Shown: piece by piece, positions 1-64,000 of the stretch
How the letters are laid out: the number at the start of each line of letters is the position of its first letter
Numbering within the stretch: position 1 is the stretch's first letter
Notes under the pieces: model-generated
The model's input: the letters and a program-made list of their open reading frames with translations, nothing else
Database searches by the model: none
Told to the model about the DNA's origin: nothing
Translations under genes and position numbers: made by a program
NCBI RefSeq assembly: GCF_001281405.1
Contig: NZ_CP010401.1
Coordinates: 954,001-1,018,000, forward strand
Reading direction: 5' to 3'
DNA from: Bartonella ancashensis
GTDB taxonomy: Bacteria; Pseudomonadota; Alphaproteobacteria; Rhizobiales; Rhizobiaceae
Length of the DNA: 64,000 bases

Positions 1-1
1 T

Positions 2-304
2 GGTAGAAAAGGGATTAGAGCAACTGATCCATCAAAAACAGCTGAAATTGGTAAATTGGTAGCGGCTTTTCCAGTAAAACAACGAGATCAAATTATGCTG
101 ATTTCTGATGGAGGGCAGCTTATTCGCGTTCCTGTTGATGGTATTCGCATAGCTGGTCGTTCGACTAAGGGGGTAACGATCTTTAATACAGTAAAAGGTG
201 AGAGAGTTGTTTCAGTGGAGAGAGTTTCTGAATCTGAGGAGGATACGAGTCAGTTAGATACGGATTGTGATTCCAATGTAGCTGATATCAGTAAGGGTGA
301 GTAA
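2..304 (+). CDS. gyrA: DNA gyrase subunit A, C-terminal end (partial)
   Basis: This open frame enters from the left edge and ends at 304, so only about 100 C-terminal residues are present. It encodes the last blade of the GyrA C-terminal beta-pinwheel, which wraps DNA and gives gyrase its negative-supercoiling activity. Visible family features are the blade motif 'GRKGIRAT' at the very start, '[16 protein letters not shown]', and 'GRSTKGV' followed by an acidic tail rich in Glu, Asp and Ser. The acidic tail is usual for GyrA. The next gene, coaD, follows directly, which is the standard Rhizobiales order. The identity is secure although catalytic residues lie outside the window. Confidence 0.93.
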
Positions 305-326
305 TTTAATATACTGGGATACAATA

Positions 327-845
327 ATGGTAATTGCTCTTTACGCAGGTTCTTTTGATCCCATTACAAATGGTCACCTTAGTGTTTTGAAGAGCAGTTT
401 TCTTTTGGCTGATAGGGTATTTGTAGCCGTAGGTGTACATGGTAATAAACATCCCCTTTTTAGGGTAGAAGAACGTATTGATTTAATCATGTGCGCGGGT
501 AGGGATTTATTGAATGTTTCTCATGATAAGTTACAGGTCATTTCGTTTGATAATCTTCTGATTGATAAAGCACGTGAGATTGGTGCTTCTCTTCTTGTTC
601 GCGGATTACGTGAAGGAACAGATTTTGATTACGAAATGCAAATGGCGGGGATGAATAGAATCATGGCTCCTGAGTTGCAAACCGTATTTTTACCAGCAGA
701 TGTTGCCAGCCGCATGATAACTTCTACATTGGTGCGTCAAGTTGCTGCCATGGGTGGTGATGTTACACCTTTTGTTCCTCAAAATGTTGCACATGCTTTG
801 CGTTTGAAATTTAAATTTGAAGAGGATAAAGGTTGTGTATTCTAA
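327..845 (+). CDS. coaD: Phosphopantetheine adenylyltransferase
   Basis: CoaD transfers AMP from ATP to 4'-phosphopantetheine to make dephospho-CoA, the fourth step of coenzyme A synthesis, in the cytosol. The 172-residue product has the usual length. It opens with '[12 protein letters not shown]', where T14-H17 is the nucleotidyltransferase (T/H)xGH motif, and later carries '[12 protein letters not shown]' and 'STLVR', both typical of CoaD. I chose ATG 327 because the family starts only a few residues before the first beta strand. An in-frame GTG at 297 would add ten residues overlapping the gyrA stop. The gene sits 22 bases after gyrA and overlaps the start region of the next gene, so co-transcription is likely. 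Confidence 0.95.
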
Positions 846-1410
846 GATTTTTTCTATTTTTGCATGTATTTTCTATTTTTTGTCGTTTTCTGTAGCAGCA
901 GACAATCATGATACTCTCGTATTATCCCTTAAAAATGGTGATGTAGTTATTCGTCTTTATCCTGATCTTGCACCAAAACATGTTGCTAGGATTAAGAAAT
1001 TAACAGAAGAAGGGGCTTATAACGGTGTAGTATTTCATCGTGTAATTCCTGGTTTTATGGCGCAGACTGGTGATGTAAAGTTTGGAAAAAAGAACAGCTC
1101 TTATTTTGATCTTAAACATGTTGGAACAGGAGGCTCAGATTACCCCAATTTGCCGGCAGAGTTTTCAGATATGCCATTCAAGCGTGGTACCGTAGGGATG
1201 GCGCGTTCTCAGGATTTTCACTCGGCAAATTCACAGTTTTTTATTTGTTTTGATGACGCTTCTTTTTTAAACGGTCAGTACACTGTTATTGGAGAGGTTG
1301 TAAGTGGTATGGATGTTGTTGACAAAATAAAAAAAGGAACGGCAAGAGATAATGGATCTGTTGCGAATCCTGATGTTATTGAATCTGCTTATTTTCCAGT
1401 TAATCCATAA
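817..1410 (+). CDS. Exported cyclophilin-type peptidyl-prolyl isomerase
   Basis: This cyclophilin-family isomerase catalyses cis-trans isomerisation of proline peptide bonds. A basic start followed by a hydrophobic stretch ('[18 protein letters not shown]') forms a signal peptide, so it should act in the periplasm. The catalytic core shows '[16 protein letters not shown]' (active-site Arg in FHRV), '[10 protein letters not shown]' and 'SANSQFFIC'. The start is uncertain: TTG 817 gives 197 residues and overlaps coaD by 29 bases, while GTG 835 follows a GAGGATAAAG purine stretch and gives a shorter signal peptide. The next gene is a close paralogue without a signal peptide, so the pair probably arose by duplication and serves the two compartments. 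Confidence 0.9.
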
Positions 1411-1428
1411 ATTACAAGGAGGGCCACA

Positions 1429-1938
1429 ATGGCTAAAACTAAAAATTCAGAAAATATTCTAATTCTTGATACAACGAAAGGGAGAGTGGTTATAGAGCTT
1501 TTTGCTGACTTGGCTCCTAATCATGTTGCACGTATCAAAGAGTTAGCACATGAGGGCGCTTATGATAATGTTGTTTTTCATCGTGTCATAGATGGTTTTA
1601 TGGCACAAACTGGTGATGTGCAATTTGGGAAAAAAGATAGTAAAGAGTTTAATTTATCACGCGTTGGTACAGGGGGCTCTGATAAACCGAATTTAGTTGC
1701 AGAGTTTTCAAACATTGTTCATAAGCGCGGTGTAGTCTCTATGGCTCGTAGTCAGAATCCAAACTCAGCAAATTCACAGTTCTTTATTTGTTTTGCAGAT
1801 GCGCCTTGGCTTGACCGTCAATATTCTGTATGGGGACAAGTCGTTGAAGGTATGGAGAATATCGATAAAATTAATCGTGGGGAACCACCTAAAGACCAAG
1901 ATATTATTATTAAAGCAACGATAGCTGTTAGTTCATAG
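1429..1938 (+). CDS. Cytosolic cyclophilin-type peptidyl-prolyl isomerase
   Basis: This 169-residue cyclophilin has no signal peptide and should assist protein folding in the cytosol. It carries '[16 protein letters not shown]', 'HKRGVVSMAR' and '[17 protein letters not shown]', which include the catalytic Arg, the Phe/Met of the proline pocket and the Trp of the cyclosporin-binding region. A strong ribosome-binding site (AAGGAGGG) precedes ATG 1429. It lies 18 bases after its exported paralogue and is clearly co-transcribed with it. In related genomes queA and tgt come next. Here queA is missing and a 256-base gap follows. Confidence 0.93.
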   Translation: MAKTKNSENILILDTTKGRVVIELFADLAPNHVARIKELAHEGAYDNVVFHRVIDGFMAQTGDVQFGKKDSKEFNLSRVGTGGSDKPNLVAEFSNIVHKRGVVSMARSQNPNSANSQFFICFADAPWLDRQYSVWGQVVEGMENIDKINRGEPPKDQDIIIKATIAVSS

Positions 1939-2194
1939 TGACGCAAAGAGAATTGTGAACAATTGCCATTATGGTTATGTTTTACGTTTAAAGATGAAAA
2001 GTTTTAAATAGGTTGTTCATCCATTTATGAGGGAGATTTTTTGTTACTTGAAAGAGTCTTTTTATTTTTCATCCGCATAAATTTGGAAATAAGCTGTGGT
2101 GTTTGTGAAATTTTTGTAAGAAATTCATTAAAAAATATAAGGGTGTTTCTTAATTTTTACAGTGAAATGAATTTATAGGATTGAAAAGATAAAT

Positions 2195-3331
2195 TTGGTG
2201 ACAAAGGTATTCCATTATAAAAAAATTGCTCAAGATGGCAATGCGCGTTTAGGTGAAATTATAACGGGTAGAGGCCGCATTCGTACGCCTGCGTTTATGC
2301 CAGTTGGAACAGCAGGAAGCGTTAAGGCTATGTATATGGATCAGCTACGCGATCTTGGGACAGATGTTATTTTAGGGAATACTTATCATTTAATGTTACG
2401 TCCAGGAGCTGAGCGTGTAGCACGTCTTGGTGGTTTACATGAGTTTGCACGCTGGCCTGAACCTATCTTGACAGATTCTGGTGGTTTTCAGGTTATGTCT
2501 CTTTCGGGAATATGTAAAATTACAGAAAAAGGTGCTATTTTTCGTTCCTATATAAGTGGTGCATATTATGAAATGAGTCCAGAGCGTTCTATAGAGATTC
2601 AAGGGCTACTTGATTCTGATATTCAGATGCAGCTTGATCAATGTATTGCCTTACCAGCGAAGGAGAAGGAAATAGAAGCGGCTATGGAGCTTTCATTACG
2701 TTGGGCACAGCGTTGTAAGACAGCTTTTGGTAATCAAGCAGAGAAAGCTATGTTTGGTATTGTTCAAGGTGGTGATAACATAAGATTACGTGAATACTCT
2801 GCTCAGGCATTGAAAGAAATGAATTTAAAAGGTTATGCTATTGGTGGGCTTGCAGTTGGAGAACCACAAAATGTGATGATAGATGTATTAGATGCTACTT
2901 GTCCTATTTTACCACAAGATAAACCGCGTTATCTCATGGGAGTAGGGACACCAGATGATATTTTAAAAAGTGTTGCTCGTGGTATTGATATGTTTGATTG
3001 TGTTATGCCGACACGTGCAGGACGCCATGGTTTAGCTTTTACCCGCTTTGGTAAAATTAATTTGCGTAATGCACGCTATGCAGAGGATTCACGTCCTCTT
3101 GATATACAATCATCTTGCCCTGCCACACGTGACTATAGTCGTGCTTATTTGCATCATTTAATAAAATCGGGTGAATCTCTTGGTGGTATGTTATTGACTT
3201 GGAATAACCTCGCTTATTATCAGCAACTAATGCAAGATATTCGTGCTGCTATCGAAGCAAAATATTATGCTTCTTTTTGTGATCAAACAACTTTTTTATG
3301 GAAGCATGGCTGTGAGGTTTCTACACAGTAA
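2195..3331 (+). CDS. tgt: tRNA-guanine transglycosylase with eroded zinc site
   Basis: Bacterial TGT swaps guanine 34 of GUN-anticodon tRNAs for a queuosine precursor base. Catalytic features are intact: Asp94 in 'TDSGGFQ' (general acid/base), 'LDQC' and 'GIVQGG' (base recognition), 'GGLAVGE', and the nucleophile Asp268 in 'DMFDCVMPTR'. Length is normal at 378 residues. The structural zinc site is not intact. The family pattern CxCxxC plus a later His reads here as Ser306, Cys308, Thr311 and Asn337, so only one ligand remains. The Cys in 'LDQC' and the Val in 'LAVGE' resemble preQ1-inserting rather than queuine-inserting enzymes. TTG 2195 and GTG 2198 are both possible starts. The usual upstream partner queA is absent. 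The family call is certain; activity is open. Confidence 0.93.
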   Translation: MVTKVFHYKKIAQDGNARLGEIITGRGRIRTPAFMPVGTAGSVKAMYMDQLRDLGTDVILGNTYHLMLRPGAERVARLGGLHEFARWPEPILTDSGGFQVMSLSGICKITEKGAIFRSYISGAYYEMSPERSIEIQGLLDSDIQMQLDQCIALPAKEKEIEAAMELSLRWAQRCKTAFGNQAEKAMFGIVQGGDNIRLREYSAQALKEMNLKGYAIGGLAVGEPQNVMIDVLDATCPILPQDKPRYLMGVGTPDDILKSVARGIDMFDCVMPTRAGRHGLAFTRFGKINLRNARYAEDSRPLDIQSSCPATRDYSRAYLHHLIKSGESLGGMLLTWNNLAYYQQLMQDIRAAIEAKYYASFCDQTTFLWKHGCEVSTQ

Positions 3332-3419
3332 AGCTATTGTTTTTCCTTCTCAAAGAAATTTATTATTTAGATAGTTAGGATTATTTTTAAATAAAAATTG
3401 TTTAAAGCTTTCAGAGAAT

Positions 3420-3477
3420 AATAAAACTGCGCTATCCTAAAAGATGGATGCGCAGTTTTATTAGTTACGTTTTTTTT
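3420..3477 (+). terminator. Strong hairpin with T-tract after tgt
   Basis: A perfect 13-bp inverted repeat pairs 3420-3432 with 3450-3462. Inside it, ATCC (3434-3437) pairs with GGAT (3446-3449), lengthening the stem. A run of eight or more T follows at 3470-3477. It lies about 90 bases after the tgt stop and would end tgt transcription. The stem base is A/T on both sides, so it may also work on the minus strand for the MFS gene ending at 3841. Confidence 0.6.
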
Positions 3478-3560
3478 ACAATGAGAAAACTCTTGTAAAG
3501 GTCACCACTCCGATACGCACTACCTAATTCGGAGAAAGCAGTTTACTACCTGCTTTTTTA
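3476..3560 (+). ncRNA. Candidate small structured RNA with intrinsic terminator
   Basis: Three hairpins follow each other closely. TTACAA at 3476-3481 pairs with TTGTAA at 3493-3498, with GAG/CTC inside. CTCCGA at 3508-3513 pairs with TCGGAG at 3529-3534. AAAGCAG at 3535-3541 pairs with CTGCTTT at 3550-3556, and T residues continue to 3559. The last hairpin is a classic intrinsic terminator, yet no open frame ends just before it and tgt already has its own terminator. A short regulatory RNA read on the plus strand would explain this. I do not recognise the family, and a second terminator for tgt is the plain alternative. Confidence 0.4.
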
Positions 3561-3840
3561 ATATTATTTAGAGAAACAACATTAATTATGGGTTAGTAAA
3601 TGATTAAAGAAGTATGAAAATTGCGGTTTTTATGAGGTAATATGTATTTTTTTACTAAGAATAGGCACAAAAATTTTGGATAACAGAAGAAAATTACAAT
3701 ATGTTTTTGAAAACTACTTAAAAGAAAGTTCCTGAACGACATAAATACATTCTAGTTGAATTTTTATTGTTTAAGAGAGGGGTGTTTTATGATTTTGAGA
3801 GCGGTAATTGTCGTGTTTATTTCACTATAACTTAATGATT

Positions 3841-5244
3841 TTAATATTTGCCTGGTTTTTTTAACATTTTATGAGAGACATAGAAGGAAAATGGCAAACC
3901 AAGAAAAAGTATAACTCCTGTAAATATCGTAAAAAGAGCTTTTGCAGCAGAAACTGTTCCTTCTATTCCTCCGGGATTAAATAGGCCAGCAAGATTAGTA
4001 ATAGCACCTGCTACTGCTGCACCCACAGCTGCAGAGAGTAGTTGTATAGAAGTAAGAGATTCACTTGCACGAAAGACGTCTTTATCTTGAGCGCATTGTA
4101 ATATACGTGTGAGCAGATGCGGCCACGCTATACCAGCACTAATACCCATGAGAAATAACGATATGCAAATAACAAAAGTAGATTCTGTGTCTGCTATTTT
4201 TGTTGGAATGAAGCGTAGCAATATACCCATATTAAAAACAATTAATACGGGAGAGCATATGGTAATTCTACGAATGTTTTTTTTAGTTGCGTTAGCACAT
4301 AATAAGGAGCCACATGTCCAACCAAGACTTATCAGGGCAGTTATATAAGCAGCGATAAGGGGACCCTTTTTATGAAGTTCTTGAAAAAAAAGTGGCAAAT
4401 AAAATTCCAACCCATAAGCTACGATATTTACAATGAGTATCAATGAGTAGACAGGAAAAAATTCGGAAGAAAGAGAAAAGGTCTTATGAGGAAACATGGG
4501 GTGCTGGCTTGATGATTCAAGTTTTGCTAAGACAAAGAGAAGACCTATACCAGTTATGAAACTAAAAATTATTGTCATTGCATTCATAGTGCTTCCAACA
4601 GAAATTACCAGAATCAACAAGGTAAGTACAAGGAGTTGTGTAATAGGAAGAGGGAGCTCTGAGATTAGCATTTTGTTTTTTTTAGGCAAAATTTTAAATA
4701 CCATGAGTGAAAAAACGATTGCTAAAAATCCAATAATCCAAAAAGCAGCTCTCCATGTACTATATTGTGCAGTAAGGCCACCGATAGCGGGTCCCAGAAG
4801 TGCTGATACTCCCCACATTCCAGATATAACACCTAATGCACGTGGCCACAGAGGTGGATTCAAAACAATACGTACTATGGAATATGATAGGGATAATAAG
4901 AAACCACCACCAAATCCCTGAATGAGACGTCCTGTTAAAAAAAGAGGCATGTTGTGAGCAAGGCTGCAGATAAATGTGCCGACTGTAAAAGTAAGAATAG
5001 CAATAATATAAGCATTACGAGGACCTGTTGCTCCTAATATTTTGGTCGCAATCGAAGTGCTAATTAGTGAGGATACAACAAGAATAGTTGCTGCCCATGA
5101 GTAGTATTGTTCACCACCAATATCTTTGATAAGAGAAGGAAGAATAGCCGTAGCAGCGTAAATATTGGTAGCATGTAACGCAACACCACCAGAAAATATC
5201 AAAGAGTAGATATTGTTTTTTCTACATAAAAATTTAAAAAACAT
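3841..5244 (-). CDS. MFS transporter, probable drug or metabolite exporter
   Basis: The 467-residue product is an integral inner-membrane protein with 12 to 14 hydrophobic segments across its length. Major-facilitator signatures include 'GRLIQGFGGGFLLSLSY' in the region after segment 4 and 'SALLGPAIGGL' in segment 5, the latter like the antiporter motif of proton-coupled exporters. The substrate cannot be told from sequence. The gene stands alone on the minus strand downstream of the icd terminator, with a 5'-TTTTTT-rich leader and start ATG 5244. Its 3' side faces the hairpin cluster after tgt. A sugar or metabolite efflux role is equally possible. Confidence 0.8.
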   Translation of the reverse strand: MFFKFLCRKNNIYSLIFSGGVALHATNIYAATAILPSLIKDIGGEQYYSWAATILVVSSLISTSIATKILGATGPRNAYIIAILTFTVGTFICSLAHNMPLFLTGRLIQGFGGGFLLSLSYSIVRIVLNPPLWPRALGVISGMWGVSALLGPAIGGLTAQYSTWRAAFWIIGFLAIVFSLMVFKILPKKNKMLISELPLPITQLLVLTLLILVISVGSTMNAMTIIFSFITGIGLLFVLAKLESSSQHPMFPHKTFSLSSEFFPVYSLILIVNIVAYGLEFYLPLFFQELHKKGPLIAAYITALISLGWTCGSLLCANATKKNIRRITICSPVLIVFNMGILLRFIPTKIADTESTFVICISLFLMGISAGIAWPHLLTRILQCAQDKDVFRASESLTSIQLLSAAVGAAVAGAITNLAGLFNPGGIEGTVSAAKALFTIFTGVILFLGLPFSFYVSHKMLKKPGKY

Positions 5245-5291
5245 CGTTTTTTCAGAATTTTATATTTGTAAATTAATGTTAAAACTTAATT

Positions 5292-5323
5292 AAAAAAATC
5301 AAAGCCCTTATTTCAGAGCTTTG
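5292..5323 (-). terminator. Intrinsic terminator of icd
   Basis: Read on the minus strand, CAAAGC (5318-5323) pairs with GCTTTG (5300-5305) around a 12-base loop, and seven T follow (5292-5298 on the complement). It begins 27 bases after the icd stop codon and separates icd from the MFS gene. Confidence 0.65.
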
Positions 5324-5349
5324 AAATATCAAATTATACTAGTTAGTCA

Positions 5350-6552
5350 TTATTTTTTTAGGTTTTGATCAATTTTATCGAGAAAACCCGTTGTCGAAAG
5401 CCACTTCTGCTCAGGACCGATTAAAAGAGCAAGATCTTTGGTCATGAAGCCTTCTTCAACAGTATTAATACAAACCGCTTCCAGTGTATTTACAAAATTT
5501 TTCAATTTTTCATTATCATCAAGTTTTGCACGATGTGCTAGTCCTCGCGTCCATGCAAAGATAGAAGCAATAGAATTTGTTGAGGTCTCTTCATTTTTCT
5601 GGTGCTGGCGATAGTGGCGCGTTACCGTACCATGTGCTGCTTCTGCTTCGACAATTTTTCCATCAGGCGTCATTAAGACAGAAGTCATAAGACCGAGTGA
5701 TCCAAAGCCCTGGGCAATGATATCTGATTGGACATCACCATCGTAGTTTTTACATGCCCAGACATAGCCTCCTGACCATTTTAAGGCAGAAGCGACCATA
5801 TCATCAATTAAGCGGTGTTCATAGTTTAATTTACGATTTTCAAATTCAGTTTTAAATTCAGTCTCAAATATCGTTTGAAAAATATCTTTAAAACGCCCAT
5901 CGTAAGCCTTCAAAATGGTATTTTTTGTAGAGAGATAAACAGAAACATTTCGTTGTAGGCCATAATTAAAAGAGGCTCGAGCAAAATCACGGATTGATTC
6001 ATCGAGGTTATACATAGCCATAGCGACGCCTGCATTTGGGGCATCAAAAATATCATGTTCAATAGTGTGGCCATTCTCGCCAACAAATTTGATACTGAGC
6101 TTTCCTTTGCCAGGAAATTTAAAGTCAGTTGCTTTATATTGATCACCAAAAGCATGGCGCCCTATAATAATTGGTTTTGTCCAATGTGGAACAAGGCGTG
6201 GGACATTTTTGCAAATAATAGGTTCGCGAAAAATGACGCCTCCTAAGATATTACGAATTGTTCCATTTGGTGATCTCCACATTTTTTTTAAGTTAAATTC
6301 TTCCACACGCGCTTTGTCAGGAGTAATTGTCGCACATTTTATACCTACTCCATGTTTTTTGATGGCATGAGCAGAATCGATAGTAACTTGATCGTCTGTT
6401 GCATCTCGATTCGTTATAGAAAGATCGTAATATTCAATGTCAATATCTAGATAGGGATGAATCAGTTTATCTTTGATATATTGCCAAATGACACGAGTCA
6501 TTTCATCTCCATCGATTTCGACAATGGGATTTTCCACTTTGATCTTTTCCAT
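5350..6552 (-). CDS. icd: NADP-dependent isocitrate dehydrogenase
   Basis: The enzyme oxidatively decarboxylates isocitrate to 2-oxoglutarate in the TCA cycle and supplies NADPH. The 400-residue product belongs to the dimeric, eukaryote-like NADP-IDH type common in Rhizobiales. It carries '[13 protein letters not shown]' at the N terminus, '[14 protein letters not shown]' (substrate Ser/Asn/Arg), '[20 protein letters not shown]' with metal-binding Asp residues, and '[16 protein letters not shown]' for NADP binding. Start ATG 6552 gives the standard N terminus. It is probably monocistronic: its own terminator follows at 5292-5323 and a long AT-rich leader precedes it. Confidence 0.96.
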
Positions 6553-7261
6553 CAGAGATCCTTTATCTTTTTTAAATAATAATGTTAGTCATAACATTTT
6601 TAGTTCTATGATGAAAAGTAAAAATAGGAATGATATGAGAAGTATACTTTATAGGAACGGGGGCTAAAGTGTATTCGCTATTTGAAAGCAGTGATTATTA
6701 CAGATGAACTAGAGATCCTGAAAAGAAAATAAGATATTTGTAAGCAATGATTTTTTTTACAATAGCTTATAGGCATCTTTTCTTAAATTACCTTTCATAA
6801 ATTTTATAAAACTTTTCATTGAGTGGGAGATAATGAAGAGTTTTTTTTCACTTTAAAGTATTGGAAGTGACAAATATGGATATTAGTTTTACTTTAGCTA
6901 AAGTAAGTGGTTGCTGATCTTCTTATTTTTATTGAAATAAGATTCTTTTAGCAAATCTGACGCAGGCTATACTCATAAACTAGTTAATCTATTTTCTATT
7001 TGTGTAATTTTTTATTAAATTTTTTGAGTAGTTATGGCAGGAATCTTCTTTGCACAAAAACAGAAACGTTCTATGAAATAAGGCTCTTATAACAAAAGTA
7101 ACAAGAAGCACATGCATGTCGAATAAAACACATAGAAAGCAACGATCAGTACTTGTGTGCAACTAGGTTTCCGTTTTATTGAAATTTTCATGAAAATGAA
7201 AAAGAAATAACACACTGTTCGTGCAGTAATCAAATAAGCAGTGGCACGATAAAAAGGAGAC
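6553..7261. other. Gene-free AT-rich stretch upstream of icd
   Basis: About 700 bases lie between the icd start and tRNA-Glu. Both strands have frequent stops and no family-like peptide. The icd promoter must be here, but I could not single out a convincing -35/-10 pair. A weak hairpin at 6922-6941 (CTTATTT/AAATAAG) is the only structure noted. Confidence 0.5.
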
Positions 7262-7336
7262 TGGTACGCCCAAGGGGAATCGAACCCCTGTTTCCGCCGT
7301 GAAAGGGCGATGTCCTAACCGCTAGACGATGGGCGC
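7262..7336 (-). tRNA. tRNA-Glu (anticodon TTC)
   Basis: The minus strand folds into a full cloverleaf. The acceptor arm is GCGCCCA with TGGGCGT, closing on a G-T pair. The anticodon loop is CTTTCAC with anticodon TTC, which reads Glu codons. The T arm contains GGTTCGATTCC, and the 3' end is ACCA, so the CCA is encoded in DNA. It stands alone, not in an rRNA or tRNA cluster. The D arm contains TAGCGGTTAGGA. Confidence 0.95.
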
Positions 7337-7351
7337 AAACCAATGAAAAGG

Positions 7352-7380
7352 CTTATAGAGAGGATCTTTTTACTTAGCAA
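7352..7380 (-). promoter_or_regulatory. Probable sigma-70-type promoter of tRNA-Glu
   Basis: On the minus strand TTGCTA (7375-7380) and TATAAG (7352-7357) are separated by exactly 17 bases. The -10 box ends 15 bases before the first base of the tRNA. Spacing and match are both good for a housekeeping promoter. Confidence 0.5.
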
Positions 7381-7883
7381 GTCCCTATGGATAACTTTTT
7401 TTAAAAAATATGTTTTATTAAATTATTTTTAAGTGTTTACTATCCGTATGCAGCTTAAAATTTTGGATAAAGTTTACGTAGGATGCTCATTATTGCAAAA
7501 AATAATAAAAATTTATAAAATTCACTCTTAATTTAGCATCAGCAAGGAAGCTATATGATCTTTATCATTATGAATGTTTGAAGGCAGGTTTTTGCGTAGT
7601 TTTATCGTTTCTACACTTTGTTATATATTGTTTTGTGGTAATTGTATTTTATAAAAAAAACTTGATAAAAAGGATAGGTCATCAAGAAGGAGAGTCTTAT
7701 TCTAGTTGTGTGCAAAAAAGTAGGTGTGTAGTAACGTATTTAAAAAATGTATTTGTTTTTTGGAATTATGAAATAAAAAACTCAAATTGCTTTTATTTTA
7801 TCTTTTTAAGAAGTGTTAGTTGATATTTGAGCGATAAAAAGTTAGTTTTTTTATGAATAATAATTTGGTAGGACTCTGATCAT
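7381..7883. other. Gene-free stretch upstream of glpX
   Basis: About 500 bases of AT-rich sequence separate tRNA-Glu from glpX. In many Rhizobiales a homoserine dehydrogenase gene precedes glpX, but I see no trace of it here. An open frame at 7578-7823 has a composition of random Cys/Phe-rich peptide and no ribosome-binding site, so I do not call it a gene. Confidence 0.5.
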
Positions 7884-8873
7884 ATGCTTGAGGAAACTCA
7901 AACTGCTTTAAATGGGCTGGATCGTATTTTGACGCTTGAGTTGGTGCGTGCAACTGAACATGCTGCTGTTGCGGCTGCGCGTTTGCGGGGCCGTGGTAAT
8001 GAAAAGGCAGCCGATCAAGCTGCTGTTGATGCAATGCGAAAAGAACTAAATCGCTTACCTATTAGTGGTACAGTTGTAATTGGTGAAGGTGAGCGTGATG
8101 AAGCACCCATGCTCTATATTGGAGAAAAAGTAGGACTTCGAACCGGTCCAGAGATGGATATTGCGCTTGACCCTCTTGAAGGGACTACAATTTGTGCTAA
8201 AAATCTTGCTAATTCTTTGTCAGTTATTGCCATTGCTGAAAAAGGCAATTTACTTTACGCACCGGATGTTTATATGCAAAAAATTGCTATTGGTCCTGGT
8301 TACCCAAAAGATCTGGTTGATATAGATGCTAGCCCATCGGATAATATTTTTTCTCTTGCGAAATTTAAGGGTGCTTCTGTTAATGAAATCACTGTCTGCA
8401 TTATGGATCGGCCGCGTCATGCAAAATTGATCAGTGAAGTACGTGCGACAGGAGCAGCGATCTGTTTGATTAATGATGGGGATGTCGCTGGTGTCATTAA
8501 TACATCAGCTCCAGATGAAACAGGTATTGATATTTATATGGGGATTGGTGGAGCTCCAGAAGGTGTTTTAGCTGCTGCTGCTTTACGCTGTACCGGTGGA
8601 TATATGCAAGGGCGTTTACAGTTTAGTACAGAAGAACAAATCACTCGAGCTCAAAAAATGGGGATCAATGATACTGATAAAGTTTATACAATGGAAGAAA
8701 TGGCAAAGGGTGATGTCCTATTTTCTGCAACAGGTGTAACTGATGGCAATATGTTGTCTGGTGTAAAATTTATGCGCGATTACATTCAAACAGAAACGAT
8801 CGTAATGCGTTCGTGCACTGGTACGATTCGCAATGTTAAAACGCGACACAAAGATCAGGAAAAATTTAGGTAG
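7884..8873 (+). CDS. glpX: Fructose-1,6-bisphosphatase class II
   Basis: GlpX hydrolyses fructose-1,6-bisphosphate to fructose-6-phosphate, the committed step of gluconeogenesis, in the cytosol. The 329-residue length is standard. Class II signatures are 'GEGERDEAPMLYIGE' near residues 67-81 and 'DPLEGT' near residue 96, which bind metal and phosphate, plus 'YMGIGGAPEGVLAAAAL' in the C-terminal half. Start ATG 7884 gives the typical N-terminal helix. Upstream homoserine dehydrogenase and downstream recJ, the usual Rhizobiales neighbours, are both missing. The gene is convergent with ilvE. Confidence 0.95.
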   Translation: MLEETQTALNGLDRILTLELVRATEHAAVAAARLRGRGNEKAADQAAVDAMRKELNRLPISGTVVIGEGERDEAPMLYIGEKVGLRTGPEMDIALDPLEGTTICAKNLANSLSVIAIAEKGNLLYAPDVYMQKIAIGPGYPKDLVDIDASPSDNIFSLAKFKGASVNEITVCIMDRPRHAKLISEVRATGAAICLINDGDVAGVINTSAPDETGIDIYMGIGGAPEGVLAAAALRCTGGYMQGRLQFSTEEQITRAQKMGINDTDKVYTMEEMAKGDVLFSATGVTDGNMLSGVKFMRDYIQTETIVMRSCTGTIRNVKTRHKDQEKFR

Positions 8874-8970
8874 TGCTTTTTTAAATTAGTGTCTTTAAAA
8901 ACGCGGAAGAGTCTGCTTAATTGTCGAAGTGAGTGCTTGAGGCTTTGAGAGCGAATGGCGTGTTTTGTGA

Positions 8971-10077
8971 TTATGAAAGCTCGACGAAACGTATCCAGCC
9001 GTTTTTATCTTCTATGTTTCCCCTTTGGATATTGGTGAGTTCTGTACGAATTTTGTTGGTAATTTCACCGGTCAATCCATCTCCAACAACAAGTTCTCTA
9101 CCTTTGTATTTAAAACGGCCAATCGGTGTAATGATAGCAGCAGTGCCACAAGCAAACGCTTCTTTAAGTTGCTTGTTTTGAATATCATTTTTCAGTGATT
9201 CAAAGGCATACGGGCGTTCTTCCACTGTTAAGCCCATTTGTTGAGCCAATTTTAAAACTGAATTACGAGTTATTCCAGCGAGAATAGTGTCCTTAAGAGA
9301 AGGTGTTATAAGGGTATTGTTTGCCAAAACAAAGCATATGTTCATGCAACCAAGTTCTTCAATCCACTTACGTTCAACCATGTCAAGAAAGAGTACTTGA
9401 TGACAATGGGACTGAAGTGCATTTTTTTGTGCAAGAAAACTTACTGCATAATTGCTACCACATTTAGCACTGCCTGTTCCGCCTGGTCCTGTTCGGCTAT
9501 ATTCTGTTTCAATCCATACGGTTATAGACTCATTCATTTCTGTGAAGAATGACTCAACTGGAGAGGCGATAATACAGAAAATGTATTTTTGAGAGGGACG
9601 AACGCCTAAAAAACCTTCATTTCCAAACATAAATGGGCGTAAGTAAAGACTAGCATTTGGATTACTAGAAATCCATTTTTCATCAATTTTTACTAATTGG
9701 TCAATTGCATCCAAAAAAATATTTTTGGGTAATTCAGGCATTACTAGTCTCTTTGCTGATTGTGCAAAACGTTGGGCATTAGCTTCAGGACGAAACAATA
9801 CAACGCGTTTATCTTTTGTGCGATACGCTTTAAGACCTTCAAAAATTCCCTGAGCATAATGTAATACAGCACTTGCTGGACTAATTGCTAAATGTTTGTG
9901 TTGCGAAACAGTAGCATTATGCCATCCATTTTGTTCGTTCCACTGTATGGTGACCATATGGTCTGTAAAAAATTTGCCAAAACCGGGGTTCTTAAGTATT
10001 TCTGCCCGTTTTTTATCTGATATTGGGGATAAGCTTTTTTCTACTTTAAAGCTTAATGGTAAGTGAGAAGGAGTCAT
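8971..10077 (-). CDS. ilvE: Branched-chain amino acid aminotransferase
   Basis: This PLP enzyme interconverts Leu, Ile and Val with their 2-oxo acids using glutamate. The 368-residue product is the long form seen in Rhizobiales and eukaryotes. Motifs are 'HYAQGIFEGLKAYR' (substrate binding), 'PGGTGSAKCGSNYA', which contains the PLP-linked Lys, and 'GTAAIITPIGR' near the C terminus, the hallmark of fold-type IV enzymes. ATG 10077 fits the family N terminus. It has no operon partner here. In a host-dependent bacterium it may serve salvage or degradation as much as synthesis, but other ilv/leu genes are not in view. Confidence 0.94.
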   Translation of the reverse strand: MTPSHLPLSFKVEKSLSPISDKKRAEILKNPGFGKFFTDHMVTIQWNEQNGWHNATVSQHKHLAISPASAVLHYAQGIFEGLKAYRTKDKRVVLFRPEANAQRFAQSAKRLVMPELPKNIFLDAIDQLVKIDEKWISSNPNASLYLRPFMFGNEGFLGVRPSQKYIFCIIASPVESFFTEMNESITVWIETEYSRTGPGGTGSAKCGSNYAVSFLAQKNALQSHCHQVLFLDMVERKWIEELGCMNICFVLANNTLITPSLKDTILAGITRNSVLKLAQQMGLTVEERPYAFESLKNDIQNKQLKEAFACGTAAIITPIGRFKYKGRELVVGDGLTGEITNKIRTELTNIQRGNIEDKNGWIRFVELS

Positions 10078-10484
10078 GAATAGAACCTTTTTGGAGATAA
10101 CTTAATTTTTTGATAGGACAGGAAGGAAAACAGCTTTTGGTAACATTATAACAAAGATTGAAGTATGAGTCTTGTACTGAAAATCTACCCTAAGACTAAT
10201 GTGATTATTACAGATCTTTCAAATTTACTTTGTTACGTATAGTGAATATTTTGATTATTAGAAAGCAGACCTAACTTTTTAGGTTATAGGCATTTTTACA
10301 AATAAAACTTAAAATACAAAACAAAAAACCAAAATTTTTAGATTCTTATTAAGGAACAAGAAAAGAAAGAAACAAACACATCTAGGGGAATGTTTTTTCC
10401 TTAATATGCACACAAAACTAGTATTTTTTACGTTTCTAGAAATTTAATAGAAATAAAAATATATAAATAACGAAGCTGTATTAT
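10078..10484. other. Gene-free stretch between the SPOR gene and ilvE
   Basis: Roughly 400 bases of AT-rich sequence with stops in all frames. It must hold the ilvE promoter. In related genomes nagZ and scpA/scpB follow the SPOR gene; I see no remnant of them here. Confidence 0.45.
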
Positions 10485-12782
10485 TTATTGGGGGATGAAA
10501 CAGCTGCCTCCAGAATTTTTTATGCTTTCACAAAGGCTTACAGCTTCATTACGATTGTTAGTTTGAACACGAACACGGTAATAAGTTCCTTTCCCTTCTA
10601 TAAAAGCAGGCTGAATATTTAGAATGCGATTGCCGATAAGATAACCAAATTTGAGTTTTAAATTTCTCAAAGAATCTTCAGCGAGTTCAGGTGTTGGTTG
10701 AGATGCAAGTTGCACGTAGTAACTTTGAGAACCTTCCATTTTTGTTTGCACGGCTGTATTTGCTCTAGAAATGGTTTGTTTCCGTTCATTTACACTTGGC
10801 TTAATAAAAGGTCTTGGTACAAAAGAATTAAGCTCTTGTTCATTGACATTGGAAGAATGTGAAACAGTTGAAGATTGATCATGAGAATGATCTTTCTCTT
10901 GAGATCTATTCGTTCCATAGTCATTTACAGAGTATACTGATACCAGTTTTTTTGTGCCATCTGGATTTACAACAACGGTTTTAACTTCCTGTTTTGGCGT
11001 GGAATGATCAGAAGATTCCATTGGCTTATATGTTTTTTCTGAAGTTAATGTTTTTCTGCTATCTGAATGCGCGATGACTTCTTTAACTTCATGTGTCGGA
11101 ATAACACGATCAAGCGCATGCGATATTGCATCTTCCACATGGAATTCCTCAGAGAGGGATGAAGAAGAATCATTGAGTTGTGATTCAGTTAAAATTTTAG
11201 GCTCTTCGGAGGTATCAATAAGAGATTCTTGTGCTACCTCTTGTTTCTTATAGAGGTCATCTTTTTGCTGATAAATATTTAAATTGTTCTGGATGTCATT
11301 TTCAGATTCTGTCTCTTCTGGTTTTATCTTAAACGGTATATTATCCGCTCGTATAAAAGGTAAATATGCCTCGTCACTTGATGATTCAAAGAGGCGGAAA
11401 TAATTAATAAAAGAAGTTCCTAGTATGGCAAGAAGAGTAACACCAGCAATAAGAGTTTTATATGTAACGATAAACTTCCAAAAAGGATTAGCTAATATAT
11501 AAACTTGTTTTTTTATCTGCAAATCCATATTGTGGATCTTCAGGAAGAGAGGAAAAAAAATGCTCTTTACTGTCAATGGAAGGGCTAAAATCGCTTTGTT
11601 TTTTTGTGAAGAAGAATTTTCTGAAACACTTCCTACATTAAATATATCAGAAAATTCTTCGTCAATCTTATCAGAGGAAATATTGTGTTGGGGTGCTTCA
11701 TATAAAACTTCAGGAACCATTATAGGTTCAATTTTTTCTACGACTTCATCTACAAGCTTACACGTATCAACTTCTGGATGAGGATTATCATTGTAGGAAT
11801 TCTTTTGTACGAAAAAATTATCTCCTTTCATACCCTCAATTGCTCCTGATGAAGGTTGTATATTACTGAAGCTATCCTGATAATGTCGGGCATCATTTTT
11901 ACCATCTTTCTTTTGGGTGACAGCAGATTCCCGTTCTAATGATTCTTTTTTGTGCAAATCTGGATGAGAAAAAACGCGTTTTTCTTGAGAAGGATTCTTC
12001 CGGTTAAGTGATCCACTATCTTGTGATGAAACAGAAGATGATGAAAAAAAGTTTTCTTCTTTATCGATAGAGGAAGTCCTCATTTTTTTTATTAACTGAG
12101 AAGATGGAGAAAGAGAAAGTTCACCTTCAGAAGGAGATGGATTCCTATCGCTACTCTGTTTAGATTGCACTTTATCATTTTCAAAACGTGGAGAACTAGA
12201 TAATTCACCATGATTGTGAGGATTGTGAGTACTTTTATTTAATTTCTGAATATCTGAATTATTTGAAGACTGCAGATTTGCTTGCATAAGAGACGCAGTT
12301 TCTTTTTTATTAGCACTACTTTGGGCAGAGAAATAGTTGGTGCCACTGGGTAAAGAACTTTCTTTTAAAGCTTCGCTTTTTTGAATTGGTAAAGGAGATA
12401 ATGTATTCAAAAATTTTTCTTCATCATCATTTATGGATGATAAATCATTTTTCTTTATAGAGGAAATTTCCGGAAAAGAAACAGCTCGCTGAGGTTCTTG
12501 ATTGTTAATAGTAGGGTGTAAATCCTGAGAATTTTCTTTATTCTTAAGTGCAAATTTATTTGCTAAGTCATTTTCAAATTCTTCATCTAGAAAAGGAAAA
12601 TCAAAATCACCATCCGAAAATGAACCATCAGAATTCTGAGATTCTAAAGATTCTTGGTTTGGTAAGGAGTCAAACTCTTGATTTTCATCTTGATTTAAAA
12701 ATTGTGCAAGCTCCGCCAATGGATCATATTCTTCATGATCTTTTCTTTTTTCTTGCAGATATTTGCGATCATTATCGCTCAT
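10485..12782 (-). CDS. SPOR-domain membrane protein with long disordered N-terminal region
   Basis: The protein has three parts. Residues 1 to about 420 are hydrophilic and low-complexity, rich in Ser, Gln, Asn, Glu and Lys, and probably disordered in the cytosol. A single membrane segment lies near residues 435-460 ('TLIAGVTLLAILGTSFINYF'). After a further Ser-rich linker, the C-terminal 80 residues form a SPOR domain ('YYVQLASQPTPELAE' to 'YYRVRVQT'). SPOR domains bind denuded glycan strands of peptidoglycan at the division site. I prefer ATG 12782, preceded by GAGAAAG, over GTG 12794, which adds four residues. It follows argS by about 110 bases, the usual Rhizobiales context. Confidence 0.85.
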   Translation of the reverse strand: MSDNDRKYLQEKRKDHEEYDPLAELAQFLNQDENQEFDSLPNQESLESQNSDGSFSDGDFDFPFLDEEFENDLANKFALKNKENSQDLHPTINNQEPQRAVSFPEISSIKKNDLSSINDDEEKFLNTLSPLPIQKSEALKESSLPSGTNYFSAQSSANKKETASLMQANLQSSNNSDIQKLNKSTHNPHNHGELSSSPRFENDKVQSKQSSDRNPSPSEGELSLSPSSQLIKKMRTSSIDKEENFFSSSSVSSQDSGSLNRKNPSQEKRVFSHPDLHKKESLERESAVTQKKDGKNDARHYQDSFSNIQPSSGAIEGMKGDNFFVQKNSYNDNPHPEVDTCKLVDEVVEKIEPIMVPEVLYEAPQHNISSDKIDEEFSDIFNVGSVSENSSSQKNKAILALPLTVKSIFFPLFLKIHNMDLQIKKQVYILANPFWKFIVTYKTLIAGVTLLAILGTSFINYFRLFESSSDEAYLPFIRADNIPFKIKPEETESENDIQNNLNIYQQKDDLYKKQEVAQESLIDTSEEPKILTESQLNDSSSSLSEEFHVEDAISHALDRVIPTHEVKEVIAHSDSRKTLTSEKTYKPMESSDHSTPKQEVKTVVVNPDGTKKLVSVYSVNDYGTNRSQEKDHSHDQSSTVSHSSNVNEQELNSFVPRPFIKPSVNERKQTISRANTAVQTKMEGSQSYYVQLASQPTPELAEDSLRNLKLKFGYLIGNRILNIQPAFIEGKGTYYRVRVQTNNRNEAVSLCESIKNSGGSCFIPQ

Positions 12783-12902
12783 AGGCTTTCTCACATGACA
12801 CTAAGGTTGAATATGACACAGTAACTAAACTCTAAGATAGTATTTTCTTCGTAACAAAATATCAAATATATTCTTAATAATTTCTATATATTTATGATTT
12901 TT

Positions 12903-14666
12903 CTAATGCATCTCTGTTAAAGCTTCTACCCCAATAATTTTGAGTCCTGATGATAGCACATTTATAAATGCTTGAATTAATCCTAATCTAGCTAGTGACA
13001 ATTCCTCATCATCAGCTTTGATAAAACGTAAATAAGGGTTGTCATTACCTTTATTCCAATGCCCATGGAAATTTGAGGCAAGATCATAAAGATAAAATGC
13101 TAAACGGTGTGGTTCTTTGTAAATGATAGCTTGTTCAATAATACGTGGATATTCAGCTAATTTACGGATCAGTGAAATTTCAGTGTTATCTGATAGTTTA
13201 TCGAGATGTTTAATTGTAACATCACTTGAGAAATTGGTTGTCTGAAGATTTTCTTGTGCTTGACGAAGAACAGAATGGCAACGTGCACTTGCGTATTGTA
13301 CATAAAAAATGGGGTTATCTTTTGATTGTTCTGTTACTTTTGCTAAATCGAAATCAAGAGGCATTTCACATTTGCGGTAAAGCATCATAAAACGTACAGG
13401 GTCAGGACCAACTTCCTTCACTACATCATGAAGAGTGATAAATGAGCCTTCTCTCTTAGACATACGCACTGGTTGGCCATCACGAAAAATTCTAACTAAT
13501 TGGCACAAAAAAACAGTTAACTTTGCTTTATCTCCAGCAATTGCTTTTGCTACCGCTTCAAGTCGTTTTACGTAGCCACTATGATCAGCTCCTAAGACGT
13601 AAACCATATCATCAAAGTGGCGCTTAAATTTATCATAAAAATATGCAACATCAGCAGCAAAGTAGGTATAAGAGCCATCAGATTTAACCAAGACTCGGTC
13701 CTGATCATCACCAATATCAGTTGAGCGGAATAAGATTTGCTCATGTGCTTCCCAATTTTCTACGATTTGTCCTTTAGGGGCTGACAATACACCCCTATAA
13801 GCATGATTTTTAAGAGTGAGATTATCAATTGTATCCTTAATAGCTTGTGCATTACTGGCATAAAGTCTTTTTTCTGAAAAAAAGACGTCATGGCAAATGT
13901 TTAAAGCAGCAAGATCTTGACGAATCATTGCCATCATCGCATCCACAGCACGTTCTTTAACGATAGATAAAGCTTTATCACTATCCATGGCAAGTAGTTT
14001 GTCGCCAAACTCTTGAGCGAGTGATTGCCCCAATGGTATAAGATAGTCACCAGGGTACATACCTTCTGGAATTTTATGGATCGTTTCTCCTAAAACTTCA
14101 CGATAGCGCAGCAGTACGGAATGAGCGAGAGTTTCAATTTGTTGACCGGCATCATTGATATAATATTCTCTGGTAACGTCATAATCAGCAAACTGAAGTA
14201 AATTAGAGAATACGTCACCAATAACAGCACCTCGACAATGTCCAATATGCATTGGACCTGTTGGGTTTGCGGACACATACTCAACATTAACTCGTTTGCC
14301 TTTTCCCATTGTCAAGCGACCATAATCTGTACCGGATTCAATTATCGACTTCAGCACATCGTACCAAAAGGATTGAGTCAATTTGATATTAATGAATCCA
14401 GGGCCAGCAACATCGATACAGTCAATAGAATGATCGTTTTTTAAAAGAATTAAAATTTTTTCTGCGAGCACACGCGGACTCAATCCGACAGATTTTGCAA
14501 GAACCATAGCAGCGTTTGTTGAAAGATCACCATGTGCAGGATCACGTGGAGGATCAACTGTAATCTTTGATAGATCTAAATGTTCATTATTTTTTCCTTT
14601 TATATCAGATAGTTCAATTGATCTTTTAATTTTTTTCTCAAAGTTTTTAAAAACATTCATATTCAA
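12903..14666 (-). CDS. argS: Arginyl-tRNA synthetase
   Basis: ArgS charges tRNA-Arg with arginine. The 587-residue class I synthetase has an N-terminal Add1-like domain, the HIGH-type motif 'MHIGHCRG' near residues 137-144, '[13 protein letters not shown]', a KMSKS equivalent reading 'RMSKRE' near residue 400, and an anticodon-binding helical C terminus with '[11 protein letters not shown]'. It starts 23 bases after dgt ends, so the two are co-transcribed. Two ATG codons (14666 and two codons later) are possible starts; the first is used here. Confidence 0.96.
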
Positions 14667-14689
14667 ATTCCGCGCTACATTGAAACCAG

Positions 14690-15886
14690 TTAAACGAAAT
14701 TGTCTAGTCGGTCAAATAATCGCCGATATTCTCGTAAAGCATAATGGTCAGTCATACCCGATAAAAAATCAGAAATGAGGTGCACACGTTCTTTTTCATT
14801 TAAATGGATCGTCTTGTCGTACCAATTTTCTGGCATGAGATTTTGGTTTTCATAATAACAGTTAAATAATTTTTGTACGATATGTTTCGCTATATTACGA
14901 TGTTTGAGAACTTGATTATGGTAGTAAAGATTCTTGAAAAGAAAATCTTTTAGCTGCTTTTCTTTTAAAGCCATTATAGGAGAAAAAGTAATAATGGCTT
15001 GTTCTGCTCGACGAACATCATTTGTATTCTGAGGCTTGAGAAGAGCTAAATTTTTGTGTGCCTGTTGGATTACATCTTCAACCATGACTGTTATTTGCTT
15101 CCTCACCAATTCATAACCACGCCGAGTCTGATCAAGTTGTGGGTATTTTTCTTCGATATCATTCAATAATGGAGCAGTAAGTGAAACTGTTTTGAATTGG
15201 TTCAGTGTTAAATAGCGTGAACGTAAACCATCATCAATATCATGCGCATTGTAAGCAATATCATCAGCAATGGCAGCACATTGTGCTTCTAACCCAGCAA
15301 AGCAATCAAGCTCAAGATCATGATCTGCATTGTACTGCATAATATAGGTAGGAATATTTTTGTTTTTAGAATGCGATCCTAAAAGAGGTCCATTATGCTT
15401 TACAAGACCTTCTAAAGTTTCCCAGGTAAGATTTAGCCCCGTAAAATCTGCATAGCGTTGTTCAAGTTTTGTAACTATGCGCAACGTTTGTGCATTATGA
15501 TCGAAACCACCATAAGAAACCATTAATTCATCAAGGGCTTCTTCTCCTGCATGACCGAAAGGAGGATGTCCTAAATCGTGAGCAAGGGCAATAGCTTCAG
15601 CCAGATCTTCATCGAGGTATAATGCACGTGCCAGTGTTCGTGCAATTTGAGAGACTTCAATTGAATGGGTAAGACGAGTACGATAATGGTCACTTTCATC
15701 GGTGATGAATACTTGTGTTTTATGTTTGAGACGTCTGAATGCATTGGAGTGAATGATACGGTCTCTGTCTCGTTGAAAAGGTGTACGTATGTTGCTAGAA
15801 TTTTCATAAAACAGTCTTCCACGGCTTGTTTGTGGATTTGTGCTATATATTGACCGAAATTGGTTTTTTGTGTTGCTGATATCCAT
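14690..15886 (-). CDS. dgt: dGTPase-like deoxynucleotide triphosphohydrolase
   Basis: This HD-superfamily hydrolase is expected to cleave dNTPs to the deoxynucleoside and triphosphate, helping to balance DNA precursor pools. The metal-binding HD motif is in '[17 protein letters not shown]' near residues 101-117, preceded by '[15 protein letters not shown]' with the first His. '[13 protein letters not shown]' is a further conserved acidic motif. At 398 residues it matches the alphaproteobacterial 'deoxyguanosinetriphosphate triphosphohydrolase-like' type rather than the longer enterobacterial Dgt, so strict dGTP specificity is not assured. It is divergent from erpA and leads the dgt-argS-SPOR unit. 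Confidence 0.92.
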
Positions 15887-15984
15887 TGAAAATTGCTTAT
15901 TCTCGCTTTAAGTGTAGGTAATTTATTTTTCGTTGTCCGCCTAAGATATTCTTTCTTGGTGGTCTAGTGCAAGGGTATATAAAG

Positions 15985-16308
15985 ATGACTGTGGATATAT
16001 CAGATTCGGCTGTTAAACGAATTGCACAGATACTTTCAAATGAGCCTGATAAGGTGGCATTGCGTGTTTCTGTTGAAGGAGGAGGTTGTTCAGGTTTTTC
16101 TTACAAATATAATTTAGTTCATGCGCGTGAAGAAAACGATTTCGTTTTTGAAAAAGATGGGGCTGTAGTTTTGATTGATTCGATCTCCCTTCCTTTTATG
16201 GAAGGAGCAAGGATTGATTTTGTTGATGATCTTTTAGGACAGTATTTCCAAATACAGAATCCCAATGCTATTTCACAATGCGGATGTGGTGTGAGTTTTT
16301 CAATCTAA
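15985..16308 (+). CDS. erpA: A-type iron-sulfur carrier protein (ErpA/IscA family)
   Basis: This small protein carries Fe-S clusters to apo-targets. The three conserved ligand cysteines are visible: Cys35 in 'GGGCSGFSY', and Cys99 and Cys101 in 'CGCGVSF'. The 107-residue length is typical. ATG 15985 is chosen because the family begins 'MTVDISDSAV'; it follows AAGGG at 15971-15975. An in-frame GTG at 15967 is less likely. It is divergent from dgt, a common Rhizobiales arrangement. Whether it is the essential ErpA or an IscA/SufA paralogue cannot be settled from sequence alone. Confidence 0.9.
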   Translation: MTVDISDSAVKRIAQILSNEPDKVALRVSVEGGGCSGFSYKYNLVHAREENDFVFEKDGAVVLIDSISLPFMEGARIDFVDDLLGQYFQIQNPNAISQCGCGVSFSI

Positions 16309-16367
16309 GCTCTCCAGTGCGCAGTATTGCTCTTGAAAAGATTACTATCTTAGTTAACAATGGAGGA

Positions 16368-17336
16368 ATGGGTATTTTTTCTGAAAGATTATGTCGAGTT
16401 TTATGGTTAACAATAGTATCTCTTTTATTGTGGGGGGGTGTTGCTGTGTTTTCTGGAGAAAGGGGAAAGAAGAATTTGCAACATGAATATTCAGAGGTTT
16501 TTGATCTGTACGCCCAAGGTCATGGGAAAGAATCTTTTGCTTCTCAGGCTAAGTTAGTTATGCATGCCCAATTAATCAACGATAGTGAGAATATTACTGA
16601 AGGACTTGTATGGAGAGTTTATAGCTCTGTTATGGAAAGTAGTAATGAGTTACCTTTGGTTGCGAGTTTTGAAGGAGGGAGTGCGCATTTTGATTTAGAA
16701 GCAGGGAGCTATGTTATTCACGTTTCATTCGGTCGTGCAAGTTTAATACGCCGTGTGAATCTCGAGGGTGGGCAAAGGCTTGTCGAAAATTTTAATCTAA
16801 ATGCCGGTGGTGTCATTTTAGATAGTGGGGTTCTTGATGGTAAGGTTAATGAAAAGGAACTGCACTTTGCTATATACGAAAGCACAAAAGCAATGGATGA
16901 TACTGATGCTATTGTATCTAATATAAGGCCTAAGTCACTTGTACGCTTGAAAGCTGGCTACTACCACGTTGTATCTTATTATGGTTCAGTTAATGCTGTT
17001 ATACGTTCTGATATTCAGGTAGAAGCAGGGCAAATTACTGAAGCAACCCTTCAGCATCAAGCTGCTCAAATTCTGTTGAAATTGGTACGACAAGAAGGAG
17101 GAGAGGCATTAGCAGATACGAGTTGGTCTGTTATTAATAACTCTGGGGATATTATTTATGAAACTGTTGGCCCCTATGTCTCTCTTGTATTAGCTGAGGG
17201 TGACTATATTGCCATTGCAAAGAATAAAGAGCAGATTTATCAAAAAGATTTTTCAGTTACATCAGGTCGTGACGAGGATGTGAGCGTCATAGCAGATGTA
17301 AATAGCATAAAAAAAGTTAATGAAGCAATCAATTAG
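16368..17336 (+). CDS. Exported or anchored protein with three Ig-like repeats, function unknown
   Basis: I do not recognise this 322-residue protein. A hydrophobic segment near residues 9-25 ('VLWLTIVSLLLWGGVAVFSG') acts as signal peptide or anchor, so the rest should be periplasmic. The remainder appears to contain three related beta-sandwich modules. Each has a 'W/A-x-V/I-Y' strand and ends in a turn such as 'LEAGSYVIHV', 'LKAGYYHVVSYYG' or 'LAEGDYIAIAKN', followed by a strand and 'EGGQ' or 'EAGQ'. These resemble carboxypeptidase-regulatory or Ig-like folds. ATG 16368 has a strong GGAGGA site; an upstream in-frame ATG at 16278 inside erpA is rejected. It lies between erpA and ccdA. Confidence 0.7.
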   Translation: MGIFSERLCRVLWLTIVSLLLWGGVAVFSGERGKKNLQHEYSEVFDLYAQGHGKESFASQAKLVMHAQLINDSENITEGLVWRVYSSVMESSNELPLVASFEGGSAHFDLEAGSYVIHVSFGRASLIRRVNLEGGQRLVENFNLNAGGVILDSGVLDGKVNEKELHFAIYESTKAMDDTDAIVSNIRPKSLVRLKAGYYHVVSYYGSVNAVIRSDIQVEAGQITEATLQHQAAQILLKLVRQEGGEALADTSWSVINNSGDIIYETVGPYVSLVLAEGDYIAIAKNKEQIYQKDFSVTSGRDEDVSVIADVNSIKKVNEAIN

Positions 17337-17374
17337 GTAGCACGCTAGTTATCATTGGAGATGGATTTAAGATT

Positions 17375-18157
17375 TTGGTGATAGAATTTTCAGTTTTGAG
17401 CGTATTTTTCGCAGGTGCATTGTCCTTTTTATCTCCGTGTGTTTTACCATTGGTTCCACCTTATTTGTGCTATATGGCAGGTGTGAGCATTAGTGATTTG
17501 CGTTTGTCTAAACAAGAAGGAAAAGGATCAGTACGTCTAGTTCTTTTATTTTCAGTCATTGCATTTATATTTGGATTTACAACTGTTTTTGTTGCGTTGG
17601 GTGCAAGTGCGAGCACAATTGGTAGGTTTGTTGGCTACTATCGTGATTTGTTGGCAATAGTTGCAGGGATAATTGTTATTATTTTTGGTTTAAATTTTCT
17701 GGGTCTCATAAAAATTAATTTTTTATTTCAGGAGGCACGTATTCAGACGTATAAAACGCCTTCAGGGCCTTTAGGGGCTTATATTATTGGTTTGGCTTTT
17801 GCATTTGGTTGGACACCCTGCATTGGACCAATTTTGGGACCAATTATAACTCTTGCAGGAACAAAAAAGACTGTGTTTGAAGGTGCTACGCTCTTGGGGG
17901 TTTATTCTTTAGGGCTTGCAGTTCCTTTTGTCCTGGCAGCGTTATTTTCAGGTAGCTTTATGCGATTTTTAGGATTTTTTCGTGTTCATTTAGGAAAAGT
18001 TGAAAAGATTATCGGTTTTTTTCTCGTTATCACGGGCATTTTATTTTTAACAGGTTATATGCAAAATTTTTCATTTTGGATTTTGGACAATTATCCCACG
18101 TTAGGTAATATCGAATCTTTCGGTTTGTCTGACGTAATCGATTTATTTAATTTTTGA
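17375..18157 (+). CDS. ccdA: Cytochrome c biogenesis protein CcdA
   Basis: CcdA moves reducing equivalents from cytosolic thioredoxin across the inner membrane to periplasmic thiol proteins used in cytochrome c maturation. The 260-residue product has about six membrane segments. The two redox cysteines are Cys22 in '[12 protein letters not shown]' and Cys149 in '[12 protein letters not shown]', each in the family's proline-rich motif. The start is either TTG 17375 or the adjacent GTG 17378, with a GGAG about 15 bases upstream. Its stop lies ten bases before the glmU start, so they are likely one transcript. The preceding unknown periplasmic protein could be functionally linked, but that is inference. 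Confidence 0.93.
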
Positions 18158-18165
18158 GTGATTTT

Positions 18166-19515
18166 ATGGCTAGGAGCTGTCTTTCTATTATTCTTGCAGC
18201 GGGTGAAGGGACACGTATGAAATCGTCTCTTCCAAAGGTTCTTCATAAGATAGCTGGATTACCACTCGTATGTCATGTAATAAACCAAGTAAAATTAGTA
18301 GGTTCTTCACAATTAGCAGTAGTTGTAGGATCTGGTGCAGAAGAGGTTACAAGGGTTGTTCAGTCTTTTGTAAAAGATACAATGATTTTTGAACAAAGAG
18401 AGCGTTTGGGTACCGCTCATGCTGTTTTGTCCGCTCGCTCAGTTTTGGAAAAAGCAATTGATGATGTTTTAATTGTTTTTGGTGATACCCCCTTAATAGA
18501 CTGTGATTCACTAGAACAGATGCGTGTGCTTCTTGCCAATGGAGCGGATGTTGTAGTAGCTGGTTTTCACGCAGATGATCCTACGGGTTACGGTCGTCTT
18601 ATGATGGAAGACAATAAACTTATTGCTATTACAGAGGAAAAAGATGCGACTGCTGAAGAGAAAAAAGTGTCTTTTTGTAATGGTGGGATGATGGCAGTTA
18701 ACGGGAAGTGTATAATTTCCCTTTTAGAAAAGATCAGTAATAACAATGTAAAAAAAGAGTACTACCTAACGGAGATTGTTTCTGTTGCATCGCGTGAAAA
18801 TTTAAATGTTCAAGTAATAGAAGTTTCTTCTGAAAATATCATTGGTGTGAATAATTGTTATGAGCTTTTTGAAGCTGATACTATATGGCAAAGACGCAAA
18901 GCGCGTGATCTTATGCTTTCTGGAGTTACGATATTAAGGCCAGAGACTACTTATTTTTCTTATGATACAGAAATTGAACCAGATGTTGTAATCGAGCCAA
19001 ATGTTTATTTTGGACCTGGAGTAAGAGTAAAATCTGGTACAGTAATTCGTGCTTTTAGCTATTTAGAAGGGGCGATTATTGGCAAAGATGCACAGGTAGG
19101 TCCTTACACGCGTTTACGTCTTGGAACAGAGTTATCCAGGTTTGTTAAGGTTGGGAATTTTTGTGAGCTTAAGCAAGCAAAAGTTGGAGAATATAGCAAA
19201 ATTAATCATTTAAGCTATGTTGGTGATGCAGAAATTGGTGCCCACACTAATATTGGGGCTGGCACAATTACTTGCAATTATGATGGTTTTAACAAACATA
19301 AAGTTATTATTGAGGATAGTGTTTTTGTTGGTTCTAATTCAGCACTTGTTGCTCCACTGGCTATTGGGAGAGGGGCTTATATAGCTTCAGGGAGTGTTGT
19401 TACAGAAAACGCACCTATAAACAGTGTTGTTTTTGGTCGTGCGCGGCAGGTAACGAAAGAAAATCGTGCAACAAAATTGTGTGAGCGTTTATCAAAAAAT
19501 AAGCAGAAAAAATGA
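18166..19515 (+). CDS. glmU: Bifunctional GlcNAc-1-phosphate uridyltransferase / GlcN-1-phosphate acetyltransferase
   Basis: GlmU acetylates glucosamine-1-phosphate and then couples it to UTP, giving UDP-GlcNAc for peptidoglycan and lipid A. The N-terminal nucleotidyltransferase domain has '[10 protein letters not shown]' near residues 10-19. The C-terminal half, from about residue 250, is a left-handed beta-helix with hexapeptide repeats and the acetyltransferase motifs '[16 protein letters not shown]' and 'NYDGFNKHK'. ATG 18166 is preferred over TTG 18154, which overlaps the ccdA stop. The 449-residue length is normal. It is followed by glmS, which makes the glucosamine-6-phosphate that feeds the same pathway. 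Confidence 0.96.
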
Positions 19516-19671
19516 TATTTAAGTCTATTTTTAAATTTTATTTAAGTTCAGTAATAAAATAGAGACGGTTATATTGTTCCTTATTCGTAAAGGAATTTCA
19601 ACTTTGAGATAAAGTTAGCGTAATTGTTTTAAATATCTTTATAGATCGAAGATGTAGATCGGAGTTTTCTA

Positions 19672-21498
19672 ATGTGCGGAATTATTGGAGTCCTTGGGAA
19701 CAAGCCTGTTGCATCGCGTCTTATTGAAGGTTTGAAGCGCCTTGAATATAGAGGGTATGATTCATCTGGTTTAGCGATGCTGCATGATGGAGATCTTCAT
19801 CGAGTCCGGGCTGAAGGGAAGATTGTTAATTTAGAAGAAAAATTAAAATTAATTCCCTTGGAAGGGAATGTAGGGATTGGTCATACACGTTGGGCTACAC
19901 ATGGGGCAGCTGTGGAACGAAATGCCCATCCTCATATGACTAAACAGCTCGCAGTTGTTCATAATGGTATTGTTGAGAATTTTGCAGAATTGCGAAGGGA
20001 ATTAATTGAAGATGGCTATGTTTTTGAAACAGAAACCGATACGGAAGTTATTGCTTATCTAATTACGCATTCTCTAAAATTAGGTCTTTCGCCACGGGAC
20101 GCGACATATACAAGTTGTAAGAGATTGCGAGGTAGTTTTGCTATTGCCCTTATTTTTGAAGGGAAAGAAGATTTGATGATAGCTGTTCGTTCTGGGCCTC
20201 CCTTAGCGATTGGTTATGGTGAAGGAGAGTTTTTTATAGGGTCAGATGCAGTGGCTTTATCCTCATTTACGGATCGTATAAGCTATATGGAAGATGGTGA
20301 TCTTGCGGTCATTATGCATGAAGGAGTAACAATTTACGATGCAAATAATCAGTTAGTAAAACGTCCTGTTACGACATCATTGTTTGATGGAGCGCTACTT
20401 GTCTCTAAAGGAGGGCACCGTCATTTTATGCGTAAAGAAATATTTGAACAACCTGAAGTTATTTCTCATACGTTGGCACGTTATCTCGATCTTGAAAATC
20501 ATACAGTTCGTCTATGTGAAAATTTTATAAATTGGAAAAATATTAATCGATTATTGTTTGCAAGTTGTGGAACAGCTTATTATTCAACGCTTGTTGCACG
20601 TTACTGGTTTGAAAATTTTGCTTCTTTAAGTGTTGATAATGATGTGGCTTCTGAATTTCGTTATAGGGAACCGCCTATAGCGAGTGATGCATTATCGGTA
20701 TTTGTCTCTCAGTCCGGAGAAACAGCAGATACGTTGGCGTCTTTGCGTTATTGTAAGGATTTGGGTATGAAAACGGCAACGATTGTCAATGCTATGCAAT
20801 CAACGATGGCAAGAGAGGCTGATTTTGTTTTTCCAATATTGGCAGGGCCAGAAATTGGTGTTGCATCAACAAAAGCTTTTATGTGTCAGTTATTAACGCT
20901 TGCTTCAATTGCACTTTATGCAGCAAAACAACGAGGATTTCTTCCAGAGATAGTAGAACAGCAATTTGTCCAGCAATTAGTCAAAGTACCTAAAATTTTA
21001 AATGAAGTTTTAAAACTGGATGAAAAAATTAAGAAAATTTGTCGTGATTTGGTTAGTGCAAAAACTGTTCTATATCTCGGACGTGGTACTTCTTATCCAA
21101 TTGCTTTAGAAGGGGCACTAAAACTAAAAGAGTTATCTTATATTCATGCAGAAGGTTATGCGGCGGGTGAATTAAAACACGGACCGATTGCATTAATTGA
21201 TAAGGAAACTCCAGTTATCATCGTTGCTCCTTATGATAAATGGTTTGAAAAGACTTGTTCTAATATGCAGGAAGTCGCTGCACGTAATGGCCGGATCATT
21301 TTAATAACTGATAAAAGAGGGGGGGAGGCAGCATGTCTTGATTCTATAACAACGGTTATATTGCCAGAGATTCCAGAATTTATCGCGCCTATCATTTACA
21401 CTTTACCTGTACAATTAATTGCTTACCATACGGCTGTTTTGTTGGGTACAGACGTTGATCAACCACGCAATTTAGCAAAATCAGTAACTGTTGAATAA
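19672..21498 (+). CDS. glmS: Glutamine-fructose-6-phosphate aminotransferase (isomerising)
   Basis: GlmS makes glucosamine-6-phosphate from fructose-6-phosphate and glutamine, the entry step to amino sugars. The N-terminal glutaminase domain begins 'MCGIIGVLG', with Cys2 as the nucleophile after Met removal, and continues with 'RLEYRGYDSSG' and 'GHTRWATHG'. The C-terminal half has two SIS sugar-isomerase domains ('SCGTAYYS', 'SQSGETADT', 'GRGTSYPIALEGALKLKE') and ends 'PRNLAKSVTVE', the invariant terminal motif. The 608-residue length is standard. The 156-base leader shows no glmS-ribozyme-like structure, as expected outside Gram-positives. Confidence 0.97.
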   Translation: MCGIIGVLGNKPVASRLIEGLKRLEYRGYDSSGLAMLHDGDLHRVRAEGKIVNLEEKLKLIPLEGNVGIGHTRWATHGAAVERNAHPHMTKQLAVVHNGIVENFAELRRELIEDGYVFETETDTEVIAYLITHSLKLGLSPRDATYTSCKRLRGSFAIALIFEGKEDLMIAVRSGPPLAIGYGEGEFFIGSDAVALSSFTDRISYMEDGDLAVIMHEGVTIYDANNQLVKRPVTTSLFDGALLVSKGGHRHFMRKEIFEQPEVISHTLARYLDLENHTVRLCENFINWKNINRLLFASCGTAYYSTLVARYWFENFASLSVDNDVASEFRYREPPIASDALSVFVSQSGETADTLASLRYCKDLGMKTATIVNAMQSTMAREADFVFPILAGPEIGVASTKAFMCQLLTLASIALYAAKQRGFLPEIVEQQFVQQLVKVPKILNEVLKLDEKIKKICRDLVSAKTVLYLGRGTSYPIALEGALKLKELSYIHAEGYAAGELKHGPIALIDKETPVIIVAPYDKWFEKTCSNMQEVAARNGRIILITDKRGGEAACLDSITTVILPEIPEFIAPIIYTLPVQLIAYHTAVLLGTDVDQPRNLAKSVTVE

Positions 21499-21723
21499 AT
21501 GTTTTTTAAAATTTTTTGAAAAAAGAGTTGTAAAAAAGTGCGCTCATTGGAAAAATCGTTGTTCCATTTAAGAAATTATTTTTATTTGAAATGCATCATT
21601 AAGGCGATGAATATGAGCGTTGTTTTTACTAAAGGCGGATGAGTAATTTTCAGTAACATCTACTCTTTGTACTGTTTTTACGAGTCATTTTAGTAAAATA
21701 TCTTTATGTGCTTTTTTGAGGTG

Positions 21724-23835
21724 TCATCCTGCGCGTAAAAGTTGAAGGGCTTCGTTGTGTCCAAAAAGGTGCAAGAGAAGACGTAGGGCTTTTCCTTGTT
21801 TCGAAAAAAGACCGGCATCATGTTGTAAAAACAGACGCACATCCCTTCTTGCCATTGATAAAAGATCACCATGCACTGCAAGATTTGCTATGTGAAATTC
21901 AGGTAATCCGGATTGTCGTGTTCCTAATAATTCGCCTTCACCCCGTAGACACAAATCTTTTTCAGCAATTTTAAAACCATCTTCTGTGTTACGCATGATA
22001 TTAAGACGTGCTGCTGCCATTTTGGTTAGTGGAGTTTTGTAGAGCAAGACACAAGAGGATTTTTTATTTCCACGTCCAACGCGTCCGCGTAATTGGTGTA
22101 ATTGTGCAAGTCCAAAATGTTCCGCATGTTCAATGACAATGATTGAAGCATCAGGGATGTCTACTCCTACTTCAATAACAGTGGTTGCAACTAAAATACG
22201 TATTTCGCCACATTTAAAAGAGGCCATTACAGCTTTCTTTTTATCAGCAGGCATTTTGCCGTGCATCATGCCAACGTAATCTCCAAATTCTTTATGCAAG
22301 ATAGCAAAACGACTTTCAATTGAGGTTAATTGGAGAGTTGTGGATTCTTCTACCAAAGGACAAATCCAATAGAGTCTTTCACCTTTTTCCAAAGCATTTG
22401 AAATTCGCTCTATGAGTTCAGAAATTTTTTCCAAAGGGAAAGTTACTGTGGTAATTGGTTGTCGTCCAAAGGGTTTTTCTGTGATTTTGGATACGTCCAT
22501 ATCACCAAAAGTTGTTAGTATTAGAGTACGTGGTATAGGTGTTGCGGTCATAACCAATATATCGGGGATATGGCCTTTTTCCGCGAGGGTGAGACGCTGT
22601 TGCACACCAAAACGATGTTGTTCATCAATTATAGCTAATGAAAGGTTATGATAAGTAACAGCTTTTTGTATTAGGGCATGGGTTCCTATAATGATGGAGC
22701 TTTGTCCTGACGCAATTTCATTTAAAATATTCGCACGTAATTTTCCTTTTTCCTGTCCGGTTAGTAGGGTGGTTTGCAAGCCTATTTTCTTGGCGAGAGG
22801 TGCAATTGTAGTCAAATGCTGTCGAGCTAAAACTTCTGTTGGAACCATTAAAGCTGACTGTCCAAAATTTTCAGCAATTTGTGCCATTGCCATTAATGCT
22901 ACAATGGTTTTTCCTGTTCCAACATCACCTTGAAGAAGTCTTAACATGGGTTCAGATGAAGCTAAGTCGTTTTCAATTTCTCTTATTGCGTTTTGTTGTC
23001 CATTTGTTAGTTGGAATGGCAAAATTTTGATTAGTTTTTTAGTATAGGTCCCTGTTGGTGGACGAGAAATACCCGGGAGAGATTTCGTTTTTAGGCGCAC
23101 AAGAGCAAGGGCTAGTTGACTGGAAAGAAATTCATCATAAACAAGGCGTTTATAGGCCGTGCTTTCCAAATTTATATCACAAGGGTCTATAGGAGAGTGG
23201 ATGCGGTGTAGAGCAACAGAAAACGAAGAAAAATTTTGTTGTTTTTTTGTATCTTCATTAATCCATTCTGGTAAAAGAGGGACATGGTCAAGAGCATTTT
23301 TTATTGCAGATCTCAATGTTTTTGCTGACAATCCAGAAGTAGAAGGGTAGATGGGCTCGATGAGAGGTATGTTAGTTAATGGTTCATCACTAAAAATCAC
23401 ATGATCAGGGTGAGCCATGGATAATTGTCCATTAAATCGCTCGACTTTACCGGATACAATGATTGTCTTTCCCTCAGGGAATCTTTTTTCTAGCCAAGAG
23501 CGCTTAGCGTGAAAAAAAAGCAAGATTATTATACCTGTTTTGTCATGACAGATGATGCGATAGGGTGATCTGCTATGCTTGCTCGGTGGTGGTTGATGTT
23601 GGTCGATGATAATCTCAAGAGTAACAATCGTTCCTTCTTTTGCAGAGGCAATGTTTGGTCTTGCTCTGCGGTCTACAACGGTATGGGGCATCAACTGAAG
23701 TAAGTTAATAAGCTTAAGTTCGTGTTGTGCAGGGTTAATATTTAAAACTTTAGCAAATAGTGAACATGTTTTTGGATTGAGACCCGGAAGGGTGTGAATG
23801 GGAGACAAAAGAGGAAGGATAAGGTTTAAACACAT
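21724..23835 (-). CDS. recG: ATP-dependent DNA helicase RecG
   Basis: RecG remodels stalled replication forks and branch-migrates recombination intermediates. The 703-residue protein has an N-terminal wedge/OB domain, then helicase motifs: 'GDVGTGKT' near residue 300 (Walker A), 'DEQH' near residue 401 (the RecG-specific box II), 'TATPIPRTL' (motif III), and 'QLRGRVGRG' (motif VI). 'GSRQSG'-like 'GTRQSGLPEF' near the C terminus is also typical. I chose ATG 23835; a TTG five codons upstream is also open. It is divergent from dnaE across a 370-base gap. The usual neighbours sdhE and mfd are absent. Confidence 0.95.
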   Translation of the reverse strand: MCLNLILPLLSPIHTLPGLNPKTCSLFAKVLNINPAQHELKLINLLQLMPHTVVDRRARPNIASAKEGTIVTLEIIIDQHQPPPSKHSRSPYRIICHDKTGIIILLFFHAKRSWLEKRFPEGKTIIVSGKVERFNGQLSMAHPDHVIFSDEPLTNIPLIEPIYPSTSGLSAKTLRSAIKNALDHVPLLPEWINEDTKKQQNFSSFSVALHRIHSPIDPCDINLESTAYKRLVYDEFLSSQLALALVRLKTKSLPGISRPPTGTYTKKLIKILPFQLTNGQQNAIREIENDLASSEPMLRLLQGDVGTGKTIVALMAMAQIAENFGQSALMVPTEVLARQHLTTIAPLAKKIGLQTTLLTGQEKGKLRANILNEIASGQSSIIIGTHALIQKAVTYHNLSLAIIDEQHRFGVQQRLTLAEKGHIPDILVMTATPIPRTLILTTFGDMDVSKITEKPFGRQPITTVTFPLEKISELIERISNALEKGERLYWICPLVEESTTLQLTSIESRFAILHKEFGDYVGMMHGKMPADKKKAVMASFKCGEIRILVATTVIEVGVDIPDASIIVIEHAEHFGLAQLHQLRGRVGRGNKKSSCVLLYKTPLTKMAAARLNIMRNTEDGFKIAEKDLCLRGEGELLGTRQSGLPEFHIANLAVHGDLLSMARRDVRLFLQHDAGLFSKQGKALRLLLHLFGHNEALQLLRAG

Positions 23836-24202
23836 AGGGGAAAATCTCAATTGTGTTTTTTATTTTTCAGTTTTTTAGGCACTGAATGATGAATCATTTA
23901 AGATGCAAAAAGGATATCACACCATTCACACCGTATTTAAATTTACGTTTCACAAGAAATCACAGGTAGCAAAAATAGATATTAATATAAATAGCTGCTA
24001 TTACTATTAGTATTGTTTCTAGATGTTTTTATGTGAATATCTTGAACATAGCTCATGAATAAAGCTAGAATGTATCATCGGATGTGTAATGATACCCAAG
24101 TTACGTAAAATTTTATATAGGTAATGTATAAAAGTTTTTGCTTAAGAGGATTATAGATTCCGATTGTAATTTGGTTTTTATTTCGGGGCAGGAAATTGTA
24201 GA
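23836..24202. other. Intergenic region between divergent recG and dnaE
   Basis: About 370 AT-rich bases should hold the promoters of both genes. No open frame of note is seen. A purine-rich AGGAAA at 24190-24195 just before the right end is a plausible ribosome-binding site for the GTG at 24203. Confidence 0.45.
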
Positions 24203-27200
24203 GTGCTAAAAAAAAGAGCAACATAACCAGTAAAAATAAACAATTTCCTCGGTTTATTCATCTGAGGGTACATTCGGCTTATTCGCTTCTTGAAGGAGCT
24301 TTAAGAACGGAGCAGATTGTTCAATATGCGGTTTCTGATTATGCTCCGGCGATAGCTATTACAGACACGAATAATTTATTTGGTGCATTAGAATTTTCTC
24401 AATATTGTTTTTCTCATGGTATTCAACCCCTCATTGGATGCCAACTTGCTGTTGATTTTGACGATAACGACGATTATTCACGTTTGACAGATAAATACAG
24501 ATATCCTTCAGATTTTTCTTCTATTGTTCTTTTTGCTGCCAGTGATGTAGGTTATGCTCATTTGGTGCGTCTCGTGAGCCGTGCTTATCTTGATAAACGT
24601 GATACTGATCCTCCCCACATAAGAGCTGATTGGTTGTTATCACATAATGAGGGGATAATTGCTTTGACTGGCGGTCCAGGTGGCCCGATTAATTTATCCT
24701 TAGAACAAGATAAAAGAGGATGGGCTGTTCAGTGTTTAACGAATTTGAAGAAAATTTTTGATAATCGCCTATATATCGAATTGCAACGTCATGGTTCTTA
24801 CAATAAAAAAGTTGAGTGTGAGCTTATCGATTTAGCTTATGAACATGAAATACCTCTTGTTGCAACAAACGAATCCTTTTTTCTTGATAAAAAATGCTAT
24901 GAGGCTCATGACGCATTAATGGCTGTTGCTGAAGGGCAGGTCGTTTCTAATCCAGACCGTAAACGTGTGACGCCAGATCATTATTTAAAATCACAAGATG
25001 AAATGGTTGTGTTGTTTTCTGATCTTCCAGAGGCTTTAGAAAATAGCGTTGAGATTGCGTTGCGTTGTCATGCTTTCACTCCTGTTCGCCAACCAATTCT
25101 ACCTCGTTTTACAGAAAGAACTGAAGATTCAAGTTCCGCTTTAAAAGAAGAGGATAATGAATTGTTAAAACAGGCTAAAAATGGCTTAAAAGTACGTATT
25201 GAAACAATAGGCTTAGCTCCAGGATATACGATTTTAGATTATGAGAAGCGGCTTGATTACGAACTTTCAATTATTATGCGCATGCAGTTTTCTGGTTATT
25301 TTCTTATAGTTTCTGATTTTATAAAGTGGGCAAAATCTCGTGATATTCCTGTTGGTCCAGGTCGTGGTTCTGGGGCTGGTTCACTTGTTGCTTATGCTTT
25401 AACTATTACTGATGTTGATCCGTTACGTTTTTCTCTCTTATTTGAACGTTTTTTGAATCCGGATCGTGTTTCGATGCCAGATTTTGATATTGATTTTTGT
25501 CAAGATCGACGTGAAGAGGTTATTCGTTATGTGCAAGAAAAATACGGTTATGATCAGGTAGCTCAAATTATTACATTTGGTAAATTGCAAGCACGTGCAG
25601 TATTACGTGATGTCGGTAGAGTTTTAGAAATTCCCTATCGTCAAGTAGATTATTTGACGAGGTTGGTTCCTGCTGTACCTGGAAACAATGTTGAATTAGC
25701 ACAAGCTATTAAAGATGAACCAAAATTTAAGGAAGAGGCAAAAAAAGACCCTACTATAGGTCGTATGTTAGATATAGCCTTACAGCTTGAAGGTCTTTAT
25801 CGCCACGCGTCGACGCATGCCGCAGGTATTGTGATTGGTGATAGACCTTTATCCGAGATTGTGCCGATGTATCGCGATCCACGCTCTGATATGCCTGTAA
25901 CTCAATTTAATATGAAATATGTTGAGAAAGCTGGGCTAGTAAAATTCGATTTTCTTGGTTTAAAAACACTTACTGTTCTAAAAATGGCTGTCGATTTTGT
26001 TGCACGAAAGAACATAAAAATCGATTTATCTCATATTTCTTTCGATGATCAAACTACCTATGCCATGTTAGCACGTGGTGAGACTGTTGGTGTATTTCAA
26101 GTTGAAAGTGCTGGTATGCGCAAGGCACTTATTGGTATGAAACCAGATCGTATTGAAGATATTATTGCGCTTGTAGCACTTTATCGTCCTGGTCCGATGG
26201 AACATATTCCAGTGTATAATGCCTGCAAACATGGAAAGGAAGAGATTGCCTCTATTCATCCTAAAATAGATTATTTGATTAAAGAAACTCAAGGCGTCAT
26301 TATTTACCAAGAACAAGTAATGCAAATAGCTCAAGAACTTTCTGGTTATTCTCTTGGAGAAGCAGATTTGCTGCGTCGAGCTATGGGAAAAAAATCCGTG
26401 AAGAGATGCAAAAACAGCGAGTACGTTTTTGTAAGCGGAGCCGTTAAGAGTGGGATTGATGAAGAGCAAGCGGATGTCATATTTGATCTCTTAGCAAAAT
26501 TTGCAGATTATGGTTTTAATAAATCGCATGCTGCTGCATACGCGATTTTATCCTACCAAACAGCTTACATGAAAGCACATTATCCAGTTGAATTTTTAGC
26601 AGCTTCTATGACATATGATATGACAAACACTGATAAATTAAATGATTTTCGGTGCGAAGCATTAAGGCTAGGAATTGAAGTTGTTAAACCTTGCGTGCAA
26701 ACGTCTCATCGTGTTTTTGAAGTGGGAGAAAATTGTATTTATTATTCTTTGGCTGCTATTAAAGGTGTCGGTGATTCAGTAGTTGATCATATTGTGGCTT
26801 GCCGTGGGGGCAAGCCTTTTAAAGATTTAGAAGATTTTTGTGAACGCATTGATCCTCGCATTGTCAATAAGCGTGCGATGGAAGGGTTGGTCTATTCTGG
26901 AGCTTTGGATTGTTTTGGTATTGCGCGAGAAGTTTTACTAGCAAATCTTGGAATGTTGAGTGCGCGCGCTGTTCGTATTTGTGATAATAATTTTAGTGGT
27001 CAGACTGATATATTTGAAATGGTGGATGGTCCGAAGGAACCATTTATTTTGACGCAAGCACCGGCTTGGTCTTTGGCAGAAAGAATGTACAATGAATTTC
27101 AGGTTATAGGTTTTTATTTTTCCGCCCATCCTCTAGATGAGTATCAAACAATTCTTGCTAAAAAACGTGTTCAGACTTGGAGTAGTTTTGCCAGTGCGGT

Positions 27201-27693
27201 TAGGGGTGGTGCAACTGCTGCTCGACTTTCTGGAACTGTTTTAGCAAAGCAAATTCGCAAAACAAAGTCCGGAAAAAGGATGGGTATTATTCAATTTTCT
27301 GATATAAGTGGGCAATATGAAGCTGTAATATTTTCTGAAGGTCTTGCTCTATATGATGACATTCTACAACCTGGAAAATCTTTTGTCATTACAGTGAGTG
27401 CAGAGAATCGATCTGAGGGAATAAGCCTACGTATTGAAGCAGTTCAGTCCTTAGAAGAAGAGGCTGTACAAGATCATAAGGTGATGCGTCTCTTTATAAA
27501 AACAGTTGATGTTATTGCGCAAATTGAGAAAAATCTAAGTTTAGGCGGTAATGGAGAGGTAAGAATTATTTTAATACAAGAATATAAATCACAAGAAATT
27601 GAGATTGTACTTCCTGAGCGATATAAGGTGAATCTTCGCGTAGCACATTCTATGAAAATACTCCATGGTGTTCTTGATGTAGAGTTGAGCTAG
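24203..27693 (+). CDS. dnaE: DNA polymerase III alpha subunit, start interrupted by an A-tract frameshift
   Basis: DnaE is the replicative polymerase. From 24241 the frame encodes the PHP domain start ('FIHLRVHSAYSLLEGAL'), later 'PGRGSGAGSLVAYAL', catalytic aspartates in 'MPDFDIDFC' (about residues 427-431), 'HASTHAAGIVIG', 'GYGFNKSH'-type 'DYGFNKSHAAAYA' and a C-terminal OB fold. The frame closes upstream at TAG 24199-24201 with no ATG, GTG or TTG before the PHP motif. GTG 24203, with AGGAAA ahead, becomes the start if the A-tract 24208-24215 is read as nine instead of eight, giving 1163 residues, the normal length. Residues about 732-743 are out of frame between 26395 and 26430. The first in-frame standard start otherwise is TTG 24484, which would delete most of the PHP motif. 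Confidence 0.9.
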
Positions 27694-27759
27694 TTAAGTA
27701 ATGGTGAAATCACGTCTACATCCTGGATATTTCTAATACTTAATAAGAACGAAGACTAG

Positions 27760-27788
27760 CAAGTTATACGCATCTACTTGTATTTTTT
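27760..27788 (+). terminator. Weak intrinsic terminator after dnaE
   Basis: CAAGT at 27760-27764 pairs with ACTTG at 27776-27780 and is followed by TATTTTTTAT. The stem is only five base pairs, so this is tentative. It lies between the convergent dnaE and FAD monooxygenase genes. Confidence 0.3.
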
Positions 27789-27823
27789 ATAGAACAATCA
27801 ATGTCATTTAAACCATGTGATTT

Positions 27824-29083
27824 TTAACGCTTATTAGTTTGTGTGATATAGCTTTTTGTTAAGTTTATAGCATCGTAAGTGTAGAGCCAATCAAGGTCGG
27901 AGATAATATTTTCTGCTGTCCGGATTTTCATCATAAAGTTACGTGCAATCGCTAAAGGACCAGAGGCATGATAGACTAGTTTATTGAAGTTTACTTGTTT
28001 TTTTATGGCTGCAATGCGGGGTCTACGTATTTTTTCATAAAGTGAGACTGCTCTTTGTAGTGAAAGGTTACTGGCAGAAATAGTTTCTGCCAGTGTAGCT
28101 GCGTCTTCTATTGCCATAGAAGAGCCCTGTGCCGCAAAAGGTAAGGCTGCATGAGCGCAGTCGCCAACAAATACTTGGTTTTCCAGACCTAAAAATCTAT
28201 CTTGTTTCATTTGAAACAGTGGCCAATATCTCCAGTCATCAATATGGTCAATTAATTGAAGAATTTTAGGATTCCATTTACTGAAGAGGGATTTTAACTC
28301 ATTTTTTTCTCCCTTTAAATTCCATTTTTTTTCAGAATTTTCTCCATAAGTAATAGCAACAATATTAAAAGTTTTTTCTGGCTGAATAGGATAAATAACA
28401 AGATGATTGTTAGACCCTAACCAAGCGGTAATCGTTTTTGTGCTTTGTAGTAGAGGGTAGACATTTTGAGACAGATTATTAGAGGATATAGTTGCACGCC
28501 AGGCAATGAGACCACTAAAATCCGCTTTTTCGCAAAAAGGAGTTAATTGTCGTAATTTTGACCAAACACCGTCACATCCAATGAGAAGTGATGTCGTGTA
28601 AGGCTGATATTGTTGCTTTTGGGTGGAGTTTACCGTTTGTATTTCTATTACACTAGCACCGTTTATTGTAGCTTTCTTTGACGATATGAAAGCCTCTCCT
28701 ATTTTGCATGTGATAAGAGGGTGTTCAATAGCAGTCTCGTATAAAATTTTTTGTAAATCAGCTCGATGAATTGTAAGATAGGGGAATTTCCAGCGTTTTT
28801 CATAGCATTCAATAAGATCAATTTGTAAATGTGTCTTTAGTGATGTGCCATCTCTCAATTGAAGAAAATGGGGTTGAATACCTGCTTTAATTAATCTATC
28901 AAGAATTCCCCAGTGGGCAAGAATACGTGTTGCATTTGGAGTAACCTGAATGCCAGCGCCCGCAGTATCGATTTTTTTACGTTTTTCAATAACAATACTT
29001 TTAATCCCCTTGTGAGCAAGAGCTAAGGCAGAGCTCAGGCCAGCAATACCTGCACCAACAATAATGGGTGGATTATATTTCAT
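27824..29083 (-). CDS. FAD-dependent monooxygenase (salicylate hydroxylase-like)
   Basis: This 419-residue flavoprotein belongs to the aromatic hydroxylase (UbiH/PHBH-like) family, which uses NAD(P)H and oxygen to hydroxylate a substrate. Visible motifs are the FAD-binding 'VGAGIAGLSSALALAHKG' near residues 9-26, 'GCDGVWSKLR' (the DG motif) near the middle, and 'VFVGDCAHAALPFAAQGSSMAIEDA' (split here as GD then P-rich segment) for FAD ribityl contact. ATG 29083 gives a standard N terminus. The zf-CHCC gene ends just upstream, 15 bases away, a pairing that suggests one transcript. The substrate is unknown; ubiquinone synthesis or aromatic turnover are possibilities. Confidence 0.85.
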   Translation of the reverse strand: MKYNPPIIVGAGIAGLSSALALAHKGIKSIVIEKRKKIDTAGAGIQVTPNATRILAHWGILDRLIKAGIQPHFLQLRDGTSLKTHLQIDLIECYEKRWKFPYLTIHRADLQKILYETAIEHPLITCKIGEAFISSKKATINGASVIEIQTVNSTQKQQYQPYTTSLLIGCDGVWSKLRQLTPFCEKADFSGLIAWRATISSNNLSQNVYPLLQSTKTITAWLGSNNHLVIYPIQPEKTFNIVAITYGENSEKKWNLKGEKNELKSLFSKWNPKILQLIDHIDDWRYWPLFQMKQDRFLGLENQVFVGDCAHAALPFAAQGSSMAIEDAATLAETISASNLSLQRAVSLYEKIRRPRIAAIKKQVNFNKLVYHASGPLAIARNFMMKIRTAENIISDLDWLYTYDAINLTKSYITQTNKR

Positions 29084-29098
29084 ATTGAAAAGATGATA

Positions 29099-29353
29099 TT
29101 ATGAAACATTGCTACTGTCGCTGTGGTATGCACAGCCTATCGGATTTGTTTGGTCATGTTGTAATAAATTATTATAGCGGTAAAGTGTTGAACAATAAGG
29201 ACAAATTTTCTCATCAGCTGCTCCCATATCTATAAAAATATGGGGGTGATCAAACGGCTGCGTTGCGCCCACGCACATAAATTCCTTTACGCCGATTTCA
29301 ATTATTTTATAACCATTATCATTTTGGAAATGGGGGATATTGTGGTCAGCCAT
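29099..29353 (-). CDS. zf-CHCC zinc-finger domain protein (NDUFS6-like)
   Basis: The 84-residue protein carries the zf-CHCC pattern: Cys in 'FMCVGA', His in 'DHPHIFIDMG', and 'CPYC' near the C terminus, all expected to bind one zinc. The family is related to the NDUFS6 accessory subunit of mitochondrial complex I and is common in alphaproteobacteria. A complex I assembly or accessory role is plausible but unproven for the bacterial members. Its stop lies 15 bases ahead of the FAD monooxygenase start. Confidence 0.85.
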   Translation of the reverse strand: MADHNIPHFQNDNGYKIIEIGVKEFMCVGATQPFDHPHIFIDMGAADEKICPYCSTLYRYNNLLQHDQTNPIGCAYHSDSSNVS

Positions 29354-29488
29354 GATACATAAGTTCCAGATAAATTATTTAAATGCCATAGTTTAGATTA
29401 CATACTCTAACATTAGTTATGTTTGTAATGAAATTCACAAGAACACAAGCTTCTTTTTAAAATAATGTCGATTATATCATAACTGACG

Positions 29489-29635
29489 CTATATGCCTAT
29501 GTTTCGTAGTAACGGTAGTGGTGTGTTTTTATTTTTGAACGCTGCTAGTTTATAAGAACGAATACGCTCTAATTGCAAAAGATAACGAAGATCTTGCTGC
29601 TGAGAACATATATGTTTTTGTATGCTGGACGCCAC
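29489..29635 (-). CDS. Possible small protein of 48 residues, unrecognised
   Basis: Starting at GTG 29635 this short frame encodes a basic, helix-prone peptide with a heptad-like stretch 'QQQDLRYLLQLERIRSYKLA'. The amino-acid make-up looks more like protein than random AT-rich translation. It sits in a 310-base gap, 28 bases after the rnd stop on the same strand. There is no clear ribosome-binding site, so it may be a remnant of a lost gene; ppx is the usual gene at this place, but I see no match to it. Confidence 0.25.
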   Translation of the reverse strand: MASSIQKHICSQQQDLRYLLQLERIRSYKLAAFKNKNTPLPLLRNIGI

Positions 29636-29663
29636 ATACCATAATCATAATCGTTATAAGTTA

Positions 29664-30815
29664 TTAAAGATTTTTAATTGTTAATTGCCTATTCTGAAAA
29701 CAGAAGCCTATTTTCCCTTTTAACATTTGTTCAGCTTTTTGACCAAATATTTCATAACGCCAACCATTCATAGCCGGGATATTCAATGTTGTTGTGTTAT
29801 TAGCAATTTTCTCTAAATCATCAGATGTTGCAATGATTTTGGCTGCAACATTATTTTCATTTGCAACTAATTTTAATAGTATCTTGAGGAGATCAATTGC
29901 TACAGCTGTTTTATTGCTGACGGGGTTGTGTTTTGGGAGAGCAGGAAGAGAGGTTATATCAACTGTCAAGCTTTCATTGATGGCTTCAATTAATGTTTGC
30001 ATCATTTGTGGACGGTGCAAAATCTTGTTAACACCACGTAAACGTCCTAGCTCAGATTCATCTTTTGGTTTCTGAATTGCAATTTCAATAAGAGATTCGT
30101 CCTTCATGATATGACGGCGTGGAACATTATGCTTGCGTGCTTCACGTTCACGCCAAGCTGCTACTTTTTGTAAAACAGCAAATTCACAAGCTTTTCCAAC
30201 TTTTCCTTTTACTTTTTTCCATGCCTCATTTTCTGGAATTTCATAAGTCTGTGGTGCTAAAAGAGTGGCCATCTCATCGTCCATCCAATGAGTGCGTTTA
30301 TTGTTTTCTAATAGTTTTTTTAATGCGAGATAAACATCTCTAAGATAAGTAACATCAGCAAGAGCATAGAGTAATTGTTTTTCAGACAGAGGACGGTAGC
30401 TCCAGTCTGTAAAGCGCGATGACTTGTCAAGGCAATGTCCTGTACAGCGCTGTACAATTTGATCATAAGAGATAGAATCACCAAACCCACAAATTGATCC
30501 TGCTATCTGCGTGTCAAAAAGGGGAAGGGGAATGATTCTTCCTAAGTGATAAATGATTTCTATATCTTGACGAGCAGCGTGGAATACCTTGACAACTTTT
30601 TTATTAGTCATCAATTCAAAGAATGGTTGTAAATCAATACCTTGTGCTGTTGGATCAATAAGGACTGTGAGATTGGGTGATGAAATTTGAATGAGACATA
30701 ATTGAGGCCAAAAAGTTGTTTCCCGAATAAATTCAGTATCAACTGTTACAAAATCAGAATCGCAAAGGGTGGCAATAGCAATTTTAAGATCTTCTGTTTG
30801 TGTAATGGGTTTCAT
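29664..30815 (-). CDS. rnd: Ribonuclease D
   Basis: RNase D is a 3'-to-5' exoribonuclease that trims tRNA precursors and other small RNAs. The 383-residue product has the DEDD exonuclease motifs: 'FVTVDTEF' (Exo I), 'KVFHAARQDIEI' (Exo II) and 'YALADVTYLRDVY' (Exo III with Tyr). An HRDC domain follows in the C-terminal half ('AAWREREARKHNVPRRHIMKD' spans its first helices). ATG 30815 gives the usual N terminus. It is divergent from aspS, as in other Rhizobiales. The customary downstream ppx and ppk genes are missing. Confidence 0.94.
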   Translation of the reverse strand: MKPITQTEDLKIAIATLCDSDFVTVDTEFIRETTFWPQLCLIQISSPNLTVLIDPTAQGIDLQPFFELMTNKKVVKVFHAARQDIEIIYHLGRIIPLPLFDTQIAGSICGFGDSISYDQIVQRCTGHCLDKSSRFTDWSYRPLSEKQLLYALADVTYLRDVYLALKKLLENNKRTHWMDDEMATLLAPQTYEIPENEAWKKVKGKVGKACEFAVLQKVAAWREREARKHNVPRRHIMKDESLIEIAIQKPKDESELGRLRGVNKILHRPQMMQTLIEAINESLTVDITSLPALPKHNPVSNKTAVAIDLLKILLKLVANENNVAAKIIATSDDLEKIANNTTTLNIPAMNGWRYEIFGQKAEQMLKGKIGFCFQNRQLTIKNL

Positions 30816-30946
30816 TATTCTATTATAGCGAAAGGAGATTAAGTTATTATTATTTTCTTATAGCCTTTGTGGTCATATCTTGACAAATGGTTGCCAAAAA
30901 GCATTTGTAACGCGTATAAAAACAATTATAACAAAAGGCAAGAACT

Positions 30947-32728
30947 ATGCACCGTTATCGCAGCCATAATTGCGCCGCTCTTCGTAAGTCTGATGTAGGA
31001 ACGAAGGTTCGTCTTTCGGGATGGGTTCACCGCGTTCGTGATCATGGGAGAATTCTTTTCGTTGATTTGCGTGATCATTTCGGAATTACACAAATTGTTG
31101 TGAGTCCTGATTCTCCTGTTTTTCAACTTATTGAAAAAGTACGTTCTGAATGGGTTATTTGCGTGGGTGGAAAAGTGTGTGCACGCGCTGATGATGTTAT
31201 TAACGCAACTTTACCAACAGGTGAGATTGAAGTTTTTGCTGATGAAGTTGAAATTCTTTCAAAATCTGATGAGCTTCCGTTACCTGTTTTTGGTGAGCCT
31301 GACTATCCAGAAGATATTAGATTAAAGTATCGTTTTCTTGATTTGCGTCGAGTGACCATGCATAAAAATATTATGCGCCGTACAGAGATCATTACCTCTA
31401 TACGACGATTTATGCAGGACAGTGGTTTTACAGAATTTACGACTCCACTTTTAACAGCTTCTTCACCGGAAGGAGCACGCGATTTTTTAGTTCCAAGTCG
31501 TATTCATCAAGGGAAATTTTATGCGCTGCCTCAAGCACCCCAACAGTATAAGCAATTATTAATGATATCTGGTTTTGATCGCTATTTTCAAATTGCTCCG
31601 TGTTTTAGAGATGAGGATCCACGGGCTGATCGCCTTCCTGGGGAATTTTATCAGTTAGATCTTGAAATGAGTTTTGTTGAGCAAGAAGATGTTCTTACAA
31701 TAATGGAACCCATTATACGTTCTATTTTCGAAGAATTTGCGGACGGAAAATCTGTAACAAAAAAGTTTCCTCGAATTGCATATGATGAAGCAATACGAAA
31801 ATATGGTACAGATAAACCTGATTTGCGTAATCCTATTATTATGGAGGATGTTTCTCATCATTTTTATGATTCTGGTTTTAAAGTTTTTTCTCAAATTTTG
31901 GCTAATGATGAGAATGCGCAGGTATGGGCTATTCCTGCCAAAACAGGTGGAAATCGCGCTTTTTGTGATCGCATGAATGGGTGGGCTCAAAGTGAGGGAC
32001 AGCCAGGTCTTGGGTACATTTTTTGGCGTAAAGAAGATGAGAATTTTGAAGGAGCTGGTCCTATTGCAAAGAATATAGGTTCTCAAAAAACTGAAGCTAT
32101 TCGTATGCAACTTGGGCTTGAAAAGGGGGATGCTTGTTTTTTTGTGGCAGGAAATCCCAAAAAATTCACATCTTTTGCTGGTGCTACACGTACTCGAATA
32201 GGAGAGGAATTAAATTTCATTGATGGAGAATGTTTTTCTTTTGCGTGGATTGTTGATTTTCCATTTTTTGAATGGAACGAAGATGAGAAAAAAATTGATT
32301 TTGCACATAACCCTTTTTCAATGCCTCAGGGAGGAATGGATGCTGTTAATCACAAAGATCCCCTCACTCTTAAAGCTTTCCAATATGATCTTGTTTGTAA
32401 TGGTTATGAGATTGCATCAGGGGGGATTCGTAATCACTTACCTGAAATGATGCTTAAAGTTTTCGAGTTGGCTGGTTTTTCTAAGGAAGTTGTAGAAGAA
32501 CGTTTTGGCGCTTTATACCGTGCATTTCATTATGGCGCTCCACCACACGGTGGTATGGCAGCCGGTATCGATCGCATTGTTATGCTTTTGCAAGGTGCAA
32601 AAAACTTACGTGAAGTTTCTTTATTTCCAATGAATCAGCAGGCTCTTGATTTGTTAATGAACGCTCCATCTGATGTTTTTTCTTCACAATTGAGTGATTT
32701 AGGAATTCGAATTTTTCCTACTGCTTAA
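30947..32728 (+). CDS. aspS: Aspartyl-tRNA synthetase
   Basis: AspS charges tRNA-Asp, and in many alphaproteobacteria also tRNA-Asn for GatCAB amidation. The 593-residue class II synthetase has the N-terminal OB anticodon-binding fold ('[14 protein letters not shown]'), class II motif 2 in '[18 protein letters not shown]', '[13 protein letters not shown]', a bacterial GAD insertion domain around residues 290-420, and motif 3 near '[13 protein letters not shown]'. ATG 30947 matches the family start 'MHRYRSH'. Whether it is discriminating cannot be read with confidence here. Confidence 0.95.
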
Positions 32729-32756
32729 AATAGTTAACAATAACTGATTAAATTTC

Positions 32757-32771
32757 ATATATATATATATA
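32757..32771. repeat. (AT)7 dinucleotide repeat
   Basis: Seven AT units run without interruption in the spacer between aspS and parC. Such runs vary readily in length by slippage. It is too far from the parC start to be part of a ribosome-binding site, but it could lie in the parC promoter region. Confidence 0.7.
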
Positions 32772-32878
32772 ATCCCAGAGAAGAGTATCTATTTTTATAA
32801 GTTTGATTTAAAAAATTCTTCATTTTTTGTATGTGAGGTTAGGTACAATTTAAATATGAAAGGTATTTTCTTGCTGCA

Positions 32879-35128
32879 ATGGCCAATGAAATAAAAGAAT
32901 TTTCTGATAAGGAACGTATTGAGTCAATAGAGCTACATTCTGCTTTACAAGAGCGTTACCTTTCTTATGCTCTTTCTACGATTACACATCGCGCATTGCC
33001 TGATGTACGTGATGGATTAAAGCCTGTTCATCGACGTATTATTTATGCAATGCGCTTATTAAAGTTATATCCTGGACAATCTTATGCTAAATGTGCTCGG
33101 ATTGTGGGGGATGTTATGGGAAAATTTCATCCTCATGGCGATTCCTCTATTTATGATGCATTAGTTCGTTTAGCTCAAGATTTTGCAGTTCGTTATCCAT
33201 TGATTGATGGACAAGGAAATTTTGGTAATATTGATGGGGATAATGCTGCAGCTATGCGTTATACAGAAGCGCGTATGACTGAGGTTACAGAGCTATTGCT
33301 CGAAGGAATCAATGAAAATGCTACAGATTTCCGTTTAACCTACAATGAAGAAGATGAAGAACCTACCGTTTTACCTGGAGCTTTTCCAAATCTTTTGGCT
33401 AATGGTTCTTCGGGTATTGCCGTTGGTATGGCGACATCTATTCCTCCACATAATGTTGCTGAATTATGTGATGCGGCGCTGCATTTAATTTCTTATCCTG
33501 ATGCCAACCATAAGGATCTAAATAGGTTTGTATTGGGGCCTGATTTTCCAACCGGTGGTGTTTTGATTGAGCCACCTGAAAATATTGAAGAATCTTACCG
33601 TACAGGGCGTGGATTCTTTCGATTACGTTCACGTTGGCATCAGGAAGTAGGTAACCGTGGTTCTTATGTAGTGGTTGTTACTGAAATTCCATATCAAGTA
33701 CAAAAATCTCGCCTTATCGAAAAAACAGCAGAGCTATTAATTGCAAGACGTTTGCCTATGCTTGAAGAGATTCACGATGAATCAGCAGAGGATATTCGTA
33801 TAGTTCTCATACCTAAAAATCGTACAATTGATCCCGAACTTTTGATGGAATCACTTTTTAAATTAACTGATTTTGAAGTTAGATTTCCTCTTAATCTGAA
33901 TGTTTTAACTTCAGGAAAGATTCCTAATGTCCTTTCTTTACGTGAGACTTTACAGCAGTGGCTTGAACATCGTAAAGAAGTTCTTATTCGTCGCTCAAAT
34001 TACAGACTTAGTCAAATTGAATGCCGATTAGAAATTCTTCATGGATATCTTGTTGCATATTTAAATCTTGATCAAGTGATTCAGATTATTAGAGAAGAAG
34101 ATGAACCTAAAAGAAAGCTTATTGCATATCTTAAGCTGACAGAAAATCAAGCTGAAGCTATCTTAAATATGAGGTTGCGTTCTTTACGTAAACTTGAAGA
34201 ATTTGAGATTCGTAAAGAATTTGAAGCTCTTAAAGCTGAAGAAGCTAATTTACAGACTTTGTTGGCCTCTGATGCACAGCAGTGGAAAATGGTTTCAGAA
34301 GAAATTATGAAGGTTCGCGAAAAATTCAGCGGCAACACTCTTTTAGGAAGAAGACGTACAAAGTTTGGAGAAGCACCAAAGCGTGATATTGATGATATTC
34401 ATCAAGCAATGATCGAGAAAGAACCCATTACCATAGTTATTTCTGAGAAAGGATGGGTACGCGCTTTAAGAGGGCATTTACATGATTATAAAATTCTTTC
34501 TTTTAAAGAGGGAGATTGCTTGAAATTAGCGTTTCCAGCCTGCACAACAGACAAGATTATAATAGTGAGTACTGGTGGAAAGTTTTTTACTGTTAGTGCA
34601 AATACCTTACCAAAAGGGCGAGGACATGGTGAGCCGGTTCGTATCTTAGTTGATATGGGGGATGAGCATGATATTTTGACAGCTTTTGTACATGATCCAC
34701 GGAGAAAATTACTTTTAGTTTCGTCTTATGGAGATGGTTTTATTGTTTCCGAGAGAGGGATTATAGCGAATACCAAAAAGGGGAAGCAAATTATGCAGGT
34801 AAAATCTCCAGGTCAGGTGAGGCTTTGTGTCCCTGTAAAAGGAGATCATGTTGCAGTAATTGGCGAAAATCGTAAAATGCTCATTTTTTCTGTTGAACAA
34901 ATACCTGAAATGAATCGTGGTAAAGGTGTTCGTCTGCAACGTTTTAAAGATGGTGGTGTTATTGATGCCAAAACATTTAATTTGTCGGAAGGATTAAGCT
35001 GGCAAGACACAGCTGAGCGCACTTTTAATCGTCGAGCTGACGAGCTTATAGAGTGGATGGGTGTCCGTGCTGGGGCAGGGCGTTTGCTTCCAAAAGGCTT
35101 CCCTAAGTCTGGAAAATTTACTGGCTAG
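32879..35128 (+). CDS. parC: DNA topoisomerase IV subunit A
   Basis: ParC cuts and rejoins DNA in topoisomerase IV, which decatenates daughter chromosomes. The 749-residue protein begins with the winged-helix breakage domain: '[16 protein letters not shown]', the quinolone-determining stretch '[17 protein letters not shown]', and catalytic Tyr128 in 'AMRYTEARM'. The C-terminal pinwheel is shorter than in GyrA and lacks a GyrA-box of the type seen at the left edge of the window, which separates it from gyrA. ATG 32879 gives a standard start. Ser at the main quinolone position looks wild type. Confidence 0.95.
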
Positions 35129-35219
35129 TGATTAATAAAGAATACTCGTTTAGATCATTAGTATAGAGAAGGATAAGCTATTTAAGTTTACCTCTTAAAT
35201 AAGAAAGGGTAAGAAATCT

Positions 35220-36470
35220 TCATTTTTGAGAAGCATTTTGCATAAATAAGCATCCACGTTCAGCCCACAAAATAAGAAGAATCGCAATAAAACTTAGAAA
35301 AAAGAATCCTGCTGAATTGGGGATTGTTGTGTCATCAAATTGTTGTGCAACGAGAAAACCGAGAACTGTAGCAATAGATGTTTGAAGACAGCCAGAAACA
35401 GAAGATGCTGTCCCAGCAATTTTTCCAAGAGATTCGAGTGCAAGAGTGTTAAAATTTGCTATAATTCCTCCGCACGTAAACATAATAAAGCTATAAAGCA
35501 TCATATAATAATAAAAGGGAACAACTCCGTCTGTCAATAATGATGAAACGAACCAAACACATGAAACCGAAGAAAATAATAGAAGCATGCTATGAGCAAT
35601 AAAGCGAATTCCAAGAGTCATAACAAGACGGGAATTGAAAAAAGCTGCTATAACCTGAAATATAGTAGCAGTTGCAAAAGCGACTGGAAACCAGACGCCT
35701 AGATTATAAATTCCATCGTATACCTGTTGAGACGTATTAATAGAGGCAAAAAATGCAACCCATAACAATAGAAGTTGCAAGGGTGTAACAAAGCGCGTTT
35801 CGGTCACTGATAACAGACCAGAGGTTTTTTTTACAGAAGAAAAGGAGAGGGATGTTTGTGCGTACAAGGTTTCAGGTAAGCGCAGATAAACCCAAATCAT
35901 AAGTCCAAGGCTTGTGATTCCCATAATCATGAAGATAAGTTTCCAGTTTCCAAAAAACAAAATAATCTGCCCTACTGTTGGTCCGAGCATCGCAACGATA
36001 AGAAAAATCATCATAACCATGGACATAACTTTTGCCATTTTTTTACCATCATACAGATCACGTACCATAGCAGTTGTGAGGACGCGCATGACGGCTCCTC
36101 CCACACCCTGTAAAAGGCGTAAAAGCAGTAATACATGAAAATTTGATGTAAGTGCGCATGCAATAGATGCAAAAGAGTACAGTGCAAGCCCTATGAGGAC
36201 GAGGCTACGTCGACCGTAGCGATCGCTTATTGGCCCAAAAAATATCTGTGTAATTCCGAAGCTTATAAGGTAACAAGAAATGATATAATGTTGGTCATTC
36301 TCATTTGCAACATGAAAGTCGGTTAAAATGTCTTTGGTAGCTGGCAACATAATGTCGATAGCTATGGAGTTTATGGCCATCAATGCTGCAATGATAACAA
36401 TAAACTCTTTGTATCCAATCGCTCTCTTAATTAGATCTATATGTTTTTGTTCTTCGATAAGATATGACAT
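35220..36470 (-). CDS. Bcr/CflA-type MFS multidrug exporter
   Basis: The 416-residue product has twelve predicted membrane segments. Signatures of the Bcr/CflA drug:H+ antiporter branch are 'SIAIDIMLPA' in segment 1, 'FFGPISDRYGRRSLVLIG' (motif A in the 2-3 loop) and 'RLLQGVGGAVMRVLTTAMVRDL' in segment 4 and after (motif B). It would export toxic compounds from the cytosol. It is convergent with parC, with an 8-bp AT-rich inverted repeat at 35179-35201 in the spacer. Substrates cannot be predicted. Confidence 0.87.
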   Translation of the reverse strand: MSYLIEEQKHIDLIKRAIGYKEFIVIIAALMAINSIAIDIMLPATKDILTDFHVANENDQHYIISCYLISFGITQIFFGPISDRYGRRSLVLIGLALYSFASIACALTSNFHVLLLLRLLQGVGGAVMRVLTTAMVRDLYDGKKMAKVMSMVMMIFLIVAMLGPTVGQIILFFGNWKLIFMIMGITSLGLMIWVYLRLPETLYAQTSLSFSSVKKTSGLLSVTETRFVTPLQLLLLWVAFFASINTSQQVYDGIYNLGVWFPVAFATATIFQVIAAFFNSRLVMTLGIRFIAHSMLLLFSSVSCVWFVSSLLTDGVVPFYYYMMLYSFIMFTCGGIIANFNTLALESLGKIAGTASSVSGCLQTSIATVLGFLVAQQFDDTTIPNSAGFFFLSFIAILLILWAERGCLFMQNASQK

Positions 36471-36538
36471 GCGTGCTCATCCTCAAAAAAATCTCGACTG
36501 AACAACGCTTTTTAAAGAGCTGAATAAAATCAGAGACA

Positions 36539-36871
36539 TTAAGACATATTAAAGGGGATACCATTTTCACTTAGTAGTTTTTGCAACTCACCACTTTGAA
36601 ACATTTCTTTGATAATATCACAGCCACCAATAAATTCCCCTTTGATGTAAAGCTGTGGAATCGTTGGCCAATTGGAATAATTCTTAATTTCTTGACGCAA
36701 CTCATCAGAATCTAGAACATTGATCCCTTTATAATTCAATCCGAGATAATTTAAAATTTGAACAACTTGTCCGGAAAATCCGCATTGCGGAAAATCTGGC
36801 AATCCCTTCATGAATAAAACGATGTCATTCATCTTTATTTCATTATTAATAAAATCGTAGGAAGTTGTCAT
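36539..36871 (-). CDS. grxD: Monothiol glutaredoxin, Grx4 type
   Basis: CGFS glutaredoxins bind a [2Fe-2S] cluster with glutathione and pass it on, alone or with BolA partners. The 110-residue protein has the signature active site in 'FPQCGFSGQ', followed by 'WPTIPQLYIKGEFIGGCDI', which holds the cis-Pro and glutathione contacts. ATG 36871 fits the family. It lies 95 bases downstream of a bolA-like gene on the same strand, the classical Grx4-BolA pair, and both follow purL. Confidence 0.94.
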   Translation of the reverse strand: MTTSYDFINNEIKMNDIVLFMKGLPDFPQCGFSGQVVQILNYLGLNYKGINVLDSDELRQEIKNYSNWPTIPQLYIKGEFIGGCDIIKEMFQSGELQKLLSENGIPFNMS

Positions 36872-36966
36872 TTCGTTATTCTTGATATTAGGAATTAAAA
36901 TTTATATTCACACTAGATGCACTCTTAAATCGTATTGGTGCAGTGAATGCAAGAAAAAATTTTAAA

Positions 36967-37200
36967 TTATTGAGGAACACTCGTTTGAATCGCTAAAGCG
37001 TGAAGTGCGTTACCCATATTTCCTCTAAGGGCATTATAGACCATTTGGTGCTGTTGAACGCGGCTTTTGCCTTGAAAACTTTCTGAAATAATTTCTGCAG
37101 CATAATGTTCACCATCTCCGGCAAGATCACGAATTGTTACTTTCGCATCTGGAATAGCTTCACAAATAAGATTTTCGATTTCGGTAGCACTCATCGCCAT
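36967..37200 (-). CDS. BolA-family protein, Grx4 partner
   Basis: The 77-residue product has the BolA fold, with 'CEAIPDAKVTIRDLAGDGEHYAAEIIS', of which the 'DGEHY' part and the later 'RVQQHQMVYNALRG' hold the conserved His residues that co-ligate a cluster with Grx4. I chose ATG 37200 because it has a strong AGGAGAG site; an upstream frame to 37263 overlaps the purL stop. It lies between purL and grxD on one strand. This is the BolA2-like class rather than the stress-morphogene BolA. Confidence 0.9.
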   Translation of the reverse strand: MAMSATEIENLICEAIPDAKVTIRDLAGDGEHYAAEIISESFQGKSRVQQHQMVYNALRGNMGNALHALAIQTSVPQ

Positions 37201-37263
37201 TATTACTCTCCTATATTTGTTGTTACAATGAACAATTCTAAACGAATGGGAATCAATAACCAC

Positions 37264-39474
37264 TTATCCTTCATTCATAAACTCTGGAAACCAATTTTCA
37301 TAAGCTTGTGTGAGCTTGGATATTGAAAGTATGAATATATCTTTTACATCAAGCTCAGAACCTCCAACTGTACCAAGCTTTGTTAAGGCAATGCCATTGA
37401 TTTGTGCATATTTTTCAAGATTGTGAAGTTCTTTCGGTTTAACTGCGAGAATATAACGGCCTTGATCTTCTCCAAAGAGTTCAGCATGCTGAGGTAGCTT
37501 TTTGCTTAACTCTATTTTCATTCCTTTTTTGGCCTTAATAACCATTTCAGCAAGGGCAATTGCTAATCCCCCATCAGAAATGTCATGAACGGCATTGGTA
37601 TAGCCATGGTGAATGACTTCTCGAACAAATTTACCATTTGTTTTTTCAAGTTGTAGATCTACGTGAGGCGGTGTACCTTCTGTGATGTTTAGAATGTCGC
37701 GTGCATAAACTGATTGTCCTAAATGTGATCCACAAGGACCAACTAAAATAATGACGTCTCCATTTTGCATACCATCTATTGTTGCCGTTTGTGACCAATC
37801 ATCCAATATGCCAACGCCAGCTATTGTCGGTGTAGGAGGGATAGCGTTACCGTTTGTTTCATTGTATAGAGAAACGTTTCCTGAAACGATTGGAAAGTCA
37901 AGTTCTTTACAAGCCTCTCCTATACCTTGAATAGCAAGGACAAGTTGTCCCATAATTTCGGGTTTTTCAGGATTACCAAAATTAAGATTATCTGTTGCAG
38001 CTAGTGGTTTTGCTCCTGTGGCACTAATATTGCGCCAACATTCTGCAACAGCTTGTTTTCCTCCTTCATAAGGATCAGCTTCACAATAACGGGGAGTTAC
38101 ATCAGAAGAAAAAGCCAAAGCACGTTTTTTATTATTATCTACACGGACAACTCCTGCGTCACCTCCAGGATGAACAAGAGTGTTTCCTTGTATAAAACTA
38201 TCATACTGTTCATAAACCCACCGCCGTGAACTTTGGTTTGCAGAATTAAGTAATGTTAAGAGTGCATTTCCTAAATTTTCAACTTGTTTGACATTTTCTA
38301 TTCTGAGGGGTTCTTTCAGGATAGGGGCTGTCCAAGGACGGTTGTAAACAGGGGCTTCATCACCAAGTTCTTTAATTGGTAGATTAACAACTTCTTGTTT
38401 TTGATGGTACACACGAAAACGCAAATCATCTGTTGTTTTTCCAATGATGGAAAAATCAAGGCCCCATTTATAAAAAATAGCTGCAGCCTTTTCCTCCTTC
38501 TCTGGTTTTAATATCATGAGCATGCGCTCTTGACTTTCAGAAAGCATCATTTCGTAAGCTGTCATATTTTCTTCGCAAACAGGAACTTTATCAAGATCAA
38601 GAGTTATACCTAAGTTTCCTTTTGCTCCCATCTCGACTGAAGAGGATGTTAACCCTGCGGCTCCCATGTCTTGAATAGAAATAACAGCTCCCGATTCCAT
38701 GAGTTCTAGGCATGCTTCAAGTAAACATTTTTCTGTAAAAGGATCACCAACTTGAACAGCTGGACGCTTTTCATTTATAGCATCATTAAACGCAGCGGAA
38801 GCCATTGTTGCTCCTCCGACACCATCACGCCCCGTTTTGGCACCAAGATAAACAACAGGCAGTCCTACCCCTTGAGCTTTTGAGTAAAAAATAGAATCTG
38901 TTTTTGTAATCCCAGCGGCAAAAGTATTAACAAGAATATTGCCGTTATAACGCTCATCGAAGTTCACTTCTCCTCCAACGGTTGGAACGCCAAAAGCATT
39001 ACCGTAACCACCGATTCCAGAAACAACACCTGAGACAAGGTGACGTGTTCGAGAATGTTTTGGTGAGCCAAAGCGCAATGCATTCATAATAGCCACAGGG
39101 CGCGCGCCCATTGTAAAAACATCTCGCAGAATACCACCGACACCTGTTGCTGCACCTTGATAAGGTTCAATATAAGAGGGATGATTGTGGCTTTCCATTT
39201 TAAAAACGACACAAAGACCATCGCCAATATCGACAATACCAGCGTTTTCTCCAGGACCCTGGATGACATGTTCTCCTTGTGTTGGTAAAGTTTTAAGCCA
39301 TTTTTTAGACGATTTATAAGAACAATGCTCGTTCCACATTGCAGAAAAAACACCCAGTTCAGTAAAAGTTGGTTCTCTTCCAATTAATTTTAAGATACGC
39401 TCATATTCATCATTTTTTAGGCCATGTTGTGCAATGAGTTCTGGTGTAATAGCAATATTATTACGAACGTTCAT
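37264..39474 (-). CDS. purL: Phosphoribosylformylglycinamidine synthase, large subunit
   Basis: With PurQ and PurS this ATP-dependent enzyme converts FGAR to FGAM in purine synthesis. At 736 residues it is the small PurL form that needs separate PurQ and PurS subunits, both present upstream. Motifs include '[20 protein letters not shown]', here noted as the 'NEHCSYKSS' region near the N terminus, '[15 protein letters not shown]', 'KMESHNHPS' for substrate, and 'HDISDGGLA' in the second repeat. ATG 39474 fits. It follows purQ with a 167-base spacer and is followed by bolA and grxD. Confidence 0.96.
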
Positions 39475-39641
39475 GAGTGCTTTATCCCGTTAAATTAATA
39501 AAAATAGGATTTGTGTTATTATTCCCTAAGTAACCGATTTTACTTTCGAGTTGTCAAGCTTTCAAAGAGCTTTAAGAGCTTTATAAGTTAAAATCTAGTT
39601 TGTATGTTCGTTATCAATTAAGATACAATCTTTTATAATCA

Positions 39642-40310
39642 CTAACCTAGAAGTCCTAAGGCGCTTTGAAAAAGCAAGCGACCATCGATGCCACCATGCG
39701 CAGGTTCAATCATATTTTCGGGGTGGGGCATCATACCAAGAATATTTCCAGATTCATTTATAATTCCAGCAACATCACCAATTGATCCGTTAGGATTTGT
39801 ATCTTCTGCATAGCGAAAAACAATTTGTCCATTGTCTTCCATTTTTTTAAATATATCCTCGTCTGCAAAATAGTTACCGTCATGATGTGCTACAGGGCAA
39901 CGAATAATTTGCCCTTCAGAATATCCCTGGGAAAATCTTGTATCTGCATTAGTAATTTTAAGTTTTACTTCACGACAAACAAATTTTAAGGAAGCGTTAC
40001 GCATTAAAGCACCAGGTAGCAATCCAGATTCTAGTAAAATTTGAAAACCATTACAGACCCCTATAATCGTAACGCCTCTTTGTGCTTTTTCATGGAGAGC
40101 TTTTAAAACTGGCATGCGTGCAGCAATTGCACCACACCTTAAATAGTCGCCATAAGAAAATCCTCCAGGAATAACAATCATGTCAACATCTGGGATTGTT
40201 ACCTCTGTTTGCCATACCTTTAATGGTTCAACACCTGTTATATGACGTAGGGCTACGATCATATCTTTATCACGATTCAATCCAGGTAATTGAATAATCG
40301 CAGTTTTCAT
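39642..40310 (-). CDS. purQ: Phosphoribosylformylglycinamidine synthase, glutaminase subunit
   Basis: PurQ releases ammonia from glutamine for PurL. It is a class I glutamine amidotransferase of 222 residues with the nucleophile Cys in '[13 protein letters not shown]' and the catalytic His/Glu in 'MMPHPENM'. '[11 protein letters not shown]' holds the oxyanion region. ATG 40310 ('[10 protein letters not shown]') is chosen over GTG 40322, which abuts the purS stop. It forms a tight unit with purS, spaced by 12 bases. Confidence 0.95.
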
Positions 40311-40322
40311 TGATAAATCCAC

Positions 40323-40562
40323 TTAAAGAAGTTTTATAGTATAGTTCTCAACGACAGTATTTGTGAGTAATTTTTTACACACCTCTTCAAGTGTTTGCTG
40401 CGCAGTTTCAGAAGGCATATCATCAAGAACAATGTCAAAAACTTTTCCTTGGCGAACAGATTGGATACTTTTAAAATCTAGACTATTCAGAGCATTAGCG
40501 ATTGCTTTTCCCTGAGGGTCGAGGACGCCATTTTTTAAAGTAACTATGATACGCGCTTCCAC
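40323..40562 (-). CDS. purS: Phosphoribosylformylglycinamidine synthase subunit PurS
   Basis: PurS is the small bridging subunit that joins PurQ to the small type of PurL. The 79-residue protein shows the family pattern 'VTLKNGVLDPQGKAIANAL' near its N terminus and 'VRQGKVFDI' in the middle. The start is ATG 40562. It lies between purC and purQ, so gene order and spacing support a single purC-S-Q-L transcript. Confidence 0.95.
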   Translation of the reverse strand: MEARIIVTLKNGVLDPQGKAIANALNSLDFKSIQSVRQGKVFDIVLDDMPSETAQQTLEEVCKKLLTNTVVENYTIKLL

Positions 40563-40617
40563 TTTGTGTTTCCTATTGTTAGCAATTGTCGAAAAATATG
40601 TGACTCTGCTTTATTTT

Positions 40618-41385
40618 TTATTTCACTAAAACTGGACCACTCGGTCGAGGATTGTCATTTTCATTCATAATTCCAAGGCGTCTTGCAACATCCTGATAAG
40701 CATCGATTAATCCTCCCATATCTTGGCGAAAACGATCCTTATCCATCTTTTCTTGTGTTTTCACATCCCATAAACGGGCAGAATCAGGTGAAATTTCATC
40801 AGCTAGAATAATACGCATTGTATCATTTTCCCATAAACGGCCAAATTCCATTTTAAAATCTATTAACTGGATACCAACACCAGTAAAAAGACCAGAGAGG
40901 AAATCATTAATACGAACTGAAAGCTGCATAATATCCTCTAATTCTTGCGGAGAAGCCCATCTAAAAGCTGTGACATGCTCCTCTGTTACCATTGGATCAT
41001 TAAGGGTGTCGTTTTTATAATAAAGCTCGATAATGGATTGAGAGAGAATTGTCCCTTCCTCCAATCCTAAACGTTTAGAAAGAGAACCCGCTGCGACATT
41101 TCTTACGACAACCTCTAAAGGAATAATTTCAACAGCCCTGATAAGCTGCTCACGCATATTGATACGTTTAATAAAATGGGTTGGGATCCCTAAACGAGCA
41201 AGGTTTGTAAAGATATATTCTGAAATACGGTTATTTAAAACCCCTTTGCCATCAATGACTGCATGTTTCTTTGCGTTAAATGCGGTTGTATCATCCTTGA
41301 AGAATTGAATATAAGTATTCGGCTCAGGACCTTCGTATAAAATTTTAGCTTTGCCTTCATAGATGCGGTTGCGACGATTCATCAT
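40618..41385 (-). CDS. purC: Phosphoribosylaminoimidazole-succinocarboxamide synthase
   Basis: PurC joins aspartate to CAIR with ATP to form SAICAR. The 255-residue enzyme has '[12 protein letters not shown]' (nucleotide binding) near residues 8-19, '[13 protein letters not shown]', '[16 protein letters not shown]', and '[10 protein letters not shown]' with '[14 protein letters not shown]' in the C-terminal half. Two consecutive ATG codons begin the frame at 41385. It heads the purC-purS-purQ-purL-bolA-grxD series. The small DUF1476 gene often found near here in Rhizobiales is missing. Confidence 0.96.
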
Positions 41386-41574
41386 AACTTTCTATTCGTG
41401 TAAGAGATTCTAATATCACTGATGGAAGGAATAGTATCTTAATTAATAACAATTCTCAATGACTGTATAGCACCTATGACCATTTTTGTTATTTCAAGGA
41501 GAATAAATAAAGACTAACTAGTGTATAACCCATATTATAATAGAACGATTGCAAAAAATCATTCATACTTTATA

Positions 41575-42123
41575 TCAAATCTTTGATAAGAGACGAGAAA
41601 AAGCTATAAGCCCTTCAGGCCAAGGGCCATGTCCGGATTCTGTGTTGATATGACCAGAGAAACCTGCATCAATAAATAATGATCCCCAGTCACTTGCAAG
41701 CTCTTTTGCAACTGAAAATTGGCAAAAATCATCGTTTCGACTAGCCACGACAGTTGAAGGAAAAGGGAGTTTGTTCCTCTGGTATGGCCCAAATGTCATC
41801 AAATGCTTAGGACGTATTTTTTCATTAGTTACATCTGGTGGAGCAACAAAAAAAGCGCCACAAATTTTTTTTGCATCATGGGCAATAGCACAGATGGCTG
41901 TTGGAACTCCCAACGAGTGAGCAATAATAACAACCGGCTTATGAGCGGTTGCAATAGCCTTTTTAACTTCCTGCACCCATTCTTCACAAATAGGTTTAGA
42001 CCAGTGATGTTGTTGAATACGACGAGCTGTTGATAATTTTTTTTCCCAGCGTGTTTGCCAATGGTCAAAATCAGAACCTTTGTAACCTGGAATGATAAGA
42101 ATATCGAGTTGGTTTACTTTCAT
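41575..42123 (-). CDS. RBBP9/YdeN-family serine hydrolase
   Basis: The 182-residue alpha/beta hydrolase has 'LIIPGYKGSDFDHWQ' at its start, the nucleophile Ser in 'IIAHSLGVP', an Asp in 'ASRNDDFC', and the catalytic His in 'GHGPWPEGL', which is the family's C-terminal signature. Substrates of bacterial members are not established. It lies between purB and purC on the same strand, but with 92- and 190-base gaps, so a link to purine synthesis is not implied. ATG 42123 is the natural start. Confidence 0.85.
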   Translation of the reverse strand: MKVNQLDILIIPGYKGSDFDHWQTRWEKKLSTARRIQQHHWSKPICEEWVQEVKKAIATAHKPVVIIAHSLGVPTAICAIAHDAKKICGAFFVAPPDVTNEKIRPKHLMTFGPYQRNKLPFPSTVVASRNDDFCQFSVAKELASDWGSLFIDAGFSGHINTESGHGPWPEGLIAFSRLLSKI

Positions 42124-42214
42124 TTATTCTTGTTTACTAATTTTTTTTAAAAAAAGCATAAAAAGATAACACAAAATATGTATCTAAAGCAGATGCTACC
42201 ATACACGACTTTTA

Positions 42215-43519
42215 TCATGATTCAAAGACACGGTCAAAAATTGTGTCAATATGTTTGGTATGGTAGGAAAGATCAAATTTTTGACGAAGTTCTGTTTCAG
42301 TCAAGGCCTGTGTAATTTCTTCGTCTTTTAGAAGCTCTTCCAAAAAATCTTTTCCTTGTTCCCAGACTTTCATGGCGTTCCGTTGTACAATCCGATAAGA
42401 ATCTTCGCGACTTATACCTGCTTGTGTTAGTGCCAAAAGCACACGTTGTGAATGGATGAGGCCGCGAAACTTATTTAGATTTTTTTTCATATTTTCTGGA
42501 TAGACGATTAAGTTTTCAATCACTGATGTCAACCGAGCGAGGGCAAAATCAAGTGTAATGGTTGCATCAGGGCCTATATAACGCTCAACAGATGAGTGAG
42601 AAATGTCACGTTCATGCCAAAGTGCAACATTTTCCATAGCAGGAACTGAAAATGCACGCACCATACGTGCCAATCCAGTCAAATTTTCTGTCAATATTGG
42701 ATTACGTTTATGAGGCATGGAAGAAGATCCCTTTTGTCCAGGTGAAAAATATTCTTCTGCTTCAAGAACTTCTGTTCGTTGTAAATGGCGTATTTCTATA
42801 GCCAATCTCTCAATAGATGAAGCAATTACAGCAAGTGTTGCAAAAAACATGGCATGACGGTCACGTGGAATAACTTGGGTAGAGATGGGTTCAACACGCA
42901 TTCCTAGTGCTTTTGCTACATGTTCTTCAATACGTGGATCAATATTAGCAAAAGTGCCAACAGCTCCTGATATAGCACAAGTAGAAATTTCCTCCCGTGC
43001 ATCGAGAAGGCGCTTCCGGCAACGTGAAAATTCGGCATATGCCAAAGCAAATTTAATTCCAAATGTTGTTGGTTCAGCATGGATACCGTGACTGCGTCCA
43101 ATTGTAATTGTTTCTTTATGTTCAAAAGCACGCTTTTTTAATGCTGTGAGAAGTTGATCTATATCTTCTAGTAAAATGTTGCTTGCACGCATAAGCTGAA
43201 TATTGAGAGCCGTATCCAAGATATCTGATGATGTCATACCTTGGTGAATAAAACGGGCTTCTGGTCCAACAAATTCAGCTAAATGCGTTAAAAATGCTAT
43301 AACATCATGCTTAGTAATTGCTTCAATTTCATTAATACGATCGATATCAAATATAGCAGCGTTCCCCTTTTCCCAGATAGTCTGAGCAGTCTTTTGTGGA
43401 ATGAGACCGAGTTGCGCAAGTGCATCACAAGCATGCGCTTCTATCTCAAATAAAATACGGTATTTAGTCTCTGGAGACCAAATTGCTACCATTGTAGGAC
43501 GAGAATAACGGGTAATCAT
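42215..43519 (-). CDS. purB: Adenylosuccinate lyase
   Basis: PurB removes fumarate from SAICAR and from adenylosuccinate, acting twice in purine synthesis. The 434-residue fumarase/aspartase-superfamily protein has 'HQGMTSSDILDTAL', 'GRSHGIHAEPTTFG' with catalytic His, and the superfamily signature 'GSSSMPHKRNP' with the catalytic Ser in the flexible loop. ATG 43519 gives the usual start. It begins 11 bases after rpe ends, so the two are co-transcribed. Confidence 0.96.
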   Translation of the reverse strand: MITRYSRPTMVAIWSPETKYRILFEIEAHACDALAQLGLIPQKTAQTIWEKGNAAIFDIDRINEIEAITKHDVIAFLTHLAEFVGPEARFIHQGMTSSDILDTALNIQLMRASNILLEDIDQLLTALKKRAFEHKETITIGRSHGIHAEPTTFGIKFALAYAEFSRCRKRLLDAREEISTCAISGAVGTFANIDPRIEEHVAKALGMRVEPISTQVIPRDRHAMFFATLAVIASSIERLAIEIRHLQRTEVLEAEEYFSPGQKGSSSMPHKRNPILTENLTGLARMVRAFSVPAMENVALWHERDISHSSVERYIGPDATITLDFALARLTSVIENLIVYPENMKKNLNKFRGLIHSQRVLLALTQAGISREDSYRIVQRNAMKVWEQGKDFLEELLKDEEITQALTETELRQKFDLSYHTKHIDTIFDRVFES

Positions 43520-43530
43520 AATATTTCCTT

Positions 43531-44205
43531 TTAAATTGAAGAGGTTGTAGCCTTGCGTAATGCATTAATACGTGTTTTATAAAGGTCTTTATTGCCATTT
43601 TTATAAATAGAAGATCCTGCAACAAACACATTTGCACCGGCTTTTGCAGTAATACCAATTGTACCAACTGTAACGCCACCATCTACTTCAAGGTTAATGG
43701 GTCGATGTGCAATCATAGCCCTGACACGCTTAATTTTATCTACCATTTCCGGAATAAAATTTTGTCCACCAAAGCCAGGATTGACTGTCATAACAAGAAT
43801 GAGATCAACTTGGTCAAGTACGTAGTTCAGTACATGTTCTGGTGTACTTGGATTGATTGAAACTCCTGCTTTTTTTCCCATTTCTTTAATTTTTTGTAAT
43901 GAACGGTGCATATGGGGGGCTGCTTCTGCATGAATGGTTATAATATCTGCACCAGCTTTTGCAAATGATTCAATGTGAGGATCAACAGGTGCTATCATTA
44001 AATGGACATCGAAAATTGCTTTGCTTAGTGGGCGTAGGGCTTTAATAACATCTGGACCAAAAGTAATATTGGGAACGAAATGTCCATCCATAACGTCCAG
44101 ATGAATCCAGTCAGCTCCAGCATCTATAACATCAGATACTTCCTGACCAAGTTTTGAAAAATCTGCCGCTAAGAGTGAAGGTGCAATGAAATGAGAGCGG
44201 GACAT
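43531..44205 (-). CDS. rpe: Ribulose-phosphate 3-epimerase
   Basis: Rpe interconverts ribulose-5-phosphate and xylulose-5-phosphate in the pentose phosphate pathway, which supplies ribose for the purine genes next door. The 224-residue TIM barrel shows '[19 protein letters not shown]' (metal-binding His/Asp in two parts), 'HLMI' and '[10 protein letters not shown]', and 'NLEVDGGV' near the C terminus. ATG 44205 fits the family. It leads the rpe-purB pair and is divergent from the flavin reductase gene. Confidence 0.95.
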
Positions 44206-44348
44206 TAAGATCTCCTTAGTTGGCTCTTTTCTTACATAATGTTACATGATGTAATGTACAACTGCTTATTGCTTATGTATGATACAATGTAGATGGTTGA
44301 GTTTTTCATTAAAATATCACGTAAATTTTAAAACTATGTAAGTGAAAT

Positions 44349-44882
44349 ATGTCAGATTGTGCAATAGATTCTACTCATGAATTTCAAAAAACACCCCCTG
44401 TTTCTTCACAGGAGTATAGGGATACTATGAGTTATTTTGCAGGGGCTGTCCATATTATCACGACTAATGGTATTGGTGGAAAGCGCGGAGTGACAATTTC
44501 AGCTTGTTGTTCCTTATCAGATGACCCTCCAACGCTTTTGGTTTGTCTTATGCGCCACAATGCTGGTAATAAGTTATTTGTAAAAAACGGTAATTTTTGT
44601 GTCAACAGTTTAGCAGGAAAGCATCAATTATTAGCAGATATTTTTTCTGGGTGTTCTGGTCTTACGCAGCAGGAACGTTTTAATTTAGCTAAATGGAGGA
44701 TTTTAAAAACAGGTGCACCGATTCTTTTGGACGCTTTGGCATCACTGGATTGCAAGTTAATTTGTTGGCATGAATATGCAACGCATTATATTTTGGTAGG
44801 TGAGGTTGTGGCTACAAACCATAGCAAAAATGAAGATTCTCTGATATATTTAAATCGTAGTTATCACAGTCTACCATTGTAG
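44349..44882 (+). CDS. Flavin reductase-like FMN-binding protein
   Basis: The 177-residue product is in the flavin reductase (HpaC/RutF-like) family. Such proteins reduce FMN with NAD(P)H for a partner monooxygenase or act as independent flavin reductases. Family features are 'AGAVHIITTNG', 'KRGVTISACCSLSDDPPTLLVCL' with flavin phosphate contacts (shown here in two halves around 'SACCSLSDDPP'), and 'NFCVNSLA'. ATG 44349 is used. The partner is unknown; the FAD monooxygenase at 27.8-29.1 kb carries its own reductase activity by family type. No operon partner is adjacent. Confidence 0.82.
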   Translation: MSDCAIDSTHEFQKTPPVSSQEYRDTMSYFAGAVHIITTNGIGGKRGVTISACCSLSDDPPTLLVCLMRHNAGNKLFVKNGNFCVNSLAGKHQLLADIFSGCSGLTQQERFNLAKWRILKTGAPILLDALASLDCKLICWHEYATHYILVGEVVATNHSKNEDSLIYLNRSYHSLPL

Positions 44883-45402
44883 ATTTTTGTATATAAAAGA
44901 ATCAGATTTTTTTTGTAATCTTTTCTTTAGTGCACTCATGTTTTTATAAAAGTGGTGAAAAGCCAGCATTGTAGGGTATAGTAATATCCTGCAGCTGTAT
45001 TTATTAAAATGCGGTTATATAAATACTGACTTTAGGGATAATACGATTTTGATCTATACCTCTATGGGACTCTATTTGAGCAATATGTATAAATTTATAC
45101 CACAAATTTAGTAATGCTTTTTGGTAAGAATCTTAGCATTTTGAAGGCTTAAGTTTTTAATGGATTAAAATTCATCTTTAATCTCTTTAATTTTAAATTT
45201 TTTCATTTTTTGCATAAGAAAGTCATTTTTTGCACTTAGCATCCCTCGTATTATTCTCTTAATTTTCATATTTGATAGGTTATCTTATTAATATGTGCTG
45301 TATGAGGAGATAGTAGGGAGAATTAGGTAAATTTACGCTTGTGTTGTTGTAAACTGCACAATATTGTAGAGGCCCGCACATACCATATATGGAGGTTATG
45401 GC
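44883..45402. other. Gene-free stretch upstream of dksA
   Basis: About 520 AT-rich bases with stops in all frames. It must hold the dksA promoter and leader. The ribosome-binding site GGAGG lies immediately before the dksA start. I saw no convincing hairpin or open frame. Confidence 0.45.
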
Positions 45403-45819
45403 ATGAGTAAAGTGATGAAAGCTCGGTATCACCCTAGTGAAGATGAGCCTTTTATGAATAAACGGCAGCAAGAATATTTTCGTGCAAAGTTAATTTCTTG
45501 GAAAACCGATATATTAAAGGAATCTCGTGAGACTTTAGAAAGCTTACAAAAAGAAACTGTTAATCAACCTGATTTAACTGATCGGGCAGCTTTTGAAACT
45601 GATCGAGCAGTTGAGTTACGTGCTCGTAATCGTCAAAGGAAGCTTATTGCAAAGATAGATGCAGCCTTAGAGCGTATTAAAAATGGTACCTACGGGTTTT
45701 GTGAAGAAACTGGAGAACCTATTGCCTTGAAACGTCTTGAGGCTAGGCCGATTGCTGTTTTATCATTGGAAGCTCAGGAACGTCATGAAAAACGAGAAAA
45801 GGTTTATCGTGATGATTAA
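45403..45819 (+). CDS. dksA: DksA-type RNA polymerase-binding regulator, alphaproteobacterial form
   Basis: DksA binds the secondary channel of RNA polymerase and works with ppGpp to tune rRNA and amino-acid promoters. The 138-residue protein has the long coiled coil, with Asp residues at its tip in 'NQPDLTDRAAFETDRA', and the C-terminal globular domain. The four zinc cysteines of the enterobacterial protein read here as Cys, Thr, Ser and Ala ('CEET' and 'LSLEA'), so zinc binding is unlikely. This cysteine-poor form is usual in alphaproteobacteria. ATG 45403 follows a GGAGG site. Its fliO-like and cckA neighbours match Rhizobiales order. Confidence 0.93.
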   Translation: MSKVMKARYHPSEDEPFMNKRQQEYFRAKLISWKTDILKESRETLESLQKETVNQPDLTDRAAFETDRAVELRARNRQRKLIAKIDAALERIKNGTYGFCEETGEPIALKRLEARPIAVLSLEAQERHEKREKVYRDD

Positions 45820-46062
45820 GATAGTGAGGCAAGTAGCTGATTAAAAATAATAATTGTTTTAGAATGACAGAAATTTTATCTGTAATCTGCTGTAAGGGAG
45901 GGAGTGTCTTCCCCTGCTTATTAGTAATAAATTCCTGGAATAGACAGATAGTTTAGAAAGGGATGGGTGTTGCCTTTCATTTACCTGATCTTTCCAAAGA
46001 GTGAGGTAGTGCTCCTATAAATTAGAGATTAAAATCAACGAAAAACTGTCAATAGTGCATTT

Positions 46063-46391
46063 CTATGGCATATGACGTTCTTTGTGTGGGATTTTTGTTT
46101 TTTTAGTATCAGATTCCACGACAATGTCTGTTGTTCCACCGATAAGAATAAGATGTTCTACATCGTCACGACGGACTAAAATAAGGCGGCGCACACGGTC
46201 GACAGCGATTGTATCAAGTATTGCCAGTCGTTGTGGATTTTTTTTCCGTTTATGTTGAGTCCTCTTTTATTTACAAATCGTAGAAGCGCCATGGTTACGA
46301 CTATTGCTGCAATTGTTACAATAAAAAATATAAGGCTTGTGATCACGCTCGCTGTAAATCCCCCTATTTGGTTTGATAACAAGATATTCAC
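46063..46391 (-). pseudogene. FliO-like membrane protein gene, frameshifted at an A8 tract
   Basis: From GTG 46391, after a GGGGAAG site, the frame encodes a membrane segment ('SVITSLIFFIVTIAAIVVTMAL') and 'RFVNKRGLNINGKK'. It then runs out of frame to a stop at 46176. If the eight A of the minus strand (T at 46238-46245) were nine, reading would continue as 'NPQRLAILDTIAVDRVRR' and 'LILVRRDDVEHLILIGG', then 'TTDIVVES', to TAG at 46063. That second part is the typical FliO cytosolic domain, giving 109 residues in all. FliO-like proteins lie beside dksA in Rhizobiales, including ones without flagella. The shift could be real decay, slippage or a sequencing error. Confidence 0.75.
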
Positions 46392-46605
46392 AGTGTTTAC
46401 TTCCCCTATCAAGTGAAAATCGTTACGTCTTTTATAAGTTTAATTTTAAAAACGTAATCATACAGCAAGCTGATAAGATAGCTTATTCAAGATTAAGTTC
46501 TTCATCGCAAATAAGGTAGCATGAATGCATTTGATGTAGTAGGAAAAAATCATGTTTACACTGCAAAGGTGATGATATGTTCGGCTGTGATCAGGGCAGA
46601 TAGAG

Positions 46606-49155
46606 ATGAATAACAGTTTTAATGATATTATGAAGTTATTATCTAACCCTATGCATTGGTGGCGGTGGATCCTGATTTTTTGGCTCTTCTTTGTTACAAT
46701 TTTCCTATTTATCATGGGATTTTTGAACATTTTTTACTTACAGGATTATTTTGATAAAGTTGCATTAATATTTTTCTTAATTTTAGCTGTTATAATTTTT
46801 ACAATGCTTCTTCTGATAGGACTTGGCATCCTGAGATATAAAGGCATTCAATGGTATCATAACCTAGATTTTAGCATTTTTAATGAAGTGAATGATATAA
46901 TAATTGTTTCTGATTTGTCGGGCTTTGTTTATTACTCTAATCACAATTATCAAAGAATTTTTACCTACAAGAAAGGAATTTCCTGTTATGCCATTATAGC
47001 TGCTTTACCGGGTGCTGGTGCGTTCGTGTATCGCCTGAAGCTAGCAATATCCAACAATTTTTTATTTGAAGAAAAATTAAGAGTGGATTGCTCAATTTTT
47101 GGTCATTCTATACAGGAAAATCCAGCTTGGTATAGTGTTTCTGTTCATCCAATTGTGCAGTGTAAACAAAAATTTCTGTTTTGGCGTATTACTGATATTA
47201 TGCATGTACAAGGAAATTGTGAATCTGTTCTTCCAAATTTTCAAGAAGCTATTTGTCAGTTAGATAAGATTCCAGTAGGATTTTTATCTGTTAATACGCA
47301 AGGGACTATCCTTTATCTGAATCAAATCTTTGCTGAGTGGTTTTCAATTAATTTAGCTTCTTTTGGGGCTGGAAAACATTGTTTTGATCAATTATTTCAC
47401 GATGCTGGAATTAATAAAACGTGGAGTGATCTTCGTGCACAAAGTAGAGAACATCAGCGTTTAGATTTTTCTCAACCCTATGAATTTACACTGCGTTTGG
47501 CCCCTGATACGAGTAGAGAGAAACTTCTAAGCTGTTTTATGTCTGTTTCTTCTCTTCCAGAAGATGACGATGTTCATCATATTATTATGGTGCCAAAACG
47601 AACACAAGAAGATGCAAAAAATTTGCCATCAGCAATATCAAATAGACTGGTGAGTTATCTTGATAAAAGTCCCTTTGCAATAGCGGTAGTTGATCATAGA
47701 GGGAACTTTATTTGTGTAAATAATGCTTTTTCGTTGTTAATGCGGTGTACCAGCGATTTGATTAGCCTTTATGATGTTATACCCAGTCGTGATCATGCAC
47801 GATTGAGGTATGCATTCCAAAAAATTGCAACATATCAAAATGTTTCAGATCCAATTGATACAGTATCTAAAAATGATGGAGAACATCATTTGCGCTTTCA
47901 TGTGATGCCAGTGGTTCAGGATCATGCTGGCACAGCACAAAATTTTGCTGTTGTATCGGTTGTTGAAATAACAGAGCAAAACACATTTGAAGCTGAAATA
48001 GCACAAAACCAAAAGATGCAAGCTGTTGGACAATTAGCCGGGGGCATTGCTCATGACTTTAATAACGTTTTAACAGCAATCTTAATGTCATGTGATCTTC
48101 TTCTAAATACACATCGTAGTTTTGATCCAGCGTACGCTGATCTCATTAACATAAAAAATAATGCTGATCGTGCTGCTGCACTTGTTCAGCAATTATTGGC
48201 GTTTTCTAGAAAACAAACGCTTCTTCCTGAAAAGATTGACTTTACAGAATTTCTGTCAGACATCCGCAGTCTAATTTTACCTCTTCTGGGTAATAATATT
48301 CAATTAAAAATTATTCATGGAAGAGATTTATGGAGTGTCAAAGTTGATCAGGCATCTTTTCAACGTATCATTATGAATTTAGTTATTAATGCACGCGATG
48401 CTATATCTGATACAGGTGTAGTGACAATTACAACTAATAATATTACAAAGGAGCGTAGTGTTGAGCTCAATTACGTAGACTTTTCAGCTGGTGAATATGT
48501 TCAGTTAAGCATTTCAGATACGGGATCTGGTATACCTTCTTCTGTTCAAGAGAAGATGTTTGAGCCATTTTTTACAACAAAAGAAGTTGGAAAAGGAACA
48601 GGCCTTGGTTTATCGATGGTCTATGGAATTATAAAGCAAACAGGTGGTTATATTTACTGTGATAGCCAAGAGGGGCAGGGAGCGACATTTCATATTTTTC
48701 TGCCTCGTTACATTGCTGATCCTGAAGATGAAGTTAAGCATATTGAGGAAGTGAATAAGAAAGGTCAAAATCAAGATTTGACAGGCTCAGCAACTGTGTT
48801 ATTGGTTGAAGATGAAGATGCTGTTCGAATGGGAGGAATGAAAGCACTTCAGATGAGGGGGTATACGGTCTTAGAGGCTAGAAGCGGAGAGGATGCACTC
48901 TCTGTGCTTGAAGATAATAAAGGTACTGTTGATATTATAGTTTCTGACGTCGTTATGCCGGAAATGGATGGGCCGACTTTATTTCAAGAGGTACGCAAAA
49001 ATTATCCTCATATTAAATTTATTTTTGTTTCTGGATATACAAAGGATACTTTCTCGAAAAATCTTCCCAAAGATGCTGTTTTTGGATTTTTATCTAAACC
49101 ATTTACACTAAAACAGTTGGCACTAGCGGTTAAAGAGGGACTCGCAAAAAAATAG
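46606..49155 (+). CDS. cckA: Hybrid sensor histidine kinase CckA
   Basis: CckA is the membrane kinase that, through ChpT, controls CtrA and the alphaproteobacterial cell cycle. The 849-residue protein has two N-terminal membrane segments (about residues 17-45 and 50-73), PAS-like regions to about residue 465, HisKA with the phospho-acceptor His483 in 'AGGIAHDFNNVL', a HATPase domain with 'NLVINARDAI' and 'GTGLGLSMVYGI', and a receiver domain with phospho-acceptor Asp781 in 'IVSDVVMPEMDGP'. The domain order and the short double-anchor N terminus identify CckA. ATG 46606 fits. It stands beside dksA and a fliO-like gene, as in other Rhizobiales. Confidence 0.93.
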   Translation: MNNSFNDIMKLLSNPMHWWRWILIFWLFFVTIFLFIMGFLNIFYLQDYFDKVALIFFLILAVIIFTMLLLIGLGILRYKGIQWYHNLDFSIFNEVNDIIIVSDLSGFVYYSNHNYQRIFTYKKGISCYAIIAALPGAGAFVYRLKLAISNNFLFEEKLRVDCSIFGHSIQENPAWYSVSVHPIVQCKQKFLFWRITDIMHVQGNCESVLPNFQEAICQLDKIPVGFLSVNTQGTILYLNQIFAEWFSINLASFGAGKHCFDQLFHDAGINKTWSDLRAQSREHQRLDFSQPYEFTLRLAPDTSREKLLSCFMSVSSLPEDDDVHHIIMVPKRTQEDAKNLPSAISNRLVSYLDKSPFAIAVVDHRGNFICVNNAFSLLMRCTSDLISLYDVIPSRDHARLRYAFQKIATYQNVSDPIDTVSKNDGEHHLRFHVMPVVQDHAGTAQNFAVVSVVEITEQNTFEAEIAQNQKMQAVGQLAGGIAHDFNNVLTAILMSCDLLLNTHRSFDPAYADLINIKNNADRAAALVQQLLAFSRKQTLLPEKIDFTEFLSDIRSLILPLLGNNIQLKIIHGRDLWSVKVDQASFQRIIMNLVINARDAISDTGVVTITTNNITKERSVELNYVDFSAGEYVQLSISDTGSGIPSSVQEKMFEPFFTTKEVGKGTGLGLSMVYGIIKQTGGYIYCDSQEGQGATFHIFLPRYIADPEDEVKHIEEVNKKGQNQDLTGSATVLLVEDEDAVRMGGMKALQMRGYTVLEARSGEDALSVLEDNKGTVDIIVSDVVMPEMDGPTLFQEVRKNYPHIKFIFVSGYTKDTFSKNLPKDAVFGFLSKPFTLKQLALAVKEGLAKK

Positions 49156-49506
49156 GACGAATTTACAAGTATAATGAACAATAAAAATATCATATATAAC
49201 GAGTTAATTCTTTAAGTTAAATTTTAATAAATTTAGGTAATATTTTGATAAATTAGTATATTATGAATATAAAAATCGTAGTGATATTAAAGTGGAGATG
49301 CTACGTTTGTGTATTCTACTACAGCAGTATGAAAATACTATATGGTAGCCATTTTTATAAAAAACTCTTTAAGGAAATTGCAGATAAAAATAATATCTGA
49401 GATACATTTTTTATCATATGTATAATAAATATGCTGGCGCTATGTGAATAAAAATTGGCACGCATGAGTACTAGAAGAGCATTGATGGTAGAGATATAGG
49501 TTAATT
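49156..49506. other. Gene-free stretch between cckA and dusA
   Basis: About 350 very AT-rich bases with stops in every frame. No clear terminator hairpin follows cckA and no promoter for dusA stands out. No gene is supported here. Confidence 0.45.
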
Positions 49507-50487
49507 ATGGCGCTTTATGATACTTCGCCACTGGTTAAGTTTGCAGTGGCTCCAATGTTGGATTGGACAGATCGGCATTGCAGATTTCTTTATCGTCTTT
49601 TAACGAAAAAGGCGCTTCTTTATACTGAAATGATTGTTGCAGATGCTATCATACATGGAAATCGTCAGCAAATTTTAGCTTTTAGCAGTCAAGAACATCC
49701 AATTTCACTGCAAATAGGAGGACATGATCCTCAGAAATTAGCACAGGCTGCACAAATTGCCGAGAGTTTTGGTTATGATGAGATTAATTTAAATGTAGGA
49801 TGTCCATCAAATCGTGTTCAGGCTGGTACGTTTGGAGCTTGCTTAATGCTGAATCCTGATATTGTAGCGCGTGCCGTAGATGCAATGAAAAAAGCTATAA
49901 GTCTACCTGTTACTGTCAAATGTCGTATAGGTGTGGATGAACAGGATGAAGAAGCAGCTTTAAATCTTTTAGCTGATCAATTGTGGAATGCCGGTTGCAA
50001 CGCGCTTTGGGTTCATGCACGCAAGGCATGGTTAAAAGGTTTAAGCCCCAAAGAAAATCGAAATATTCCACCACTTCATTACGAACGGGTATATAATTTA
50101 AAAAATAAATATAACAATAAATTCATTGGAATAAATGGAGGAATTAAATCAATTAATGAAATAAAAGAACACCTAAAATTTTGTGATGCGGCTATGGTTG
50201 GACGGCAGGTTTATTATAACCCATCCTTATTGTGTCTCATTGATTCTGAAATATATGGTGAGTCACGGAGTGTTTTTAGAGATTGTGATCTTATCAATGC
50301 AATGTATGAGTATACTGATCGACATCTTGCAGTGGGTGGAAGTCTTTTTCATGTAACACGCCACATGGTACATCTGTTTCATGGTCGAAAAGGTGCACGC
50401 AAATGGCGGAGAATTTTATCAGATGCTGCAACAAAAGAAGATGCAAAGGCACATATTATCAAAGAGGCTTTTGCTTCTCTTGTTTAG
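49507..50487 (+). CDS. dusA: tRNA-dihydrouridine synthase A
   Basis: DusA reduces uridine to dihydrouridine at positions 20/20a of tRNA, using FMN and NADPH. The 326-residue TIM-barrel protein begins 'FAVAPMLDWTDRHCRFLYR', whose 'APMLDWTD' is the DusA signature. It has 'LQIGGHDP', the catalytic Cys in 'LNVGCPSNRVQ', 'VKCRIGVDE' and 'ALWVHARKAWLKGLSPKEN', of which 'HARKAWLKGLSPKEN' is diagnostic for subgroup A. ATG 49507 is used. It has no close operon partner. Confidence 0.94.
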   Translation: MALYDTSPLVKFAVAPMLDWTDRHCRFLYRLLTKKALLYTEMIVADAIIHGNRQQILAFSSQEHPISLQIGGHDPQKLAQAAQIAESFGYDEINLNVGCPSNRVQAGTFGACLMLNPDIVARAVDAMKKAISLPVTVKCRIGVDEQDEEAALNLLADQLWNAGCNALWVHARKAWLKGLSPKENRNIPPLHYERVYNLKNKYNNKFIGINGGIKSINEIKEHLKFCDAAMVGRQVYYNPSLLCLIDSEIYGESRSVFRDCDLINAMYEYTDRHLAVGGSLFHVTRHMVHLFHGRKGARKWRRILSDAATKEDAKAHIIKEAFASLV

Positions 50488-50848
50488 AACGCTTTCGTAG
50501 TGGTTTACATTACCTTTTCAATAAAATAGCATGTAGTGCTTATCGTAGTTTATTAATGAGCCAGATAACGTTTTTTTGTTGTAGAGTAAATTTCTTTTGC
50601 AGAATCTATAACTCTGCATGTTGTTATGCTACTGGCTAGTAAATAGTTATGAGATAGTTTGTGTATGAACTGTGTTAATCGAATTTGTCAAATAATAATT
50701 TTAGTAAGACAGGAGTTCAATTCAAATGATTGCTGCTGAGTAGTGGGGATATCTATTGTTACAATATATTCGAAATACAAAATGAATTGTTCATAACATG
50801 TTCGTACAAAAGAGTTTTAATTATACGGTGTAAGAAGGTATTTTCATA
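50488..50848. other. Gene-free stretch between dusA and cobT
   Basis: About 360 AT-rich bases. A frame that continues past the dusA stop to 50639 is a Cys/Phe-rich shadow without a start site. A weak GAAGGT (50834-50839) lies ahead of the TTG start of cobT. Confidence 0.45.
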
Positions 50849-51850
50849 TTGGCTGCTCCTTTCGATGATTTTCATGCATTGCTAACAACTTTACCTACCA
50901 TTGACGAATTTTTTGTAACTTTAGCAAAAAAGCGGCAAATAAAATTGAAAAAGTCACGGGGAAAACTAGGAAAATTAGAAGAGATTGCAATTTGGTACGC
51001 TGGATGGAGAGCTGAAGAAAAACCAGTTATAAACAAACCGTTTGTGGCTATTTTTTCTGGAAATCATGGTGTTACTGATCAAAATATCACACCATTACCA
51101 AGATCTGTAACGCAGCAAAGAGTTGATAATTTTTCAGTAGGAGGGGGCGTTATTAATCAAATTTGTGCATCTTATGATCTTGGATTGAAAGTATTTGATC
51201 TGGCACTGGAATATCCAACAATGGATATTACTAAGGGAGCAGCAATGGATGAACGTACTGCAGCTGCAACAATGGCATTTGGGATGGAAGCAATTGCAGG
51301 AGGAACAGATCTTTTGTGTATAGGCGAAATGGGTATTGGAAATACGACTATTGCCTCAGCTCTATGTTTTGCTTTGTTTGGTGGAGAAGCTGAAGAATGG
51401 GTAGAATCTGATACAAGTTCTATGAGTGATTTTTATCAAAATAAAATAAAGGTAGTAAAACAAGCAATTTCTTTACATAAGGATTTTTTCAATGATCCTT
51501 TTGATATTATGCGCTACTTAGGGGGACGTGAAATTGCTGCTATGGTTGGGGCTATTTTGGCTGCAAGAATGGAAAGGATTCCTGTTATTCTAGATGGTTT
51601 TGTAGCAACTGCGGCAGCAGCGATTCTCTATAAGATATATCCAATGGCTCTTGATCATACTATTATCAGTCATATCTCTAAGGGAACAGCACATAGCAAG
51701 CTTTTAGAAAAAATTGAGAAAAGACCACTTTTAGATTTAGAAATAGATCTTGGTGAAGGGGCAGGTGCAGCTATAGCAGCTGGTGTGGTTAAGGCAAGCG
51801 TTTTAGTTCATGCGCAAACAACACTGCTAGAAGAGAAAAATGGTATCTAA
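50849..51850 (+). CDS. cobT: Nicotinate-nucleotide:dimethylbenzimidazole phosphoribosyltransferase
   Basis: CobT transfers ribose phosphate from nicotinate mononucleotide to dimethylbenzimidazole, activating the lower ligand of vitamin B12. The 333-residue protein shows 'FSGNHGVTDQNITPLP', 'FSVGGGVINQI', 'IGEMGIGNTTIASAL' for nucleotide binding and the catalytic Glu in 'LDLGEGAGAA' near the C terminus. The start is TTG 50849, weakly preceded by GAAGGT; no ATG suits the N terminus. No other cobalamin gene is in the window, so it may serve cobinamide salvage. This is the SAM-independent transferase, not the cobaltochelatase subunit also called CobT. Confidence 0.92.
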   Translation: MAAPFDDFHALLTTLPTIDEFFVTLAKKRQIKLKKSRGKLGKLEEIAIWYAGWRAEEKPVINKPFVAIFSGNHGVTDQNITPLPRSVTQQRVDNFSVGGGVINQICASYDLGLKVFDLALEYPTMDITKGAAMDERTAAATMAFGMEAIAGGTDLLCIGEMGIGNTTIASALCFALFGGEAEEWVESDTSSMSDFYQNKIKVVKQAISLHKDFFNDPFDIMRYLGGREIAAMVGAILAARMERIPVILDGFVATAAAAILYKIYPMALDHTIISHISKGTAHSKLLEKIEKRPLLDLEIDLGEGAGAAIAAGVVKASVLVHAQTTLLEEKNGI

Positions 51851-51873
51851 AAAACGAAAAATCTCTACAAAAC

Positions 51874-51900
51874 ATGAAGAAATATTCTTCATCTGTTTTC
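51874..51900. terminator. Bidirectional terminator between cobT and the Lrp gene
   Basis: ATGAAGAA at 51874-51881 pairs with TTCTTCAT at 51885-51892 around a three-base loop. T-rich sequence follows on the plus strand, and on the minus strand the exit side is also T-rich. It overlaps the last bases of the minus-strand regulator gene and sits 24 bases after the cobT stop. Confidence 0.5.
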
Positions 51901-52368
51901 CTTTTCTAATATTATATAATCAAGAGGAAGTTCTGTGGTGTATTTAATTTGTTCCATAGCAAAAGAAGAAGATACGTCGTAGATATCAATCTGCGTAGTT
52001 AGCTTTTTATAAAAAATATCATAAGATTCAATGTTAGGAACTACAACACGTAGTAAATAGTCTATATCTCCGTTCATTCTATAAAATTCAATGACTTCGC
52101 GAAATTCATGAATAATTTTTGAAAAGCGCTTAAACCACTCGTGACTATGCGAATTGACGCGGATGGAAACAAAAACGGTAACATGTACATTCACTTTTTG
52201 AGGAGAAAGGATAGCAACACGGCGCTGGATTACGCCATCTTCTTCAAGTTTCTGAATTCTTCTCCAACAAGGAGTTGTGGAAAGCCCAACTTTTTTAGCA
52301 ATATCAGCTACGGAGAATGTAGCATCTTCTTGTAATAAACAAAGGATTTTTCGATCAAGGCGGTCCAT
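51889..52368 (-). CDS. Lrp/AsnC-family transcriptional regulator
   Basis: The 159-residue protein has an N-terminal AsnC-type helix-turn-helix ('DRLDRKILCLLQEDATFSV' and 'LSTTPCWRRIQKLEEDGVI', around residues 2-45) and a C-terminal RAM ligand-binding domain with 'FYRMNGDIDYLLRVVV'. It should bind DNA as a dimer or octamer and respond to an amino acid. It is convergent with cobT, and the gene normally controlled by such a divergent regulator (for example putA or an exporter) is missing; the 436 bases beyond its start hold no recognisable gene. ATG 52368 is used. Confidence 0.9.
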   Translation of the reverse strand: MDRLDRKILCLLQEDATFSVADIAKKVGLSTTPCWRRIQKLEEDGVIQRRVAILSPQKVNVHVTVFVSIRVNSHSHEWFKRFSKIIHEFREVIEFYRMNGDIDYLLRVVVPNIESYDIFYKKLTTQIDIYDVSSSFAMEQIKYTTELPLDYIILEKENR

Positions 52369-52804
52369 ATTTCTCTTCCAAGTATTAAAACTTACAAAAA
52401 TTAACGGATTAAAAGACGAAGATACACAATGGGACTATAGTAATCACGAAGTAGCATTGCAGTCCAAGAGTACTTTTTGCTATAGTGGGTAAGGTAAAAT
52501 GGCGACATCATGTTCTTTGATTGACCTGCATAAATTTCTTTAATGGTAGTAAGTGGTCTATGATAGCCCTATATTTTAATTCTGAAATGTGCCATTTTTG
52601 TGCATAATTACCCATCAATGGTAAGGGGAAATCTTATCCAGCCGTGGCTTGAATATTTTAAAATTATATATCTCTTTATATTGAATTAGATTCACCGTAG
52701 TCATAATCAGAAAATTATGTCTATGATGGCAAACAAGAATTTGTTGGTGAGGACATATATACGGAGAGTTATACCTTCAGAAAACTATATATAATTTTAA
52801 TATT
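52369..52804. other. Gene-free stretch between the Lrp gene and the nuclease gene
   Basis: About 430 AT-rich bases upstream of the Lrp regulator and downstream of the nuclease. Lrp regulators often control a divergent neighbour, but only short interrupted frames are present. I see no identifiable remnant. Confidence 0.45.
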
Positions 52805-53356
52805 CTACTTTATTTTTCTATATGAAGATGATTTTCGCCATTGTTGTGGCCGTTGGAAATATGATCTCCATATTCCCCTTTTTTCCTCCCTGGCTTCTTT
52901 TTCTTCCCGAGGATATTCGTAGTAACTTACAGCCCAACCTTTATGCACCATCGCAGCATTTATGTTATTGATGTCTTTTGTTCGACAGGTAGCAATAATA
53001 CGATGATATTTATCTCTTTTATTCCAATGACATGTAATCATTCTATTTGATATGAGCTTTTCTAAATTCTTCTTCGCTCTAAGACCACAAGGGTATCTCT
53101 CATTTTTTATACCGCAAAATTGGCCAAGTTCGGGAGCATCGATTCCTGAAAGTCGGACCATAATATTAGATATTACAATTGAATCGCCATCGATAACTTT
53201 TGCATAACCTCTAATGGTTTTAGAAGTAGAAATTTTTTTTTGTATTTGAACAAAATTTTTACAGAGTACTGGACTCGAAAAAACAAAAATTGTTACAAAA
53301 AATCCTAAAGTGAAAACTTTCTTTTTTAAATATGTTTTGGGAATAAGAAAATTCAT
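52805..53356 (-). CDS. Exported thermonuclease-like (SNase) protein
   Basis: The 183-residue product begins with a basic, then hydrophobic signal peptide ('VFTLGFFVTIFVFSSPVLC') and then a staphylococcal-nuclease fold: 'VIDGDSIVI', 'VRLSGIDAPELGQ' with the catalytic Arg and Glu, and 'DKYHRIIATC' with the second catalytic Arg. It should be a calcium-dependent nuclease acting outside the cytosol, for example in scavenging nucleic acid. Two extra Cys pairs in the domain may form disulfides. The C-terminal tail is Arg/Lys/Ser-rich. ATG 53356 is used. A small membrane-protein frame ends eight bases upstream. Confidence 0.86.
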   Translation of the reverse strand: MNFLIPKTYLKKKVFTLGFFVTIFVFSSPVLCKNFVQIQKKISTSKTIRGYAKVIDGDSIVISNIMVRLSGIDAPELGQFCGIKNERYPCGLRAKKNLEKLISNRMITCHWNKRDKYHRIIATCRTKDINNINAAMVHKGWAVSYYEYPREEKEAREEKRGIWRSYFQRPQQWRKSSSYRKIK

Positions 53357-53364
53357 TACTTTAA

Positions 53365-53601
53365 TTAGCTAATAACCGTAAAATTATATAACAAAAAAAT
53401 GCAACACAAATTGCCAAAAATAACGAAAAATAAAGACCCTATATAAGAGTTGAGTGCAATTTTCTGTTGTAATGATACCAAAAAGATATCAACGGCAAAA
53501 ACGGAAGCACTTATTAGACTAACCACAGACACAATGATTAGCAGTATTTCCACAATATAGAAGCACAGCGCACACAAGAACAATGTACAGAAGAACCTCA
53601 A
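53365..53601 (-). CDS. Possible small two-segment membrane protein, unrecognised
   Basis: This frame of up to 78 residues has two hydrophobic stretches ('ALCFYIVEILLIIVSVVSLI' and 'SLFFVIFGNLCCIFLLYNF') and ends eight bases before the nuclease start on the same strand. The only start at the left end is TTG with a weak site. AT-rich DNA often yields hydrophobic frames by chance, so I hold this loosely. If real it could be translated together with the nuclease. Confidence 0.25.
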   Translation of the reverse strand: MRFFCTLFLCALCFYIVEILLIIVSVVSLISASVFAVDIFLVSLQQKIALNSYIGSLFFVIFGNLCCIFLLYNFTVIS

Positions 53602-53709
53602 AACGGAAAGAAGTTACATACAGAACACACTAGCTCATCGAAAGGAAGTACCCAAAAACGTTCTAATCTTATCCATAGTTTTTCACTTAGGAACAAGAAA
53701 ACAAATCAA

Positions 53710-53877
53710 CTACTTAATTTTAGCTTCTTTAAAATTAACATGCTTCTTCGCAATAGGATCATACTTACGCTTACTCATCTTATCTGTCATTGTACGGCTA
53801 TTTTTCTTTGTCACATAAAAAAAACCGGTATCCGCAGTTGATAAAAGCTTAATCTTAATTGTTGCTGCCTTGGCCAT
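53710..53877 (-). CDS. rpmG: Ribosomal protein L33
   Basis: This 55-residue protein of the large ribosomal subunit begins '[20 protein letters not shown]' and continues with '[10 protein letters not shown]' and '[10 protein letters not shown]', the L33 signature. It is of the form without the CxxC zinc pairs, so it is zinc-independent. Start ATG 53877 has AGGA-containing sequence ahead. It lies next to rnr and topA as in other Rhizobiales, but the DUF983 and NUDIX genes usually between rpmG and rnr are absent, leaving a 512-base gap. Confidence 0.96.
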
Positions 53878-53964
53878 GATAAGGGTCCTATTACATTAAA
53901 AACAACACCACTGTGCTATCAATAATTTACTTTTTTGATTGGATTATGTTCCTCGATCAACCTA

Positions 53965-53993
53965 CGTATGTTACAAAAAAAGTCAAGGGTCAA
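53965..53993 (-). promoter_or_regulatory. Possible promoter of rpmG
   Basis: On the minus strand TTGACC (53988-53993) and CATACG (53965-53970) are 17 bases apart, about 90 bases before the rpmG start. The -35 box is close to consensus but the -10 box is poor. Confidence 0.3.
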
Positions 53994-54389
53994 TTGCTAA
54001 TTGTGCATTGATTAGAAAAAAGTTAAAACGACCTATAATCATAGGTTAAAACAATACATGATCCTAAAAGACAAGCGATTTTAACAAAATACTCTCTTAT
54101 CACTTTATAGTTGAATAAAAACTCACTTACATATTTTAAAATATAATTGTACTCTCAATAAGAAAAAAGCTTGCACTCTTCAAAAAGTATATTGATAGTT
54201 CTATATGATTTTGAGTTATAAAAATTATCATTATACATTCAAAAAAATCCCAAATATCATAATTTATTAATATTTAATTATTTTTGCTCGCAACAAATTC
54301 AAAAAATATTAATCCTTGTGTGAGTTATTAGGCAGTAGGATAACTTAATTTAATACATTTCTATGAGATCTTCATAAATTAGGTACATC
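53994..54389. other. Gene-free stretch between rpmG and rnr
   Basis: AT-rich sequence with stops in all frames. A DUF983 gene and a NUDIX gene commonly lie here in Rhizobiales; I find no trace of either. A small palindrome, CCTAT/ATAGG, occurs near 54031-54044. Confidence 0.45.
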
Positions 54390-56468
54390 TCATGTAATGT
54401 TTTTTCTTTGATAAAAATCAGATCGTTTCTTTTTTATTGGGTATTTTTCTTCGTTGTAGGAAGAAGATGAAAAGCTTGATGGGTGAGGTTCTGTTAATAT
54501 TTTAAGGCACAAAGAACCAGAAATGGGTTGTACTTCTACAAGTTTTATCTCTACTTTATCACCAATTTGGTAGCATTTTTTGCTATACTTTCCTACAAGA
54601 GCATGCTGCTCTTCATTAAGGTGGTAATGATCTTTCCTAAGAGTAGAAATAGGTACAAAACCATCTGTATGAAGATTATCAAGTAGAATGAAAAGACCTG
54701 CTTTTGTAACTCCAGAAATGCGACCCGTAAATATATGCCCAACTTTATTTTCTAAATAGTGTGCAATAAGTCGATCAACGGTTTCTCTTTCAGCTATCAT
54801 TGCTCGGCGTTCATGAGAAGATATTTGTATGGCAATTTGTGCAAGATTTTGTTCCTGTTTATCTTCGAGGGTATCATCCCCTAATTGTAAAGCTTTGATA
54901 AGTGCTCGGTGAACAATAAGATCAGCATAACGACGGATAGGTGACGTAAAATGCGTATAATTTTGCAAATTTAAACCAAAATGCCCTCTATTTTTAGGAT
55001 GATATTCGGCTTGAGATTGGGAACGCAAGATCACTTGATTTATAAGTTCTTGTTTTTGTGTATTACTGACATTTATAAGAATACTGTTCAATTTTTTTGA
55101 TGTAAGTTCTTCTTTTTTAGAGAGAACTATTTCAAAATTATGCAAAAAATTATAGAGTGTTTCTTGTTTAGCAAGGGAGGGTTTGTCATGAATACGATAA
55201 ATAAAAGGTTGCTGATGTCTTTTTAATGTTTCGGCAGCAGATACATTGGCCTGTATCATAAATTCTTCTATTAAACGGTGTGCTTCCAAACGAGGTGGAA
55301 TTATAATATCTTTAATTCGCCCTTGATCATCAAGAATAATCTTTTTTTCAGATATCTCTAACTCTAATGGTTGTCGGCTGTTGCGTGCAATTTTTAAGCT
55401 ATCATAAGCTTCCCATAATGGCTTTAGGATATTTTCAAGGAGAGAAACTGTTTTTTCATTCACATTGCCCTCAATAGCGTATTGTACTTCTTGATATGAT
55501 AATTTTGCTATTGTTCGCATTGTAATACGATGAAAGCTATGTTGACGTTTGTTGCCATTGGCATCAAATATCATACGAACGGCTAGGGCAGGCCTGTCTT
55601 CTCCTTCACGCAGAGAACACAAATTATTTGAAATAAACTCAGGCAGCATTGGTATAACTTTACCTGGAAAATAAATAGAATTTCCTCTCTTAAATGCTTC
55701 TTTATCTAATGCACTATCTGTTTTTACATAATAAGAAACGTCTGCGATCGCGACAATGATAATCCAACCACCTTCATTAGTGGGGTCTTTATCTTTTGTT
55801 GTGTAAACTGCATCATCATGATCTTTTGCATCTGGTGGATCAATTGTAATGAATGGTAAATTCCTCCAATCTTCACGGTTGACGGTATTGGAAGGCTTTA
55901 TATTTTCTACTTGTTCAAGCACATTTTTAGGGAAGTGATAGGGAATCTCTTTTGAAATAAGAGAAATTATTGCCAGTTCTTTTTCATCAGTAATATGTCC
56001 TAAAATATTTTTTATTATTATATTTTTTGAGTTAGAACGGGTACTTTTTGGGATTTCAGCTTCAATTAAATGGCCAGATTGTATGTTGTTATTTAAAGGT
56101 TTACAAACAATGAATCCTCTGTCTTTTTTTTCTAGCGGTAAAAACTGCCATTGATCATTTTCCAATTTTTTAACGATGCCGACAGTGGTTGTTTTTTTCT
56201 TATAAATTTTACGAACTATTCGTCCTGTATATGATGGAACTTGAGAATTTTTATTTAGGAAAGTTTTTACAAGAACATAATCTTCGACGCCAATATTTTT
56301 ATCCTTTTTAGAATGCAAAGGAAGAATTTTAACATCATGTTTTATGCTGTCATTCCAATTAATGGGTTGTGCAGTAAAACTACCATCATTGTTTCGTGCA
56401 CTAATTTTTACCACGACTATAGAAGGCAACTGAAGAAAAGGGATTAGTTTTTTATATTGTTTTAGCAT
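54390..56468 (-). CDS. rnr: Ribonuclease R, lacking the usual N-terminal helix-turn-helix
   Basis: RNase R is a processive 3'-to-5' exoribonuclease that degrades structured RNA. The 692-residue product has cold-shock-type OB folds, the RNB catalytic domain with the Asp cluster in 'FITIDPPDAKDHDDAVY' (near residues 205-221), 'GNSIYFPGKVIPMLPE', 'HFTSPIRRYADLIVHR', and a C-terminal S1 domain. The family normally has about 60-80 more N-terminal residues with a winged helix. Here ATG 56468 begins at the point equivalent to the linker after it, and an in-frame TAG lies five codons upstream. The 197 bases back to topA show no readable remnant of that domain. Confidence 0.92.
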   Translation of the reverse strand: MLKQYKKLIPFLQLPSIVVVKISARNNDGSFTAQPINWNDSIKHDVKILPLHSKKDKNIGVEDYVLVKTFLNKNSQVPSYTGRIVRKIYKKKTTTVGIVKKLENDQWQFLPLEKKDRGFIVCKPLNNNIQSGHLIEAEIPKSTRSNSKNIIIKNILGHITDEKELAIISLISKEIPYHFPKNVLEQVENIKPSNTVNREDWRNLPFITIDPPDAKDHDDAVYTTKDKDPTNEGGWIIIVAIADVSYYVKTDSALDKEAFKRGNSIYFPGKVIPMLPEFISNNLCSLREGEDRPALAVRMIFDANGNKRQHSFHRITMRTIAKLSYQEVQYAIEGNVNEKTVSLLENILKPLWEAYDSLKIARNSRQPLELEISEKKIILDDQGRIKDIIIPPRLEAHRLIEEFMIQANVSAAETLKRHQQPFIYRIHDKPSLAKQETLYNFLHNFEIVLSKKEELTSKKLNSILINVSNTQKQELINQVILRSQSQAEYHPKNRGHFGLNLQNYTHFTSPIRRYADLIVHRALIKALQLGDDTLEDKQEQNLAQIAIQISSHERRAMIAERETVDRLIAHYLENKVGHIFTGRISGVTKAGLFILLDNLHTDGFVPISTLRKDHYHLNEEQHALVGKYSKKCYQIGDKVEIKLVEVQPISGSLCLKILTEPHPSSFSSSSYNEEKYPIKKKRSDFYQRKNIT

Positions 56469-56665
56469 GAAGTGCTTATTCTAAAGGTCATGTGATATAT
56501 TCCTTACCGGTTATGACGGTCATTTTAAATGAGATATATAGGAAATTCTGTTTCTACTTTATACAACGGAAATTATGAGTTGATTGTAAAAGAACCTTAT
56601 GGCATCAAGAAACGCGTAAATTTTGAATGAATAAAAATATTTAACTCTTTCCTTTTGATTAAAAC

Positions 56666-59263
56666 TTATGATTTTTCTGCAGGGGAAGTTTTTTTAGATT
56701 TCTCTTTCTTCTTTGAACTTTGTTTTTTAGTACTTTTTATTTTAAGAGAAGTGGATGCTTTAGTCGATATAAGCTCTAACGCTTCTGAAAATGTTACTTT
56801 TGTTGGATCTTTATCTTTTGATAATGTTACATTGATTTTTTTCCAATTGATATATGGACCGTAACGTCCGTCACGTACGGTGATGCTTCCGCCATCTGGA
56901 TGATCACCTAACGTTGATAATATAGAAGAGATTGTTTTACGCTGGCTAGTTTTATTTTCTTTCTGTTCGGAAAGCATCACAACAGCATGGTTTATGCCAA
57001 TATTAAAAACATCGTCTACCTTCAAAAGGGTAGCATACTTGCTATCATGAATGAGATAAGGGCCGTACCTTCCAAGTGTAGCCGTAATCATTTTTCCTGT
57101 TTCGGGGTGTATTCCTACTTCACGTGGAAGTGATAATAAAGACAAAGCTTTGTTAATATCAACGTGATCTATTACCCACTCTTTAGGTATACTTAAGCGT
57201 TTGCTTTCCTTTCCTTCACCTAACTGAACGTAAGGTCCAAAGCGACCATTGCGAAGAGAAATATCCTTTCCTGTTATTGGATCAACACCAAGAATGATAG
57301 GTTCATCATTGCGTATAGCTTGCCTTTCTTCTCCAATGTTTGCGCCAAGTTGATTTGTGTATTTGCATTCAGGATAATGAGAACAACCAACAAATGCTCC
57401 ATAACGACCTAATTTTAATGATAACTGACCATCTTTACAAAGAGGGCAAGAACGGGGATCACTTCCATCTTCATGCGCAGGGAAGATAAGGGGGGCCAAT
57501 GTAACATTCAATGCATCAAGAATGTTTGTTATACGTAATTCTTGGATATTAGTGACTGATTCATTAAATCCAGTCCAAAAATCGTTCAAAACATCTTTCC
57601 AAAAAAGAGTTCCCTCTGATATGAGGTCTAATTTTTCTTCTAAATCTGCTGTGAAATCATATTCTATATAGCGATTAAAAAAGTTTTCAAGAAATGCCGT
57701 AACAATACGTCCCTTAGCATCCGGGATAAGTTTTCGTTTATCAATGACAATGTAATTACGATCACAAAGTGTTGCTAATGTAGATGCATAAGTTGAAGGA
57801 CGACCAATTCCCAACTCCTCAAGTTTTTTAATTAATGAAGCTTCAGAATAACGAGGAGGTGGTTCTGTGGAGTGTTGTATCGTTTCTATTTTCTCTTGTA
57901 CAAGGATTTCATTGACGTTGATTTTTGGTAATCGAGCTAGTTCATCTTGATTATCATTTATTTCATCGTTTTGATCAGAGTATGCGGCGATAAAACCATC
58001 AAAGCGGACAACAGAACCTGTCGCTCGCAAATTTGCACAGTTTTCCCCCTGTACTGCTTGAATTTCAACGATTGTACGCTCAATTTCAGCAGAACGCATT
58101 TGACTAGCGATAGTACGCTTCCATATTAATTCATATAATTTTGCTTGATCGTTATCAAGAAAACTACGAATTTTATCAGGGTGGTACCCAAAATTTGTTG
58201 GACGAATAGCTTCGTGTGCTTCTTGTGCATTTTTTGCTTTTGTTGAATAAAAGCGCGGTTTTTCAGGAAGATAGTTAATACCAAATGATGTACTTATTGC
58301 CTCTCGTGCTAAATCAATAGCTTCGGGAGCCATTTGTACACCATCAGTACGCATATAAGTGATGAGACCTGCTATTTCACCATTGATTTCAACACCTTCA
58401 TAAAGCTTTTGAGCTACTTGCATTGTACGAGATGCAGAAAAACCTAATTTTGAAGAAGAAGCTTGCTGTAACGTAGAAGTTGTAAAAGGCGGAAAAGGAT
58501 TTCTTTTTATAGGTTTTGCTTCAACACTTAGTGTGTGATATTCCGCTTTCTCCAAGACAGAACGAATTTCATCTGCTTGTTCTTGGGAACGAATATCAAG
58601 CTTTCCAAGTTTTTTTTTGTTAAATTCTATTAATTTCGTCTGTATGATATCGTTCCTAGGGGTTTTTAGGTTAGCTGCAACTGACCAATAATCTTCTTTA
58701 ATGAAACCTTCTATTTCTGATTCGCGATCACAAATGATGCGCAAAGCAACCGATTGAACACGACCAGCTGAGCGGGCGCCAGGTAATTTTCGCCACAATA
58801 CAGGTGAAAGCGTAAAACCCACAAGATAATCAAGAGCACGACGTGCAAGGTAAGCATTGACAAGAGATATATCAATATCACGTGGGTTGTTCATCGCATC
58901 AAGAACAGATTTTTTTGTGATGGCATTAAAAACAACACGCTTAACGGGTTTGCCATTTAATATTTTTTTCTGATTAAGAACATCAAGAATATGCCATGAG
59001 ATAGCTTCTCCTTCACGATCAGGGTCAGTTGCCAAAATGAGGCTATCTGATTCTTTAACAGCTTTAATTATTTCATTTAAGCGTTTTGCTGAAGCGGTAT
59101 CAATTTCCCATTTCATAGAGAAATCTTCATCGGGAAGAACAGAGCCATCTTTGGCCGATAAGTCACGAACATGTCCAAATGACGCCATGACCTTATACTG
59201 CTCTCCGAGATATTTGTTAATTGTTTTTGCTTTAGCTGGAGATTCAACGATGACAATATTCAT
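56666..59263 (-). CDS. topA: DNA topoisomerase I
   Basis: TopA relaxes negative supercoils. The 865-residue protein has the Toprim domain ('VIVESPAKAKTI' and 'LATDPDREGEAI'), catalytic Tyr303 in 'LITYMRTDG', and a C-terminal set of zinc-finger-like modules: one full four-Cys finger ('CPLC' and 'CSHYPEC', about residues 605-640), then three cysteine-free repeats such as 'RNGRFGPYVQLG', 'TLGRYGPYLI' and 'RDGRYGPYINW'. The tail is Lys/Ser-rich. ATG 59263 is preferred to TTG 59275 because the family begins 'MNIVIVESPAKA'. A 22-bp tandem duplication lies directly against the start. dprA follows upstream and rnr downstream, the normal order. Confidence 0.95.
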   Translation of the reverse strand: MNIVIVESPAKAKTINKYLGEQYKVMASFGHVRDLSAKDGSVLPDEDFSMKWEIDTASAKRLNEIIKAVKESDSLILATDPDREGEAISWHILDVLNQKKILNGKPVKRVVFNAITKKSVLDAMNNPRDIDISLVNAYLARRALDYLVGFTLSPVLWRKLPGARSAGRVQSVALRIICDRESEIEGFIKEDYWSVAANLKTPRNDIIQTKLIEFNKKKLGKLDIRSQEQADEIRSVLEKAEYHTLSVEAKPIKRNPFPPFTTSTLQQASSSKLGFSASRTMQVAQKLYEGVEINGEIAGLITYMRTDGVQMAPEAIDLAREAISTSFGINYLPEKPRFYSTKAKNAQEAHEAIRPTNFGYHPDKIRSFLDNDQAKLYELIWKRTIASQMRSAEIERTIVEIQAVQGENCANLRATGSVVRFDGFIAAYSDQNDEINDNQDELARLPKINVNEILVQEKIETIQHSTEPPPRYSEASLIKKLEELGIGRPSTYASTLATLCDRNYIVIDKRKLIPDAKGRIVTAFLENFFNRYIEYDFTADLEEKLDLISEGTLFWKDVLNDFWTGFNESVTNIQELRITNILDALNVTLAPLIFPAHEDGSDPRSCPLCKDGQLSLKLGRYGAFVGCSHYPECKYTNQLGANIGEERQAIRNDEPIILGVDPITGKDISLRNGRFGPYVQLGEGKESKRLSIPKEWVIDHVDINKALSLLSLPREVGIHPETGKMITATLGRYGPYLIHDSKYATLLKVDDVFNIGINHAVVMLSEQKENKTSQRKTISSILSTLGDHPDGGSITVRDGRYGPYINWKKINVTLSKDKDPTKVTFSEALELISTKASTSLKIKSTKKQSSKKKEKSKKTSPAEKS

Positions 59264-59309
59264 AATTTTATCCAAATGCTACAATAATTTTATCCAAATG
59301 CTACAATAA
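59263..59309. repeat. 22-bp tandem duplication abutting the topA start
   Basis: The unit at 59263-59284 is repeated exactly at 59285-59306, with three more matching bases after it. On the minus strand each copy contains TTTGGATAAAATTAT, so the probable ribosome-binding site (GGATAA) of topA is present twice, the nearer copy about 6 bases from ATG 59263. A recent slippage event is the simplest cause. Confidence 0.85.
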
Positions 59310-59524
59310 AAGTATTCCTTATAAACATTATTTCAAATGAATAGCCAATGACAATTGATCAAGAATACATAAAAATATATTATGCAACTTTTGGTTGTTA
59401 TTATATAAAATACTCTTTATAAGAGATTTACACCTTATTTTTTGTGTCTGATATAGAAGCATGCGGCAAATATTTAAGATGACATCTGTTGAGAGATAGA
59501 GAGAATGCTCAAGGATAGAAGGCT

Positions 59525-59731
59525 ATGTATATACATCATTTAAAAGTCATTCACTATATCACAGATATGTCAAAACAGATGAGTCATATGGCATGTCGAG
59601 CTGATAGTCCACTTTTGGCACTACTGTTGGATATGGTTGCTAAAGAGGGAGAGAGCATTCTTAATGATACTAAGACTCTTGAGAATAATGAAAATTCGAC
59701 AAAGAAACATAACCACCGGAATGTCGAGTAA
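59525..59731 (+). CDS. Possible small protein of 68 residues, unrecognised
   Basis: ATG 59525 follows an AAGGATAGAAGG purine stretch. The middle, 'YITDMSKQMSHMACRADSPL' followed by 'LALLLDMVAKEGESI', looks like an amphipathic helical pair and resembles small alphaproteobacterial proteins of unknown function in general style. The last 62 bases overlap the 3' end of dprA on the other strand, and the tail ('TKKHNHRNVE') is antisense to it. Composition and start site favour a real gene, but without a database match this stays tentative. Confidence 0.4.
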   Translation: MYIHHLKVIHYITDMSKQMSHMACRADSPLLALLLDMVAKEGESILNDTKTLENNENSTKKHNHRNVE

Positions 59732-60857
59732 GTTTTCCAGCAAGGTCAAGCTCAATTAACAAAAGATAAAGATTTGGTAGAGAAGCACCAGAATGATTAC
59801 TTAATGTATCTAAGTCAATTGGAGTTGTTGATAGAGCAGAAAGGACAGCTGCACGTTCTTTATCATCTTCTGCAGAAGAGAGATTGTTGTTTCCCTTGCT
59901 TGGTTTAATGAAATATTCTTGTTGAGAGTAAATAGAATGCACTTCTTCAAAAAAATTGAGTTGAGGATCTATGTTTTTTGGGATTAGTGGAGTAAGTGCC
60001 TCTATGATGTCAGATGGATGTGTAACTAATAAAGCTCCTTCTTTTATCAAGTTGTTTGCGCCAATGGATCTTGGATCAAGCGGAGAACCTGGAATAGCAA
60101 AAACTTGTCGTCCTATTTCAATAGTTTGACGAGCTGTAATTAAGGAACCTGACCGCATGGCAGCTTCTACCACCAAAAGTCCAAGTGACAAACTTGCTAC
60201 GATACGGTTTCTCCTTGGAAAATCGATGGCACGAGGTCTCCAACCAATAGGCATTTCACTAATGATTGCTCCTCCATTAGCTATAATATCATCATAAAGT
60301 TTTTTGTTTTCTGGAGGATAGATATGATCGATACCACCAGCCATAACCGCAACTGTTCCGGTTAATAAACTCGTTTGATGCGCTATACTATCAATGCCAC
60401 GCGCAAGGCCAGAAATAACGGAAAAACCAGCATGACCTAAAAAATGAGCAAATTGGACAGTTATTTTCTTTCCAGCTGCTGAAGCATCACGAGAACCAAC
60501 GATTCCAACAGAAGGTTTACAAAAAACTGAAGCGTTTCCTTTTATAGCAACGAGTGGAGGAGAAGCTTCTGTTAGCTTGAGTAATGGTGGATAACTTGGC
60601 TCTCCTAAGCCTACAAATCGAACACCTAATTTTTCTGCTCGTTGCATTTCTTTTTCAGCATCTTCTAATGTTGCCACACGGACAGCTACACTGCGACCAC
60701 CTTTTTTACTAAGTTCAGGAAGTGCAGCTAAAGCATTTTCTGCTGTTTTGTAACGACCTATCAAATCACGAAAAGTAATTGCCCCAATGTTCTCACTGCG
60801 TAAGAGCCGTAACCAATTTAAACGTTGACGATCAGTAAGAAGGATCCCCTTATCCAT
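59670..60857 (-). CDS. dprA: DNA processing protein DprA
   Basis: DprA loads RecA on incoming single-stranded DNA during natural transformation and is widely kept even in species not known to be competent. The 395-residue protein has an N-terminal helical SAM-like region, the Rossmann fold with 'GIVGSRDASAAGKKITVQFA' and 'SGLARGIDSIAH', then 'GGIDHIYPPENKKLY', 'FPRRNRIVASLS' and 'EAAMRSGSLITA', and a C-terminal winged helix (about residues 325-390). ATG 60857 fits. It starts five bases after plsY ends, so both belong to the pyrB-pyrC-plsY-dprA series. Confidence 0.94.
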   Translation of the reverse strand: MDKGILLTDRQRLNWLRLLRSENIGAITFRDLIGRYKTAENALAALPELSKKGGRSVAVRVATLEDAEKEMQRAEKLGVRFVGLGEPSYPPLLKLTEASPPLVAIKGNASVFCKPSVGIVGSRDASAAGKKITVQFAHFLGHAGFSVISGLARGIDSIAHQTSLLTGTVAVMAGGIDHIYPPENKKLYDDIIANGGAIISEMPIGWRPRAIDFPRRNRIVASLSLGLLVVEAAMRSGSLITARQTIEIGRQVFAIPGSPLDPRSIGANNLIKEGALLVTHPSDIIEALTPLIPKNIDPQLNFFEEVHSIYSQQEYFIKPSKGNNNLSSAEDDKERAAVLSALSTTPIDLDTLSNHSGASLPNLYLLLIELDLAGKLTRHSGGYVSLSNFHYSQES

Positions 60858-60862
60858 TCCCT

Positions 60863-61492
60863 TTATTTAATGCTCACTTTTCTTTCTTTATTAGCTAAGA
60901 TTCTAGTAATGTTATCACGATGCTTAATGACTACGAGTACACTCATTACAACTATAATGCAATCATCATAAGAAAATGGAGAAAAAAAATTAACAAAAAT
61001 TGAAACAACAAGAACAGTTATAAGCGCAGATAACGAAGAAATATATGTTAACAAAAAAGTTATTGTCCAGGATGCAATAAAAACAATCATAATTGGCCAG
61101 TAAAAACCCATGCAAACACCTAAATAAGTAGCTACACCCTTGCCGCCCTTAAATTTAAGCCATATTGGGAAAAGATGCCCTAAAAAGGTTAGAAAACCTG
61201 CCAAAGTTATGATGAAAGAATTTTCTGTTTGAGGAAATAAGAATTTAGCGCCCCAGACAATGCAACTTCCCTTCAATACATCACAAAGAAGGGTAAGGGC
61301 TGCAACTTTTTTGTTTCCTGTTCGTAAAACATTCGTAGCACCAATATTTCCAGATCCAACCGTTCTAATATCACCAAGACCACATAATTTTGTAAAGAGT
61401 AGTCCAAACGGAATAGAACCTACGAGGTAGGATATTACGAGATAAAGCCATGCATTGGTACAAGATTGTAAAAATATTACGAGTTCGTTCAT
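60863..61492 (-). CDS. plsY: Glycerol-3-phosphate acyltransferase PlsY
   Basis: PlsY is the inner-membrane enzyme that moves an acyl group from acyl-phosphate to glycerol-3-phosphate, the first step of phospholipid synthesis. The 209-residue product has about five membrane segments and the three family motifs: '[13 protein letters not shown]', '[15 protein letters not shown]', and '[19 protein letters not shown]' holding the acyl-phosphate and substrate contacts. ATG 61492 is used; the gene begins eight bases after pyrC ends and precedes dprA by five. Confidence 0.94.
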
Positions 61493-61500
61493 TGGATATT

Positions 61501-62805
61501 CTATTTTACTGGATTGTGAAGTTTGAACACTGATTTTCCTTTAACAAGAGTCTGAACAACTCGTCCTTGAAAACGTGTATTCTCAAAAGGCGTATTTTTT
61601 GAGTGTGATGACAACATGTCTGAAGAAAGTACCCATGGTTCATCAAGATCAACTAGAATAAGATCAGCATGAGCACCTCTCATTAATGTTCCAGCATTAA
61701 GACCAAACAGCTTCGCTGGCGCAGTTGATAAAAGCTCAACTAATCGTAAGAGGGATACATCATGATTGTGATAAAGGAGTAAAGTTGCACTCAATAAAGT
61801 CTCCATACCGATAGCACCTGCTGCTGCTTCTTGGAATGGTAAATGTTTTTTATCTACGCCTTGAGGATCATGAGAAGAAACAATAACATCCACGGTTCCG
61901 TTTTTTATTGCTTCAATCATCGCAATTCGATCTTCTTCTGTGCGTAGTGGAGGTTCCAGACGTAGGGAAGTGCGATATTCAGCAATATCATTTTCATTGA
62001 GAGATAGATGATTAATTGATACACCAGCTGAAATTTTTGGATTATGATTTTTGGCTAAATATATGGCGTTAGCAGACATAGCTGTTGATATTTGCGTTGC
62101 ATGATAGCGTGTTTGTGTAAGTGCTGCCAATCGTAAATCCCTTTCAAGGGGGATAATCTCTGCTTCACGAGGTATACCAGTAAGACCTAGCCAGCTTGCC
62201 AATAGACCTTCATTCATAACACCTTGATCTACAAGATCTTTATCTTGTGTTTCATTAAGTAATGCAACATTAAAATCACGAGCATATGTCATTGCACGAT
62301 GCATAATAGATGAGTTTTGAATGGTTTTTTTTCCTTCACTGAAAGCTATCGCTCCAGCGTTTTTCAATAAGCCAAATTCAGCTATTTTTTCTCCATTAAG
62401 ACCCTGAGTGATAGCAGCTACAGGATAAATATTGACTAATGCTTCATCACGTGCTGTACGCACAATAAATTCAATAAGTGCAACATTATCAATAACTAAC
62501 TGTGTATCTGGCATAACAAAAAATGAAGTAATGCCTCCTGCTGCTGCAGATTGACTCGCTGAAATAATTGTTTCCCGGTATTCAACCTTCGGTTCACCAA
62601 TGAAAACTCTAGTGTCAACAAGTCCAGGAAAAATTGCCTTATTTTGTGCATTAACAATTTCTGCACCCTCTGGGGTTCCTTGATTAAGAGCTTCTTTTCC
62701 AGCAACCGTAATGAGTCCGTTTTCAACAATAACAGTTCCAACTTCGTCAATTGCGCGCGAAGGATCAACAATACGAGCATTTTGAAAAACTATGGGTTTT
62801 ATCAT
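61501..62805 (-). CDS. Dihydroorotase-like protein lacking the metal-binding HxH
   Basis: The 434-residue amidohydrolase-family protein aligns with dihydroorotase, the third enzyme of pyrimidine synthesis. However, the family motif DxHxH reads '[12 protein letters not shown]' here, so both metal-binding His are gone, and the later His/Asp motifs are also altered ('LLNETQDKD', 'SINHLSLN'), with only 'SSHDPQ' still recalling the last metal site. It matches the non-catalytic PyrX/PyrC' type, which in pseudomonads holds aspartate transcarbamoylase together. It overlaps pyrB by 41 bases, fitting that role. ATG 62805 has a GGAG site; a true pyrC would be elsewhere in the genome. Confidence 0.85.
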
Positions 62806-63766
62806 TTTTTTCTCCATTCCTATTGTGATACGTATCCAGCAAAGCTTCCATAACAGCCATGCGCACAGCTACCCCTATCTTGACTTGTGTGTGAATTACG
62901 CTACGAGCTCCATCGGCTATATCAGAAGAGATCTCTACTCCACGATTTATTGGACCAGGATGCATAACGACACAATCACTTTTGGCATAGGTTAGGTTAT
63001 CTTTATGGAGGCCAAAATAATGGGAATACTCACGAAGAGAAGGGATAAACGCTCCGGTCATACGTTCATGTTGCAAGCGTAACATCATAATAACATCAGC
63101 ATTTTTAAGACCATCTTGCATCGTATTGAAAACTTCTACTCCCATATTTCCAATGCCTGGAGGTAAAAGTGTTGAAGGTGCAACAACACGAACACGTGCT
63201 CCTAGTGCATTAAGACTGATGATATTAGAACGTGCAACACGCGAATGTAAAATATCACCGCAAATTACAACGATTAGTCCCTCAATATGGCCTTTTGTTT
63301 TCCTTATAGTTAGAGCATCCAACAAAGCTTGAGTTGGATGCTCATGTGCACCATCACCTGCATTGATAACACAACAATCAACTTTTTCAGCTAAAAGGGA
63401 AACAGCCCCAGCACAGTGATGACGAACAACGAGTATATCTGGTTTCATTGCGTTAAGAGTCATAGCCGTATCAATGAGTGTTTCTCCTTTTTGTACAGAT
63501 GAATTGCTGATCGCAATATTTATCACGTTTGCTCCCAACTTCTTGCCAGCCAATTCAAAAGAGGATTGCGTTCGTGTAGAGGCTTCAAAAAAAAGATTAA
63601 TTTGGGTACATCCATTTAGAACAGATTTTTTTTTATTAATCTTTTCTAAAAAAAGAATGTTTTCATCTGCGCGATCAAGTAACGCTACAAGATCCTGTGT
63701 ACGAAGATTCTTAATTCCTAAAAAGTGTCTGTAAGGAAAAATTGAAGATGATGCATTCTGAATCAT
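62765..63766 (-). CDS. pyrB: Aspartate carbamoyltransferase catalytic subunit
   Basis: PyrB condenses carbamoyl phosphate with aspartate to carbamoyl aspartate, the committed pyrimidine step. The 333-residue protein has '[20 protein letters not shown]' (carbamoyl-phosphate loop, Ser-Thr-Arg-Thr), '[20 protein letters not shown]', 'RLQHERM' and '[12 protein letters not shown]', all conserved. ATG 63766 is chosen because the family N terminus begins shortly before 'FPYRHFLGI'; a TTG at 63802 is also open. No regulatory PyrI gene is present. The overlap with the pyrC-like gene downstream indicates translational coupling. Confidence 0.95.
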
Positions 63767-63893
63767 AATATTCTTTTCTGTAACTATCTTTAAAGAACTC
63801 AAACATGAATTTCTTTAAGTGTAACAGATGTTTTTAATTGCAAAAAGACAAATAGTTTATGATATGAAATTATACAAATAAGGAATATATCGT

Positions 63894-64000
63894 ATGAATG
63901 CTTCGTCTATGCAGAATCCTCGTCCCAAAAATGCGTTTCTTAATGATACTCTCATGTCTCACGTCGCATCCATCCTTCCTGCAGATTTATTAGCAGGTTT
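63894..64000 (+). CDS. Start of an unrecognised gene running off the window
   Basis: ATG 63894 has an AAGGA site at 63880-63884 and the frame stays open to the edge (about 35 codons). The visible peptide includes 'NAFLNDTLMSHVASILPADL', which I do not recognise. The gene is divergent from pyrB. In Rhizobiales ruvX and the gatCAB genes often lie on this side, but this does not look like the start of those. Confidence 0.55.
   Translation, partial: MNASSMQNPRPKNAFLNDTLMSHVASILPADLLAG

Follow-up and report, generated by a model that had tools for sequence, protein, structure and literature searches.

The window analysed here, a stretch of 64,000 nucleotides from Bartonella ancashensis, carries on its plus strand an open frame of 378 codons with zero internal stops (positions 2195..3331), which was assigned to tgt, the gene for tRNA-guanine(34) transglycosylase (Tgt, 378 aa). 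The product matched nearly the whole of two profiles (PF01702, 490 bits with a cut-off of 26; TIGR00430, 449 bits with a cut-off of 307) and was 83-86% identical to its nearest named relatives, which are from Bartonella. Two start codons, TTG at 2195 and GTG at 2198, adjoin each other (2195-2200), and the N-termini of the relatives suggest that translation starts at GTG 2198 rather than at TTG 2195. In the genome, a single contig of 1,467,695 bp, tgt was the sole match to PF01702; a second Tgt or a partner gene of the same family was thus ruled out. Upstream of tgt, two tandem genes for cyclophilin-type peptidyl-prolyl isomerases were named by eye from the translation (817-1938).

The features that define a Tgt were found in the alignments, all on the plus strand: Asp94 (codon 2474..2476; Asp102 in Zymomonas mobilis) as the general acid/base and Asp268 (codon 2996..2998; Asp280 in Z. 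mobilis) as the catalytic nucleophile, with the roles given in PMC4425180, and the motif GGLAVGE (residues 217-223; 2843..2863), which according to PMC11570991 denotes a preQ1-type base pocket. The sequence-only reading, which had taken both aspartates and the base-binding loops to be intact, was thus correct on this point. The predicted structure showed the Tgt fold throughout, with the C-terminal subdomain also in place, and the pLDDT of the zinc subdomain was 93-97. AlphaFold2 is often successful at zinc sites even though the metal is missing from its models, and the high pLDDT is to be taken as weak evidence.

In the Tgt of Z. mobilis (PDB 1pud and others), a structural zinc is held by three cysteines and one histidine, the coordination also described in PMC6165067 and PMC3660597. 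In a phmmer alignment with chain 1ozm of that enzyme, Ser306, Cys308 and Thr311 of the present protein, the remnant of the CxCxxC zinc loop (S306-x-C308-x-x-T311; 3110..3127), and Asn337 (codon 3203..3205), at the place of the histidine that is the fourth ligand, face Cys318, Cys320, Cys323 and His349 (Zymomonas residue numbers derived by offset). The alignment was free of gaps ('LDIQSSCPATRDYSRAYLHHL...LTWNNLAYYQQLM' on 'LDSECHCAVCQKWSRAYIHHL...MTEHNIAFYQQLM' of Z. mobilis), and a MAFFT alignment of 68 Tgts from the genus and 30 from the same family gave identical ligand columns; neither alignment placed another Cys or His on the four ligand positions. The loss of three of the four zinc ligands, which had been proposed from an alignment by eye, was therefore confirmed by the ungapped Zymomonas alignment and the relatives, and misalignment or sequencing error was ruled out on the same grounds. 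As judged from its sequence, the protein belongs to the Tgt family but departs from the family description in one feature, the Cys3His zinc set. It also differs from the Z. mobilis enzyme at position 278, which is His here (codon 3026..3028) and Asn in Z. mobilis; Asn or Thr occupies this position in nearly all zinc-type Tgts read, and His is typical of the zinc-less clade described below.

The same change was found throughout the genus, the family and the order. In Bartonella, 70 of the 71 genomes searched had a Tgt match (the remaining one is 85% complete), and all 68 intact Tgts, including that of the window, lacked the full ligand set: each had Ser306, Cys308 and Asn337, and position 311 was Ala in 62 and Thr in 6. 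The gene was broken in the other two genomes (G032, L101; G042, L100). Outside the genus, 33 Tgts were read from the 151 genomes of the family that were searched (the 30 best-scoring and 3 low-scoring ones); the full set was absent from all 33, none had Cys306 or Cys311, and His337 was kept in 10 of the 30 best-scoring. For the order, the search was spread over its families, and 39 of 41 genomes had a match. The full set was again absent from every Tgt read from the other families (38/38), of which 36 came from the order search (29 + 7), without the genome of the window, G099 (counted in the family) and one Tgt split over two contigs, and 2 from the phylum search; Cys308 was missing in 4 of 29 and 3 of 9 of these loci.

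Named genomes were scanned in the same way, and the best 80 of at least 586 matches were read. Both catalytic aspartates were kept in all of these 80 loci, of which 65 lacked the full ligand set and 15 had it. The full set was absent from all loci among the best 80 that were titled with a genus of Hyphomicrobiales. The zinc-less genera among the best 80 were Bartonella, Mesorhizobium, Brucella, Sinorhizobium (for example, S-C-A-N at positions 306, 308, 311 and 337), Rhizobium, Agrobacterium (S-C-S-H), Bosea, Methylorubrum, Xanthobacter, Bradyrhizobium (S-W-T-I) and others. Cys308 and His337 were kept together (SCSH) in Agrobacterium tumefaciens and some Rhizobium, and five Bradyrhizobium loci (L273, L275, L276, L279 and L281) had other residues at all four ligand positions (S, W, A or T, I). 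The titles of the 15 intact loci read Rhodospirillales/Rhodospirillaceae, Roseomonas, Acetobacteraceae, Neomegalonema, or only Alphaproteobacteria/Proteobacteria. A locus from a Geminicoccaceae metagenome-assembled genome (L284) had S-C-A-N with Thr at 278 and was the only altered named locus outside the order by name; it may represent an independent loss, a transfer or a binning error.

In the class, 260 of 289 genomes searched had a Tgt match, and 90 of these loci were read, a part biased to high scores in which three genomes of the same order were left unread; 77 were CCCH and 13 altered (four SCSH, two SCAN, and one each of GCSH, CCSH, SCSN, ICSH, VCSH, WS-H and LLSH). The last two (L189, W-S-gap-H; L191, L-L-S-H), from class members with small genomes, have lost three cysteines with His337 kept, and lie on long branches. 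All 58 Tgts read from the phylum outside the class were CCCH with Asn at 278; 9 of the 200 genomes in the phylum search were without a Tgt match. Note that the survey of the ligand site covered the window's own phylum.

In a tree of 160 Tgts, reconstructed with the ligand columns left out, the distribution of intact and altered sites required 6 changes, compared with 53 for shuffled labels, and the starred branches force at least 3. A larger and faster tree with 257 rows (102 intact and 155 altered) again required 6, and the single positions 306, 308, 311 and 337 required 7, 9, 7 and 10, respectively. These results fit a single large loss among the ancestors of the order, with several smaller losses in other Alphaproteobacteria, although many deep forks are poorly supported. 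One CCCH Tgt (L141 of genome G485, family f44) was placed among the zinc-less Tgts, on branches with weak support, possibly through transfer or an error of the tree; because of this placement and of the poorly supported forks, the number of losses is approximate. The intermediates suggest that the ligands were lost in a stepwise manner. Since SCSH occurs in neighbouring lineages as well as in Rhizobium and Agrobacterium, Cys306 and Cys311 were likely lost first, His337 next, and Cys308 last; it is also possible that His337 in the Rhizobium group was re-gained.

The function of the present protein can be approached through the Tgt of Bartonella henselae Houston-1 (PMC11570991; L089), which belongs to the same genus and shares the GGLAVGE pocket and the ligand loss (S-C-A-N, with Ala at residue 311, which is Thr here). 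This enzyme was active in E. coli, with only partial complementation, and preQ1 in B. henselae tRNA was very low, at trace level; the B. henselae Tgt and the transporter QPTR take queuine at over 500 nM, unlike their E. coli orthologues (PMC11570991). In the genome of B. henselae (G022), QPTR was matched but QueA was not. In the present genome likewise, the search for QueA gave no match, and a QPTR homologue (PF02592) was found elsewhere, at C1:409602-410060 on the minus strand; tgt and QPTR without queA thus form a gene pair as described for B. henselae. A QPTR match was present in 70 of the 71 genomes of the genus. In the gap before tgt (1939-2194), no remnant of queA was detected with the queA-locus protein of two relatives. 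The sequence-only reading had referred to published work on an unusual queuosine salvage state in B. henselae, with a Tgt of preQ1-like specificity. The work is real, and the preQ1-type pocket is present here, but no tie to zinc was found: PMC11570991 is a study of base specificity in whose main text zinc goes unmentioned.

The zinc ligands of Tgt are called "highly conserved" in a review (PMC4425180), and a recent paper (PMC9508795) states that Tgt activity needs zinc. The human QTRT1 and mouse QTRT2 subunits, which have the Tgt fold in common with the present protein, both keep the zinc-binding domain according to PMC6165067. We found no report of a loss of the zinc site in the titles and the starts of abstracts searched, a scope outside which most subscription journals lie, nor in passages of PMC6165067, PMC3660597, PMC4425180, PMC9508795, PMC5395182 and PMC8092309; the words zinc and Zn2+ are absent from the main text of PMC13416341. 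The Bradyrhizobium Tgt described above is zinc-less with His278, as here, and has gone one step further, in that all four ligands are changed (S-W-T/A-I). The zinc ligands of the E. coli enzyme were reportedly treated by Chong et al. in 1995.

Taken together, the protein is very probably a working preQ1-type Tgt, the C-terminal subdomain of which retains the fold of the family in the absence of the canonical zinc, and the change was probably inherited from an ancestor of the order. That the enzyme folds without zinc, one of several possibilities raised by the sequence-only reading, is supported by the dN/dS of tgt, the kept catalytic positions, the pLDDT of the subdomain and the active B. henselae orthologue. 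The zinc site would have changed in the ancestor of Hyphomicrobiales (Rhizobiales in GTDB), where two of the three cysteines (306 and 311) would have been replaced by Ser, Ala or Thr; His337 would then have become Asn, Ala, Val or Ile. Some lineages would finally have given up Cys308, the remaining cysteine, as well, and Ile337 often accompanies this step, S-W-T-I of Bradyrhizobium being an example. The metal tetrahedron would have given way to hydrogen bonds and ordinary packing. With its conserved residues and the activity of the B. henselae orthologue, this Tgt should work like a Tgt: G34 of tRNA-Asp, -Asn, -His and -Tyr would be exchanged for preQ1, or for queuine when the dose is high, with the base supplied via the QPTR transporter. 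Base exchange at G34 of GUN tRNAs has been published, by complementation, for the B. henselae orthologue; we infer the absence of any metal, the order of the steps, the repacking and the activity of the present Tgt. The partial complementation and the very low preQ1 in B. henselae could mean a weakened enzyme.

If the metal site had moved instead, Cys308 and His278, perhaps with other nearby side chains, would bind zinc or another metal. On the 257-row tree, His278 marks 147 of the 155 rows with an altered site and none of the 102 intact ones, and L284 is the only row without His337 that lacks it; Cys308 is kept in 239 of all 257 rows; and the SCSH rows with His278 (Agrobacterium and some Rhizobium) have three potential ligands in Cys308, His337 and His278. 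The conservation of Cys308 is higher than a dead ligand would need and counts against our preferred explanation. However, Cys308 is lost in 18 of the 155 altered rows, 13 of which have Ile at 337 (too few independent pairs for a link between the two), which leaves His278 and little else, and the present protein has at most Cys308 and His278 of the ligands named. In addition, position 278 changed only about three times on the tree, so that His278 is not independent evidence of compensation. Despite its strong cosegregation with the ligand loss, no significance was reached with independent pairs, since only 1 to 2 out of 7 showed a difference both at 278 and in the ligands. Residue 278 follows an arginine of the presumed tRNA-binding loop. 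We therefore regard a moved site as improbable in general; in the clade, metal may still be bound weakly or at an alternative site, foremost in Agrobacterium and Rhizobium with Cys308 and His337.

The two remaining explanations connect the loss with the biology of Bartonella. Decay, by which the ligands would have been lost under relaxed selection after the loss of the Q pathway in the genus, is in accord with the two broken tgt genes and the trace of preQ1 in B. henselae, but the dN/dS of tgt (about 0.07-0.14) indicates purifying selection, the catalytic and pocket residues are kept, and the same loss is found across the order. Furthermore, queA is present in 13 of the 71 genomes of the genus, and the Tgt of all 13 is S-C-A-N; the loss of the ligands is thus independent of that of Q synthesis, and a link between the two was ruled out. 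Decay is accordingly extremely unlikely. A changed substrate or partner in the salvage of preQ1 and queuine is only slightly less so. It would agree with the uptake of queuine by the B. henselae Tgt and QPTR, and two clade-specific residues, 144 and 146, adjoin Asp148 of the base pocket. Nevertheless, the queA-keeping genomes share the loss, as do other members of the order, among them a Sinorhizobium related to S. meliloti, a species that has queC, queF, queA and tgt genes; the GGLAVG pocket is shared by zinc-type and zinc-less Tgts (106 of the 119 loci from the class and the order); and the genome holds only the one PF01702 gene. Both possibilities had been offered by the sequence-only reading, and neither is supported as the reason for the loss, which seemed special to this protein only for want of comparison sequences.

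Thus, a working Tgt without the canonical zinc is the explanation that we prefer. A wider form of it, to which we give somewhat less than an even chance, is that the whole order lives on a metal-free Tgt, in which the ligands of the structural zinc went one at a time and a packed core took its place, with compensation by His278 and, later, Ile337 (and Trp308 in Bradyrhizobium); if this is true, the living intermediates record how a structural metal site evolves away. The tgt of this window is ordinary for its order, and the ligand loss, which is shared well beyond this Bartonella, reflects neither decay nor the salvage of preQ1. Since two or more ligands were lost order-wide and at least one such enzyme has been published as active, a zinc site described as required is evidently dispensable in Tgt. 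The altered Tgts form a natural graded series for the role of structural zinc in folding, dimer formation and tRNA binding, and a motif or a family name alone is insufficient for calling a Tgt inactive or for counting it as a zinc protein.

Other residues also distinguish the clade: Y47, Q144, Q146, T252 and W369 separate most zinc-less from zinc-type Tgts. A loop-helix motif lies at the dimer interface of Tgt according to PMC5395182, and the clade-specific columns 47, 48 and 50 fall in it by eye; we do not claim this as compensation. As for the two genomes with a broken tgt, the gene is dispensable in these lineages; the QPTR match is retained in G042 and absent from G032, as if the loss of the tgt/QPTR salvage pair had been caught at two stages.
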